Origin: a virus | Direction: 5' to 3' (one strand) | IMG/VR virus record: IMGVR_UViG_3300047494_000105 | Coordinates: 1 to 34,435 of that record | Length of the DNA stretch: 34,435 nt | In this document: positions 1 to 34,435 of the stretch, piece by piece | How the letters are laid out: each line of letters opens with the position of its first letter | Numbering within the stretch: the first letter of the stretch is position 1 | Notes under the pieces: model-generated | Told to the model about the DNA's origin: nothing | Databases searched by the model: none | The model's input: only the letters and a program-made list of their open reading frames with translations | Translations under genes and position numbers: made by a program

Positions 1-68
1 AACAGCCACCACCGCAAAACGACCATCAAAACTAAAACTAGAAAACGCAGCCTAAGTGATTGATTCTT

Positions 69-126
69 TGGCGGAGGGAGAGGGATTCGAACCCCCGGAG
101 CCCGTTAGGGCTCAGCGGTTTTCAAG
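69..126 (-). other. Attachment-site candidate: 3' fragment of tRNA-Ser(UGA)
   Basis: Read on the minus strand, this stretch contains the anticodon loop CTTGAAA (anticodon UGA at 122-124), the 3' half of the anticodon stem, a long variable arm typical of tRNA-Ser, a T arm with loop TTCGAAT, the 3' acceptor strand, discriminator G and an encoded CCA at 69-71. The 5' half is missing: to the right of 126 the sequence no longer pairs with the anticodon stem (an AAGGA-like stretch stands where GCGGT would be needed). A 3' tRNA fragment beside phage late genes is the standard scar of integration into a tRNA 3' end. Phage DNA would then start just right of it, and the rebuilt complete tRNA should lie at the other, unseen end. 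Confidence 0.85.
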
Positions 127-144
127 TCCTTTTTGTGTTGGGTG

Positions 145-231
145 GCATAGCGTGGCACAAATATGCAGGAGGCTATGAATCGAACGCCATCACAGCGGAA
201 TGTCAACGCCCTAGCATTGCACAGCGTGGCA
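145..231 (+). repeat. Two direct repeats near the attachment site, possible integrase arm sites
   Basis: GCATAGCGTGGCA (145-157) and GCACAGCGTGGCA (219-231) differ at one base of 13 and start 74 bp apart, close to seven helical turns. They begin about 20 bp inside the tRNA fragment, where tyrosine integrases usually have arm-type sites. The repeat is seen; the role is inferred from position only. Confidence 0.45.
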
Positions 232-291
232 TTGTTAGGTAATGAAAGCAAACCAAACAGCCACTAAAACAGCCATCAGCCAAACGTCAAT

Positions 292-325
292 GAGCCCCGC
301 CGGCGCTGGTGCGCTGGCGGGGCTC
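292..325 (-). terminator. Strong hairpin after the last late gene
   Basis: GAGCCCCGCC (292-301) pairs perfectly with GGCGGGGCTC (316-325) around a 14-nt loop. It lies about 50 bp downstream of the stop codon of the last minus-strand late gene, where a late-operon terminator belongs. The minus-strand continuation has only a weak T-rich stretch (ATTGACGTTT), so intrinsic termination is plausible but not textbook. Confidence 0.55.
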
Positions 326-376
326 TCGACGGCTCTGGCGATTTTCCGCGACCTCCTTTCCGTTCGGGACTAAGAC

Positions 377-3124
377 TTATCGACTCTGCCAGACGCAGCC
401 GCCGGTGGTCGGCGACAGCGGCACGTCCACCACACTAAAGCTGCCGTTGGCCGGAACCGTCACCCCTACCGTCGAATAATCGACACCGTTGATCGTGTGT
501 GCGGATACATCGTTTTTGAGGGTCACGGGGTACACTGATTGCGAATTGTTGACCGTGTAGACTGCACCGGTCTGCCCCGTGCAATCCGGTAGGGTCAGCG
601 CAGTGGCTGCTGTTGGCTGCACGTTCACAAAACCGTCAGCATCAAGCATTTGATACGTGGTGGCGGTTACGATCGTGGGGTTCGCGGCATGGTGTCCGTA
701 GTAATAGTTGACTGTGTTGGCGGCGGCTCGCGCGATGAGTGTGTAGCCAGCATCTATGGGGTGAATGCCGTCGCCGCTGAAGTAAGTCGAGTTTGCATAG
801 GCCCCATCCGCACCCATCTGAGGGATGGCATTGAAGTCCATAATGCCGTCCGCACCCTCAGCTACGATACCTGTGCGAATGAGGGTGTTGTAGGCGTCCT
901 TGGCCGCGTCAAGGGTGATCCTGGAAATCATCGTGCCGGCAAAAACCTTGCATCCCGCCTGCTTCAGAATATGGACTTCGCTCTTTAGCTGGGCGTATAT
1001 CGCAGCCGCATTGCCTGCCCCTAGATCATTGGTTCCCGCAAAAACGAGAGCCACGCTGGCTCCGCCGGTGGTGGGGTTGCAATATTTTGCGATACGGTTT
1101 GGCTCAGATGCCGTCAGCGTCGATAGTTGGATTCCAGGGATACCCCAGTTGTAGACCGTGTAAGCAGGTTGGTTGAGAAGCAAAGGCTGCATCTTTACGA
1201 TGTAGGCCCCCGCGGCTCCGGGAGCGGAACTTCCCGCCCCATAGGTGATTGAGTCACCATCGCCGTGCATGATGGGTATTCCGACGTTGACGGCAACCGG
1301 CGTTGTCGGCACACCCCGGCCAGCCACATCGGCATTGAAGGCTTGCGTCAGTTGCACCACGTCCGAGGTGTTCGTCACCGAATTTGAATTGAGCTTCGTG
1401 CTGTAGACGCGCATGCGGTAAAACGTGGCAGACATACCCGTAAACAGTTGGGCAGTCGCCGCCGGACTCACGCCAAGGAATAGGTTTCCTGTCGTCGGCG
1501 CTGCCGTAGCGAAATTCCCGCCGCCGTAGTTGACCTCAGTGCCGTCGATGAAAAACTGATTGCTATCTCCACTGCCGGAGCCGCGCTGAATCGTGATGGT
1601 GTGATAGCCGGTCACTTCATTGATTGCCTGCGTAGATACGGAAGAGTAGGCGTATATGCCCAACTGGCCATAGGAAAGCCCAATGCCGTTGCCGTTCATA
1701 AAGACATTGAAGCCTGCGTATCCAAGTGAGCTCGATAAGAGAGGCATGAATGTACTGGGCGACGGCCTGGCTGGAACGCCGGGAATGGCGACCGTTGACT
1801 GCTCCGGATCGATGTACAGGGAGATGACGAACGTCTGCCCAGCGTTCAGCGCAGTAGGCAGCGAGACGTTCTGGGTGCCGCCGGCGAACCTCAGCCCGTT
1901 GCTCAGCCAGGTTGGGGCGTCGGATCCGGTGCCAAGGGTGCCGTTGCATGGCGCTCCAGAGCAGGCATTCGCTCCGCTGATGTCGGTGAGCACCGTGCCG
2001 GACTGCTGATAGAAGTTGTAGTCAGCAAGCAGATTGTTGGCCAGATCGCCGCTAATGACGGGGGGTAGCGGGTAGTTGGGCTGGTGCAGTACACCGGCTG
2101 CGATATAGGGCGTCGTGGCGGCATCGAGCGCAACGCTTGACGGAAAGTCTGTGGCGGGGTGCGCGGCTGCTGTGCCGAGGGTGTTACTGGTAGCCCCAGC
2201 GGGGAGTTGTACCGCTCCCTGCGCGGAGGTGGTTGCGGCAGCGACACTGGCTCCGGGCAGAGTTCCGGTCACATCCGCGCTGTTGAGGTTGACGGCGCGG
2301 GCCGCTCCATCTTGAACGCCGCTGGTGATGTGCTGGAAGCCGGTGCCGCTGGGCGGGGTGTAACTGCTGCCGCCGCCTCCCGCGGGGACTGCAAAGCTGC
2401 CGTCCTCGCGCAGATAGCGCGTGGTGCCTGCCGTTGCACCTGGGTCGGGTACAAGGCCAGCGGAGTGGCCAGAGCCGCTGGCGCCGAAGACGCTGGCGCT
2501 GCCGCCAGTCACCGCGACAAACACGCCGCCGACACAGGTGTAGAAGACGTGCGTTCCGCTGTTCGTGAAGACGCTGGGAGCGATGCAGCTGCTGGGCGTG
2601 GTACTGGCGATTGCTGCCTGCAGCGTGGCCGAGTTCGTAGTCTGCGCGGGTGGGCCGTAGTGGTCCAGCGGCCAGGTACTGCCGCTTACGCCCACCACGC
2701 CTTGCAGCGTGTAGCATCGGCCGCTGGTGCTGAGCCCGGTGCTGGTGTTGCAGACCTGCACCGAGTAGAGGATGTTTGCCGGGGTTGTTTGCGTCGCATC
2801 CGGAACGGCACACGTACCGCTGACCGTGGAGTCAGGCTGAATCTGGCCCGTGATGGCACCCGCGATCACCTTGCAGGAGAACGCGGTGGGGCCGTTCTGC
2901 GCGCCGCTTGCGTCGGCGAACGGAATGGGGATGCCGGAGCGGTCGACCGGGGTGAAGGTGACGGTGCCGGTGGTGATGGGAGCCCCGCCCATCTTGAGCG
3001 AGGATGCGGTGATGATGGTGGTCTGCGCGAAGACGGGCGCGGGGCTGCAACCCTTCGCGATGATACCGAGGATGACTAGTCCGCGCACGACGGCGCGAAC
3101 GGCTGCGGTGGGCAGTCGCTTCAT
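377..3124 (-). CDS. Fibre-like protein with signal peptide, LamG-like and SGNH-hydrolase domains
   Basis: This 915-residue protein ends the late operon. The N-terminus looks like a Sec signal peptide (basic MKR start, hydrophobic stretch, VFAQ cleavage-like site near residue 34). A Ser/Thr/Gly/Ala-rich fibre-like region follows to about residue 350. Residues about 365-585 look like a LamG/concanavalin-type jellyroll. Residues about 615-810 carry SGNH/GDSL-hydrolase blocks: GDSIT (nucleophile Ser, near 624), GTND (near 696) and DGIHP (Asp/His pair, near 785). The last ~90 residues are a beta-rich cap. The start has a good AGGAG site seven bases upstream. By position it is a tail fibre or receptor-degrading enzyme (esterase type on surface glycan). 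The signal peptide is unusual for a virion protein, so a secreted conversion factor is the alternative. Confidence 0.8.
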   Translation of the reverse strand: MKRLPTAAVRAVVRGLVILGIIAKGCSPAPVFAQTTIITASSLKMGGAPITTGTVTFTPVDRSGIPIPFADASGAQNGPTAFSCKVIAGAITGQIQPDSTVSGTCAVPDATQTTPANILYSVQVCNTSTGLSTSGRCYTLQGVVGVSGSTWPLDHYGPPAQTTNSATLQAAIASTTPSSCIAPSVFTNSGTHVFYTCVGGVFVAVTGGSASVFGASGSGHSAGLVPDPGATAGTTRYLREDGSFAVPAGGGGSSYTPPSGTGFQHITSGVQDGAARAVNLNSADVTGTLPGASVAAATTSAQGAVQLPAGATSNTLGTAAAHPATDFPSSVALDAATTPYIAAGVLHQPNYPLPPVISGDLANNLLADYNFYQQSGTVLTDISGANACSGAPCNGTLGTGSDAPTWLSNGLRFAGGTQNVSLPTALNAGQTFVISLYIDPEQSTVAIPGVPARPSPSTFMPLLSSSLGYAGFNVFMNGNGIGLSYGQLGIYAYSSVSTQAINEVTGYHTITIQRGSGSGDSNQFFIDGTEVNYGGGNFATAAPTTGNLFLGVSPAATAQLFTGMSATFYRMRVYSTKLNSNSVTNTSDVVQLTQAFNADVAGRGVPTTPVAVNVGIPIMHGDGDSITYGAGSSAPGAAGAYIVKMQPLLLNQPAYTVYNWGIPGIQLSTLTASEPNRIAKYCNPTTGGASVALVFAGTNDLGAGNAAAIYAQLKSEVHILKQAGCKVFAGTMISRITLDAAKDAYNTLIRTGIVAEGADGIMDFNAIPQMGADGAYANSTYFSGDGIHPIDAGYTLIARAAANTVNYYYGHHAANPTIVTATTYQMLDADGFVNVQPTAATALTLPDCTGQTGAVYTVNNSQSVYPVTLKNDVSAHTINGVDYSTVGVTVPANGSFSVVDVPLSPTTGGCVWQSR

Positions 3125-3156
3125 GATGATTCTCCTGATTTGTTGAGGGTTGGGAG

Positions 3157-3369
3157 TTACTGGATGTAGATCTCTTGCACGCTGGCGGAGTCAACCACCA
3201 GCGTGCCTGGGCCGCCGTCCGCAGCAGTAGCTGCAACCTGCAGGACGACGGTGCTGATGTCCGTTCCGGCCGGGACATCAAACTCGTAGATCGTGCTCGA
3301 CGTGGCACCGCTGACCGTTGCGGGCGTGCCAGCGGTGCCTCCGATGATGGGAGTAACAACGATGCTCAT
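3157..3369 (-). CDS. Small beta-rich hypothetical protein of the tail region
   Basis: This 70-residue protein is rich in Val, Thr, Ala and Gly and has no charged core, cysteine or membrane segment; it looks like a small beta-sandwich. I do not recognise a family. Its ATG overlaps the stop of the upstream tail-tip gene in an ATGA junction, so it is translationally coupled to that gene, and it is followed 32 bp later by the fibre-like gene. The position suggests a tail-tip accessory or fibre-attachment protein, which is inference. Confidence 0.65.
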   Translation of the reverse strand: MSIVVTPIIGGTAGTPATVSGATSSTIYEFDVPAGTDISTVVLQVAATAADGGPGTLVVDSASVQEIYIQ

Positions 3370-6155
3370 TGTGAAAACCCCGGTGGAATTGGATCGCCGC
3401 CGCCACCGCCGCCACCGCCGCCACCGCCGCCACCGCCGCTACTGATCGCGGAAGTAGATGTCGACGTCGACAGCGTGATGTAGATCGTGCGGTCATACGA
3501 GACTGAGCCCGGCGGGAACCCGTGCCATGTAATCAAGCCGTTGGAGTAAGTCGGCGTGCCGTAGTCGATGGCTGCACCGGAGACGATGGCGGCCGGCGAA
3601 GCGCCCGTACAGGCATCGCCGGGATTCGTGGTAGACCGTGGGCCGGAGTCAGTCCATGTGGTGGGGTGGATGCGGACGGACCCCGTACCCGCCATCACCG
3701 ACGGCGTGTTGCAGGTGCCGATCAGGAAGTAACCGGCCCTGTTGAGGTAATCGGCAGGGTTGAGGGTCGCAACAGGCGTGATGGAACCGCCCGCGAAGTA
3801 AGGGTCGACGTAGTACACGTCGTAGACCTTGCCCTGCACAAGGCCGTTGAGGTATGCGGTCGTGGGCGTGCATGCGGCAGTCTGCGAAGCAATGGATGCC
3901 GTAAACGGCGACACCTCGACGGTTGCCGTGCCGTCCGGGTTGGCGATTCCGGTCAGCGTTCCATCGGGCGCTACCTGAACCCCTGAGTACGCCAGCACTG
4001 AGAGCGTGCTGCTGATCGTCTCCGGCCCTGCGACGACCCAGTCCGACGGCGTACCAGCGCAGTTGACAGCGCGGATGCGGACGTAGACCTGCTGGCCGTC
4101 GCTCAAGTTGGGGATGAAGCAGCTCGTGACTGACGGGTTGAACGCCGCGAAGGCCAGCCAGCCGCCGCTTGTGCCGCCGATCTGGTACTGCACCTCGATC
4201 TGGCCGCCGTTGAGCACGTAGCCATCGTTCGGCGCGAGCCAGTTGACCCATAGCGAGTTGATGGCGAGGCCGCTGGCGGTGGTGGTGACGGTGTCCGGGC
4301 AGACGACCCCGTTGATCGTCGCACCGGGGCCGCTGTAGAGCAGCAACTGCTCGGGGTACGGGCAGACGCGGGTGTCAGACTGCGCGGGCGAGACGTAGCC
4401 CTGCGAGGCCAGCTCCTCCGTCGTGAACCAATCGTAGACATCAGGGCCGGTCTCGGCGAGGTCGAACTCCATGCAGCAGATGGGAGCGCCTTCTCCATCC
4501 TGCTTTTCGATGATCGTGCGCGCGTTCAGCACCTCAAAGAACTTGCCGACCCAGTTGTAGCGCGGGATCGTGAGATCAATGACATCCATCGGCACGACGG
4601 GCCAAGCGCGCATGGACATCCGCACGGTGTAGCGACCCTGATAGCGGCGGCGCTTGAGGTCGATCTTGGCCAGGCGCTGGGCCATGGCGCTGTCGTTCGT
4701 GCATTGGAGCTGGACGTCGAGCCAGATGCGGTCGCCGCCGTCGAAAGCCTGGTTGGCGTCCGAGGCATAGCCGTGCAGCACATCCTGGGCGTAGGGCGGG
4801 AAGTCGGCCTGCTGGTAGTTGTTGTTGGCCGAGATGTACGTGCCCTTGACGCCGTTGCAGATGTCGCGGGCGCTCATGAGCGGGCTGAGCTTGATCGGCC
4901 CGCGCATGTCCGCGATGGTGCCGGAGAACGTGGAACCAACCCACGCTCCGGGGAATATCTTGTACGCTCCGCCTTCGCGGGTGATGCGGCCGGCGCAGGC
5001 GCTCAGCATGTATGTGAGGATCGTGCCGCGCGTGAGCGAGAGCGGCAGGTAAGCGTTGAGCGTGTAGCGCGGCTGCGTTCCGCCGGCCGCAAGGTTTACG
5101 GCTTCGTCGCAGATGTTGGCCGCGGCGATGAGCTGGGCTTCATCCACGTACAGGCCGGGTAAGTTGGTGCCGATGGACATGCCAAAGCCGCCCTTGTCGG
5201 TGGGCAGGCACAGGAAGTCGGCGATGCAGAGCGCGGCGTTCGTGGTGTAGCCGCGCGTGCCGGTGCGCGGGTCGAGGATGTCGTTCTTGCCTTCCAGCAC
5301 GACGCTGACCTTGGGCGAGCCGCTGGGGAAGGTCTGCTGGTCATACCCCATGCGGAGGTACATGACTGTCTTGCCGCTGACGAGGCAGTTTTCATTCCAG
5401 GGCAGCCCGCTGGTGAGCGCGCCGTAGAAGGTGCGCGTCTGGGTGCCGTCCGCGACCTCGAAGTAGACCTTTTTTTCGTAGTCAGGGAAGGTGGTGGTGA
5501 CGGTGCCACCGGAGCTGCTGCCGTCGATGCCTCCGTTGATGCAGGTGAGCTGCGTGGGCGACGTCTGCGCGACCAGGAACGTGCCGTTGTAGCTGTTGTC
5601 CGCCACGCCGCGGATGAGCATGTTCTGCCCGGCGGCTTCGATGCCGGTGAGCGGAGCGGTGAGGTTGATGGTGACGAGGCCGCCGGCGCGGCTGATGCTG
5701 GCGATGGTTCCGGTGAGCTGCGTGGGCGAGCAGCTGACGAAGGCCTGCGAGTCGTTGATCTTGCCCTGGTAGATCGTGGTGATGATCTGGCCGTCGAGGC
5801 GCAGGTTGAAGTTGGTCTCCGTGATATTGCTGGAGTGGCAGTTCAGGACGATGACGCGGTGGTATTCCTTGTTGTTGCTGGTGCCCTGGCTGCTGTTGGT
5901 CGCGGTAAAGATGACCGTGCCGCCCACCTTGACCTTGCCGTAGGCATAGGCCCATACGCCGATGGGGTCGGTGTCGGATACGGTGACGCCGGTTTCGGGG
6001 TTGCCAGCGATCAGGCCAGCGACGCCGCCCAGCAGCATCGTTGCGCCGGATGCGAAGAGGTAGGGAGCGAAGACAGCTCCGAACCCGGTAGCTGTAAGCA
6101 GGACGCCGCCCGCGATGAGCGCAGCGCCGCCCACGACCTCTGCGACCTTACCCAT
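3366..6155 (-). CDS. Tail tip / host-specificity protein (lambda J-like)
   Basis: This 929-residue protein begins with hydrophobic, Gly-rich segments (about residues 7-50) as in many tail-tip proteins. It continues with a hub-like region (IGVWAYAYGKVKVGGTVIF near 66) and later a fibronectin-III-like stretch (about 620-720, with VYVRIRAVN). It ends in a run of 14 glycines before DPIPPGFSQ. A beta-rich insertion with repeated SPTQLT phrases lies near residues 145-225. Size and position after the peptidase and hub genes match J-like central tail-tip proteins, which form the tip and contact the receptor. The family call rests on architecture and synteny, not on a single diagnostic motif. Confidence 0.75.
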   Translation of the reverse strand: MGKVAEVVGGAALIAGGVLLTATGFGAVFAPYLFASGATMLLGGVAGLIAGNPETGVTVSDTDPIGVWAYAYGKVKVGGTVIFTATNSSQGTSNNKEYHRVIVLNCHSSNITETNFNLRLDGQIITTIYQGKINDSQAFVSCSPTQLTGTIASISRAGGLVTINLTAPLTGIEAAGQNMLIRGVADNSYNGTFLVAQTSPTQLTCINGGIDGSSSGGTVTTTFPDYEKKVYFEVADGTQTRTFYGALTSGLPWNENCLVSGKTVMYLRMGYDQQTFPSGSPKVSVVLEGKNDILDPRTGTRGYTTNAALCIADFLCLPTDKGGFGMSIGTNLPGLYVDEAQLIAAANICDEAVNLAAGGTQPRYTLNAYLPLSLTRGTILTYMLSACAGRITREGGAYKIFPGAWVGSTFSGTIADMRGPIKLSPLMSARDICNGVKGTYISANNNYQQADFPPYAQDVLHGYASDANQAFDGGDRIWLDVQLQCTNDSAMAQRLAKIDLKRRRYQGRYTVRMSMRAWPVVPMDVIDLTIPRYNWVGKFFEVLNARTIIEKQDGEGAPICCMEFDLAETGPDVYDWFTTEELASQGYVSPAQSDTRVCPYPEQLLLYSGPGATINGVVCPDTVTTTASGLAINSLWVNWLAPNDGYVLNGGQIEVQYQIGGTSGGWLAFAAFNPSVTSCFIPNLSDGQQVYVRIRAVNCAGTPSDWVVAGPETISSTLSVLAYSGVQVAPDGTLTGIANPDGTATVEVSPFTASIASQTAACTPTTAYLNGLVQGKVYDVYYVDPYFAGGSITPVATLNPADYLNRAGYFLIGTCNTPSVMAGTGSVRIHPTTWTDSGPRSTTNPGDACTGASPAAIVSGAAIDYGTPTYSNGLITWHGFPPGSVSYDRTIYITLSTSTSTSAISSGGGGGGGGGGGGGGDPIPPGFSQ
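3396..3437 (-). repeat. Poly-glycine coding tract with 9-bp periodicity
   Basis: Fourteen consecutive glycine codons lie at the C-terminus of the tail-tip protein, written mainly as a repeated GGCGGCGGT-type unit. Such a tract is prone to slippage, and copy number could vary between isolates. It links the tail-tip body to a short C-terminal peptide. Confidence 0.9.
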
Positions 6156-6194
6156 GCTGACTGCCTTTCGTGGTGGGGTTGCGAGGTGCGGTTG

Positions 6195-6617
6195 CTAGAT
6201 GCGCCAGGCGCGCGAGGCCTTGGCCAGCGGGACGCGCCACAGGCCGTTCGCGTTGACAGCCAGGAACTCGGTGCCGTGCATGGCGACGATGCCCAGCGAT
6301 GCGCCGTGCAGCACGACATCGCCGCGTTGCGCCAGCTTGACCGGGATCTCCGCGATGCCGTACTCGGCGGCGAACTTCTCCGCCAGCGCGGCGACACTGG
6401 GCTTGCCGCAGTAGGCCTTGACGGCGTCGAAGGCCTGCCTGCGCGTGGTGTAGACGCCATCGAAGACAGCGCCCAGCCGCTGCCCGGTCATCGCCTCGAT
6501 CGCTCCGCCGGCGAACCGGCAGCAGTCGAAGGTGCCATAGGCGAACTTCGCGCGGGCGTGGTCCATCAGGTAGCCGTGCAGCAGCGACGGCCAGTCGGGT
6601 TTGCGTGGCAGTGGCAT
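6195..6617 (-). CDS. Tail-associated NlpC/P60-like cysteine peptidase (DUF6950-like)
   Basis: The 140-residue protein has the arrangement of small phage-tail NlpC/P60-type proteins: a motif FAYGTFDCCRFAGGAI near residues 25-40, with the likely catalytic Cys in DCC, then GDVVLH (near 99-104) and LGIVAMHG with a His. Enzymes of this group are thought to cut peptidoglycan peptides during DNA entry. It lies between the hub-type gene and the J-like gene, which is where lambda K sits. The start ATG is six bases from the upstream stop. Activity is inferred from motifs. Confidence 0.75.
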   Translation of the reverse strand: MPLPRKPDWPSLLHGYLMDHARAKFAYGTFDCCRFAGGAIEAMTGQRLGAVFDGVYTTRRQAFDAVKAYCGKPSVAALAEKFAAEYGIAEIPVKLAQRGDVVLHGASLGIVAMHGTEFLAVNANGLWRVPLAKASRAWRI

Positions 6618-6622
6618 CAGGC

Positions 6623-7201
6623 CTACTGGTTGTTGAAGTTGGGCACGATGCCCCAGTACGTGGTGATCTCTTGAATGCCGGTGACGAAGGACATGCCCTC
6701 ATCGGTGGGGTAGTCGCGGGTTTGGTCGTCGTTGGTGTAGCGACGCCAGACGCTGCGGTTCAGGTCCACCAGCACATCTTCGAGCGAGATGGTGATGTTG
6801 CAGGTGTCGCCGCCGTCGACGATCTCCGGCTTGTCGACGTAGCCGACGAAGGATGTGACCGGGTCCGCGATGAGCGAGCCGTCCTCGTTGAACGCACCGA
6901 GGTAGATCGTCCCCGGCATGGCGATGCGCAGGTTGAGCAGAACCTCATTCAGGATGCTCGAAGGCACACCACTGAGGCCGAGTTGCAAACCGCGGGCCTC
7001 AACGTTCGAGCCCTCTTCGATGGTGCCGATGCTGGCCAGCGTGCCAGCACCCGTCCACGTGTGGCCGCTCCAAGCGATGGTGCCGAGGCCCGACCAGAGG
7101 TATAGCGTCTCATCGGCCGCCTGGATGCTGACGAAGAAGACGGGGCGGATGAGCGCAGCCTGAAAGGCCTCGAAGGTGGCGGAAGAACCGGAGCGCGGCA
7201 T
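6623..7201 (-). CDS. Tail hub/baseplate-type protein (DUF2163-like)
   Basis: This is a 192-residue protein. The frame stays open well upstream of 7201, but the start used here (MPRSGSSATFEAF) is supported by a TAATG junction with the stop of the preceding gene; the longer version would run through that gene. The sequence (YLWSGLGTIAWSGHTWTG near the N-terminus, a VGYVDKPEIV segment, ending WRRYTNDDQTRDY...) resembles the DUF2163-type hub proteins encoded beside distal tail genes, including those of gene transfer agents. It likely forms part of the tail-tip hub. Family assignment is from memory of such sequences and is moderate. Confidence 0.65.
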   Translation of the reverse strand: MPRSGSSATFEAFQAALIRPVFFVSIQAADETLYLWSGLGTIAWSGHTWTGAGTLASIGTIEEGSNVEARGLQLGLSGVPSSILNEVLLNLRIAMPGTIYLGAFNEDGSLIADPVTSFVGYVDKPEIVDGGDTCNITISLEDVLVDLNRSVWRRYTNDDQTRDYPTDEGMSFVTGIQEITTYWGIVPNFNNQ

Positions 7202-7908
7202 TACAGGAACTCCCGAGCGACCAGCGGGCTGAGGCCGTTGCCGGTGAGCGCGCTGATGGAATACTTCTGGCCGTTGCCTTTGGTGAGGCGGTAGAGGCCC
7301 TTGACGCCGGCAGTGACGATGGCCTGCCCGTCGGCAATGACCTCGGTGGCGGTCTGGCGCAGCGGCGGCCAGATGCTGATCGTGGCGTGGCCGCTGCCGT
7401 CGGCGGTGACAGCCTCCAGCACCTTGTAGGCACGGAAGCCGACCTGAATCAGGTCGCCGGGCAGGAAGACGTTGGCCTGGCTGGCGGCGAGGCCGCGAAT
7501 GTTCAGCGTGTAGCCGGTCTGGCCAGCGCCGTTGACGACCGGCGCGTTCGCGATGCCGGTTACTGGCGTCAGCGAGCCCGCCGGGACGCTGACGAGCGCT
7601 ACCGAGCCCTTCGGCACCATCCGCTTCGGGTTGCCGCACAGAAAGGCGTTTACGGGGCCGCGCAGCTCGCCCAGAAACGCCGTCCAGTAGTCGATGGAGG
7701 CGTTATCCATCGTGGCGAAGCTGAGCGTGGCCATCCAGTACGCTGCCATCCAATCGAATACGTCCTGCTGGCCGGTGAAGGGGTTGGTGGAGGCGGAGAC
7801 GATGTCGGTCTCCTCCCACTCGACACTGGAAGGCGCGCACATGCCGTAGAGGCCAAGGTCGCTCGGCAGCGCGATGACGTTCGCGCCGTTGAAGGTGCCA
7901 AGGATCAT
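7201..7908 (-). CDS. Distal tail protein-like
   Basis: This 235-residue protein lies directly after the tape measure, where distal tail (Dit/lambda M-L type) proteins are found. It starts MILGTFNGANVIALPSD, has a Trp/Tyr-rich helix-like part (VFDWMAAYWMATLSFATM, about 49-66) and then a long beta-rich region with NPKRMVPKGSVALVS and GLYRLTKGNGQKY. I recognise the general type (conserved tail protein between tape measure and hub) but no named motif. Its stop shares one base with the next start (TAATG). Confidence 0.6.
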   Translation of the reverse strand: MILGTFNGANVIALPSDLGLYGMCAPSSVEWEETDIVSASTNPFTGQQDVFDWMAAYWMATLSFATMDNASIDYWTAFLGELRGPVNAFLCGNPKRMVPKGSVALVSVPAGSLTPVTGIANAPVVNGAGQTGYTLNIRGLAASQANVFLPGDLIQVGFRAYKVLEAVTADGSGHATISIWPPLRQTATEVIADGQAIVTAGVKGLYRLTKGNGQKYSISALTGNGLSPLVAREFL

Positions 7909-7944
7909 GATGGACTCGGGAGACAGTGGTTAGTGGTTAGCGAA

Positions 7945-7979
7945 TGTTCCACGTGACACAAACCGTGCCACGTGGAACA
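7945..7979. promoter_or_regulatory. Two near-consensus parS-like sites forming an inverted repeat
   Basis: TGTTCCACGTGACACA (7945-7960) and CGTGCCACGTGGAACA (7964-7979) each match the chromosomal ParB site TGTTCCACGTGGAACA at 14 of 16 positions, both keeping the CACGTG centre. Together they also form a hairpin (GTTCCACGTG against CACGTGGAAC, 13 of 14 pairs, 5-nt loop AAACC) in the 91-bp gap between tape measure and the distal tail gene. Read as RNA it could be a processing or attenuation hairpin; no T-run follows it. Confidence 0.55.
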
Positions 7980-7999
7980 GATTGCGGGATTGGATACGG

Positions 8000-10729
8000 C
8001 TAGCGCGGACGGCGCAGGTAGGTCTCCTGCACGCGGCGCTGAGCGTCGGCTGAGCCCTGCGCTCGGGCCAGAGCCATGCCGTGCCGTATGCGGGCTTCGA
8101 CCTGCGCCGCGTCCGTGCCGCGCGCGTCGATAGTGTAAGAATCGCCGCCCTTGCCTCCGCTGAATGCGGCCATCATGTCCTCATGCGAGGTGACGTGGCC
8201 GCCGCCGGGGCCGGTGCGCATCAGCTCCGGCCCGCGCTCACCGACCATCACGAGCGAGTTGCCTGGCGGGTCGCCCCCATCCGCGAAGCCGGGAATCTTG
8301 AAGGCGTGCAGCAGCGGCGCGACGAGTTTGGCGAAGCCACCCTGCGGTCCGGAGGAACTATCGGAGTCGTCAGACCCGTCATCGTCACCCGAACCCATAC
8401 TGGAAACTTTGGGCATCAACGGGCCGTCTTTGCCGAAGAGCGATTTGCCTAGACCGGCGGCGCCGCTGCCGCCGACGACCTGAACATACAGAGCGGAGTC
8501 GGCAGAACTTCCGTCCTTCTTCTTGCCGCTACCAAAGCCGAACGCCTTCAGGCCCATGCCCTCGAACTGCTTGAGCGCCACGCCGGAAGCATTACCGAAG
8601 ATGTTGCCGCCCAGCTTCCGCCAGTCGCCCTTCTTCGCGGTGCCCTGTATCTCCTTTTCGATCTGCCCGTTGACGCCGTTGACCGTCGAGAGCGTAAAGC
8701 TCTTCATCTCGGCGGCTTTCTGACGAGTAGCACCGGCCAGCTCATCGAGCGCGTCAACAAAGCCCACGCCGAAGGATGATCCACCAGGGTTCAAGGCAGC
8801 GTTATCGCGATTCAACTGCAGGGCATGCTGACCCTTGAGATCGTCCATCCTTGCGTTGATCCGGGCCAGCACCTCCTCACGCTTCACCGTGTCTTCATAG
8901 GTGGCCTTCTCGGCCTTGGCGCGCTCTTCGGTCAGCCGCAGCAGCTCGGCCTGGTACGTCATCTCATGCAGCGCCGCCTCTTCCTGCGCCACCGCCGCCT
9001 GCGTTTTGGTTCGGCCTGCCTCGCGAGCGAGATCCAGCTCCTGCAGTTGGTCGCTTACGCGCTGCGCATGCGCCTCGGACTCATTCTGAGCGTCCTGCTT
9101 GATATCGTCCGCATGCGCATCGCCAGACCGCCACTTCGTGAGGCCTTCCTGCCCTTTGGCGAGAGCGGCGTTGCCGACGCTGGCGGGCTCTCCCTCGGCC
9201 CGCTTCAACATCTCGCGCCGGAATGCCGAACTCTCCTCAGCAATCTTTTTCTCATCGGCGGCGATCTTCTTTTCGATGGACAGAAACTCAGCAGAACCCT
9301 TCGTAAAGGCATCGATCCGCGCCTGCCAGAACTCGGCGTCAGCTTGCGCGGAGAGAAGCCCGCGCTTTGTCTCATCCTTCGCCCCAAGCTCCTCTTCCTT
9401 CGCCCGCTCCTCTTCCATCTTGCGATAGAGCTCTTCGGCAGCTTTATTACCGCCTACACTATCTTGCTTCAAGGCACCGACAGTTGCGCGCTTGGAAGTA
9501 ATGCTCGAATCGAGCGACACAACGGTCTGGCGGTCCTGTAGCTGCGAAATATAGCCTTCGACGTTTGCGAGCTTAGCGTCATTCCTGATCGGATTGACAG
9601 CTACATTGCCGCTTCGTTCGACCGCTTCAGCGTTCGCTTCGCTTGATGACTGTTCGTCTCGCAGCCGCTTCGCTTCGCGCTTGTAGTTATCGATCTCCGC
9701 CTGGATGCGTGCGTTGACCGCCGCAGTATTTTTTTCTTGAATGGCTTTCTGAGCGGCGGGGTCCGATACGCCGGCCATGGCCTTCAAAGTCTCGGCGTTG
9801 ATGGCCCGGATGTCTTGCGTGAGCCTCTTTTGATCCGCAAGCAGCTCCGATGACTGTTTGCCGGTGCCCGCAACCCCGGTGATCGCGGCGCCAAAAATAC
9901 CAACACTGTTTTCTTTCAGCAGGGCGGTCAACTCTTTGTTATCCGCCTTGAGTGATTCCAGCAGGCTATCCGCCATCTTGCGGGCTTCGTCGAGTGATGT
10001 CTTGAGGCCGTCGCCAGGGTGGCCACCCAGCTTGTCGATCTCATCCTGCAGTTTATCGTTGGTGATACTGAGATCATCGATGTTGATCTGATTCTTATCG
10101 TGAATCTCGGCGAACGCCTCGCGAGTGGTGGTGGCGGCCTTCGCCGCCTTGCTCCCAAACTCGTAAATCTTTTCCCCTAAGTTTACAAATAGGCCCGCAA
10201 GTCCCAGTGCGCCGATGATGGGAAATATCGTCTGGAGCGCCGCTCCCATACCCGGAATCGTCGTGATAAAGCGCTCGATGGAGCGGATGCCGGGATTGCC
10301 TTCGAGCGAGCGGATGGCAGCCGAGGCCGCGATCGTCTGCGAGGTAGCCGATTCCGCAGCGACGGCTTCCACCTTGCTCGCTTCGGCCGTCGCCAAGCGG
10401 GCTGCAGTAAGACGCTGCAACGCAGCTGCTGTCAACTGAGCGCCCTGCGCTTCGTCTACGTGGCCTTGCCGCGTAAGAGCGAGGGCCTTGCGATAATCCT
10501 TGCTCGCAGCCGCCTCATTGTTGATGGCCGCGATGATTTTTAGACTCTGCTCGGTGACGACTTCGCCCGCGAGCTTCGCAGCCAGTTGCTGGGCCGCCGC
10601 GCCCTGCTTGGCCGCTTTCTCGATGGCGCGGCCGGTCGCCGTAGCAACCTCTGCGGATTTCTTGTTTGCCGCATCCAGCGAAGAGTTATCGCCGCGGAGC
10701 CGAAATGTTACGTCGTCATTGTTTGGCAT
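8000..10729 (-). CDS. Tail tape measure protein
   Basis: This 909-residue protein is mostly helical and rich in Ala, Glu, Lys and Gln with long coiled-coil stretches (about 15-110 and 330-640). A hydrophobic segment near 155-190 (IPGMGAALQTIFPIIGALGLAGLFVNLG) is typical of tape measures, and the C-terminal part is Gly/Ser-rich with a conserved end (FADGGDPPGNSLVMVGERGPELM). It sets tail length. At roughly 1.5 angstrom per residue it predicts a tail near 130-140 nm (an estimate from the family rule). The start forms a TGATG junction with the upstream gene. Confidence 0.92.
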   Translation of the reverse strand: MPNNDDVTFRLRGDNSSLDAANKKSAEVATATGRAIEKAAKQGAAAQQLAAKLAGEVVTEQSLKIIAAINNEAAASKDYRKALALTRQGHVDEAQGAQLTAAALQRLTAARLATAEASKVEAVAAESATSQTIAASAAIRSLEGNPGIRSIERFITTIPGMGAALQTIFPIIGALGLAGLFVNLGEKIYEFGSKAAKAATTTREAFAEIHDKNQINIDDLSITNDKLQDEIDKLGGHPGDGLKTSLDEARKMADSLLESLKADNKELTALLKENSVGIFGAAITGVAGTGKQSSELLADQKRLTQDIRAINAETLKAMAGVSDPAAQKAIQEKNTAAVNARIQAEIDNYKREAKRLRDEQSSSEANAEAVERSGNVAVNPIRNDAKLANVEGYISQLQDRQTVVSLDSSITSKRATVGALKQDSVGGNKAAEELYRKMEEERAKEEELGAKDETKRGLLSAQADAEFWQARIDAFTKGSAEFLSIEKKIAADEKKIAEESSAFRREMLKRAEGEPASVGNAALAKGQEGLTKWRSGDAHADDIKQDAQNESEAHAQRVSDQLQELDLAREAGRTKTQAAVAQEEAALHEMTYQAELLRLTEERAKAEKATYEDTVKREEVLARINARMDDLKGQHALQLNRDNAALNPGGSSFGVGFVDALDELAGATRQKAAEMKSFTLSTVNGVNGQIEKEIQGTAKKGDWRKLGGNIFGNASGVALKQFEGMGLKAFGFGSGKKKDGSSADSALYVQVVGGSGAAGLGKSLFGKDGPLMPKVSSMGSGDDDGSDDSDSSSGPQGGFAKLVAPLLHAFKIPGFADGGDPPGNSLVMVGERGPELMRTGPGGGHVTSHEDMMAAFSGGKGGDSYTIDARGTDAAQVEARIRHGMALARAQGSADAQRRVQETYLRRPR

Positions 10730-11211
10730 CAGCTCAGGACCTCTTTGTAGGATTTCTTCAGACTTGCTTCGACAGCCGCGCCAGCTTCGGCGATGCTGCC
10801 CTCAAACGCTGGGCGCAGGAACGGATAGGCGGGAACATCAGCGCCTGCTTTGCCGGGACCGCGCGTCTTGCCGTCAGCCATCACCTTGGAGTAACCGCCG
10901 GATACTTGCCGGTGGCCGTATTCGATCCAGCGGGCAACGTGCGCCGTCTTCGCGTTTGGCCCGATCAGCGCCTGCGGTTGCTCTTCATCCTGCGGGACGT
11001 AGACGCGGATGCCATCGCGCAGGGCACCAGGCTCCAACGCGGTGCTGTTTTGCGTCCGCTTGTCCAGCACGGGCGCTCGCTCAACCATCGCTTCCTTGAT
11101 TACCTTGCCGCCGACACGGAGCGCCTTGCGCATCTCCGTGTTGCCCATCTGCGCACCAGCATTCTCGAGCTTGGCGATGCATTTAGTGAGCCCTTCGATC
11201 TGCACTTCCAT
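10729..11211 (-). CDS. HK97-gp10-like head-tail/neck protein
   Basis: This 160-residue protein has the usual features of the HK97 gp10-like family (related to lambda gpZ): an N-terminal helix MEVQIEGLTKCIAKLENAG, KALRVGGKVIKEAMVERAPV, a core LIGPNAKTAHVARWIEYGHR and the C-terminal PAYPFLRPAFEGS. Members take part in tail completion. The gene normally lies before the major tail protein. Here it lies after the tail chaperones and directly before the tape measure, behind a terminator, which is an unusual order. Its stop overlaps the tape-measure start by one base. Confidence 0.85.
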   Translation of the reverse strand: MEVQIEGLTKCIAKLENAGAQMGNTEMRKALRVGGKVIKEAMVERAPVLDKRTQNSTALEPGALRDGIRVYVPQDEEQPQALIGPNAKTAHVARWIEYGHRQVSGGYSKVMADGKTRGPGKAGADVPAYPFLRPAFEGSIAEAGAAVEASLKKSYKEVLS

Positions 11212-11231
11212 ATCGATCTCCGGGCAAGAGA

Positions 11232-11253
11232 AAAGCCGCCCGTAGGCGGCTTT
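11232..11253 (-). terminator. Rho-independent terminator-like hairpin
   Basis: AAAGCCGCC (11232-11240) and GGCGGCTTT (11245-11253) form a perfect 9-bp stem around a tetraloop. On the minus strand the stem ends in a T-rich stretch (CTTTTCTC), and the flanks are A/T on both sides, so it could work in both directions. It lies between the small membrane-protein gene and the HK97-gp10-like gene, inside the late operon. Confidence 0.75.
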
Positions 11254-11293
11254 GAGATAGCGGCTAGCATGAACTCAATGTGTATCACCGGAG

Positions 11294-11563
11294 TTACGCT
11301 GGCTTTTTACTCCCAGCGCCAATCAGGGCGATTCCCGCGATAAAGAAGACAGCAGCGCCAATGCCTTCGTGCTGCTCGGCGGCTTTGCGTTCGTCAGCTT
11401 CACGCGACGCCTGCTGCAGTCCAAGCTCATCGTGAGCGCGAATCATCGCAAAACCATCGCTTATACGCCCCGCAGCACCATTCGCATCATCATAGATTGC
11501 ATTGAAACAGATGATTCCGAACACAACTCCAGCAACTATAGAAAGCCATCCGGCCATCTTCAT
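11294..11563 (-). CDS. Small two-helix membrane protein, possible moron
   Basis: This 89-residue protein has two predicted membrane segments: residues about 4-24 (GWLSIVAGVVFGIICFNAIY) and 66-83 (GIGAAVFFIAGIALIGAG), separated by a charged region and ending in a basic GSKKPA tail. I recognise no family. A GAGGTG-type ribosome site precedes the ATG. It sits between the chaperone GT frame and a terminator. Membrane proteins in the middle of tail genes are often accessory (moron) genes, for example superinfection exclusion factors; this is inference from context. Confidence 0.65.
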   Translation of the reverse strand: MKMAGWLSIVAGVVFGIICFNAIYDDANGAAGRISDGFAMIRAHDELGLQQASREADERKAAEQHEGIGAAVFFIAGIALIGAGSKKPA

Positions 11564-11588
11564 CGCAGCACCTCGAAGCGACAGGATA

Positions 11589-12334
11589 CTACGGTTTCTT
11601 CACGCCGCGCATGGCCGTTCTGCCCATCGTCATCGCATCGCGGAGTTTTTCAACGAGTATCTGCTCGCGCTGTGCCTTCGTCTGGCGCTTCTTCTTGGGC
11701 TGCTTTGCCCAGTGTGACGGCATGACATCGCGCGGGGCGATGGGATGCTTGTAGCCAGCGAGCGAGGTGTTGTGGACGGTGGCGATGAGCTGCGCGACCA
11801 TGACCTCGACCATCTCATCCCGGCGCTTGAGTGCCCGCTCATGTCCGCGGACGAACCGCCAGAACAGACCTGGACGCAAGCGCATGAGGTGTTCGGGAGT
11901 CAGGTTATGATCGTTGTGGGCACAATCGAGCAGTATATCCCACGTCCATGCGAGCCCGGCTACTCTCCGGGCTCGGGAGGGTTTTTTTCTTCCTTCGAGC
12001 CATCATCGTGGCTTAGCGCCCAGGCCTTATTGACAGCTAGCAGCACTTCATGAGCGTTATAAGGGGTCAGCCAATCCATCGTAGCCTCAAACAGCAGCTC
12101 AGGATGGTAGACGTGCAGCGAGGCTGCAAACAGCACCCGCAGCGTCGCGAACGTCCTGACGATGAGGCCTTGGAGCAGGTTGACGTCATAGCCTTGATTT
12201 CGCAGACTAATCTCCGCCATCGCAAGAGCCGCAAAGCTGAAGCACATCTTATAGGTATTGCCCTCGATTACGATCTCGGTGAAGGGGTACATTACTTGGT
12301 CGACGGCTGGAGACTTGACTTTACGTGTGGCCAT
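11589..12334 (-). CDS. Tail assembly chaperone GT fusion made by -1 frameshift
   Basis: The G frame (start 12334) contains A AAA AAC in register at 11981-11987. A -1 slip there avoids the stop at 11960-11962 and enters a second frame that is open from the slip site to 11589, giving about 248 residues (118 from G, 130 from the T part). The T part begins PSRARRVAGLAWTWDILL and continues with MRLRPGLFWRFVRGHERALKRRDEM and a basic KKKRQTKAQREQ region. In lambda-type phages the GT protein binds the tape measure through its T domain, and its low ratio to G matters for tail assembly. The internal ATG at 11885 has no convincing ribosome site. Confidence 0.88.
11951..11987 (-). promoter_or_regulatory. 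Programmed -1 frameshift signal (slippery heptamer plus hairpin)
   Basis: On the minus strand, A AAA AAC (11987-11981, in the zero frame as GAA AAA AAC) is followed after a 5-nt spacer by a perfect 9-bp GC-rich stem: CGAGCCCGG (11967-11975 as read) and CCGGGCTCG (11951-11959), with a 7-nt loop that contains the zero-frame stop TAG. Heptamer, spacer and stimulatory stem all fit the known rules for G/GT frameshifting. Confidence 0.93.
11960..12334 (-). CDS. Tail assembly chaperone G
   Basis: This 124-residue protein is made when no frameshift occurs. It is helical with conserved-looking aromatic and hydrophobic positions (FTEIVIEGNTYKMCFSFAALAMAEISLRNQG, reported here only in part as a beta hairpin followed by a helix) and ends in an acidic, Pro-rich tail just past the slippery site. 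It lies between major tail protein and tape measure, the place of lambda G. The protein coats the tape measure during tail building and is absent from the virion in known systems. Confidence 0.85.
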   Translation of the reverse strand: MATRKVKSPAVDQVMYPFTEIVIEGNTYKMCFSFAALAMAEISLRNQGYDVNLLQGLIVRTFATLRVLFAASLHVYHPELLFEATMDWLTPYNAHEVLLAVNKAWALSHDDGSKEEKNPPEPGE

Positions 12335-12382
12335 GGTGGTGGGGTCCTTGCGGGTGGATTGGTTTGCGGGTGTTGGTGGTGC

Positions 12383-12414
12383 AGGGCGACGGATACCCGC
12401 ATATCCGCCGCCCT
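12383..12414 (-). terminator. Hairpin between major tail protein and chaperone genes
   Basis: A stem of 13 pairs with one mismatch (GGGCGACGGATA at 12384-12395 against TATCCGCCGCCC at 12402-12413, closed by one further A-T pair) with a 6-nt loop lies in the 93-bp gap after the major tail gene. No T-run follows. It may attenuate transcription or protect the 3' end of the major tail mRNA so that tail tube protein exceeds chaperone. Confidence 0.55.
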
Positions 12415-12427
12415 ACCTGGTTGACGG

Positions 12428-12892
12428 CTAGCTGCCGATGGTCTCGATGGGCGCGGAGTCGTACTGGAGGTCGAAGTTGAAGTCCACGTAGGCTTCCGGC
12501 TTGATGTCGCCATCGGTCATCAACACGTAGGCCGAGAAGGTGTAGCTGTCGCCAACGGTCGTCTGGCCGGCGTTGGGGTTCGGCGGGAGCTGCACCTTGA
12601 AGTCATACGGCTGCGCGGAGAGGTACGCGGCGCGCACGAGCGTCTGACCGGGGTCGTTCGAGACGCGGGTGCATTTGACCGAGAGCTTCGTCAGGGCCTT
12701 GATGACAGGCGCAGCGCTCTCCACGGTGGACTGCAGATGGGTCGTGGGCGTGGTCTTCCACTCCGGCATCTTGTTGGGCAGGTCTAGAATCTCGCCGATA
12801 GGCGTATAGCTGCTGCTGGGCGTATCGCTGGTGGGGCTGCCGATGCTGAGCAGCGACCCGAGGCCCGACTGTCCCTTTGAGTTCTTTGCCAT
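12428..12892 (-). CDS. Major tail (tube) protein
   Basis: This 154-residue, acidic, beta-rich protein has phrases usual for tail tube proteins: YTPIGEILDLP near residues 30-40, TTHLQSTVESAAPVIKAL (a loop/helix) near 50-68, and a C-terminal sheet with YTFSAYVLMTDGDIKPE. It would polymerise into the hexameric rings of the tail tube. It lies between the tail-terminator-like gene and the G/GT chaperones as in lambda (gene V position). The ATG is preceded by an AGGAGAACATC-type ribosome site. Confidence 0.8.
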   Translation of the reverse strand: MAKNSKGQSGLGSLLSIGSPTSDTPSSSYTPIGEILDLPNKMPEWKTTPTTHLQSTVESAAPVIKALTKLSVKCTRVSNDPGQTLVRAAYLSAQPYDFKVQLPPNPNAGQTTVGDSYTFSAYVLMTDGDIKPEAYVDFNFDLQYDSAPIETIGS

Positions 12893-12922
12893 GATGTTCT
12901 CCTGGGCCGGTACGGCCGGGTG

Positions 12923-13330
12923 CTACTGGTTGGGGTTGCTGAAGTAGAGGTAGAACTCGCAGGCGGTGCGGAAGGACCGCGAGTCGTTGTCGTAGAAGTC
13001 GATGGGCTGCAGGTAGACGGCGTTCTGCAGGGTGTAATCGCTGTCGGGCAGCGGGCCGGAGAACTGTTCGAGCACGGCGCGGAGGGCGGCGTGGGCGGCC
13101 TCGCAACTGGCGGCGTCCGGGCCGCGGAAGTCGAACTGGACGCGGAGCTTTTGCTGGCCGACCGAATCAAGGTTCTGCGCGCTGGTGCCGCCGACGCGCT
13201 GGTAGGTGGTGCTGACGACGGTGGGCGGCAGAATCTCCGGCGGGGTGACGGCGTAGATGCCGCCGGGGGATGCTGCCTTGAAGCCGGAGTCAGCGGAGAG
13301 CAGGTTCACGATGCCGTCGAGAATACTCAC
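12923..13330 (-). CDS. Tail terminator-like protein (DUF3168-like)
   Basis: This 135-residue protein fits the DUF3168 tail-completion/terminator type: an N-terminal ILDGIVNLLSADSGF helix, a strand QKLRVQFDFRGPDAASCEAAHAALRAVLE and an end ACEFYLYFSNPNQ. Lambda gpU is the functional counterpart, capping the finished tail tube and docking it to the head. The start is GTG at 13328-13330, overlapping the TGA of the upstream head-closure gene, so translation is probably coupled. Confidence 0.75.
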   Translation of the reverse strand: MSILDGIVNLLSADSGFKAASPGGIYAVTPPEILPPTVVSTTYQRVGGTSAQNLDSVGQQKLRVQFDFRGPDAASCEAAHAALRAVLEQFSGPLPDSDYTLQNAVYLQPIDFYDNDSRSFRTACEFYLYFSNPNQ

Positions 13331-13707
13331 GAGCTGACTCCGTCGACCTCAATGCAGATGAGGTTCATCTTGACGTTGCGTTCCTGCACGTTCTCCACGT
13401 TCTGGACGGTGAAGACGCGCGAGCCGAAGAGCACCCGCATCCCGGCCGCCAGCGGCACCGGCGACCAGCGCACCACGACGAGGTGCGTGGCATCGTCAGA
13501 GAACTGATTGGCCTGAAACCATTCCCTGGAGGATGCGGTGGAGATGGCGGCGTAGCAGCTCCGCACGGTGGTCCAGGTCTGCGCAGGCTGCCCCGGAGCC
13601 GGGAACGGCGTGAGGACGTTCTGCTGTATCTGGATCTGGAACCGCAGTTGGCTGGGGTTGATGCCGAGCCACTGCGAACGAACCATGGTGTCCTTCGGCT
13701 TGACCAT
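13327..13707 (-). CDS. Head closure protein (head-tail adaptor family)
   Basis: This 126-residue protein resembles the phage head-tail joining family (SPP1 gp16 / HK97 type): small beta-barrel, with LRFQIQIQQNV near the N-terminus, TWTTVRSCYAAIS and the typical late segment GSRVFTVQNVENVQERNVKMNLICIEV. Two starts are possible: ATG at 13707, and an ATG seven codons later (13686) that has a better GAAGGA ribosome site. It lies between the connector and tail-terminator-like genes, as expected for a protein that seals the portal exit. Confidence 0.8.
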   Translation of the reverse strand: MVKPKDTMVRSQWLGINPSQLRFQIQIQQNVLTPFPAPGQPAQTWTTVRSCYAAISTASSREWFQANQFSDDATHLVVVRWSPVPLAAGMRVLFGSRVFTVQNVENVQERNVKMNLICIEVDGVSS

Positions 13708-13710
13708 GGC

Positions 13711-14571
13711 TTAGAGCCTCAGATCGCGGTAGGGCATGAGCAGTGCCTTGACCGCGAAGGGGATGTCGGTGTCGCTGGGGACGCGGTTCTCATACCACTG
13801 GGCGACGAGCAGCTTGATGGCGATGTCGATCTCAGCAGGAACCTTTTGGCCGAGGTACGCCGTGGCGTTTTCTACGCCGGTGACAGCGTTGTCCACCAGC
13901 GTTGCGTTGCCGTTTTCGGCGACCGAAAGGATGGTGGAAACGAACGGCTTGGGTACGGACAGGTTGGTGACGCCAGCACCAGGGATGCTGATGGTTGAGC
14001 CCACGTCCGTCTGCGCGAAGGTGTAGCCGGTGATGACGGGAGAGCCCGCCGTGGTGTTGACGGTGATGTTGCCGCCATAGCCGCTGACGTAATCGACGAT
14101 GACGGCGTTGGCGGTGACGCGGGCGACGGGCCACATCTGCCCGAAGAGCGGCATGAGGCGCGCGGGCTGCGAGCTGAGGTCCTGAATGAAGTCGGTGCCG
14201 ACGACCATGACGACGGGGTCGCCGTTCTGGTCCTGATACTGGAATTTGACGATGCGCGAGACGATGGGGTACGGGAGCGCGATCGCGTACCGGATGCCGA
14301 CGAGGACGGCGTTGGAGCCGCTGACGAAGGGCGAGCTGACGCGCTGGCCGGTGAGCTTGAAGTCCACGTAGCCCGGAAAGAAGTCCATGAGCAGGCGGAC
14401 GGTGGTGAAGAGGAAGCGGCGCTGGGTGTAGTTTTCACACCAGCGGCGCGCGGCGGTGATGAGCGAACCGATGAGCTGGGTGTCCTGATCGGGGTCGACG
14501 CGGAGAAAGTCCTGCATCTCAGCGACGCAGACCGGCTCCGATACCGGCTCGACTAGGGTAAGCAGACCCAC
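13711..14571 (-). CDS. Head-tail connector (phiE125 gp8 / HK97 gp6-like) with beta-rich insertion
   Basis: The N-terminal helical part (EMQDFLRVDPDQDTQLIGS, about 18-36, and AARRWCENYTQRRF) and the C-terminal part (PAEIDIAIKLLVAQWYENR, about 245-263) are typical of the connector family that forms a ring under the portal. Between GYG (about 166) and VPAEI (about 244) there is a stretch of about 77 residues, rich in Thr, Val, Gly and Asn, that the compact family members lack as I know them. The start is GTG with AAGGGA upstream. It follows the major capsid gene across a hairpin. Confidence 0.82.
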   Translation of the reverse strand: MGLLTLVEPVSEPVCVAEMQDFLRVDPDQDTQLIGSLITAARRWCENYTQRRFLFTTVRLLMDFFPGYVDFKLTGQRVSSPFVSGSNAVLVGIRYAIALPYPIVSRIVKFQYQDQNGDPVVMVVGTDFIQDLSSQPARLMPLFGQMWPVARVTANAVIVDYVSGYGGNITVNTTAGSPVITGYTFAQTDVGSTISIPGAGVTNLSVPKPFVSTILSVAENGNATLVDNAVTGVENATAYLGQKVPAEIDIAIKLLVAQWYENRVPSDTDIPFAVKALLMPYRDLRL

Positions 14572-14604
14572 GGGACATCCCTTCGGTTGAACGCAGGAGA
14601 ACGA

Positions 14605-14630
14605 AGGGCAGCCACCGAAGCGGCTGCCCT
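14605..14630 (-). terminator. Hairpin after the major capsid gene
   Basis: AGGGCAGCC (14605-14613) pairs perfectly with GGCTGCCCT (14622-14630) around an 8-nt loop. It lies 18 bp downstream of the capsid stop and 34 bp before the connector start. There is no T-run, so an attenuator or mRNA-end stabiliser that raises capsid expression over downstream genes is more likely than a full terminator. Confidence 0.6.
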
Positions 14631-14647
14631 CGATTCAGGGTTGAGGG

Positions 14648-15919
14648 TTAGCTGGCCGAGTTCTGGAAGACGGCGATGGGGTGCGTGCCGGCATCGATGA
14701 GGTTGCCATCAGCGCGCTGGAAGCCGAGGAACCCAACCTGCAGGTAGTCGGCATAGCGCTCGACCAGGCGCATGACGGTGGTTCCGCCGGCGACTTTGCG
14801 CACCTTGTAGGTGCTCATATCACCGAACAGGATGGAGTTGGCCCCTGCTGCCATCACGGGCATGTCGTTGTTGATGACATACGGGTGATCGAGGATTTCC
14901 GGAAGCGCGCCCTTGCCGAAGCTCGCCGTGAGGGCGGGCTGCCACAGCGGGCGGTTGTTGTCGTCCACCAGCTTCTTCAGCATCTTCAGCGTCGAGTCAT
15001 GGAACATAAACTTCGACGCATCACGGTACGCCGGGTCCACTTCGTGCTCGAGGTTGACGAGGTCGTTGTAGACGCATGCGGTTACCGAGCCAGTGAGGCC
15101 GTCCGAGATGTTGCCTGCCGCGACGGCAGCAGTCACGATGCCGAAGGGCTCGTTGCTTCCCGATCCGACGGTCATCTTGTTGTTGCGGAGGCGGCCGAGA
15201 CGCGTGCCGAGCTTGCGTGCGACGTAGGCGTCGAGGTCGAAGTAGCTGTCCTGCATCATCGCCAGCGGAACCAACACGAGGTCGGAGCTGAAGATGAAGC
15301 TGTTGAAGGTGACCTGACCGAACGTAAGTGCGGTGTTGGTGACCTGCGTGTTCTGCCCGATGATGCGACCCATGTTCGTGGTGTCGTTGTCGGTGGGCCA
15401 CGGCAGCGGGTTGCCCGTCTCGGTCTCGAAGGACTCGACAGTGCCGTCGATGCCGCCGAACCACTTCATGGCTTCTTCGAGTTGGTCGCTGAAGCCGGTG
15501 GGCACCAGGTAACCGCCAGCGCTGCCGGTTCCGGTGGTCTGGGCGGCGTTGAGGAACTTGGAAGCCATCAACTGCTTCTGTTCGGGCGGAAGACTGTCGA
15601 TGCCGCCACGTAGGAAACCGCTGAATGCCTTCGCATGCAGGGGGTCGGCGTTCTTCTTGCGAACGTCCTGCGCGCCTTCGATCTCTGCGCGAAGCTGGTC
15701 GGGGTCAACCTTGCGGAGGTCGTTGCCGATCTGCTCGGTGCGCTCTGCCGCCTTGATGCTGTCTTCGTTGGAGGTGTACTGCGTCTCCAGGTTGTGGAAC
15801 TTCTCACGTTCCTCGGACGTAAGCCCGCGGTTGCTTTCCGCCTTGGCCTTGTCCACGATGGCGTGCATGTCAATCGACAAGCGCGCGTTTGCCTCACGCA
15901 ACTGCTTTGCGTAGCTCAT
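14648..15919 (-). CDS. Major capsid protein, HK97 fold
   Basis: I place the start at MSYAKQLREANARL (423 residues) because GGAG lies six bases upstream; the frame is open 22 codons further but without such a site. Residues 1 to about 110 form a charged, helical delta domain (scaffold, normally cut off). The shell domain then follows with GTGSAGGYLVPTGFSDQLEEAM (quoted in part), the E-loop region, RRLRNNK-like LGRLRNNKMTVGSG, and DHPYVINNDMPVMAAGANSILFGDMSTY-type P-domain elements. The protease gene upstream would remove the delta domain. Confidence 0.93.
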   Translation of the reverse strand: MSYAKQLREANARLSIDMHAIVDKAKAESNRGLTSEEREKFHNLETQYTSNEDSIKAAERTEQIGNDLRKVDPDQLRAEIEGAQDVRKKNADPLHAKAFSGFLRGGIDSLPPEQKQLMASKFLNAAQTTGTGSAGGYLVPTGFSDQLEEAMKWFGGIDGTVESFETETGNPLPWPTDNDTTNMGRIIGQNTQVTNTALTFGQVTFNSFIFSSDLVLVPLAMMQDSYFDLDAYVARKLGTRLGRLRNNKMTVGSGSNEPFGIVTAAVAAGNISDGLTGSVTACVYNDLVNLEHEVDPAYRDASKFMFHDSTLKMLKKLVDDNNRPLWQPALTASFGKGALPEILDHPYVINNDMPVMAAGANSILFGDMSTYKVRKVAGGTTVMRLVERYADYLQVGFLGFQRADGNLIDAGTHPIAVFQNSAS

Positions 15920-16039
15920 GTATTTCTCCGGTTGTTTCGAGATGGGTGCAGCAGGTTGCGTGGCGGCGAACGCCCGGGCGTTCACTCCATCGCTTGCCTT
16001 GATCCGTCGGCCACAGGAGCCGGTTTTGCGGATCTCCGC

Positions 16040-16918
16040 TTACGCTTTGGTCAGCAGGTTCAGCCGAGCTTCATACTGCGAGAGGTTGGAGTCTGCAACA
16101 TCCGCGCCACAGTCAGGGCAGACGGCGTTATCGCCGTTGCAGCTCGTACAGCCGTCATCGGTACAGTCGCAGCCGGCGCAGTTGCCTTCGGTGCAGGGGG
16201 TGCAGATGCAATCGCAGCCTTCATCGTCGTCCGCCTTGATTGAGGTTTTGAGTGTTTCGGGGACATGCTTCAGCTTGGCCAGCGACTTGAAGGACCGGGC
16301 GAGGGCCATGGCCGCATCGTCAGGCTCTTCGGTGGCGATCGCGGTGGCGAAGCCCTGATCGATGCACTCCTGCGCACCCATCCAGGTCTCTTCGTCCATA
16401 ATGGCCTTGATCTCTTCCGCCGACTTGCCGGTGCGGGCCACGTAGGCAGCGCCGATAGACGCCGAGACCTTGTCCAGCGTGTCGCCGCACTTGCGCATGT
16501 CGTCGCCATCGCCCATGCAGAACGTCCAGGCGTTGTGGACCATCATCATGGATGCGACGCCCATGGTGATGGTGTCGCCAGCCATGGCGATGACGCTGGC
16601 GGCGGATGCGGCGATGCCATCGACGTAGACATCGATGGGCTTTTTCTGCGCGCGCAGCAGGCTGAGGATCGCAACACCCTCAAAGGCGTCGCCGCCGGGC
16701 GAGTTGATGCGGATGGAGATGCGGTTGAAGACGCCGGCGGAGTCGAGTGCGGCCTTGACCGTCTTGGCGCTGACGCCGGAGCCATCCCACCAGTTCTCGC
16801 CGATGTCCTCATAGACGCACAGCTCGAGGGTGTCCGCCGTGAGCGAGGCGCGAAACGATGGCTTGAGCGCGGCGCGGTGAGGGTGCGCGGCCTGATTGAG
16901 CTTGCGAGTCTTCATCAT
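16040..16918 (-). CDS. ClpP-like prohead protease with cysteine-rich C-terminal tail
   Basis: The 292-residue protein has the ClpP/S14 fold signature: RINSPGGDAFEGVAI (about 70-84), DGIAASAASVIAMAG with the likely nucleophile Ser105, and MMMVHNAW with His128; the acidic third residue lies near 175. It would cut scaffold and delta domains during head maturation. Unusually, residues 235-270 hold 11 cysteines in CxC and CxxC spacing with many Asp and Gly, which looks like a metal-binding module, before a short helical end. The ATGATGA start overlaps the portal stop, and AGGA sits upstream. Confidence 0.9.
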   Translation of the reverse strand: MMKTRKLNQAAHPHRAALKPSFRASLTADTLELCVYEDIGENWWDGSGVSAKTVKAALDSAGVFNRISIRINSPGGDAFEGVAILSLLRAQKKPIDVYVDGIAASAASVIAMAGDTITMGVASMMMVHNAWTFCMGDGDDMRKCGDTLDKVSASIGAAYVARTGKSAEEIKAIMDEETWMGAQECIDQGFATAIATEEPDDAAMALARSFKSLAKLKHVPETLKTSIKADDDEGCDCICTPCTEGNCAGCDCTDDGCTSCNGDNAVCPDCGADVADSNLSQYEARLNLLTKA

Positions 16919-18516
16919 CGTCCTGTCAGCGCGGTTTGCAGCGCGGTGTAAGCCTGATCGGTAAGCCGGGTTGCGGTTTCGGAGGCGTTGGCGGCCGTCC
17001 AGTTGGCAGAGTCCGCCGCGATGACGTTCGCGTGCGCGGCGATGGAGGTTTCGTCGTCTTCGGTGAGCTTTGGCGTGCCGCCGACGAACATGGTGAGCAC
17101 AACCTCACCCATGGCGGTGAGAATCGGCTGGAAGGTGCGCGAGACCCATGCGGCATCTGCACTGCTGCGCTTGACGGTGCGCCCGACGGCGTCGCGGAAG
17201 AGGCGGCGGTAGGCGTTGACGATGCGCTCGCGGCGGATGTCCGTGATGGGCTCGCCGCCGGTGGAATCGGTCTCCGGCGCGTCGGCACCGGAGCCGTTGC
17301 CGTCCACCAGCGAGGTGAGCGGCACCATGTTGAGCGGTGCCAGGCGGATGTCGCCGCCGTCTTCGGCAGGAATTGGGTTCTGGCGCAGGGCGCGCAGGAT
17401 GTCGTTGGCGCTGTAGACGCCGTTGGTGCGCAGCAGCGCGTAGCCAGCCGTCTGCGAGGCGAAGTCGCCACGCTGGAAGGCGTTGAAGTCGTGCTCGCAG
17501 TAGAAGCCAGAGTCAACGCCGAGGAGCTTGCTGTTGATCTCCTGCTCAAGCCGGATGGCCCATGGCCGCAGCGTGTAGCGGATGTAATCGAGCGACTGGT
17601 GCTCGATGTTGTTGTTGGTGGCGCGCTGGAGGTCCTGCAACAGGTGCAGCGGAACGCGATAGAGCGCAGCGATCTCCGAACGCTGAAACTGGCGTACTTC
17701 GAGGAACTGAGCATCGTTCGGATTGACCGAAATCTGCTCCCACTTGAGACCTTCCTCAAGGATCATCGGCCGGAGCGCGTTTTCGCCCGTGGCGAGCTCG
17801 CGGACGGACTTTTTGAGGTTCTCGTAGGCATCTGTACCGAGCGCGGCGGGCGAACTGAGCACGCCGGTGGTGCGCGCGCCGTTGCCGAAGAACTGTGCGC
17901 CGAACTTTTCCGCCGCGATAGCCAATCCAAAGGCGTTTTTGCACGTTTGAATGGGCGACATGCCCACATAGCCGTCCATGGATAGCCCGGCGAGGTGCAG
18001 CATGTTCGCGGGGTCGATGTAGCTGGGCAGACCGTCCTGTGTGGCAGTGGTGCCATACATCAGCTCGCCCTTGATGAGGACCGGCGAGGTCTTTTCCGAG
18101 GGCAGCAGGTACAAGCTGCGCGCGGTGGCACCGCGATCGCGTTTGATGACCGCATACCCGTTGCCCCAGCCTAAAGCCGACGCAAGATGTGCGCCGCGAA
18201 AGGTCATGGAGGTCATATGCTTGGCCGGAGTGGCCTGCAGCAGGTTGTAGTACGGGTGCTCGAAGGCCTCGCGGGCGCTGCCATCGGGCATGCGCTGGTA
18301 GATGGGCAGCGGCAGCGATGAGAGGTCAGCGGAGATGATCATGATGCAGGCGTAGGCCGTCGTAAGACGCATCGCCTGCTTCTCATTGACCATGACGCCG
18401 GCGTCGGAGCGGCCGAGACCGAGGGATTCAATGAGCGCCGAGTACGGAAGCAACGGCTGGGCCGGGTCCTCCATGCTGAGCGCGTTGATCCCGAGCTTAT
18501 TGGCGAGCAGACCCAT
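16915..18516 (-). CDS. Portal protein (HK97 family)
   Basis: This 533-residue protein matches HK97-type portals: AMRLTTAYACIMIISADLSSLPL (clipped here) near residues 48-70, WGNGYAVIKRDRG near 115-128, a LHLAGLSMDGYVGMSPIQ core near 170-190, KWEQISVNPNDAQFLEVRQF and IAALYRVPLHLL near 260-290, then NIEHQSLDYIRYTLRPW. It forms the dodecameric ring through which DNA is packaged and leaves. It lies between terminase and protease as usual. The C-terminal ~130 residues are less conserved in look. Confidence 0.93.
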   Translation of the reverse strand: MGLLANKLGINALSMEDPAQPLLPYSALIESLGLGRSDAGVMVNEKQAMRLTTAYACIMIISADLSSLPLPIYQRMPDGSAREAFEHPYYNLLQATPAKHMTSMTFRGAHLASALGWGNGYAVIKRDRGATARSLYLLPSEKTSPVLIKGELMYGTTATQDGLPSYIDPANMLHLAGLSMDGYVGMSPIQTCKNAFGLAIAAEKFGAQFFGNGARTTGVLSSPAALGTDAYENLKKSVRELATGENALRPMILEEGLKWEQISVNPNDAQFLEVRQFQRSEIAALYRVPLHLLQDLQRATNNNIEHQSLDYIRYTLRPWAIRLEQEINSKLLGVDSGFYCEHDFNAFQRGDFASQTAGYALLRTNGVYSANDILRALRQNPIPAEDGGDIRLAPLNMVPLTSLVDGNGSGADAPETDSTGGEPITDIRRERIVNAYRRLFRDAVGRTVKRSSADAAWVSRTFQPILTAMGEVVLTMFVGGTPKLTEDDETSIAAHANVIAADSANWTAANASETATRLTDQAYTALQTALTGR

Positions 18517-18518
18517 CG

Positions 18519-18719
18519 TTATCCTTCGGTTTTCGGTGCGCGCTTACTGCGCTCGATGAGGGCTGCCGCGGCAAAGCACAGGATGCCGAGGGTGATGAGG
18601 GCCGCCGGAACGCTTTTGAGGGCGATTCCGGCGAGGAGAGCGACGGCGCCGAAGACGATGAAAGCGTCCTGCAGGTCGAAACGCGGCTTTGGAGGCGCTT
18701 GAGGCGGGGTCGGCGTCAT
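18519..18719 (-). CDS. Small two-helix membrane protein between terminase and portal
   Basis: This 66-residue protein has a Pro-rich start (MTPTPPQAPPKPRFD), two hydrophobic segments (about 18-34 and 37-54) and a basic end (ERSKRAPKTEG). I know no family. Its ATG overlaps the terminase stop (ATGA), so it is coupled to terminase translation, and its stop is two bases before the portal start. Small membrane proteins occur between terL and portal in some siphoviruses, function unknown. Confidence 0.65.
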   Translation of the reverse strand: MTPTPPQAPPKPRFDLQDAFIVFGAVALLAGIALKSVPAALITLGILCFAAAALIERSKRAPKTEG

Positions 18720-20719
18720 AGGGTGCGGATGCCTCGGGTGGCGTAGACGGAAGCGACGGGCGGATCAAACAACATTGCTCGCGCGATGCCGTTCATCATG
18801 GCCGCAGCCGCGTCGATCTTGTTGCGTGCGCTTCGCACCTTCTTTGGGAAGATGTTGCGGCGGTTATCTTCAGCCCCGACGACGCACGACATACAGAATG
18901 TGAGCACTGGGTCGGCCGTGTGGTGGACGCGGCGACCGAGGATGGCACCCTGCAGCTCCTTGACGACACCGGAGAGGACCTTGGTGTCCTGAGGAGCGTC
19001 TTGAATGACATCCTGGGCTACCTTGCCAGTCGCAGCGAGGAGCTGCTGCATCTGGTGGGCGTTCCATGGGTCGAGGGCGATGGAGCGGTACTTATAGAGC
19101 GGCAGATCGGCTTCAATGTCGGCCTGAATCCACGGCAGTTGAATCTCCCAGCCTTCGTGCGCTGTGAGGTGGCCGCTGCGTATCCACTTCTGGTAGTGCG
19201 GGTGCTCGCCATCGTCGGCGAGGGCTTTGGGGACGTAGTGCTGACCGAAGACGAAGTAGTGACGCTCCATCTGGCCGCTTTCGGGGTTGCGGCGCATCTG
19301 GGTAAAGACTTTGCAGCGGCTGGCGAGATCGACTCGTGTCGCTAGATCGCCGCCTTCGTCGACTTCCGTGCCCGCGAAGTCTTCGACCTTGATGTTGGGG
19401 TCGAAGCATGCTGCCCAGGCGGCCATGTTGAAGAGGCCGACGCCGACGTTCATCCACTCATTGAGTGTTTTGGTGCGAAATTCGTTCTGCTGCTGCGCGT
19501 TCTGGATGGCGTCCTGCTGCTCTTGCAGGACGATCTCCGGATAGATCGACACCCCATAGTTGGGGTTGGCCTTGATGATGGCTTCGATGGTGCGCCAGTC
19601 ATCGGGCCGGGTGATGCGGTAGACAGCGCCAACGACTTCGCCATTGCGGACATCGCAGGCCTTGGAGCCTTTCGTCTCCGTCGCGTGGGCGGCGTAGGCT
19701 TTGCCGAGCAGCTCGGCGGATACATCCTTGAAGCTGGCCGCTGCAGTGGCGATCTGAGCGGCTTCGACCGAGCCACAGGTGCAGGTGCGGGTGAGCTCCT
19801 GCAGGGCGCGCTGGCCGGAGAATGTGTGCTCGACCGGCTCGTGATCGATGCCATACATGATGGCAAAGATGGCGTCGTTTTCGATCTCGCCGGTGAGGAT
19901 GCGCTCACAGAACTGCTCGAACTGATGGCACGGCCCGTCGATGAGGTATCCGGCGGTGGTGATGCTGAAGAGCAGCGGTTCAAGACGGGCGCGCTGGCCT
20001 TGCTTCATGGTGGCGCGGAGCTCGTCGTTCTTATGTTCGTGGCGCTCGTCAATGACGGCGAAGGACGCGCCGGCACCGTCACCAGGCTTGCGCACGAGCA
20101 CGACGAAGGAACCGCCGTTGAAGCGTGACAGGATGCGCTTGGCGTGGGCCTCAAGGCCGAACTGCAGCTTGAGCTCGGTGCCCTGGGGCGTGGTCTCCAG
20201 AATGCGGTAGGCGGGCTTGAATACCTCCATCGCCTGGCGCTCGGTGGTCGCGCCGGAGTAGATCTGCGGGGCGTTCTCACCGTCGAGCAGGAGTGCGTAG
20301 AGCGCGAGGAGCGAAGCCAGGATCGACTTGCCATTCTTGCGCGGGATCTTGATGTACGTCTCGCGGAAGCGGCGACGGTTGTTGCTCTTGCGCACCCATC
20401 CGAAGATGACCGTGATGCAGAACATCTGCCACGGCTCAAGGACGATCAGGTTGGAGCGCTTGCCGCGGGGCGTGGCCCACTCACCTTCGGTGTGCGGAAG
20501 GCACTCGATGAACTCGCAGGGCAGCGAGGCGCGGCCGCCGTCGAACTTGTACGGATAGTCCTTGGCCTTGGAGCGTTCGAGGTCGTCGAGGTGGCGCTGG
20601 CATGCGAGGCGTACCCACTTGCAGGCGAGGACCTTGCCGCTGGTGACGTCCAGCGCGTACTGGTGCGCCGTGCGGACGTAGCGCGAATCAGGCCGAGCGG
20701 AGAGCTTGCGCTTTGCCGT
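18716..20719 (-). CDS. Terminase large subunit; true start uncertain
   Basis: This is the DNA-packaging motor. Visible motifs: Walker-A-like IPRKNGKS, Walker B FAVIDE followed by RHEHK, an ITTAG coupling motif, and nuclease-type acidic motifs (VDLASR; IALDPWNAHQ). The first ATG in frame is 20425, only 27 codons before Walker A. Translation upstream of it is clearly terminase-like (YALDVTSGKVLACKWVRLAC, RHLDDLE, then VLEPWQ as the adenine-binding Q motif), so the gene must start earlier. The frame is open to 20794 but has no ATG, GTG or TTG. I place the start at ACG 20717-20719 (an ATG there would give MAKRKLSARPDSRYV), as a guess. CTG at 20789-20791 or a frameshift from the small-subunit gene are alternatives. 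Confidence 0.85.
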   Translation of the reverse strand, partial: TAKRKLSARPDSRYVRTAHQYALDVTSGKVLACKWVRLACQRHLDDLERSKAKDYPYKFDGGRASLPCEFIECLPHTEGEWATPRGKRSNLIVLEPWQMFCITVIFGWVRKSNNRRRFRETYIKIPRKNGKSILASLLALYALLLDGENAPQIYSGATTERQAMEVFKPAYRILETTPQGTELKLQFGLEAHAKRILSRFNGGSFVVLVRKPGDGAGASFAVIDERHEHKNDELRATMKQGQRARLEPLLFSITTAGYLIDGPCHQFEQFCERILTGEIENDAIFAIMYGIDHEPVEHTFSGQRALQELTRTCTCGSVEAAQIATAAASFKDVSAELLGKAYAAHATETKGSKACDVRNGEVVGAVYRITRPDDWRTIEAIIKANPNYGVSIYPEIVLQEQQDAIQNAQQQNEFRTKTLNEWMNVGVGLFNMAAWAACFDPNIKVEDFAGTEVDEGGDLATRVDLASRCKVFTQMRRNPESGQMERHYFVFGQHYVPKALADDGEHPHYQKWIRSGHLTAHEGWEIQLPWIQADIEADLPLYKYRSIALDPWNAHQMQQLLAATGKVAQDVIQDAPQDTKVLSGVVKELQGAILGRRVHHTADPVLTFCMSCVVGAEDNRRNIFPKKVRSARNKIDAAAAMMNGIARAMLFDPPVASVYATRGIRTL

Positions 20720-21146
20720 GGAGCGCGGCGAACGTGCCTTTGCCGCCGGGCGGGGTGAAGGTGGCTCCGTCGACTGTGGATTGGGCTGCAGGGTTCATCC
20801 CCATCTGGGTCATGTGCTTGTTGAGGTTGGTGATGTCACCGGTCTTGGCCAACCCCTTGCGCTCCTTGAGTTTGAGGCGGCACGCGCTTTCTACGTGCCA
20901 GCGATGTGAGCGGTTGAGGACGCCAGGTGCTGCATCGGCGATGAGTTCAAACCAGAGATCGCGGAGCTGCTGCTTTTCGCGGTCGCCGAGCTCGACGCCA
21001 GAGGGCGACGGGGTGAAACAGGGCGGCGGCGGCCCGATGCAGTCGTGGACGACGGGTTCGGACTCGCGAGACTTGGCACGCTGGGGGTTCTTGGCGAAGG
21101 CACCGCGCGCGATGAGGATCGGAGTGGGTACGCGGGGGGCGGGCAT
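20688..21146 (-). CDS. Terminase small subunit
   Basis: This is a 152-residue protein. After a basic, Pro-rich leader (to about 50) comes a helical core: DREKQQLRDLWFELIADAAPGVL (quoted in two parts elsewhere), HRWHVESACRLKLKERKG, and LNKHMTQMGMNPAAQSTV near 105-125, the latter typical of P27-type small terminases that recognise the packaging site and recruit the large subunit. It ends inside the N-terminal coding region of the large subunit, which is read in another frame. Confidence 0.8.
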   Translation of the reverse strand: MPAPRVPTPILIARGAFAKNPQRAKSRESEPVVHDCIGPPPPCFTPSPSGVELGDREKQQLRDLWFELIADAAPGVLNRSHRWHVESACRLKLKERKGLAKTGDITNLNKHMTQMGMNPAAQSTVDGATFTPPGGKGTFAALHGKAQALRSA

Positions 21147-21349
21147 CGCTGAGACGGCTCCTACGGGAGCGCTGCGGATGCTGCATTGCGCCGCTGCGCC
21201 ACGGATTTAGGTTCGGCGAGGGTTTTTGATCGTTTCAGCCTCGCGTAAATCTTGGAAATTCAAGAAAACATTGAAGCGTGGAAGTGAAAGTTTGACCTAA
21301 CGTCGGTCTGAGGCATCATGGGTTGGGAGGATTTCACCCCCCCTACCCC
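21147..21349. other. Gap between HNH and terminase genes, candidate cos region
   Basis: This 203-bp stretch has no gene. In HK97- and lambda-like phages the packaging site lies between lysis/HNH genes and the small terminase gene, which is this position. It contains an imperfect dyad CTTGGAAATTCAAG (about 21252-21265) and, against the HNH stop, a C-rich run (about 21338-21352) that is G-rich on the transcribed-sense strand. No cos sequence can be recognised directly, so this is inference. Confidence 0.35.
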
Positions 21350-21712
21350 CTATCGCCCGAAGGCACCATCTTCGAGCGCCGTCTTACGCGAGTGGCAGCT
21401 ATGACACAGCGCTTGCCATTTCGTTCGATCCCAAAACCTCGCCCAATCGCCCCGATGCGGCACGATGTGATCCAGGTCCGTCGCCGCTTCCACGCGACCC
21501 TCAGCCTCGTGCCTGCCATAGATGTCAGCGCACAGCGGATTCGCCCGCAGAAACCCCAGTCTCGCCGCCCTGAACCGCGCCGAGTCGTACCACTTCTTCC
21601 ACGGACGTTCCGCTCGCCGCGCATCCGGCTTATGCTTCGGCGCGCAACCCGCGCAGTAGCCGCTCTTCACCAGCGCCTTACACCCTGGCCGAGCGCATGG
21701 CCGTGGTGCCAT
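21350..21712 (-). CDS. HNH endonuclease associated with packaging
   Basis: This 120-residue protein has an N-terminal zinc-knuckle (CARPGCKALVKSGYCAGC, residues 6-23) and an HNH core: DLDHIVPHRGD (about 79-89) followed by WQALCHSCHSRKT (about 99-111), giving the His, central and final His/metal-binding positions. HNH proteins beside terminase genes act with terminase in cutting at cos in HK97-like phages. Two bases separate its start from the stop of the upstream membrane-barrel gene. Confidence 0.88.
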   Translation of the reverse strand: MAPRPCARPGCKALVKSGYCAGCAPKHKPDARRAERPWKKWYDSARFRAARLGFLRANPLCADIYGRHEAEGRVEAATDLDHIVPHRGDWARFWDRTKWQALCHSCHSRKTALEDGAFGR

Positions 21713-21714
21713 CC

Positions 21715-22509
21715 CTACTGACCCCAGCCGAAGTCAATCCCGATCACCGGCTGATATCCCGTCCCACCCGACACCGACGACTTCAGCAGCCTCACCGAGG
21801 GCAGCAGATAGAACCCCGGCTTCGGCAGCTTCACCACAGCCATCGCACCCGTCGACCACGACCAGCCCGCATTCGTACCCGTCAGCGAGATACCCGCCGC
21901 AGTCGGCACAAAGATCGCCACACCGTCAATCGTCGCCACCTGCTGCGCGATCCCTGCCCCGATGTTCGTACTCACCGTATACGGCTTCGTCGCACTCGGC
22001 AGCACGTCAATCAGCGTGAAGGCGTAGGTGGAACTGCCAGCGACCAGCCGCGCATACAGCGCCGTTCCCGCCACAGCCGGCGCAGCGCCCTGATTGTAGG
22101 ACACGCCGAGCGCGTACAGGTTCGTCGCCGGAGCCGTCACCGCAGGTGCAACCACCGTCTGCGCCTTCGCCGTACCCGCGAGACCACCCAGCAGCATCAG
22201 CCCGATCAGCACCAGGCACGTCGCCGAGCCACCCAACCCGGTGGCCTTCTGGTCAGCAGCCGAAGGCGCAGCAAAGATCGAAGGGAAGATGGCGTGCAGC
22301 ACCAGCGCCACAGCCACGAAGATCACATACACAGCGCCATGCGTATGCAGCCAGTTTTGAGCCAGCGTCGGCACGCCAATCGTGCCTATCAGAGAGATGA
22401 AGAGCGTGACATACTGCGGAACCTTGGACATGGTAGTACCTTTCTCCCCATTCAGGGACTTGAGTTTGCTGTAGTCACCCAACAACTTGAACATCTCGAT
22501 AGGACCCAT
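21715..22509 (-). CDS. Three-helix membrane protein fused to a beta-rich, barrel-like domain
   Basis: This is a 264-residue protein. The first ~80 residues hold two hydrophobic segments (about 32-50 and 58-80), like a small holin. A third segment (about 95-112) ends in AKAQ, resembling a signal-peptidase site. The remaining ~150 residues are beta-rich with alternating patterns and end in GIDFGWGQ, reminiscent of outer-membrane proteins. AGGAGAG precedes the ATG. It lies directly after the lysozyme gene. A role in lysis (holin or outer-membrane disruption) is inferred from position; I know no family with this arrangement. Confidence 0.6.
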   Translation of the reverse strand: MGPIEMFKLLGDYSKLKSLNGEKGTTMSKVPQYVTLFISLIGTIGVPTLAQNWLHTHGAVYVIFVAVALVLHAIFPSIFAAPSAADQKATGLGGSATCLVLIGLMLLGGLAGTAKAQTVVAPAVTAPATNLYALGVSYNQGAAPAVAGTALYARLVAGSSTYAFTLIDVLPSATKPYTVSTNIGAGIAQQVATIDGVAIFVPTAAGISLTGTNAGWSWSTGAMAVVKLPKPGFYLLPSVRLLKSSVSGGTGYQPVIGIDFGWGQ

Positions 22510-22518
22510 CGAACTCTC

Positions 22519-22974
22519 CTAAGCCGTCACAACAGCCGTGCCAGCAAACATCGCAGCCTCAGCTGCACGTCGGCGCTCGAGCCCAGCGACCTTCACGCCG
22601 CCTGCGTACACCCACGAAGCAAACTGCACGGCAGCGCCGGCAAAGTCGCCAGCGTTCACCTTCCGCAGCAGCGTCGACTGCAGAAAGTGTCCGCGACCCG
22701 CATTGAACGTAAAGTCCACCAGCGCATCGAACTGCGCCTGATTGATTTCGGCCGTCACCGCAAGATTCACGCAAGCAACCGCTGCTGTAAGATCCGTCAG
22801 CAGCAGCGTCGTCGCCTCATCTTCCGTAACGACCATGCCCTGGCGAACGCCGACGCCAGTGTGACCGTAGCCGATGGTCCAGATACCGGCGACATCCTGA
22901 TACGCCGACAGCCGCAACCCCTCAAAACCCTTCGTCAGCGCGAGCCCGGCATCGCTATAAGTGAAGCTGGCCAT
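22519..22974 (-). CDS. Endolysin, GH24 (T4-type) lysozyme
   Basis: I use the start MASFTYSDAGLAL (151 residues) because GGAG lies six bases before that ATG; the frame is open 12 codons further. The catalytic triad of GH24 enzymes is visible: Glu in TKGFEGLRLSAY (near 18), Asp in AYQDVAG (near 27) and Thr in GYGHTGVGV (near 38). NQAQFDALVDFTFNAG and GLERRRAAEAAMF are family segments. It cleaves peptidoglycan glycan strands at lysis. No signal peptide or SAR segment is seen, so a holin is needed for export. Confidence 0.93.
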   Translation of the reverse strand: MASFTYSDAGLALTKGFEGLRLSAYQDVAGIWTIGYGHTGVGVRQGMVVTEDEATTLLLTDLTAAVACVNLAVTAEINQAQFDALVDFTFNAGRGHFLQSTLLRKVNAGDFAGAAVQFASWVYAGGVKVAGLERRRAAEAAMFAGTAVVTA

Positions 22975-22991
22975 CGTCATCTCCAGTCGCA

Positions 22992-23024
22992 CACCCGCGC
23001 CGGCCATCACTCACGGCGCGGGTG
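22992..23024 (-). promoter_or_regulatory. Hairpin upstream of the lysozyme start
   Basis: CACCCGCGCCG (22992-23002) and CGGCGCGGGTG (23014-23024) form a perfect 11-bp GC-rich stem with an 11-nt loop, 17 bases upstream of the lysozyme ATG and 19 bases after the stop of the preceding gene. It could terminate or attenuate lysis-gene transcription, or control access to the lysozyme ribosome site. Confidence 0.6.
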
Positions 23025-23043
23025 GCACTCGGGTACTCAATCT

Positions 23044-23289
23044 CTAATGCTTGCCACTCTCTTTCACCACAGCTTCGCGGCCCTGCTGGTACATCTCAAG
23101 CCCGTAGACCTTCGTCTCGGTCGATCCCAGCCGCCTGCCCTGATCGGCCAGTTGCGAAGCCTGCAAATCCAGCCTCACGCCATGGTCCTCAACCGTCTGC
23201 GACAGCTTGCCGCCGACAAACACCACGGCAAACACCGTCAGCAGAAACGTCGCACCCGCGAAGATCGCCGCCCACATTGCTGCATTCAT
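23044..23289 (-). CDS. Small membrane protein with coiled coil, lysis-cassette type
   Basis: This 81-residue protein starts at MNAAMWAAIFAG, chosen because the ATG overlaps the upstream stop (ATGA); a longer frame exists without support. One membrane segment (about 5-27) is followed by an amphipathic, heptad-like region (LSQTVEDHGVRLDLQASQLADQ, in part) and a charged end. The shape fits a small holin accessory (XhlA-like) or inner-membrane spanin, and it lies directly upstream of the lysozyme. The exact role cannot be decided from sequence. Confidence 0.65.
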   Translation of the reverse strand: MNAAMWAAIFAGATFLLTVFAVVFVGGKLSQTVEDHGVRLDLQASQLADQGRRLGSTETKVYGLEMYQQGREAVVKESGKH

Positions 23290-23513
23290 CGCTTCGCCCT
23301 CGCAGCCTTGCGTGCAACCCCACGTTTGGCCTTGATGAAGGCCCGCGCCTGCTTCACATCGCCAAACCCATCGCACAGCCGATGCACGAACCCAAACGAG
23401 CTCTTGATGTCCAGCGCCCGATCTGGGTCGCGCAGCTCGTTATACGTCCGCGTCAGCGACGCCCCACACCCGGTACACCGCAGCGTGTACCCGCAATCCT
23501 CTTCGCGGATCAT
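23286..23513 (-). CDS. Small hypothetical protein with Cys cluster
   Basis: This 75-residue protein contains CGYTLRCTGCGASL near the N-terminus (Cys 7, 13 and 16), a later single Cys, and a very basic C-terminus (FIKAKRGVARKAARAKR). It may be a small zinc-binding, nucleic-acid-binding protein. It is coupled on both sides by ATGA overlaps to the neighbouring genes. I do not recognise a family. Confidence 0.6.
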   Translation of the reverse strand: MIREEDCGYTLRCTGCGASLTRTYNELRDPDRALDIKSSFGFVHRLCDGFGDVKQARAFIKAKRGVARKAARAKR

Positions 23514-23980
23514 GCCGCGCAGCTCTGCAGCGTCGATCCAGGCATCGTCGCAGCGCCAGCGCCGAACATCGCATTGAACTTCGCCCGCGCTGCCTCGGCG
23601 GCATCCATCTCCGGCCGGCCCGCAGCAATCCGCGCATCGCGGCGAGGATCGTCAAAGCTCATCCCCTCGGTTCGAGAGGCACGACGCTCCGCAACAGCCT
23701 CAGCCTCAGCCTTACTCAGCACGATGCAAGCGCGCGGCATCCGTTCGGCGATCTTCGCCGCAGCCGCCCGGCCAGACTCTTTCGCTCTGTCTTGCCGCAC
23801 CAGGTCAGCCCGCTCGCACATCTGCAAGCCCAGAAACTTCCCCTCGGCGTCGTAGACATCGACCGCGCGATTGCCATCCAGCAGCCGCGTAGCGTCATGC
23901 TCATCCACCAGCCGGATCACGGCACGGCTCTGATTCAAAATCTTCACCGACCCCAAACTCCGCTGCCTGCGTCGCGACAT
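23510..23980 (-). CDS. Hypothetical protein, first gene of the late transcript
   Basis: This 156-residue protein starts with a basic MSRRRQR, followed by a beta-like part (SRAVIRLVDEHDATRLLDG... VYDAEGKFLGLQMCE) and an Ala/Arg/Glu-rich helical second half. No known domain is recognised. A TGAGG ribosome site lies nine bases before the ATG. It is the first gene after the long non-coding stretch, so the late promoter should lie just upstream (to the right). Confidence 0.6.
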   Translation of the reverse strand: MSRRRQRSLGSVKILNQSRAVIRLVDEHDATRLLDGNRAVDVYDAEGKFLGLQMCERADLVRQDRAKESGRAAAAKIAERMPRACIVLSKAEAEAVAERRASRTEGMSFDDPRRDARIAAGRPEMDAAEAARAKFNAMFGAGAATMPGSTLQSCAA

Positions 23981-24416
23981 CGCAATACCTCATAGATTCT
24001 CGCCGTTGACGCACAGAGGCCCATCCCCCTCATTGGGAGGGGCGGCCGGTCGCGGGAGCGAGGCGCGACCGGCTAGGCAGGCGGTTTGGCGGGGTGAGCC
24101 AGCAAGCGTCACATACAAAAACAGCGGTGCCATCGGGTGGTGTGCTGCTAGCCGTCCGTGGCTAAGGTCGGGGTCCGCATTGATCCCGAATCACGCTGCT
24201 TTCGCAGTCACGTTGCTTGCTACAGCAACGACTATGGGGCAGCCCTTCGAGGATCGCAAGCAAATTCCTAAGCCCTTTGCCGCTGGTAGCCGCTCATGAC
24301 CGCTGGTAGCCGCTCATGACCGCTGGTGTAGGCTCAGAGCCGCTGGTAGCCGCTCATGACCGCTCATAGCCGCTGGTGTAGGTCTCCAAAACACCCAAAA
24401 CCCTCAAAAAAACCTT
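23981..24416. other. Non-coding region between lysis cassette and IS element
   Basis: About 430 bp without a convincing gene on either strand. It holds a perfect 10-bp hairpin (GCCGGTCGCG 24045-24054 with CGCGACCGGC 24064-24073), a smaller one just before it (CCCCTC/GAGGGG), a 7-bp dyad (24211-24217 with 24224-24230), and ten 10-bp tandem units (24281-24380). It separates early replication genes from late genes, so it is the likely home of the late promoter and its control, but no clear -10/-35 pair was identified. Confidence 0.6.
24281..24380. repeat. Ten tandem 10-bp units
   Basis: Ten consecutive decamers, nine of them beginning CGCT: four main variants CGCTGGTAGC, CGCTCATGAC, CGCTGGTGTA and CGCTCATAGC, with one GGCTCAGAGC. 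Units alternate and form higher 20-bp repeats. The period is near one DNA helical turn, so equivalent faces align. The last unit ends 28 bp before the IS target duplication. Confidence 0.9.
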
Positions 24417-24438
24417 GGGAATTACGTACTTTAGTCCC
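24417..24438. repeat. Left terminal inverted repeat of the IS
   Basis: This copy is a perfect 22-bp inverted match to 26144-26165; identity extends two bases outward (TT/AA), which belong to the duplicated target. Confidence 0.97.
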
Positions 24439-24441
24439 TGA

Positions 24442-24567
24442 TTATTTGTTTTCATAAACTTCCGCCTTGGCCTTTTTCTTGCGTTGCCGGGGCGGTTTGA
24501 CCTTCGATTCAGGCCGATAACGAAGAACGACATCAACCATTTTGTCTAGCACTTTGGGAGTCTTCAT
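24442..24567 (-). CDS. Small basic IS-encoded protein overlapping the transposase stop
   Basis: This 41-residue frame starts MKTPKVLDKMVDVVLRY and becomes very basic (KPPRQRKKKAKAE). Its ATG overlaps the transposase TGA (ATGA), suggesting translational coupling, and it ends three bases inside the terminal repeat. It could be a DNA-binding accessory to transposition. I do not know an annotated homologue. Being short, it could be spurious, but the coupling and composition favour a real gene. Confidence 0.55.
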   Translation of the reverse strand: MKTPKVLDKMVDVVLRYRPESKVKPPRQRKKKAKAEVYENK

Positions 24568-25499
24568 TGAATCAACCTCGCATAGGTCAGGCGCTTGCCG
24601 TCCATCGCTTTGATGAACGAGTCGAGGCGGTCAAGCGTATGGACTTCGACGCTGCCTTCGTTCAGGCGGAAGGTGAATTCGTCAACGTAGCGGTGGAGAT
24701 GCTTCGCGCTGGCGTGATGGTAAACGCCGTGCATCCCGCGCTTCATCACTGCCCACACGCTCTCGATAGAATTCGTGCTTACCGGGCCTCGTGCATACTC
24801 GCCCGCCGTATGGTTCACCGTCTCGTGCTGAAAGAAGAGGCCGCCCATGCCCTCGTAGGCCGTCGCCTCGTCTGTCAGCAGCGTCGAACCGACCTCGACG
24901 TTATCCAAGATGGCGGTCTGAATCGTCGCCCGGTCTGTGTTGGCGACTGTCATGGCGATGGTGCGACCGCCGCGCTGCCTCATGCCGAGTACAGCAGTCT
25001 TGCCGACCGTGCCGCGTCCGGCCTTGAGCTTTTTGCGCTCGTGCTTGTTCCCCTCTTTGCCGCCGAAAAAAGCTTCGTCGATTTCGACCATGCCTTGCAA
25101 CTTCTCCAGTTCGCCGCCGCAAGCCTCGCGGAGACGGTGGAGCATGAACCATGCAGCCTTTTGGGTGACGCCAATCTCTTTGGCTATCTGCATGGAGGAG
25201 ATGCCTTTGCGGGCCGTCACAAGCAGGTACATCGCATAAATCCACTTGTGTAGCGGTATGTGCGACCGCTCGAAAATCGTGCCTGTACGGATGGTGAAAT
25301 CAAGCTGGCATTTGTTGCAGCGGTAGAAGCCCTCGCGCTTGCGAGTGGTGATGCGATCCTGACCGCCGCACGTTGGGCAGGTGGTGCCTTTAGGCCACAA
25401 GCGGCCTTCGAGGTACACCCGCGCAGTCGGTTCGTCCGGGAACATCTGGAAGAGTTGGAAGGTGCTGATTGTGCTCTTGCTCACTTTGCGGCCTTCCAT
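24564..25499 (-). CDS. IS1595-family transposase (ISXO2-like DDE domain)
   Basis: This is a 311-residue protein. An N-terminal zinc ribbon (Cys41, Cys44, Cys61, Cys64) is followed by a helix-turn-helix-like region (GISSMQIAKEIGVTQKAAWF, about 99-118) and the ISXO2-type catalytic domain: Asp141 in EIDEAFFGG, Asp210 in LLTDEATAY, and the third acidic/Asn position in STNSIESVW (Asn243/Glu246). It appears complete. It cuts and joins the element ends. The start ATG lies inside the preceding 41-residue frame; a GTG five codons on is an alternative. Confidence 0.96.
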   Translation of the reverse strand: MEGRKVSKSTISTFQLFQMFPDEPTARVYLEGRLWPKGTTCPTCGGQDRITTRKREGFYRCNKCQLDFTIRTGTIFERSHIPLHKWIYAMYLLVTARKGISSMQIAKEIGVTQKAAWFMLHRLREACGGELEKLQGMVEIDEAFFGGKEGNKHERKKLKAGRGTVGKTAVLGMRQRGGRTIAMTVANTDRATIQTAILDNVEVGSTLLTDEATAYEGMGGLFFQHETVNHTAGEYARGPVSTNSIESVWAVMKRGMHGVYHHASAKHLHRYVDEFTFRLNEGSVEVHTLDRLDSFIKAMDGKRLTYARLIQ

Positions 25500-25606
25500 G
25501 CTTCAAACTGTTCGCGGGCGAAAGGGTCGGATTGCAGAGCCTTCAGCATATCTAGCTCGGCTACATTGCAGACTTTGGCGTATTCAGCGATTTTGCGGGT
25601 CATCAT
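25481..25606 (-). CDS. Small IS-encoded ORF overlapping the transposase start
   Basis: This 41-residue frame begins MMTRKIAEYAKVCNVAELD and ends FEAWKAAK, overlapping the transposase start by 19 bases. AAGGA lies six bases before its ATG, a better ribosome site than the transposase itself has, so it may drive coupled translation and limit transposase output. It is helical and of unknown function. Confidence 0.6.
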   Translation of the reverse strand: MMTRKIAEYAKVCNVAELDMLKALQSDPFAREQFEAWKAAK

Positions 25607-25691
25607 ATCGAATCCTTGGAGGGGTTGCGTACCCTCCCCCGGTTATCAGTCGGACGCACCGCTTACCTCAAGGAAGGCGCGGCGGAGCTTT

Positions 25692-26060
25692 TTAGACGAT
25701 CTCTTCGAGTTCAGACAGTTCGAGTTCTATCGCTTCAGCGAGGGCGGCTTCGAGCATCTTTGCAGCCTCTTGAACGATGGGGAATTCTGTCTCTTCGTCA
25801 TAGGCGAAGAGCGCACCCCAAGACTTGTGAAACTGAACAATGCTGCCACCTTGCCAGTCACGGAAGGTGCCTTGAGGGGAGTAGTCGAAACCTGCGCCGA
25901 TAATCAACGCCGAGACAATGTACGAAGGGTCAACCATTTCGGCGACATTGCTGCAAAATTCATCCTCGTTGTAGTTGAGAGCGTCGAGACGTTTCGACTG
26001 TTCTGCGGAAGGCGAGACTTGATGACCGAGAATTTCTTTGTTCGTGCAGATATAAATCAT
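25692..26060 (-). CDS. IS passenger gene, acidic hypothetical protein
   Basis: This 122-residue protein starts MIYICTNKEILGHQV, chosen because AAGGAG lies seven bases upstream (the frame is open 23 codons further). The N-terminal half looks alpha/beta (EDEFCSNVAEMVDPSYIVSALI in part; GTFRDWQGGSIVQFHKSWGALFAY) and the C-terminus is a Glu/Leu-rich acidic helix. It lies wholly within the IS, upstream of the transposase. No family recognised. It may be a passenger or a regulator carried by the element. Confidence 0.7.
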   Translation of the reverse strand: MIYICTNKEILGHQVSPSAEQSKRLDALNYNEDEFCSNVAEMVDPSYIVSALIIGAGFDYSPQGTFRDWQGGSIVQFHKSWGALFAYDEETEFPIVQEAAKMLEAALAEAIELELSELEEIV

Positions 26061-26143
26061 TTGAGGCTCCTTGTGTGGTTGATTGCCACTAAAGATAAGG
26101 TACTTGAGTCCCGCACTAATGTCAAGCACTATTTTCGAGAAAA

Positions 26144-26165
26144 GGGACTAAAGTACGTAATTCCC
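26144..26165. repeat. Right terminal inverted repeat of the IS
   Basis: This copy is a perfect inverted match to 24417-24438, followed directly by the 8-bp duplicate AAAACCTT (26166-26173). Confidence 0.97.
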
Positions 26166-26182
26166 AAAACCTTAGCAAATCG

Positions 26183-26605
26183 CTACAAATTACTCCTCGC
26201 TGCCTCAATCGTCCTTTTGCGCAGGTTTTCATCATCCACCTGCCCAGGCACAATCGCGATCTTTCGCGCCAAATCTTGGGCTGCGGGGTCAATCCAGAAA
26301 TCGCGCCAGCTTATGAACTCCTCTGGATGATCCTTGCGATACTTTTCCATCTCCGCATCCCGCCTCCGATTCTCTGCGGATTCGCGCACAGCCTTGCGCT
26401 CAGCCACAGCCTGCTTCAACCGCGCCATCTCAGGAAACGCCGTCTCACCTTCACGCCGCGGATACCGCGCAATGTCGTCGAGTCCGCTGGCGATGTCCTC
26501 CAGTTCGAACCGCAGCAGATCTTCACCCAGCACTAAGTAATCTTCCGGTGCCAGCTTCGCCTGGCGTCTCACTCCCAGCTTCGCCAGCAGCCCCGTAATA
26601 ACCAC
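26183..26605 (-). CDS. Hypothetical replication-block protein (position of lambda P)
   Basis: I choose the GTG at 26605 (140 residues) because GGGAG lies eight bases upstream; the frame is open to an ATG at 26698 without a good ribosome site. Either way it overlaps the end of the initiator gene (stop 26523). The protein is helical and charged: LAPEDYLVLGEDLLRFELED, PEMARLKQAVAERKAVRESA and DHPEEFISWRDFWID. I recognise no motif. Its place directly behind an O-like gene suggests a helicase-loader or replication partner, by analogy only. Confidence 0.65.
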   Translation of the reverse strand: MVITGLLAKLGVRRQAKLAPEDYLVLGEDLLRFELEDIASGLDDIARYPRREGETAFPEMARLKQAVAERKAVRESAENRRRDAEMEKYRKDHPEEFISWRDFWIDPAAQDLARKIAIVPGQVDDENLRKRTIEAARSNL

Positions 26606-27611
26606 CAGCTTGTCTCCCACGGATGATGGCGACTGCCTGCTTAGCCGCATCGATGCTGGACTCTGTCTTTCCCTTAAAAGCCCCGTTTCCATTGCCATGT
26701 CTCGCCTCCGTCATCGTCTTTCCAAACTGATTCAGCGGCCCTTGCTGATACCGCAGCACATGCGGCAGCCACAGCCTCGGCCGCTCGCCGTGCGGCGTCC
26801 CCACACTCTTCGCGCGGTTGCTCAGGCACGCCTGGAACACCTGCAGCGTCAGCTCCGGAGCCGACCGCAGCAGCGTAGTCAGCGCCCGCGCCTCGCTGCC
26901 GTCCCACACGAACAGCACGCCCTTGAACTTCGCGTAGGTCATCACCGCCAGGCGGAACGGCGTATGCCGTGGATCGGCCTCGGGTTTGCCTTTGCCGTTG
27001 CTTTTGCTCTTGCCTTGATCAGGCGCTTTTGCTTTTGCCGTTGCTTTTGCTCTTCGCTCAGGCTGACTCGGGCTCTCGCCGTCAGCGGCGCTTGGCGGCT
27101 GCACGGTCTCGGCGGAATCGGCCAGAAGGTTCCCTGACGGTTCAATAGCGGTTCCTCTACTATGGGGTTGTAGGGGTTTCGTCTCTGAGACTGAAAACGA
27201 TGTCTCTGAGACTGACTTTTGAGTCTCTGAGACTGAAACCTCATCCTCGCAGTCGTGCTCATCCTGCTCACAGCCAGTCTCTGAGACTGACTTCTTCCGT
27301 TGGGCGGCCATAAAGGCGGCTCCGAACTCGGCGGCAAGGTCGCGGCCGAGCATCTCCAGGTTGATCTGGTAAGCGGTCTTGTGCCGCTCTCCCGTCACCT
27401 TCATCTTCTTCACCAGCGCAATCCTGCCCAGTACCTCAATCGACCTGTCCACCGTCCGCTTCTTCAGCTCCGTAGCCATCAGAATGTACGGATCGCCCGG
27501 GAACGAATACCCGTTCGGGTCCGACATATCCGCCAGCAGACAAAGCACACTCTTCGCCGGCGCATTGCCCAGCCTCGTGCGAAACGCCCTCGGTGTCAGC
27601 TCATTACTCAC
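26523..27611 (-). CDS. Replication initiator, lambda O-like, containing the presumed origin
   Basis: This is a 362-residue protein from GTG at 27609-27611, which overlaps the end of the methyltransferase gene by eight bases. Residues 1 to about 95 look like a winged helix-turn-helix (AKSVLCLLADMSDPNGYSFP, then MATELKKRTVDRSIEVLGRI). Residues 108-144 contain SVSET four times, encoded by the iteron-like repeats. A low-complexity Lys/Ala/Gly/Ser linker follows (about 190-225), then a conserved-looking C-terminal domain (FRLAVMTYAKFKGVLFVWDG, RPRLWLPHVLRYQQGPLNQF). A wHTH domain, internal iterons and a C-terminal partner domain match lambda O. The frame is open further upstream in an unrelated reading of the methyltransferase gene. 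Confidence 0.8.
   Translation of the reverse strand: MSNELTPRAFRTRLGNAPAKSVLCLLADMSDPNGYSFPGDPYILMATELKKRTVDRSIEVLGRIALVKKMKVTGERHKTAYQINLEMLGRDLAAEFGAAFMAAQRKKSVSETGCEQDEHDCEDEVSVSETQKSVSETSFSVSETKPLQPHSRGTAIEPSGNLLADSAETVQPPSAADGESPSQPERRAKATAKAKAPDQGKSKSNGKGKPEADPRHTPFRLAVMTYAKFKGVLFVWDGSEARALTTLLRSAPELTLQVFQACLSNRAKSVGTPHGERPRLWLPHVLRYQQGPLNQFGKTMTEARHGNGNGAFKGKTESSIDAAKQAVAIIRGRQAGGYYGAAGEAGSETPGEAGTGRLLSAG
27181..27290. other. Candidate replication origin: four dyad iterons
   Basis: GTCTCTGAGACTGA occurs four times without mismatch, at 27181-27194, 27202-27215, 27223-27236 and 27277-27290. Each contains the dyad GTCTC-T-GAGAC. The first three start exactly 21 bp apart (two helical turns). 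The fourth is 54 bp further, close to five turns. They lie inside the initiator gene, as lambda's four iterons lie inside O. About 130-190 bp on, in the gene's reading direction (26985-27055), is an A-rich purine stretch on the minus strand that could be an unwinding element. Origin function is inferred. Confidence 0.78.
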
Positions 27612-28077
27612 AGCGCAACACTCCCGGCCGGAAGATGACCACAGAACACGGAAACATAGCCGTATGCGCCGAGCCGCCAAACTTGATGCGGCCACGCACG
27701 AAGCGGATCTCGCCCCGCATCGCATAGTCGTGCCACCAGCGCCCCGAGGTCGACGACGGCACCAGGCAGACAACCGTTGCCCCCCCCTCGCGCGCGGACT
27801 CGTAAGCCTTCTTCATCCAGCGATCGATGACGCCGCGCGCATATGGCGGGTTCATCCAGACCACTTCGCCCGCCCAGCTCTGCGCCAGCCCATCCTGATC
27901 GCGCGTGAAGAACCGCGCACACTTCGCATTGCCAACACTCGCGCAGACATCCAGCGTGAAGCCGAACTCCGCATCCAGCGGCTCGAAGACGTGCGCCGGC
28001 GTCGACCACTCCACCGAATGCACCACGGCCGGAACATAGTCCTGCTCACTTTGGAGTGCTGTATCGAACAAATTCAC
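27604..28077 (-). CDS. Phage DNA N6-adenine methyltransferase (Dam-like, PF05869 type)
   Basis: This is a 157-residue protein from GTG at 28075-28077. It has the hallmark features of the small phage Dam family: EWSTPAHVFEPLDAEFGFTL (about 23-42), DVCASVGNAKCARFFT, and the catalytic NPPY in VVWMNPPYA (76-79), then VCLVPSSTSGRWW. It methylates adenine, probably to protect phage DNA from host restriction or to mark replication. Length is normal for the family. It lies directly upstream of the initiator gene and overlaps it. Confidence 0.9.
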   Translation of the reverse strand: MNLFDTALQSEQDYVPAVVHSVEWSTPAHVFEPLDAEFGFTLDVCASVGNAKCARFFTRDQDGLAQSWAGEVVWMNPPYARGVIDRWMKKAYESAREGGATVVCLVPSSTSGRWWHDYAMRGEIRFVRGRIKFGGSAHTAMFPCSVVIFRPGVLRCE

Positions 28078-28129
28078 GCAACAACCTCAAATCTCAACTC
28101 GGCTCACTACTCGCATAGGCTGTAAACGA

Positions 28130-28552
28130 TCACGCGGCTTCCACGACGCAGCCTTTGAGAATCTTGGCCGTCTCTCGCTTCACCGCGTGCTCTCGATTCT
28201 TCGGAAAGTTCCGACCGAGCCCATGGCACGCCGCACACAGAACCGCATCAGGACGGGGAATAGAACACGTCTTCGCTCTCGCCGAATCCAGCGACCACCA
28301 CATATGGCAATTGGTGACGGCGATCATCATCGGCGACGCCAGCCGGATCAGGTATTCACCGTTGGAGCCATATCCCCAGCGCAAGCGGACATGGTTGATC
28401 TTGTGAATGAGACACGCATTGTGCGAGGTTCCATAGATGTACGGTGGATGCTTTTTCGCGAGTGTTACGTCGCGCTCCTCCCGCCCCCAGCGCGGCGCAC
28501 GCATCTCTGGAAAAACTGCGACCACTTGCCTGCGCATATGCCTCACGAGCAC
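28130..28552 (-). CDS. Hypothetical Cys/His-containing protein
   Basis: This protein has up to 140 residues. The first start is GTG at 28552; MRRQVVAVFPEM from the ATG at 28537 is the alternative. Several Cys and His are spaced as in zinc-binding or HNH-type proteins: GTSHNACLIHK (about 41-51), VTNCHMWW, and AVLCAACHG. I do not see a full HNH signature. It overlaps the end of the adenine methyltransferase gene by 10 bases if the GTG is used. Confidence 0.6.
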   Translation of the reverse strand: MLVRHMRRQVVAVFPEMRAPRWGREERDVTLAKKHPPYIYGTSHNACLIHKINHVRLRWGYGSNGEYLIRLASPMMIAVTNCHMWWSLDSARAKTCSIPRPDAVLCAACHGLGRNFPKNREHAVKRETAKILKGCVVEAA

Positions 28553-29397
28553 ACCTCACGTTCCATCAACTCCATTTGCGGGCGAGCGTTCCAGGCTGCC
28601 GGGTTGAACCACAGAACCTCGGTGCGCTTCTTCGCGCCATCGGCCAGCGCCGCCCGTTCCAGCCGGTTCCAGTCGCCGTAGAGCTCGTCATACAGCGCCG
28701 AAGGATACCCCGACAGCATCACCATCCCCTTCAACCCGCGCAGCACCCCAGCCAGCTCCCGATGGTCCGCATCATCCATCTCATGCCGATAGCCGCCAGT
28801 CACGCCCTTTCCGGCGCGTGCGCGTGAATCAAACGTGTACGGCGGGTCGACGTAGTACAGCGTCCGCTCATCGTCGTGTTGCGGGATGACTAGCACCGCG
28901 GGCTTGCATTCGACAGTCACTCCGCGCAACCGCTCACACCAGTGCGTCACCTGCGCCGGCATCCGCATCCATTCCATGCTCGGATACGCCCCATTACCAT
29001 GCGCCAGCGACCGAAAGCCCGTCTTCGTGTCCGACGTCACCGAATCACTACCAAAGCCCATAAACGAAAGCGCCAGCGTGAGGCGAGCTCGCTCGACAGG
29101 ACTGCCTGTCGGCTCGAACGCGGCCTCAAGCTCAGCCCTCGCAAATGGAGTCAGCGCCAGCGCCTGCTTGAGTTCGAGCGCTGCGACTGGATCCCGCAAC
29201 ACCCTGAACACATTGACCACGACGCCATCGAGGTCGTTGTAGATCTCGGCATAGGCACGTTCTTTACGCAAGAGCACGCTGCCGCCCCCGCCGAACGGCT
29301 CGACATACACGCGATGCTGCGGCATGTTCGCGATCACCCACGGCGCCAGCTTCCACTTCCCCCCGTGATACCGCAAAATCGGTCTCGTCACACTCAT
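28543..29397 (-). CDS. D12-class adenine-specific DNA methyltransferase
   Basis: This 284-residue protein contains the D12/Dam-type motifs in order: RYHGGKWKLAPW (about 9-20), motif I VEPFGGGGSVLL (32-43), and catalytic DPPY (184-187) in LYYVDPPYTFD. The spacing is typical of the alpha-class Dam enzymes (T4 Dam, DpnM). It transfers a methyl group from S-adenosylmethionine to N6 of adenine. The ATG overlaps the preceding stop (ATGA). No restriction partner is seen, so an anti-restriction role is likely. Confidence 0.93.
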   Translation of the reverse strand: MSVTRPILRYHGGKWKLAPWVIANMPQHRVYVEPFGGGGSVLLRKERAYAEIYNDLDGVVVNVFRVLRDPVAALELKQALALTPFARAELEAAFEPTGSPVERARLTLALSFMGFGSDSVTSDTKTGFRSLAHGNGAYPSMEWMRMPAQVTHWCERLRGVTVECKPAVLVIPQHDDERTLYYVDPPYTFDSRARAGKGVTGGYRHEMDDADHRELAGVLRGLKGMVMLSGYPSALYDELYGDWNRLERAALADGAKKRTEVLWFNPAAWNARPQMELMEREVCS

Positions 29398-29561
29398 TTG
29401 CCCACCACCAGCAACTGTCGCGACCGCTCCGTCACCCTCTCGATAAGGTCGCGGTCATCCCTGTGGGCATAGGTGCGGAGCCATGACTCGCCACGCGCGA
29501 TCTCCATCGAAAGAATCGCCTGCAGATGGCCGCACTCTTCACCGCTCAAGTCAAACGTCAT
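29394..29561 (-). CDS. Small hypothetical protein between two methyltransferase genes
   Basis: This 55-residue helical protein begins MTFDLSGEECGHLQAILSME and ends RSRQLLVVGK. The start is set by an ATGA overlap with the stop of the cytosine methyltransferase, and its own stop overlaps the start of the adenine methyltransferase the same way, so the three are translated as a coupled set. No family recognised. Confidence 0.6.
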   Translation of the reverse strand: MTFDLSGEECGHLQAILSMEIARGESWLRTYAHRDDRDLIERVTERSRQLLVVGK

Positions 29562-31408
29562 GCCGCCACCCCCGCCGTGCGCGTAGCACCACCCTGCGCT
29601 AACGTCGGCAGCGCCAGGTGCATGGCCATCTGCGGCGGCACGGCGTTGCCTACCTGCACCTGCTGCTCTTTGGCCGTGCCGGTCCACTTGTAGTCATCCG
29701 GGAAGCTCTGCGCCCGCGCGCATTCGGCCAGCCGCAGCATCCGGAAGAAGATCATCATGCGGCTCACTCGCGCCCCGGCCGGCAGCCAGCTATACGATCC
29801 AACGGGCGCGTCGACCTCATCCAGCCGCATCGTCACCAGCGCGAACCGCTCACGCGTCGTCAGCGTCGGCACCGGCTCACTCACGCCGCTGGCCGTCGAC
29901 GTGCCGTAATACTCAGCCAGAAACGGCGACACCAGCGCCTCACCCTTCGAGCCCGTCACCGTCTGCATCGTCCGATCCACCGAGCTCACCCGATGCTCGA
30001 AGCTCTCACCCGCCCGCACACCGTGGTTGCACGTCACCAGTAGCGGCTGCGCAAGGCCGACATTCGCCTTCGTCACCAGCGTCGAGAGCGGCAGATCAGC
30101 CGACCGCACACCCGCACCACTCGCGTTATCGATGGCGATCAGCGCAGGCGTCACCAGATTCCCGCAACCGCGCGAGGTCGCAGTCGGCGCTGGGTCGTCG
30201 ATGCTGTGCGTTCGCCACGCCTGGTCGCCGCGCTCACCGAACGCGGGCGAGAGAAACGGCGACGCCACCGAGATCTGCTGCGTTCCCGTAATCGTCCGCA
30301 GCGGCAACTCCGGAGAGTCCACATCGAACCGGTCAAACACCCGATGCGGCAGCACAAGCGGAGACACCACAGCCGCATGCCCAGCCCCAGCCGTAATCGT
30401 CTGCACCGGCTCTCCTACGCCATGCACCGTCGATTTACCATGCAGATCGGCCAGATACGGCAGCGTAGGCAGCCCCACATAGTTCTCCAGCAGCCGAAAT
30501 TCCACATCGCTCACCGGCGGCCGCCACGCCGCCAGCTCAGCCGCGCTCACCTCGGCCAGGTCGACGAACAGCGGCACCAGCCCGCGCTGCACCATCGCCG
30601 TCACATCCATCTCGATCCCCCAGAACTTCCGCGCGCCGGCGCGAATCCGCTCCATCGTGTTCGGCACCAGCGGCTTCTTCCGCTGCGTAAAGATGTCCTT
30701 GCCCAGGTCCGCCCAGTCAATCACCTCACGCGCCGCCACCCACGGCTTGCGGCTATCGGCAAACAGCGGCTGCTTCGCCCGCTCCGCCGGCCCGATGTGC
30801 GTCGGCTCCGGCCAGCGGATCGTCCGGTTGCCCTTCACCGCGATCAGGAAGAAACGCTGCCGCGTCGTCGGCGTGCCGTAGTCGGCGCAGTTCAGGATGC
30901 GCCACTCATACTTGTAGCCACGCACCTTCAACCCCGCCAGCCAGTGATTGAACAGCGTGCCCTTCTTGCTCTTCAGCGGCGTGTTGTCGACGCCCAGCGG
31001 CCCCCAGTCCACGAACTCCCGCACGTTCTCGATCATCAACGTCTCGACGTTCAGCTTGTCGAGGAAGTCCAGGATCAGGTTCGCCGAGCTGCGCGACTGG
31101 TCATTGCTCGGCTTGCCGCCCCGCGCCCTGCTGTGCCCGGTGCATTCGGGCGAAGCCCACAGCAGCTTCACGCGCCGGTCCGTTCGGCTGGTGATGAGCT
31201 TGCACGGGTCGCCGATCTCCGCCAGGCTCTTGCAGTGGTGCGCCGCCGCGGGGTGGTTGGCGGTGTGCGTGTCGATGGCCACCTGCCAGTGGTTCACGGC
31301 GATCATCTCGTAGTCCGCCGAAGTCTTCCCCAGCAGCTCCCACGCCATCATCATCCCGGTAGACGTTCCCCCGCCCCCGCAAAACAGATCGATCAGTACG
31401 TCCTTCAC
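29558..31408 (-). CDS. C5-cytosine DNA methyltransferase
   Basis: This is a 616-residue protein from GTG at 31406-31408. Motif I is DLFCGGGGTSTG (7-18). Motif IV is ASPECTGHS with catalytic Cys89, where the usual Pro-Cys is Pro-Glu-Cys, a variant I associate with phage enzymes. Motif VI is ENVREF (127-132) and motif VIII is TRQRFFLIAV (about 183-192). The long region after 200 holds repeated hydrophobic/Thr stretches (PVQTITAGAGHAAVV, LRTITGTQQISVA, PTLTTRERFALV), and GNAVPPQMA near the end is motif X-like. It is much longer than typical Dcm, with the extra length in the target-recognition region. Confidence 0.92.
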   Translation of the reverse strand: MKDVLIDLFCGGGGTSTGMMMAWELLGKTSADYEMIAVNHWQVAIDTHTANHPAAAHHCKSLAEIGDPCKLITSRTDRRVKLLWASPECTGHSRARGGKPSNDQSRSSANLILDFLDKLNVETLMIENVREFVDWGPLGVDNTPLKSKKGTLFNHWLAGLKVRGYKYEWRILNCADYGTPTTRQRFFLIAVKGNRTIRWPEPTHIGPAERAKQPLFADSRKPWVAAREVIDWADLGKDIFTQRKKPLVPNTMERIRAGARKFWGIEMDVTAMVQRGLVPLFVDLAEVSAAELAAWRPPVSDVEFRLLENYVGLPTLPYLADLHGKSTVHGVGEPVQTITAGAGHAAVVSPLVLPHRVFDRFDVDSPELPLRTITGTQQISVASPFLSPAFGERGDQAWRTHSIDDPAPTATSRGCGNLVTPALIAIDNASGAGVRSADLPLSTLVTKANVGLAQPLLVTCNHGVRAGESFEHRVSSVDRTMQTVTGSKGEALVSPFLAEYYGTSTASGVSEPVPTLTTRERFALVTMRLDEVDAPVGSYSWLPAGARVSRMMIFFRMLRLAECARAQSFPDDYKWTGTAKEQQVQVGNAVPPQMAMHLALPTLAQGGATRTAGVAA

Positions 31409-31611
31409 TTCGATACCTTCCTGTCACCCTGCCGCGCCGCATACTGCTCAGCAAAACCAACAGATCGAATTGCCGCCGCGATATTCGTTGCGGCCTGCTC
31501 CCAGTGTTGGGCTGCACTCACGTTGTGAAACACATACTCTTCGCCGTGCGCCTGGGCGCTGCACTTCGCATGCGCTCTCAGCAGCAAACCCAACACCGAC
31601 TCATCAGCCAT
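31405..31611 (-). CDS. Small hypothetical protein upstream of the cytosine methyltransferase
   Basis: This 68-residue helical protein (MADESVLGLLLRAHAKCSAQAH ... GDRKVSK) contains one Cys and no recognised domain. Its ATG directly abuts the upstream stop and its TGA overlaps the methyltransferase GTG (GTGA), so it sits within a coupled string of early genes. Confidence 0.6.
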   Translation of the reverse strand: MADESVLGLLLRAHAKCSAQAHGEEYVFHNVSAAQHWEQAATNIAAAIRSVGFAEQYAARQGDRKVSK

Positions 31612-31881
31612 CTACCCCTCACTCTCGCCGTCCGCGCAGGACCCGGCCAACCGCTCCAACTCCGCTACCAGCGCAGCCCTGCATGCGGCGCAGGCCTTAT
31701 CACGCACGCCAATCACCGCCGTGCAGCGACGCCCATTGCGGATCACCTCGCACCGGCTCACCGACACCTCAACCCGCTGCGCCATATCCAGCCCGAGCAC
31801 TGCGCCAACCGGCTGCACCGTATCCAGCCCAATCTTGCCGCGCCCATCGCTCACCAAATCCAACCGAGTAAAGCCAGCCAT
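31612..31881 (-). CDS. Small hypothetical protein with Cys pairs
   Basis: This 89-residue protein from ATG at 31881 forms a TGATG junction with the upstream gene. The first half is beta-like (IGLDTVQPVGAVLGLD, VEVSVSRCEVI). The second half has RCTAVIGVRDKACAACRAAL with Cys spaced as a possible zinc knuckle (one Cys in SRCEV, one in RRCTA, then CAAC). No family recognised. Confidence 0.6.
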   Translation of the reverse strand: MAGFTRLDLVSDGRGKIGLDTVQPVGAVLGLDMAQRVEVSVSRCEVIRNGRRCTAVIGVRDKACAACRAALVAELERLAGSCADGESEG

Positions 31882-32348
31882 CACGCGAAGACCTCGCCTT
31901 TCTCGATTGCCAACAGCAGGGCTTGGACACGCTCCGTCAAGCCATCACCGAACGGCCCAAACGTCCGCAGGCACTGCACCAGCGCAACGTGCCGCGCAAT
32001 CTCAGCGTCGGCGCTCTCAACGAGCCCGAAAGCCTTGACTGCGGCCTCCTCGGCGATGCGCGAGTCACGCTTCAACTCGTTGCGCCTCGCGATCGCGAAC
32101 TCAAGATTCACGAGCGCCATCGCCTGCGTCCGCTCATAACTCGTATGCTCGACAACACCAGGCTTAGTCACACCGACCCCCGATCGGGGTGGGTGGGTAG
32201 CGGGCTTGCGCCGTGCCGACTCGCCATCCTTCGGGCAGCCGTTCTTGTGGCCCCAAAGATATCTGCGCCCGCGATCCACCAGATGCTGCGGCAGCAGATT
32301 CTCGCAGCCGCCAGCGCACGTTATCGTCGAAAAGTATCCACTCGCCAT
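31881..32348 (-). CDS. Hypothetical protein with N-terminal zinc-finger-like Cys set
   Basis: This 155-residue protein starts at the ATG 32348 with GGAGG six bases upstream; a GTG one codon earlier is less likely. The N-terminus carries TCAGGCENLL and GHKNGCPK, which could bind zinc. The rest is helical (NLEFAIARRNELKRDSRIAE, ESADAEIARHVALVQCLRTF). It is coupled to both neighbours by TGATG-type junctions. Function unknown. Confidence 0.6.
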   Translation of the reverse strand: MASGYFSTITCAGGCENLLPQHLVDRGRRYLWGHKNGCPKDGESARRKPATHPPRSGVGVTKPGVVEHTSYERTQAMALVNLEFAIARRNELKRDSRIAEEAAVKAFGLVESADAEIARHVALVQCLRTFGPFGDGLTERVQALLLAIEKGEVFA

Positions 32349-32653
32349 CACTTACCTCCGAACAAACTCGTCTGCCCAGCCGCCAACCCATTGCGCGAAC
32401 GCATGAACTGCACCATCTGCTCGCGCGTGTGCTCTAAAGCTCCGGCCTCGACGGCAGCCTTCCGCCGCGCGGGCACCAGGTCGTAGTGCGGCAGCCGCCC
32501 CTCATCGGGCTGGAACCAAGCCCGCCGCATCCCGATCCGCAGCGCCATCGCATGCAGCTCCTCCGGCGAGTCGGCGTACATATGGCAACTCCGCGTCCAC
32601 TTGAACGTCTTCGATCCGCCATGCTCCATCACCGGGTCCACGTACACACTCAT
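32348..32653 (-). CDS. DUF4031 family protein
   Basis: This 101-residue protein shows the DUF4031 pattern as I know it: MSVYVDPVM at the start, SCHMYADSPEELHAMALRIGM (about 22-42, given in part), RRAWFQPDEGRLPHYDLVPARRKAAVEAGA (in part, about 43-72). DUF4031 proteins are common in phages and their function is not established. The ATG overlaps the upstream stop (ATGA), and the C-terminus is LFGGK. Confidence 0.82.
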   Translation of the reverse strand: MSVYVDPVMEHGGSKTFKWTRSCHMYADSPEELHAMALRIGMRRAWFQPDEGRLPHYDLVPARRKAAVEAGALEHTREQMVQFMRSRNGLAAGQTSLFGGK

Positions 32654-32907
32654 CGGCCGTCACCAGGCGCATAGATTCTGCGCGATAGAAATTCATCCCA
32701 CTTGCGGAACGGGAAACAGCCTTCGTTCACCCACCAGCCGAGAACAGGGCTCCAATAAAGCCGCACTCCGTACCAAAGAACAGGCTCGAAAATCTCATAC
32801 GAACCCGAAGAAAACATGATCTGAAACCAGGGCGTACAGAGCGCGATGAAGTAGTTATCGATGTAAATCCGCCACATCCCGCGCCAAACCTTCCAGTTGA
32901 TCCTCAT
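32650..32907 (-). CDS. Small tryptophan-rich hypothetical protein
   Basis: This is an 85-residue protein, start set by an ATGA overlap with the upstream HNH-like gene. It contains nine Trp and many Tyr and Phe (MRINWKVWRGMWRIYIDNYF; later LWYGVRLYWSPVLGWW), over 10 percent Trp. A stretch near 18-32 is hydrophobic enough to sit at a membrane, but no clear membrane helix is seen. No family recognised. Confidence 0.6.
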   Translation of the reverse strand: MRINWKVWRGMWRIYIDNYFIALCTPWFQIMFSSGSYEIFEPVLWYGVRLYWSPVLGWWVNEGCFPFRKWDEFLSRRIYAPGDGR

Positions 32908-33212
32908 GCGAACATCCTTCCCCGGCCCGCAACCCGCTGCGGCCAACGCGTCCCCGTCTTGAGCTGGACACCGCGCCAGCACAGCCAGCGCAGATGAAAC
33001 CAGCGATCATCCCGCACGGCCTGGCGGCGGTGCCGAGCGTGGCCCTCGGGGTGAAACACCCCACGCCGCCAGTACGACGTGAACGGAGCCTCTACCCTGC
33101 ACTCTTCGCAGAGTCCCCGTTCCCGGTCGCAGGCCTTCCGAGCCTGCACACGCCAAGCATCCAGCGTGCGGCAGATCAGTTGACCGCCATGCAGATAAAC
33201 CTCACCCCGCAA
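32904..33212 (-). CDS. Degenerate HNH endonuclease-like protein, TTG start
   Basis: This 102-residue protein begins at TTG (33210-33212) preceded by GGAGG at ideal spacing, giving MRGEVYLHGGQL. DRERGLCEECRVEAPFTSYW has the CxxC pair usual before phage HNH cores. EGHARHRRQAV stands where a metal-binding His pair would be, and LRWLCWRGVQLK stands where CWxCHxxK is expected, with the second Cys and the final His missing. It is therefore either a divergent or an inactive HNH protein. It overlaps the end of the repeat-protein gene by 11 bases. Confidence 0.6.
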   Translation of the reverse strand: MRGEVYLHGGQLICRTLDAWRVQARKACDRERGLCEECRVEAPFTSYWRRGVFHPEGHARHRRQAVRDDRWFHLRWLCWRGVQLKTGTRWPQRVAGRGRMFA

Positions 33213-34068
33213 CGTAGACCTCCACAGCCGGCACCGGCGCAGCCGCCATCAACTCCAGCAGCTTGTCACCGCACAGCGCGGCGAATGTTTGATCGCTCTC
33301 GATCACCCGGTCGCTGAGGGCGCGGAGGGCGCGGAGGTCGCTGAGGGCGCTGAGGGCGCTGAGGGCGCGGTGGTCGCGGAGGTCGCTGAGGGCGCTGAGG
33401 GCGCTGAGGTCGCTGAGGGCGCGGAGGGCGCGGAGGTCGCTGAGGGCGCGGAGGGCGCGGAGGGCGCGGAGGTCGCGGAGGGCGCGGAGGGCGCTGAGGG
33501 CGCGGAGGGCGCTGAGGGCGCCGAGGGCGCTGAGGGCGCTGAGGGCGCTGAGGGCGCTGAGGGCGCTGAGGGCGCTATACACTTCGTCGTAGACCGCATC
33601 CCATTCGGAATCCGCTGGCGCGTCGCCGCTATCGCGGCGACGGTACAAATCACCACACCGCTGCGCTAGGGCTTTCACATTTTCCGAAAGCTCGCTCGCG
33701 ACGATGCCTTCCTTCTCATCGAAGAGCAGCCACAGAATGAACTTGCCCGAAACAACCGACAGATCAGCTCCGACCGGGATGCACTCGAAGAACTCTTGCG
33801 GCCACGCCATTGCACGGTCCCGCGCCATCATCTCGAAGATTCCGTCTTCCAGGTGCGCCAGCGCGCGCGGCACACCAACCTCGACCTCATACGCACCATG
33901 ATCCGAAGAGTGCATCGAGCACCCCACCGCGCAGCCCTTGAACTGCCCCGTGCCGTCCATCTGCCAGTAGCCGTAACCTTGCACGATCTGGTTAGCCGCC
34001 CGGTGCGCCTTCACCCGGTTCAGATACTCCTGCTTGATCTCTTCCTTGCCATGAAATGCAATCAACAT
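33202..34068 (-). CDS. Protein with 29-unit Leu-based tripeptide repeat
   Basis: This is a 288-residue protein from ATG at 34068 with GAGG upstream; the frame runs further but without support. Residues 1 to about 160 form a globular part (MLIAFHGKEEIKQEYLNRV, YGYWQMDGTGQFKGCAVGC, WPQEFFECIPVGADLS, FILWLLFDEKEG). A tripeptide array follows for about 89 residues: mainly Ser-Ala-Leu and Arg-Ala-Leu with Arg/Ser-Asp-Leu variants. A short end contains ALCGDKLLELM. A Leu every third residue suits a helix or a narrow solenoid. The globular part resembles conserved phage hypothetical proteins; function unknown. Confidence 0.7.
   Translation of the reverse strand: MLIAFHGKEEIKQEYLNRVKAHRAANQIVQGYGYWQMDGTGQFKGCAVGCSMHSSDHGAYEVEVGVPRALAHLEDGIFEMMARDRAMAWPQEFFECIPVGADLSVVSGKFILWLLFDEKEGIVASELSENVKALAQRCGDLYRRRDSGDAPADSEWDAVYDEVYSALSALSALSALSALSALGALSALRALSALRALRDLRALRALRALSDLRALRALSDLSALSALSDLRDHRALSALSALSDLRALRALSDRVIESDQTFAALCGDKLLELMAAAPVPAVEVYVAG
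33310..33576 (-). repeat. 9-bp tandem repeat coding the Leu-x-x array
   Basis: About 29 units of 9 bp, mostly variants of GCGCTGAGG and GCGCGGAGG (with GTCGCTGAG-type units). All units keep the reading frame. Because 9 is a multiple of three and no stop is created, all six frames over this stretch stay mostly open, which makes spurious ORFs. Variation between Ser/Arg and Ala/Asp units comes from single-base changes. Confidence 0.93.
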
Positions 34069-34130
34069 AACTACCTCGCTCTCCCTGTTTGCCGACCGCC
34101 CTGGCCGGAAGCCCTTGTCACCACCAGCCC

Positions 34131-34435
34131 CTACCGCTCCGGGAACTGGTGCCACTCCACGCCATCCAGCAGATGCCCGGCGGCCTTTCCGACCACGCGC
34201 CGAAAGGCAACGTCTTGATACAGCTCGCTATTCGGTCGGGCCTTCATGATGAAATGGGGCCATCTGACATCTGCGGGATCTGGCACGCCTTCCGCAATGC
34301 AGGTGTATTGGCCCCATTGCTTGAAGAAGAACGGCACCCCGGCGGCGACGCACTGATCCCGCAGCGACCGCACCCATGCTGGGTTCAACGGACTCACACC
34401 AGACCCGCTCTCCCCGCCGCAGATCACCCAGTCGA
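34131..34435 (-). CDS. Gp37/Gp68-type protein (DUF5131), C-terminal part
   Basis: This frame runs off the right edge, so only the last ~101 residues are seen. They match the end of the phage Gp37/Gp68 (DUF5131) family: [40 protein letters not shown] (aromatic Phe-Phe-Lys-Gln-Trp is characteristic) and [17 protein letters not shown] at the end. Family members look radical-SAM-like in fold; their role in phages is not established. Bases 34069-34130, downstream, hold nothing recognised. Confidence 0.88.

Follow-up and report, generated by a model that had tools for sequence, protein, structure and literature searches.

The stretch of soil-phage DNA analysed here (the window; IMG/VR record IMGVR_UViG_3300047494_000105, 34,435 bases) carries all of its head and tail genes on the minus strand. 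In the order of that strand, a major tail protein-like gene (12892..12428; phrog_158, E 1.1e-8) is followed by two overlapping reading frames, G and T, by an 89-aa ORF (11294..11563) with two hydrophobic stretches and no family match in the profile search, by an HK97-gp10-like gene (10729..11211; PF04883, phrog_5), and by a 909-aa ORF (10729..8000) presumed to be the tape measure gene from its size, its place and its homology to large ORFs of relatives. The G/T pair sits between the major tail protein and the tape measure protein, with two genes intervening before the latter. The HK97-gp10-like gene is placed between T and the tape measure gene and not with the head-tail connector genes, a position conserved in the relatives L005, L007, L010, L015, L017 and L018. 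At the tail end of the cluster, a 915-aa protein (377..3124, minus strand) contains a GDSL lipase/acylhydrolase domain (PF13472, E 2.8e-11) and may be a tail-borne enzyme directed at the cell surface.

G encodes 124 residues (11960..12334, minus strand) and ends with the stop codon TAG at 11962-11960. An earlier note, made from the letters of the window alone, had claimed that the –1 frame is open to the end of the downstream ORF, and this is the case: the frame runs without a stop from 12002 down to the stop codon ending at 11589 on the minus strand. T, the –1-frame extension, consists of 130 codons from CCC at 11981 plus a stop codon (11589..11981, minus strand), and the sequence of G up to Asn118 joined to the 130 residues of T gives a GT product of 248 aa. 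T might instead be a separate gene, begun at its first in-frame ATG (11883..11885, minus strand) or at a non-ATG codon, and ORF callers would indeed give 11885..11589 as a gene. This ATG is an unlikely start, as it falls at residue 23 of that domain and helix 1 lies ahead of it; no ATG, GTG or TTG lies ahead of it in the T of the window sequence. Three of the five residues of T that are invariant in the alignment (W4, A11 and L17) and the helix formed by residues 4-15 of the AlphaFold model precede it, and a T begun at ATG 11885 would lose part of its domain, including the first helix.

The family matches of both frames are weak. Window G matches phrog_2115 'tail protein' (E 7.2e-5), as do all nine G homologues, three of which match PF11836 (Phage_TAC_11). 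Window T gives a weak match to PF06223 (Phage_tail_T; E 0.0018, under the curated Pfam cut-off) and also matches phrog_337 'tail', and its homologues match PF09550 (Phage_TAC_6) in 3/9 cases and PF06223 in 3/9. AlphaFold models of G and T are of moderate confidence (mean pLDDT 79 each). The G model consists of an ordered core and about 14 disordered residues at the end, and the slip described below lies at this disordered C-terminal end, which fits the expected linker. Comparison of the G fold with the PDB gave no match; matches among the predicted viral proteins of BFVD are weak (best E 5.7e-3), and several of them bear the name of a tail assembly chaperone or a tail tube protein.

Near the 3′ end of G, the codons GAA AAA AAC CCT put two overlapping heptamers in the zero frame. 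The first, A_AAA_AAC (11981..11987, minus strand), was named in the earlier note and is exact base for base; it falls inside the –1 open stretch, and in the zero frame it is rare, with 11 occurrences in 500,526 codons of ORFs of at least 300 aa from the fetched loci (background codon counts were taken from ORFs of at least 300 or at least 400 aa and may include some shadow frames). The second, A_AAC_CCT (11978..11984, minus strand), shares four bases with the first, giving the ten-base stretch A_AAA_AAC_CCT, and belongs to the type carried by most of the group described below. A slip at either site resumes at TCC in the –1 frame and gives the same junction peptide, EEKNPSRARR, so that mass spectrometry could prove GT but not tell the two sites apart.

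Downstream of the first heptamer, a 5-nt spacer (CCTCC, 11980-11976) leads into a stem in which CGAGCCCGG (11975-11967) pairs with CCGGGCTCG (11959-11951) over 9 bp with no mismatch, enclosing the loop AGAGTAG; the perfect stem, its distance and the G stop codon within its loop are all as the earlier note had described them. This candidate stimulatory hairpin (11951..11975, minus strand) begins 5 nt after A_AAA_AAC, where its energy is –17.9 kcal/mol, and 2 nt after CCT, while the inner 6-bp core of the stem (11972-11967 with 11959-11954; –11.0 kcal/mol) begins 5 nt after CCT. A segment of 90 nt beginning at 11989 has a folding energy of –29.8 kcal/mol (z –2.76), a value equalled by none of 200 shuffles, and of 50 control points in window G and T, about 3% had an equally good hairpin starting 2-9 nt downstream. 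On the other side, the SD-like AAGGA (11991..11995, minus strand) is a candidate 5′ stimulator in view of the group-wide enrichment of SD-like motifs, and stands 6-7 nt upstream of A_AAC_CCT and 3-4 nt upstream of A_AAA_AAC. For A_AAA_AAC it is thus outside the 6-17 nt range searched for SD sequences in PMC4066793; as the SD is an optional element, A_AAA_AAC may belong to the canonical class all the same.

Read on the plus strand, the same hairpin is followed by GGAGGGTTTTTTTC and is included in a terminator scan, and hairpin and T-run could together form an intrinsic terminator of that strand and no frameshift signal. The chance of this appears next to negligible, given that the scan counts 9 terminator-like sites in the window and shuffles give 7.4 ± 2.9, that the head and tail genes all lie on the minus strand, and that the hairpin is kept in relatives and the T-run is not.

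No relatives were recovered when IMG/VR and 50,697 named phage records were queried directly with window G, T and major tail protein, and the T and G of L015 had no match among named phages. Relatives were reached via the major capsid protein, the G of L004 and the HK97-gp10-like protein. The capsid protein search led to 111 loci, 31 of them with a G/T pair in two frames, and in all 31 T is in the –1 frame. A later set of 80 pairs (80 of 335 relatives, among the matches listed) was reduced to 48 at 90% identity. Near copies (L044, L051, L074 and L144) were removed, and the counts exclude L043, an in-frame fusion, as well as L014, L025, L026 and L109, in which G was matched without a T match. 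The combined set comprises 85 non-redundant pairs from related phages and prophages. Acidobacteria MAGs show the greatest capsid identity among the cellular contigs found (L091, 62%; L090, 59%), from which the host is probably a member of the Acidobacteriota. An Acidobacteriota prophage with this module, its site reading GAC CCT, is present in the genome G253.

T is in the –1 frame in 85/85 pairs of the combined set, a constancy that would not be expected of a gene of its own. In 23 of the first 31 pairs, moreover, there is no ATG, GTG or TTG in the interval that reaches from 60 nt ahead of the T domain start to 30 nt beyond it. A separately initiated T is therefore highly improbable, even though the T homologue of gene transfer agents (PF09550) often has its own ATG. 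Since T is in the –1 frame in every pair, has no early start of its own and stands in a gene order typical of tail chaperones, the reading proposed in the earlier note, that of a G/GT tail chaperone pair made by –1 frameshifting, is the best one and is strongly supported by comparison. In L043 (14194-15240), a single frame encodes G fused to T, and a second, separate G gene comes after it, an arrangement that constitutes a natural frameshift-free route to both proteins; this same arrangement is mentioned for T4-like phages by the authors of PRFect (PMC10885494).

The slip site used by most of these pairs appears to be a different one from the A-rich heptamer. A zero-frame C_CCY is present in 73 of the 85 pairs (61 CCT and 12 CCC), mostly as G_GAC_CCU or A_AAC_CCU. 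The survey reached back 310 nt before the G stop, and 70 of the 73 sites lie within 75 nt of it; within these 75 nt, C_CCY occurs in the zero frame in 70/85 pairs and in the other two phases in 4 and 15. Against this count of 70, 1000 codon-order shuffles gave a mean of 35.7 (maximum 48) and 1000 synonymous redraws a mean of 27.1 (maximum 40); since neither ever reached 70, a proline-rich tail and its peptide do not explain C_CCY. Among the first 31 pairs, C|CCT was in the zero frame in 23 and in the other phases in 0 and 1, compared with 43/2,497 in control windows of G. The sets collected after the motif had been noticed show it in 8/9 (G253, G386, G002, G077, L129, L141, L147 and L154, with L156 as the pair without it) and in 42/48 further non-redundant pairs.

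The bases ahead of the proline codon are also constrained. At the 73 sites, the codon preceding CCY is GAC in 37, AAC in 25, CAC in 5 and another codon in 6; an A stands ahead of AAC in 25/25 cases (background 407/3,211) and a G ahead of GAC in 27/37 (background 800/3,201). A_AAC_CCY formally fits the pattern X_XXY_YYZ and G_GAC_CCY does not, and in our reading of the latter the main event is a CCY-to-CCC slip of the Pro-tRNA, assisted in part by the preceding codon. G_GAC_CCU stands without any A-run in L199 and L203. In L034, L041, L091 and L230, a TGA stop of the –1 frame lies directly ahead of CCC, so that the open frame starts with the slip codon itself. In L004, L195 and L196, the –1 frame is open for just 13 nt ahead of the G stop, and the site lies within them; the codon before CCT is GGC, GAC and AAC, respectively, and CCT is constant.

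Each of the 12 pairs without C_CCY has a canonical X_XXA_AAN heptamer instead, consisting of an A-run (L020, L054, L069 and L219), CCCAAAC (L021, L023 and L156), CCCAAAA (L214, L216 and L222) or GGGAAAA (L235 and L237), and an A/T-type heptamer in addition to C_CCY was found in only 5/73. In L214, L216 and L222 the sequence reads GAC CCA AAA, the place of GAC-Pro being now occupied by the canonical heptamer C_CCA_AAA, and these three suggest a one-step exchange between the two types of slip site. The predominance of C_CCY also bears on the view that the frame is shifted by transcriptional slippage on the A7 run of the window (11988-11982). A-runs are able to slip and this one has 7 A, but the description of such slippage in PMC5009743 is of runs of 9 A or T, and the 73/85 pairs with C_CCY mostly lack a run and have ribosome-type stimulators on both sides, which makes transcriptional slippage extremely improbable.

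These stimulators have preferred positions. A test of hairpin strength by exact offset, developed with the earlier set and reapplied to new sites, gave a maximum 5-8 nt after C_CCY for 30 early sites (50-53% below –8 kcal/mol; control 10.7%) and at 5-7 nt for 42 further sites (69% below –8 kcal/mol at 6 nt; control 10.7%); for the 12 canonical sites the maximum lies at 4-9 nt. The signal is seen in this offset test only: the folding energy of the whole 55-nt downstream stretch did not stand out in the group (mean z –0.14, n = 29), a test that performs poorly because competing folds hide a hairpin at a fixed place. Upstream, an SD-like 4-mer ending 4-12 nt ahead of C_CCY is found at 48/73 sites vs. 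9.3 expected, with a peak at about 7-10 nt, and by set in 19/31 early pairs, 29/42 later pairs and 4/12 with canonical heptamers. Judged by these sequence measures, the signal of the group is a dnaX-like predicted three-part one (SD, slip site and hairpin), centred on the proline site. Occlusion of the stop codon by the hairpin, which the earlier note took to make the signal compact and complete, carries over to the nearest relatives of the window, where a stop in the loop is the rule, and does not extend to the wider set, in which 9/34 best hairpins hold the stop (34 of 37 pairs used); as a defining feature it was dropped.

Both sites at once, as A_AAA_AAC_CCT, occur in the window and in L254. 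In the G+T tree the window falls inside a clade of 31 rows (SH-aLRT 97), all 31 with C_CCY, and the two rows with the double site are placed apart. The capsid tree and the G+T tree give the window different neighbours, and these carry C_CCY in both. One relative, L197, reads GCA AAC CCT, with A_AAC_CCT alone; it has the same core stem as the window (GCCCG/CGGGC), 5 nt after CCT and with TAG in the loop. Sites of the L204 type likewise read GCA AAC CCT. The window differs from L197 by the A-run and by the outer pairs CGA/TCG, which move the stem to 5 nt from A_AAA_AAC, and on this comparison the A-run looks like an addition in the lineage of the window, accompanied by three outer stem pairs that give the new site its 5-nt spacer. 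By these alignments the usual site of the group is the proline site and not A_AAA_AAC, and the description of A_AAA_AAC as the textbook signal of the locus is thus right as to its presence and incomplete in that it missed the overlapping A_AAC_CCT and the AAGGA.

Which of the stacked sites would work is indicated by the spacing of the stimulators. A_AAC_CCT fits the site pattern of the group, with a zero-frame C_CCY, RAC ahead of it, an SD at 6-7 nt and a stem that starts at 2 nt in full and at 5 nt for its inner 6 bp. SD spacing favours A_AAC_CCT and full-stem spacing favours A_AAA_AAC, and both sites of the window are accordingly held likely to work. As counterpoints, AAGGA is closer to A_AAA_AAC than the usual SD spacing, and the full hairpin is nearer to CCT than the 5-8 nt of the group. 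The hairpin spacing, together with the absence of C_CCY in 12/12 lineages that have other canonical heptamers, would agree with A_AAA_AAC working alone and the adjoining CCT being a relic of the proline site of the group. We regard this as possible without favouring it, because the SD-like motif has its proper distance from A_AAC_CCT and the inner 6 bp are still 5 nt after CCT, as in L197. That A_AAC_CCT alone works, as in the relatives, with the additional A residues being incidental, seems unlikely: A_AAA_AAC is a recognised heptamer, rare by chance, which arose again at the same place in L254 and substitutes for C_CCY in L069 and L219, notwithstanding the group-wide conservation of C_CCY with its SD and hairpin spacing and the position of the window in a clade where every row has C_CCY.

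A programmed –1 ribosomal frameshift in A_AAA_AAC_CCT, near the end of G, thus very probably makes G and GT. The elements and their conservation are read directly from the sequences; that slippage takes place, in what ratio, how much each site contributes to it and what G and T do is inferred from them as follows. The majority of ribosomes would reach TAG and release G, while some, paused by the hairpin and perhaps also by the SD-like AAGGA, would slip one base back in A_AAA_AAC_CCT and produce GT, yielding two tail assembly chaperones in a set ratio. A slip at the first site would use the Lys and Asn tRNAs, and one at the second the Asn and Pro tRNAs, with the Pro tRNA moving from CCU to CCC. 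If the two proteins act as their lambda counterparts do, the tape measure protein would be coated by G, and T would bring in the major tail protein.

The –1 frameshifting of phage tail chaperones is well documented (PMC5009743, PMC10885494, PMC3711429, PMC6316719, PMC11749239), and lambda gpG/gpGT is reviewed in PMC5009743, which cites Xu et al. 2004, with many phages that have the same –1 frameshift. The window shares with lambda a small ORF after the major tail protein, a –1-frame T without its own start, a slip near the end of G and the PF06223 match, weak here; it differs in the slip sequence, G_GGA_AAG in lambda vs. C_CCY in most of this group, and in the 89-aa ORF and HK97-gp10-like gene between T and the tape measure gene. 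The tripartite –1 signal of dnaX (PMC3711429) has the same upstream SD-like motif, slip site and downstream hairpin, whereas the signals described here give a longer fusion product, use mostly a proline slip and have an SD spacing of 6-11 nt.

The slip sequences themselves have precedents. Sharma et al. list C_CC.U and C_CC.C among six shift-prone tetramers in E. coli, C_CCA and C_CCG being weak (PMC4066793), and the phages keep the same choice of CCT and CCC, with A_AA.C_CC.U heptamers common to both. The values in PMC4066793 come from synthetic IS3 cassettes, in which a tetramer combined with a strong pseudoknot reached 5.6% at best, and the IS1/IS3 tetramers it lists are of the A and U types; A_AA.A_AA.C is termed there a low-efficiency motif in IS elements. 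Slipping on a proline codon in tail genes is also described for SPP1 gp17.1* (CCC_UAA; PMC6316719) and a Listeria phage (CCC_UGA; PMC5009743), but those shifts are +1, at the stop codon and in major tail protein genes, whereas the shift proposed here is –1, in the chaperone gene and away from the stop.

In outgroup named phages, A_AAA_AAC lies directly before the stop in Halomonas phage vB_HmeY_H4907 and Variovorax phage VarioGold, and G_GGA_AAC directly before the stop in Vibrio phage Vaitephage. Gene transfer agents (g10/g10.1, PF11836/PF09550) were rejected as members of the group, as they show no C_CCT pattern and their T usually starts from its own ATG; their G ORFs were located by a simple frame search, with some loci misassigned. 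In the gene transfer agent clusters L161-L191, the PF09550 T homologue is usually found at its own ATG, which suggests that the frameshift has been lost in these agents. The open-access literature searched yielded no large phage group whose main conserved tail-chaperone slip site is a proline site.

The G/GT frameshift is of an ordinary kind, and what is new is the stacked sites of the window and the proline site of the group. Taken together, the comparisons make it probable that a proline –1 site, N_RAC_CCY, flanked by an SD and a hairpin, is the standard in a large phage group whose hosts are probably Acidobacteriota and related bacteria, that canonical heptamers have taken its place on several occasions, and that the window, which nests both sites, is a likely intermediate of such an exchange. 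Tools for finding tail-chaperone frameshifts look for X_XXY_YYZ or related run patterns. The backward motifs listed for PRFect are built on nucleotide runs (PMC10885494), so that most G_GAC_CCU cases would probably escape them, with T annotated as a separate or shortened gene. The 85 aligned natural signals offer a ready test of –1 slipping by the Pro tRNA and of the contribution of the preceding codon, and the window, as a natural double site, bears on how a recoding site may be replaced in evolution without loss of the fusion protein.

Follow-up and report, generated by a model that had tools for sequence, protein, structure and literature searches.

In phage lambda and the Stx phages, the replication origin lies within gene O, where dimers of the O protein bind inverted-repeat iterons with an opening element adjacent (PMC7466680), and in lambda the adjacent segment is opened (PMC7466680, PMC5043065). 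How initiator binding opens the DNA in the O-like class is still an open question (PMC5043065). In other origins, initiators bind short repeats of the opening element in single-stranded form (PMC10797057). Here we analyzed a stretch of viral DNA of 34,435 nucleotides (the window), and propose that the segment 27287-27128, for which the minus strand is the coding strand, is very probably the phage replication origin, of lambda type and located inside its own initiator gene. The principle of an origin within the initiator gene is already known, and the window presents a variant form of it.

The iteron array and its initiator gene

The features of the locus, all on the minus strand, are as follows:

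27604-28077, minus: Dam-type DNA adenine methyltransferase gene, upstream, overlapping the start of the initiator gene by a few bases
26523-27611, minus: O-like replication initiator gene (PHROG profiles), GTG start at 27611, stop at 26525-26523
27282-27611, minus: DNA-binding domain at the N terminus; winged helix by prediction, with good confidence up to about residue 107
27277-27287, minus: iteron 1 (distal), coding strand GTCTCAGAGAC, 5-1-5 dyad, encodes VSET; -111 from the C-rich box
27223-27233, minus: iteron 2, GTCTCAGAGAC; -57 from the C-rich box, position kept in 15/15 loci
27202-27212, minus: iteron 3, GTCTCAGAGAC; -36 from the C-rich box, position kept in 15/15 loci
27181-27191, minus: iteron 4, GTCTCAGAGAC; -15 from the C-rich box, position kept in 15/15 loci
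27164-27176, minus: C-rich box, coding strand CCCCTACAACCCC
27155-27163, minus: spacer, ATAGTAGAG; a WWWWWGG element in relatives
27128-27154, minus: three direct repeats in 11-bp steps, GAACCGCTATT GAACCGTCAGG GAACC; candidate DNA unwinding or single-strand capture element

Four exact copies of GTCTCTGAGACTGA (27181-27194, 27202-27215, 27223-27236 and 27277-27290) follow one another at steps of 21, 21 and 54 bp, and a search of the whole 34,435-base record found no others. The exact-match search thus agrees with a preliminary description of this DNA, which had reported four mismatch-free repeats, at 21-bp steps with one 54 bp further on, each with an internal 5-1-5 dyad. The number of copies given there stands, but the conserved unit is only the 11-bp core, GTCTC-T-GAGAC, a perfect 5-1-5 dyad; the trailing TGA of GTCTCTGAGACTGA is the codon before the dyad on the coding strand and is not kept in relatives. 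The interpretation offered at the time, a phage origin in an O-like gene, is supported by the gene family, the anatomy and the conservation of the DNA. Its extent, 27181-27290, does contain the repeats but is too short: the feature reaches at least 27128, and the C-rich box and the three 11-bp repeats had been missed.

All four window copies encode SVSET. Given the peptides and the codon usage of the phage, the probability of identical S-V-S-E codons in 4/4 copies is p = 3.4e-6 and that of four perfect dyads p = 0.0024; the uncommon Ser codon TCA occupies 8/8 Ser positions of the array. Around the identical dyad cores, the copies vary in their spacers and at the third position of the Thr codon, and very recent duplication therefore fails as an explanation of their identity.

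The initiator gene comprises an N-terminal winged helix, an iteron-coding middle and a variable C-terminal part. Its product matches the replication initiation families phrog_1032 (4.6e-10), phrog_8540 (4.4e-8) and phrog_391 (5e-5), and weakly Pfam HTH_36. An AlphaFold2 model of the N-terminal domain (mean pLDDT 84) has the order H-H-H-H-E-E-H of a winged helix; among solved structures, MarR-type repressors come closest, with no PDB match at E <= 0.001, and replication protein O of phage Min27 is one of the viral structure matches. Alignment of the ST64B replication protein with the family (hhalign 98.7%, E 4e-16) indicates that the N-terminal domains are homologous. As judged by profile match and N-terminal homology, the window initiator is of the O-like type phrog_1032/8540/391 (ST64B Sb42), and the earlier assignment to an O-like initiator with an N-terminal winged helix agrees with the profiles, the predicted fold and the ST64B homology. 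The likeness to lambda that had also been suggested applies to the layout but not to the ancestry of the DNA-binding domain: hhalign detected no homology of this domain to lambda O (probability 0.1), and in the profile search phrog_277 was matched by lambda O but not by the window protein.

Three DNA methyltransferase genes, of Dam, phrog_56 and phrog_116 type, lie upstream of the initiator gene (27604-31408). The next gene, 26183-26698, has no PHROG or Pfam match, and no lambda P or DnaC-type helicase loader was recognized among the neighbors tested with PHROG and Pfam, a comparison that a diverged loader would escape. The turning points of the cumulative GC skew lie near 21 kb and at the ends of the contig, with none at 27.2 kb. 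Elsewhere, a noncoding array at 24280-24374 (20-bp unit CCGCTGGTAGCCGCTCATGA, 4.8 copies) is followed by an A+T-rich stretch and is a possible second control region; the only match to it outside the window (L172) is due to chance. The IS1595-family (ISXO2-like) transposase gene beside this array (24564-25499) may mark an insertion in the phage. At 33312-33576, about 29 copies of the 9-bp unit CGCTGAGGG encode a low-complexity stretch of S-A-L, R-A-L and S-D-L within the ORF 33202-34155.

Selection on DNA rather than peptide

Relatives were collected by a scan for two nearby dyads, an N-terminal alignment scan and a C-box scan, together with one bacterial MAG contig (L066). The 14 distinct relatives (L006, L007, L008, L010, L013, L066, L076-L082 and L102, with the truncated-ORF locus L085 left out) are 32-58% identical to the window protein and, with the window, give 15 loci. 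L076-L082 were fetched by protein sequence alone and are thus unselected for any DNA feature. A single-sequence protein search of viral contigs returned no relatives; they were found through the DNA pattern and the N-terminal alignment, and a repeat alignment scan added none. The many two-copy matches to the dyad pattern in cellular genomes (Streptomyces, Olsenella and others) were unrelated, as were matches to GACNNNNCCCCCACACCCCC of small-contig and terminator type. Tandem SVSET peptides at L034 and L049 proved to be protein-level repeats unrelated to initiators, with varying codons.

Relative to the C-rich box, 15/15 loci have dyads at positions -15, -36 and -57, with one or two more copies at -78 to -111. 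Among the 62 iteron copies of these loci the outer GTC...GAC is invariant; at the fourth dyad pair, 42 copies have T-A, 13 have G-C and 4 have C-G, and the 3 unpaired cases are all in L080. Between loci, the sequence shifts on both arms together (GTCTCAGAGAC, GTCGCAGCGAC, GTCCCAGGGAC) or at the center (GTCTGTGAGAC, GTCTCACAGAC), which may read CAG, GTG, CAC or TAG, and the copies within one locus usually change in concert. The window, for example, has four copies of GTCTCAGAGAC, and its closest relatives, L078 and L081, which share the 54-bp gap, have four of GTCTGTGAGAC. The encoded peptides change accordingly between VSET, VAAT, VPGT, VCET and VSQT, and in 8/15 loci (L008, L010, L013, L076, L077, L079, L080 and L102) a shift of frame at the outermost copy gives CLRD, RLRD, CLTD, CRSD, CLSD or RRSD. 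In L007 (1533-1630) the array is mixed, with GTCTGTGAGAC and its reverse complement GTCTCACAGAC as separate copies that encode VCET or VSQT depending on orientation.

What is conserved among the relatives is the DNA, not the SVSET peptide. At shared 4- and 6-fold residues the codon is kept in 1087/1484 cases (73%) in the segment and in 1921/5144 (37%) elsewhere in the gene, and codon identity is higher in the segment than in the rest of the gene in 105/105 pairs of loci, which are not independent of one another. The preliminary description had argued that DNA rather than protein is under selection; this is borne out by relatives in which SVSET is lost but compensatory changes preserve the dyad, in some cases out of frame. 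The case that it had named against itself, relatives with SVSET in other codons and without dyads, is the opposite of what the relatives show.

Read along the coding strand, the C-rich box, the spacer and the three 11-bp repeats come after the last dyad. The box reads CCCCCACACCCCC in 13/14 relatives and CCCCCAGACCCCC in one, and its codons are the same in the relatives fetched by protein alone. The 11-mers take the form GAACC-N6 in the window, L006, L066, L078, L079 and L081, GACCC-N6 in L010, L013, L077 and L102, and GAACT, TACCC/GACCC or GTCCC in L007, L076, L080 and L082. As steps of 11 bp do not make a whole number of codons, each reading frame holds one copy. The 11-bp periodicity is stronger than in synonymous shuffles in 14/15 loci (p <= 0.0033), L008 being the exception, and the GAACC triple occurs only once in the window, at 27128-27154. 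Spacer and 11-mers are only moderately A+T-rich in the window, with a GC content of 49% vs 61% upstream. Together, these observations show that the dyads, the C-rich box and the 11-mers are under selection as DNA.

A hairpin lies 3' of the 11-mers in about half of the relatives (CCCCCGCAAGCGGGGG in L006 and L076, for example); short-loop G+C-rich hairpins of this kind lie inside the initiator gene in L006, L008, L076, L077, L080, L082 and L124. We do not claim this hairpin as an origin part, and it is absent from the window. At L085 (4640-4810), a winged-helix ORF is split from the next ORF, and this second ORF holds ACCTTCC-N6-GGAAGGT dyads and three GACTACACAAT-like repeats in 11-bp steps; the layout is that of the window with another motif.

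The concerted recoding of dyads under a reading-frame constraint is not what a specialist would expect, and it makes the family a natural experiment in which a recognition sequence has been recoded in all copies at once with the frame kept open. The family thereby separates constraint on DNA from constraint on protein, and its pairs of dyad and winged helix offer material for recognition rules; a code linking residues of the wing or helix to the fourth dyad pair could not be resolved by eye in the 15-sequence alignment.

Proposed mechanism and alternatives

We propose that a dimer of the O-like protein would bind each 11-bp dyad through its N-terminal winged helices, with each subunit on one half-site. 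A complex resembling the O-some would then form on the three dyads at exact two-turn (21-bp) steps and the fourth further out, its register fixed relative to the C-rich box, which may form the boundary between the bound array and the opened DNA. Strain from this complex would open the adjoining spacer and the three 11-bp GAACC repeats, and one separated strand of the 11-mers would be captured by the initiator or a partner, with the replicative helicase loaded there. The AACC repeats might be bound as single strand, by analogy with the repeats in opening elements of other origins that are so bound. Initiator binding and origin activity are both inferred here. Three observations speak against this reading: the spacer and 11-mers are only moderately A+T-rich, unlike the opening element of lambda; the GC skew has no turn at 27.2 kb; and no helicase loader was recognized among the neighbors tested.

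The dyads could instead be operators through which the initiator, or a similarly folded repressor, controls transcription of its own gene, with replication starting elsewhere. Such a role would suit a predicted fold whose closest solved structures are MarR-type repressors, and the separate 20-bp tandem array with A+T-rich DNA at 24280-24374 could be another control region or origin. We nevertheless regard operators as improbable: the array is placed mid-gene, not at a promoter, and in constant register to the C-rich box and the 11-bp repeats, the gene family is one of replication initiators, and the search for arrays like that at 24.28 kb found none, the one match outside the window lying inside an unrelated ORF without a repeat array.

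Slightly less probable still is that the dyads act as hairpins of RNA or single-stranded DNA (stem GTCN/NGAC, loop of 3 nt) that might control translation or serve in strand initiation. A stem and a dimer site would account equally well for the compensatory changes at the fourth pair and for the excess complementarity of the first flanking pair (40/62 copies vs 27.3 in shuffles); the stem is, however, 4-5 bp long, the L080 copies break the fourth pair and yet keep recognizable half-sites, and the exact 21-bp steps and fixed register are in keeping with proteins arrayed on duplex DNA. That the array is a protein-level SVSET repeat, identical in DNA only through recent tandem duplication, has a precedent of sorts in the tandem SVSET peptides of L034 and L049, but their codons vary, the spacers in the window have diverged around identical cores, and relatives change the peptide and keep the dyad, with some copies out of frame; we consider this explanation refuted. 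An origin within the initiator gene thus remains our preferred reading.

We also analyzed O-like genes beyond the family. By N-terminal profile, they occur in 48/398 genomes of the phylum of G003 (a beta-proteobacterial MAG) and in 9/396 of the phylum of G001 (an Acidobacteriota MAG), many with intragenic dyad repeats of quite different sequence. In a first set of 33 such genes, which suggested the motif, 12 contain a chain of three or more AACC in steps of 10-13 bp (vs 1.9 expected). A held-out set of 36 further O-like genes, with iterons unrelated to those of the window, was then fetched: 15 have the chain, against a null mean of 1.28 and maximum of 4 in 300 synonymous shuffles, although the effective number is smaller than 36, some of these genes being close kin. 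AACC ranks first of 256 four-mers in this set, and the reverse strand of the same 36 genes has no AACC chain, which confines the chain to the coding strand. In the examples inspected it begins directly after the last dyad. The C-box recurs beside unrelated iterons in L090 and L122, and L130, from the Acidobacteriota-phylum set, combines CCCCCAGACCCCC and AACC repeats with unrelated iterons. This gives a weak hint that the host of the window phage is perhaps an acidobacterium; the window terminase has only moderate matches in Acidobacteriota.

These data lead us to suggest, tentatively and with slightly less than even confidence, that O-like phage origins combine two separable modules: dyad iterons, highly variable, by which self is defined, and directly 3' of them (in the window family after the C-rich box) a conserved AACC repeat that is strand-specific and has a period of 10-13 bp. 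The latter might be a general code for opening or single-strand capture, a phage counterpart of the DnaA-trio, in phages of Pseudomonadota and Acidobacteriota. This strand-specific module is the novel part of the analysis and one that a specialist would not expect; no paper was found that combines AACC, iterons and phage, a weak sign of novelty given the many subscription papers outside the search. If confirmed, the module would allow origins to be located by sequence in many uncharacterized prophages, and would provide a testable strand-opening code for the O-like class.

Comparison with known origins

The locus resembles oriLambda (lambda; Stx phages 933W and P27) in the location of the proposed origin inside the initiator gene (PMC7466680, PMC5043065). 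It also shares with oriLambda four dyad iterons about two helical turns apart (steps of 20, 24 and 23 bp in lambda), a candidate opening element that comes immediately 3' of the iterons in the coding strand, and an initiator with an N-terminal DNA-binding domain. It differs in that its iteron is an 11-bp 5-1-5 dyad, whereas that of lambda is an imperfect dyad of 18-19 bp and other sequence, in the G+C-rich box between iterons and 11-mers, in a candidate opening element of GAACC-N6 in place of a strongly A-rich tract, and in an initiator N terminus without detectable homology to lambda O.

The O-like gene of Salmonella phage ST64B and Shigella phage SfV (Sb42) has a homologous N-terminal domain (about 35% identity to the window protein over the N-terminal quarter) and, in ST64B, four intragenic dyad-symmetric repeats (21 nt) at 21-45-bp steps followed by three AGAACCAGTCA repeats. 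Its iteron, TGGTGCAG...TTCACTAGG, is unlike that of the window, and in L014, which is of the ST64B/SfV type, no CCCCCACACCCCC box was seen and the repeats are in 12- and 17-bp steps. Like the oriC 13-mers, the DnaA-trio, the RK2 13-mers and the (G/A)ATCA of V. cholerae ori2, the candidate opening element is a short motif at fixed steps beside initiator boxes (PMC10797057). It is set apart from these by the motif AACC, a period of 10-13 bp, its place in a probable phage origin and its restriction to the coding strand, and by analogy with them it may serve in strand capture.
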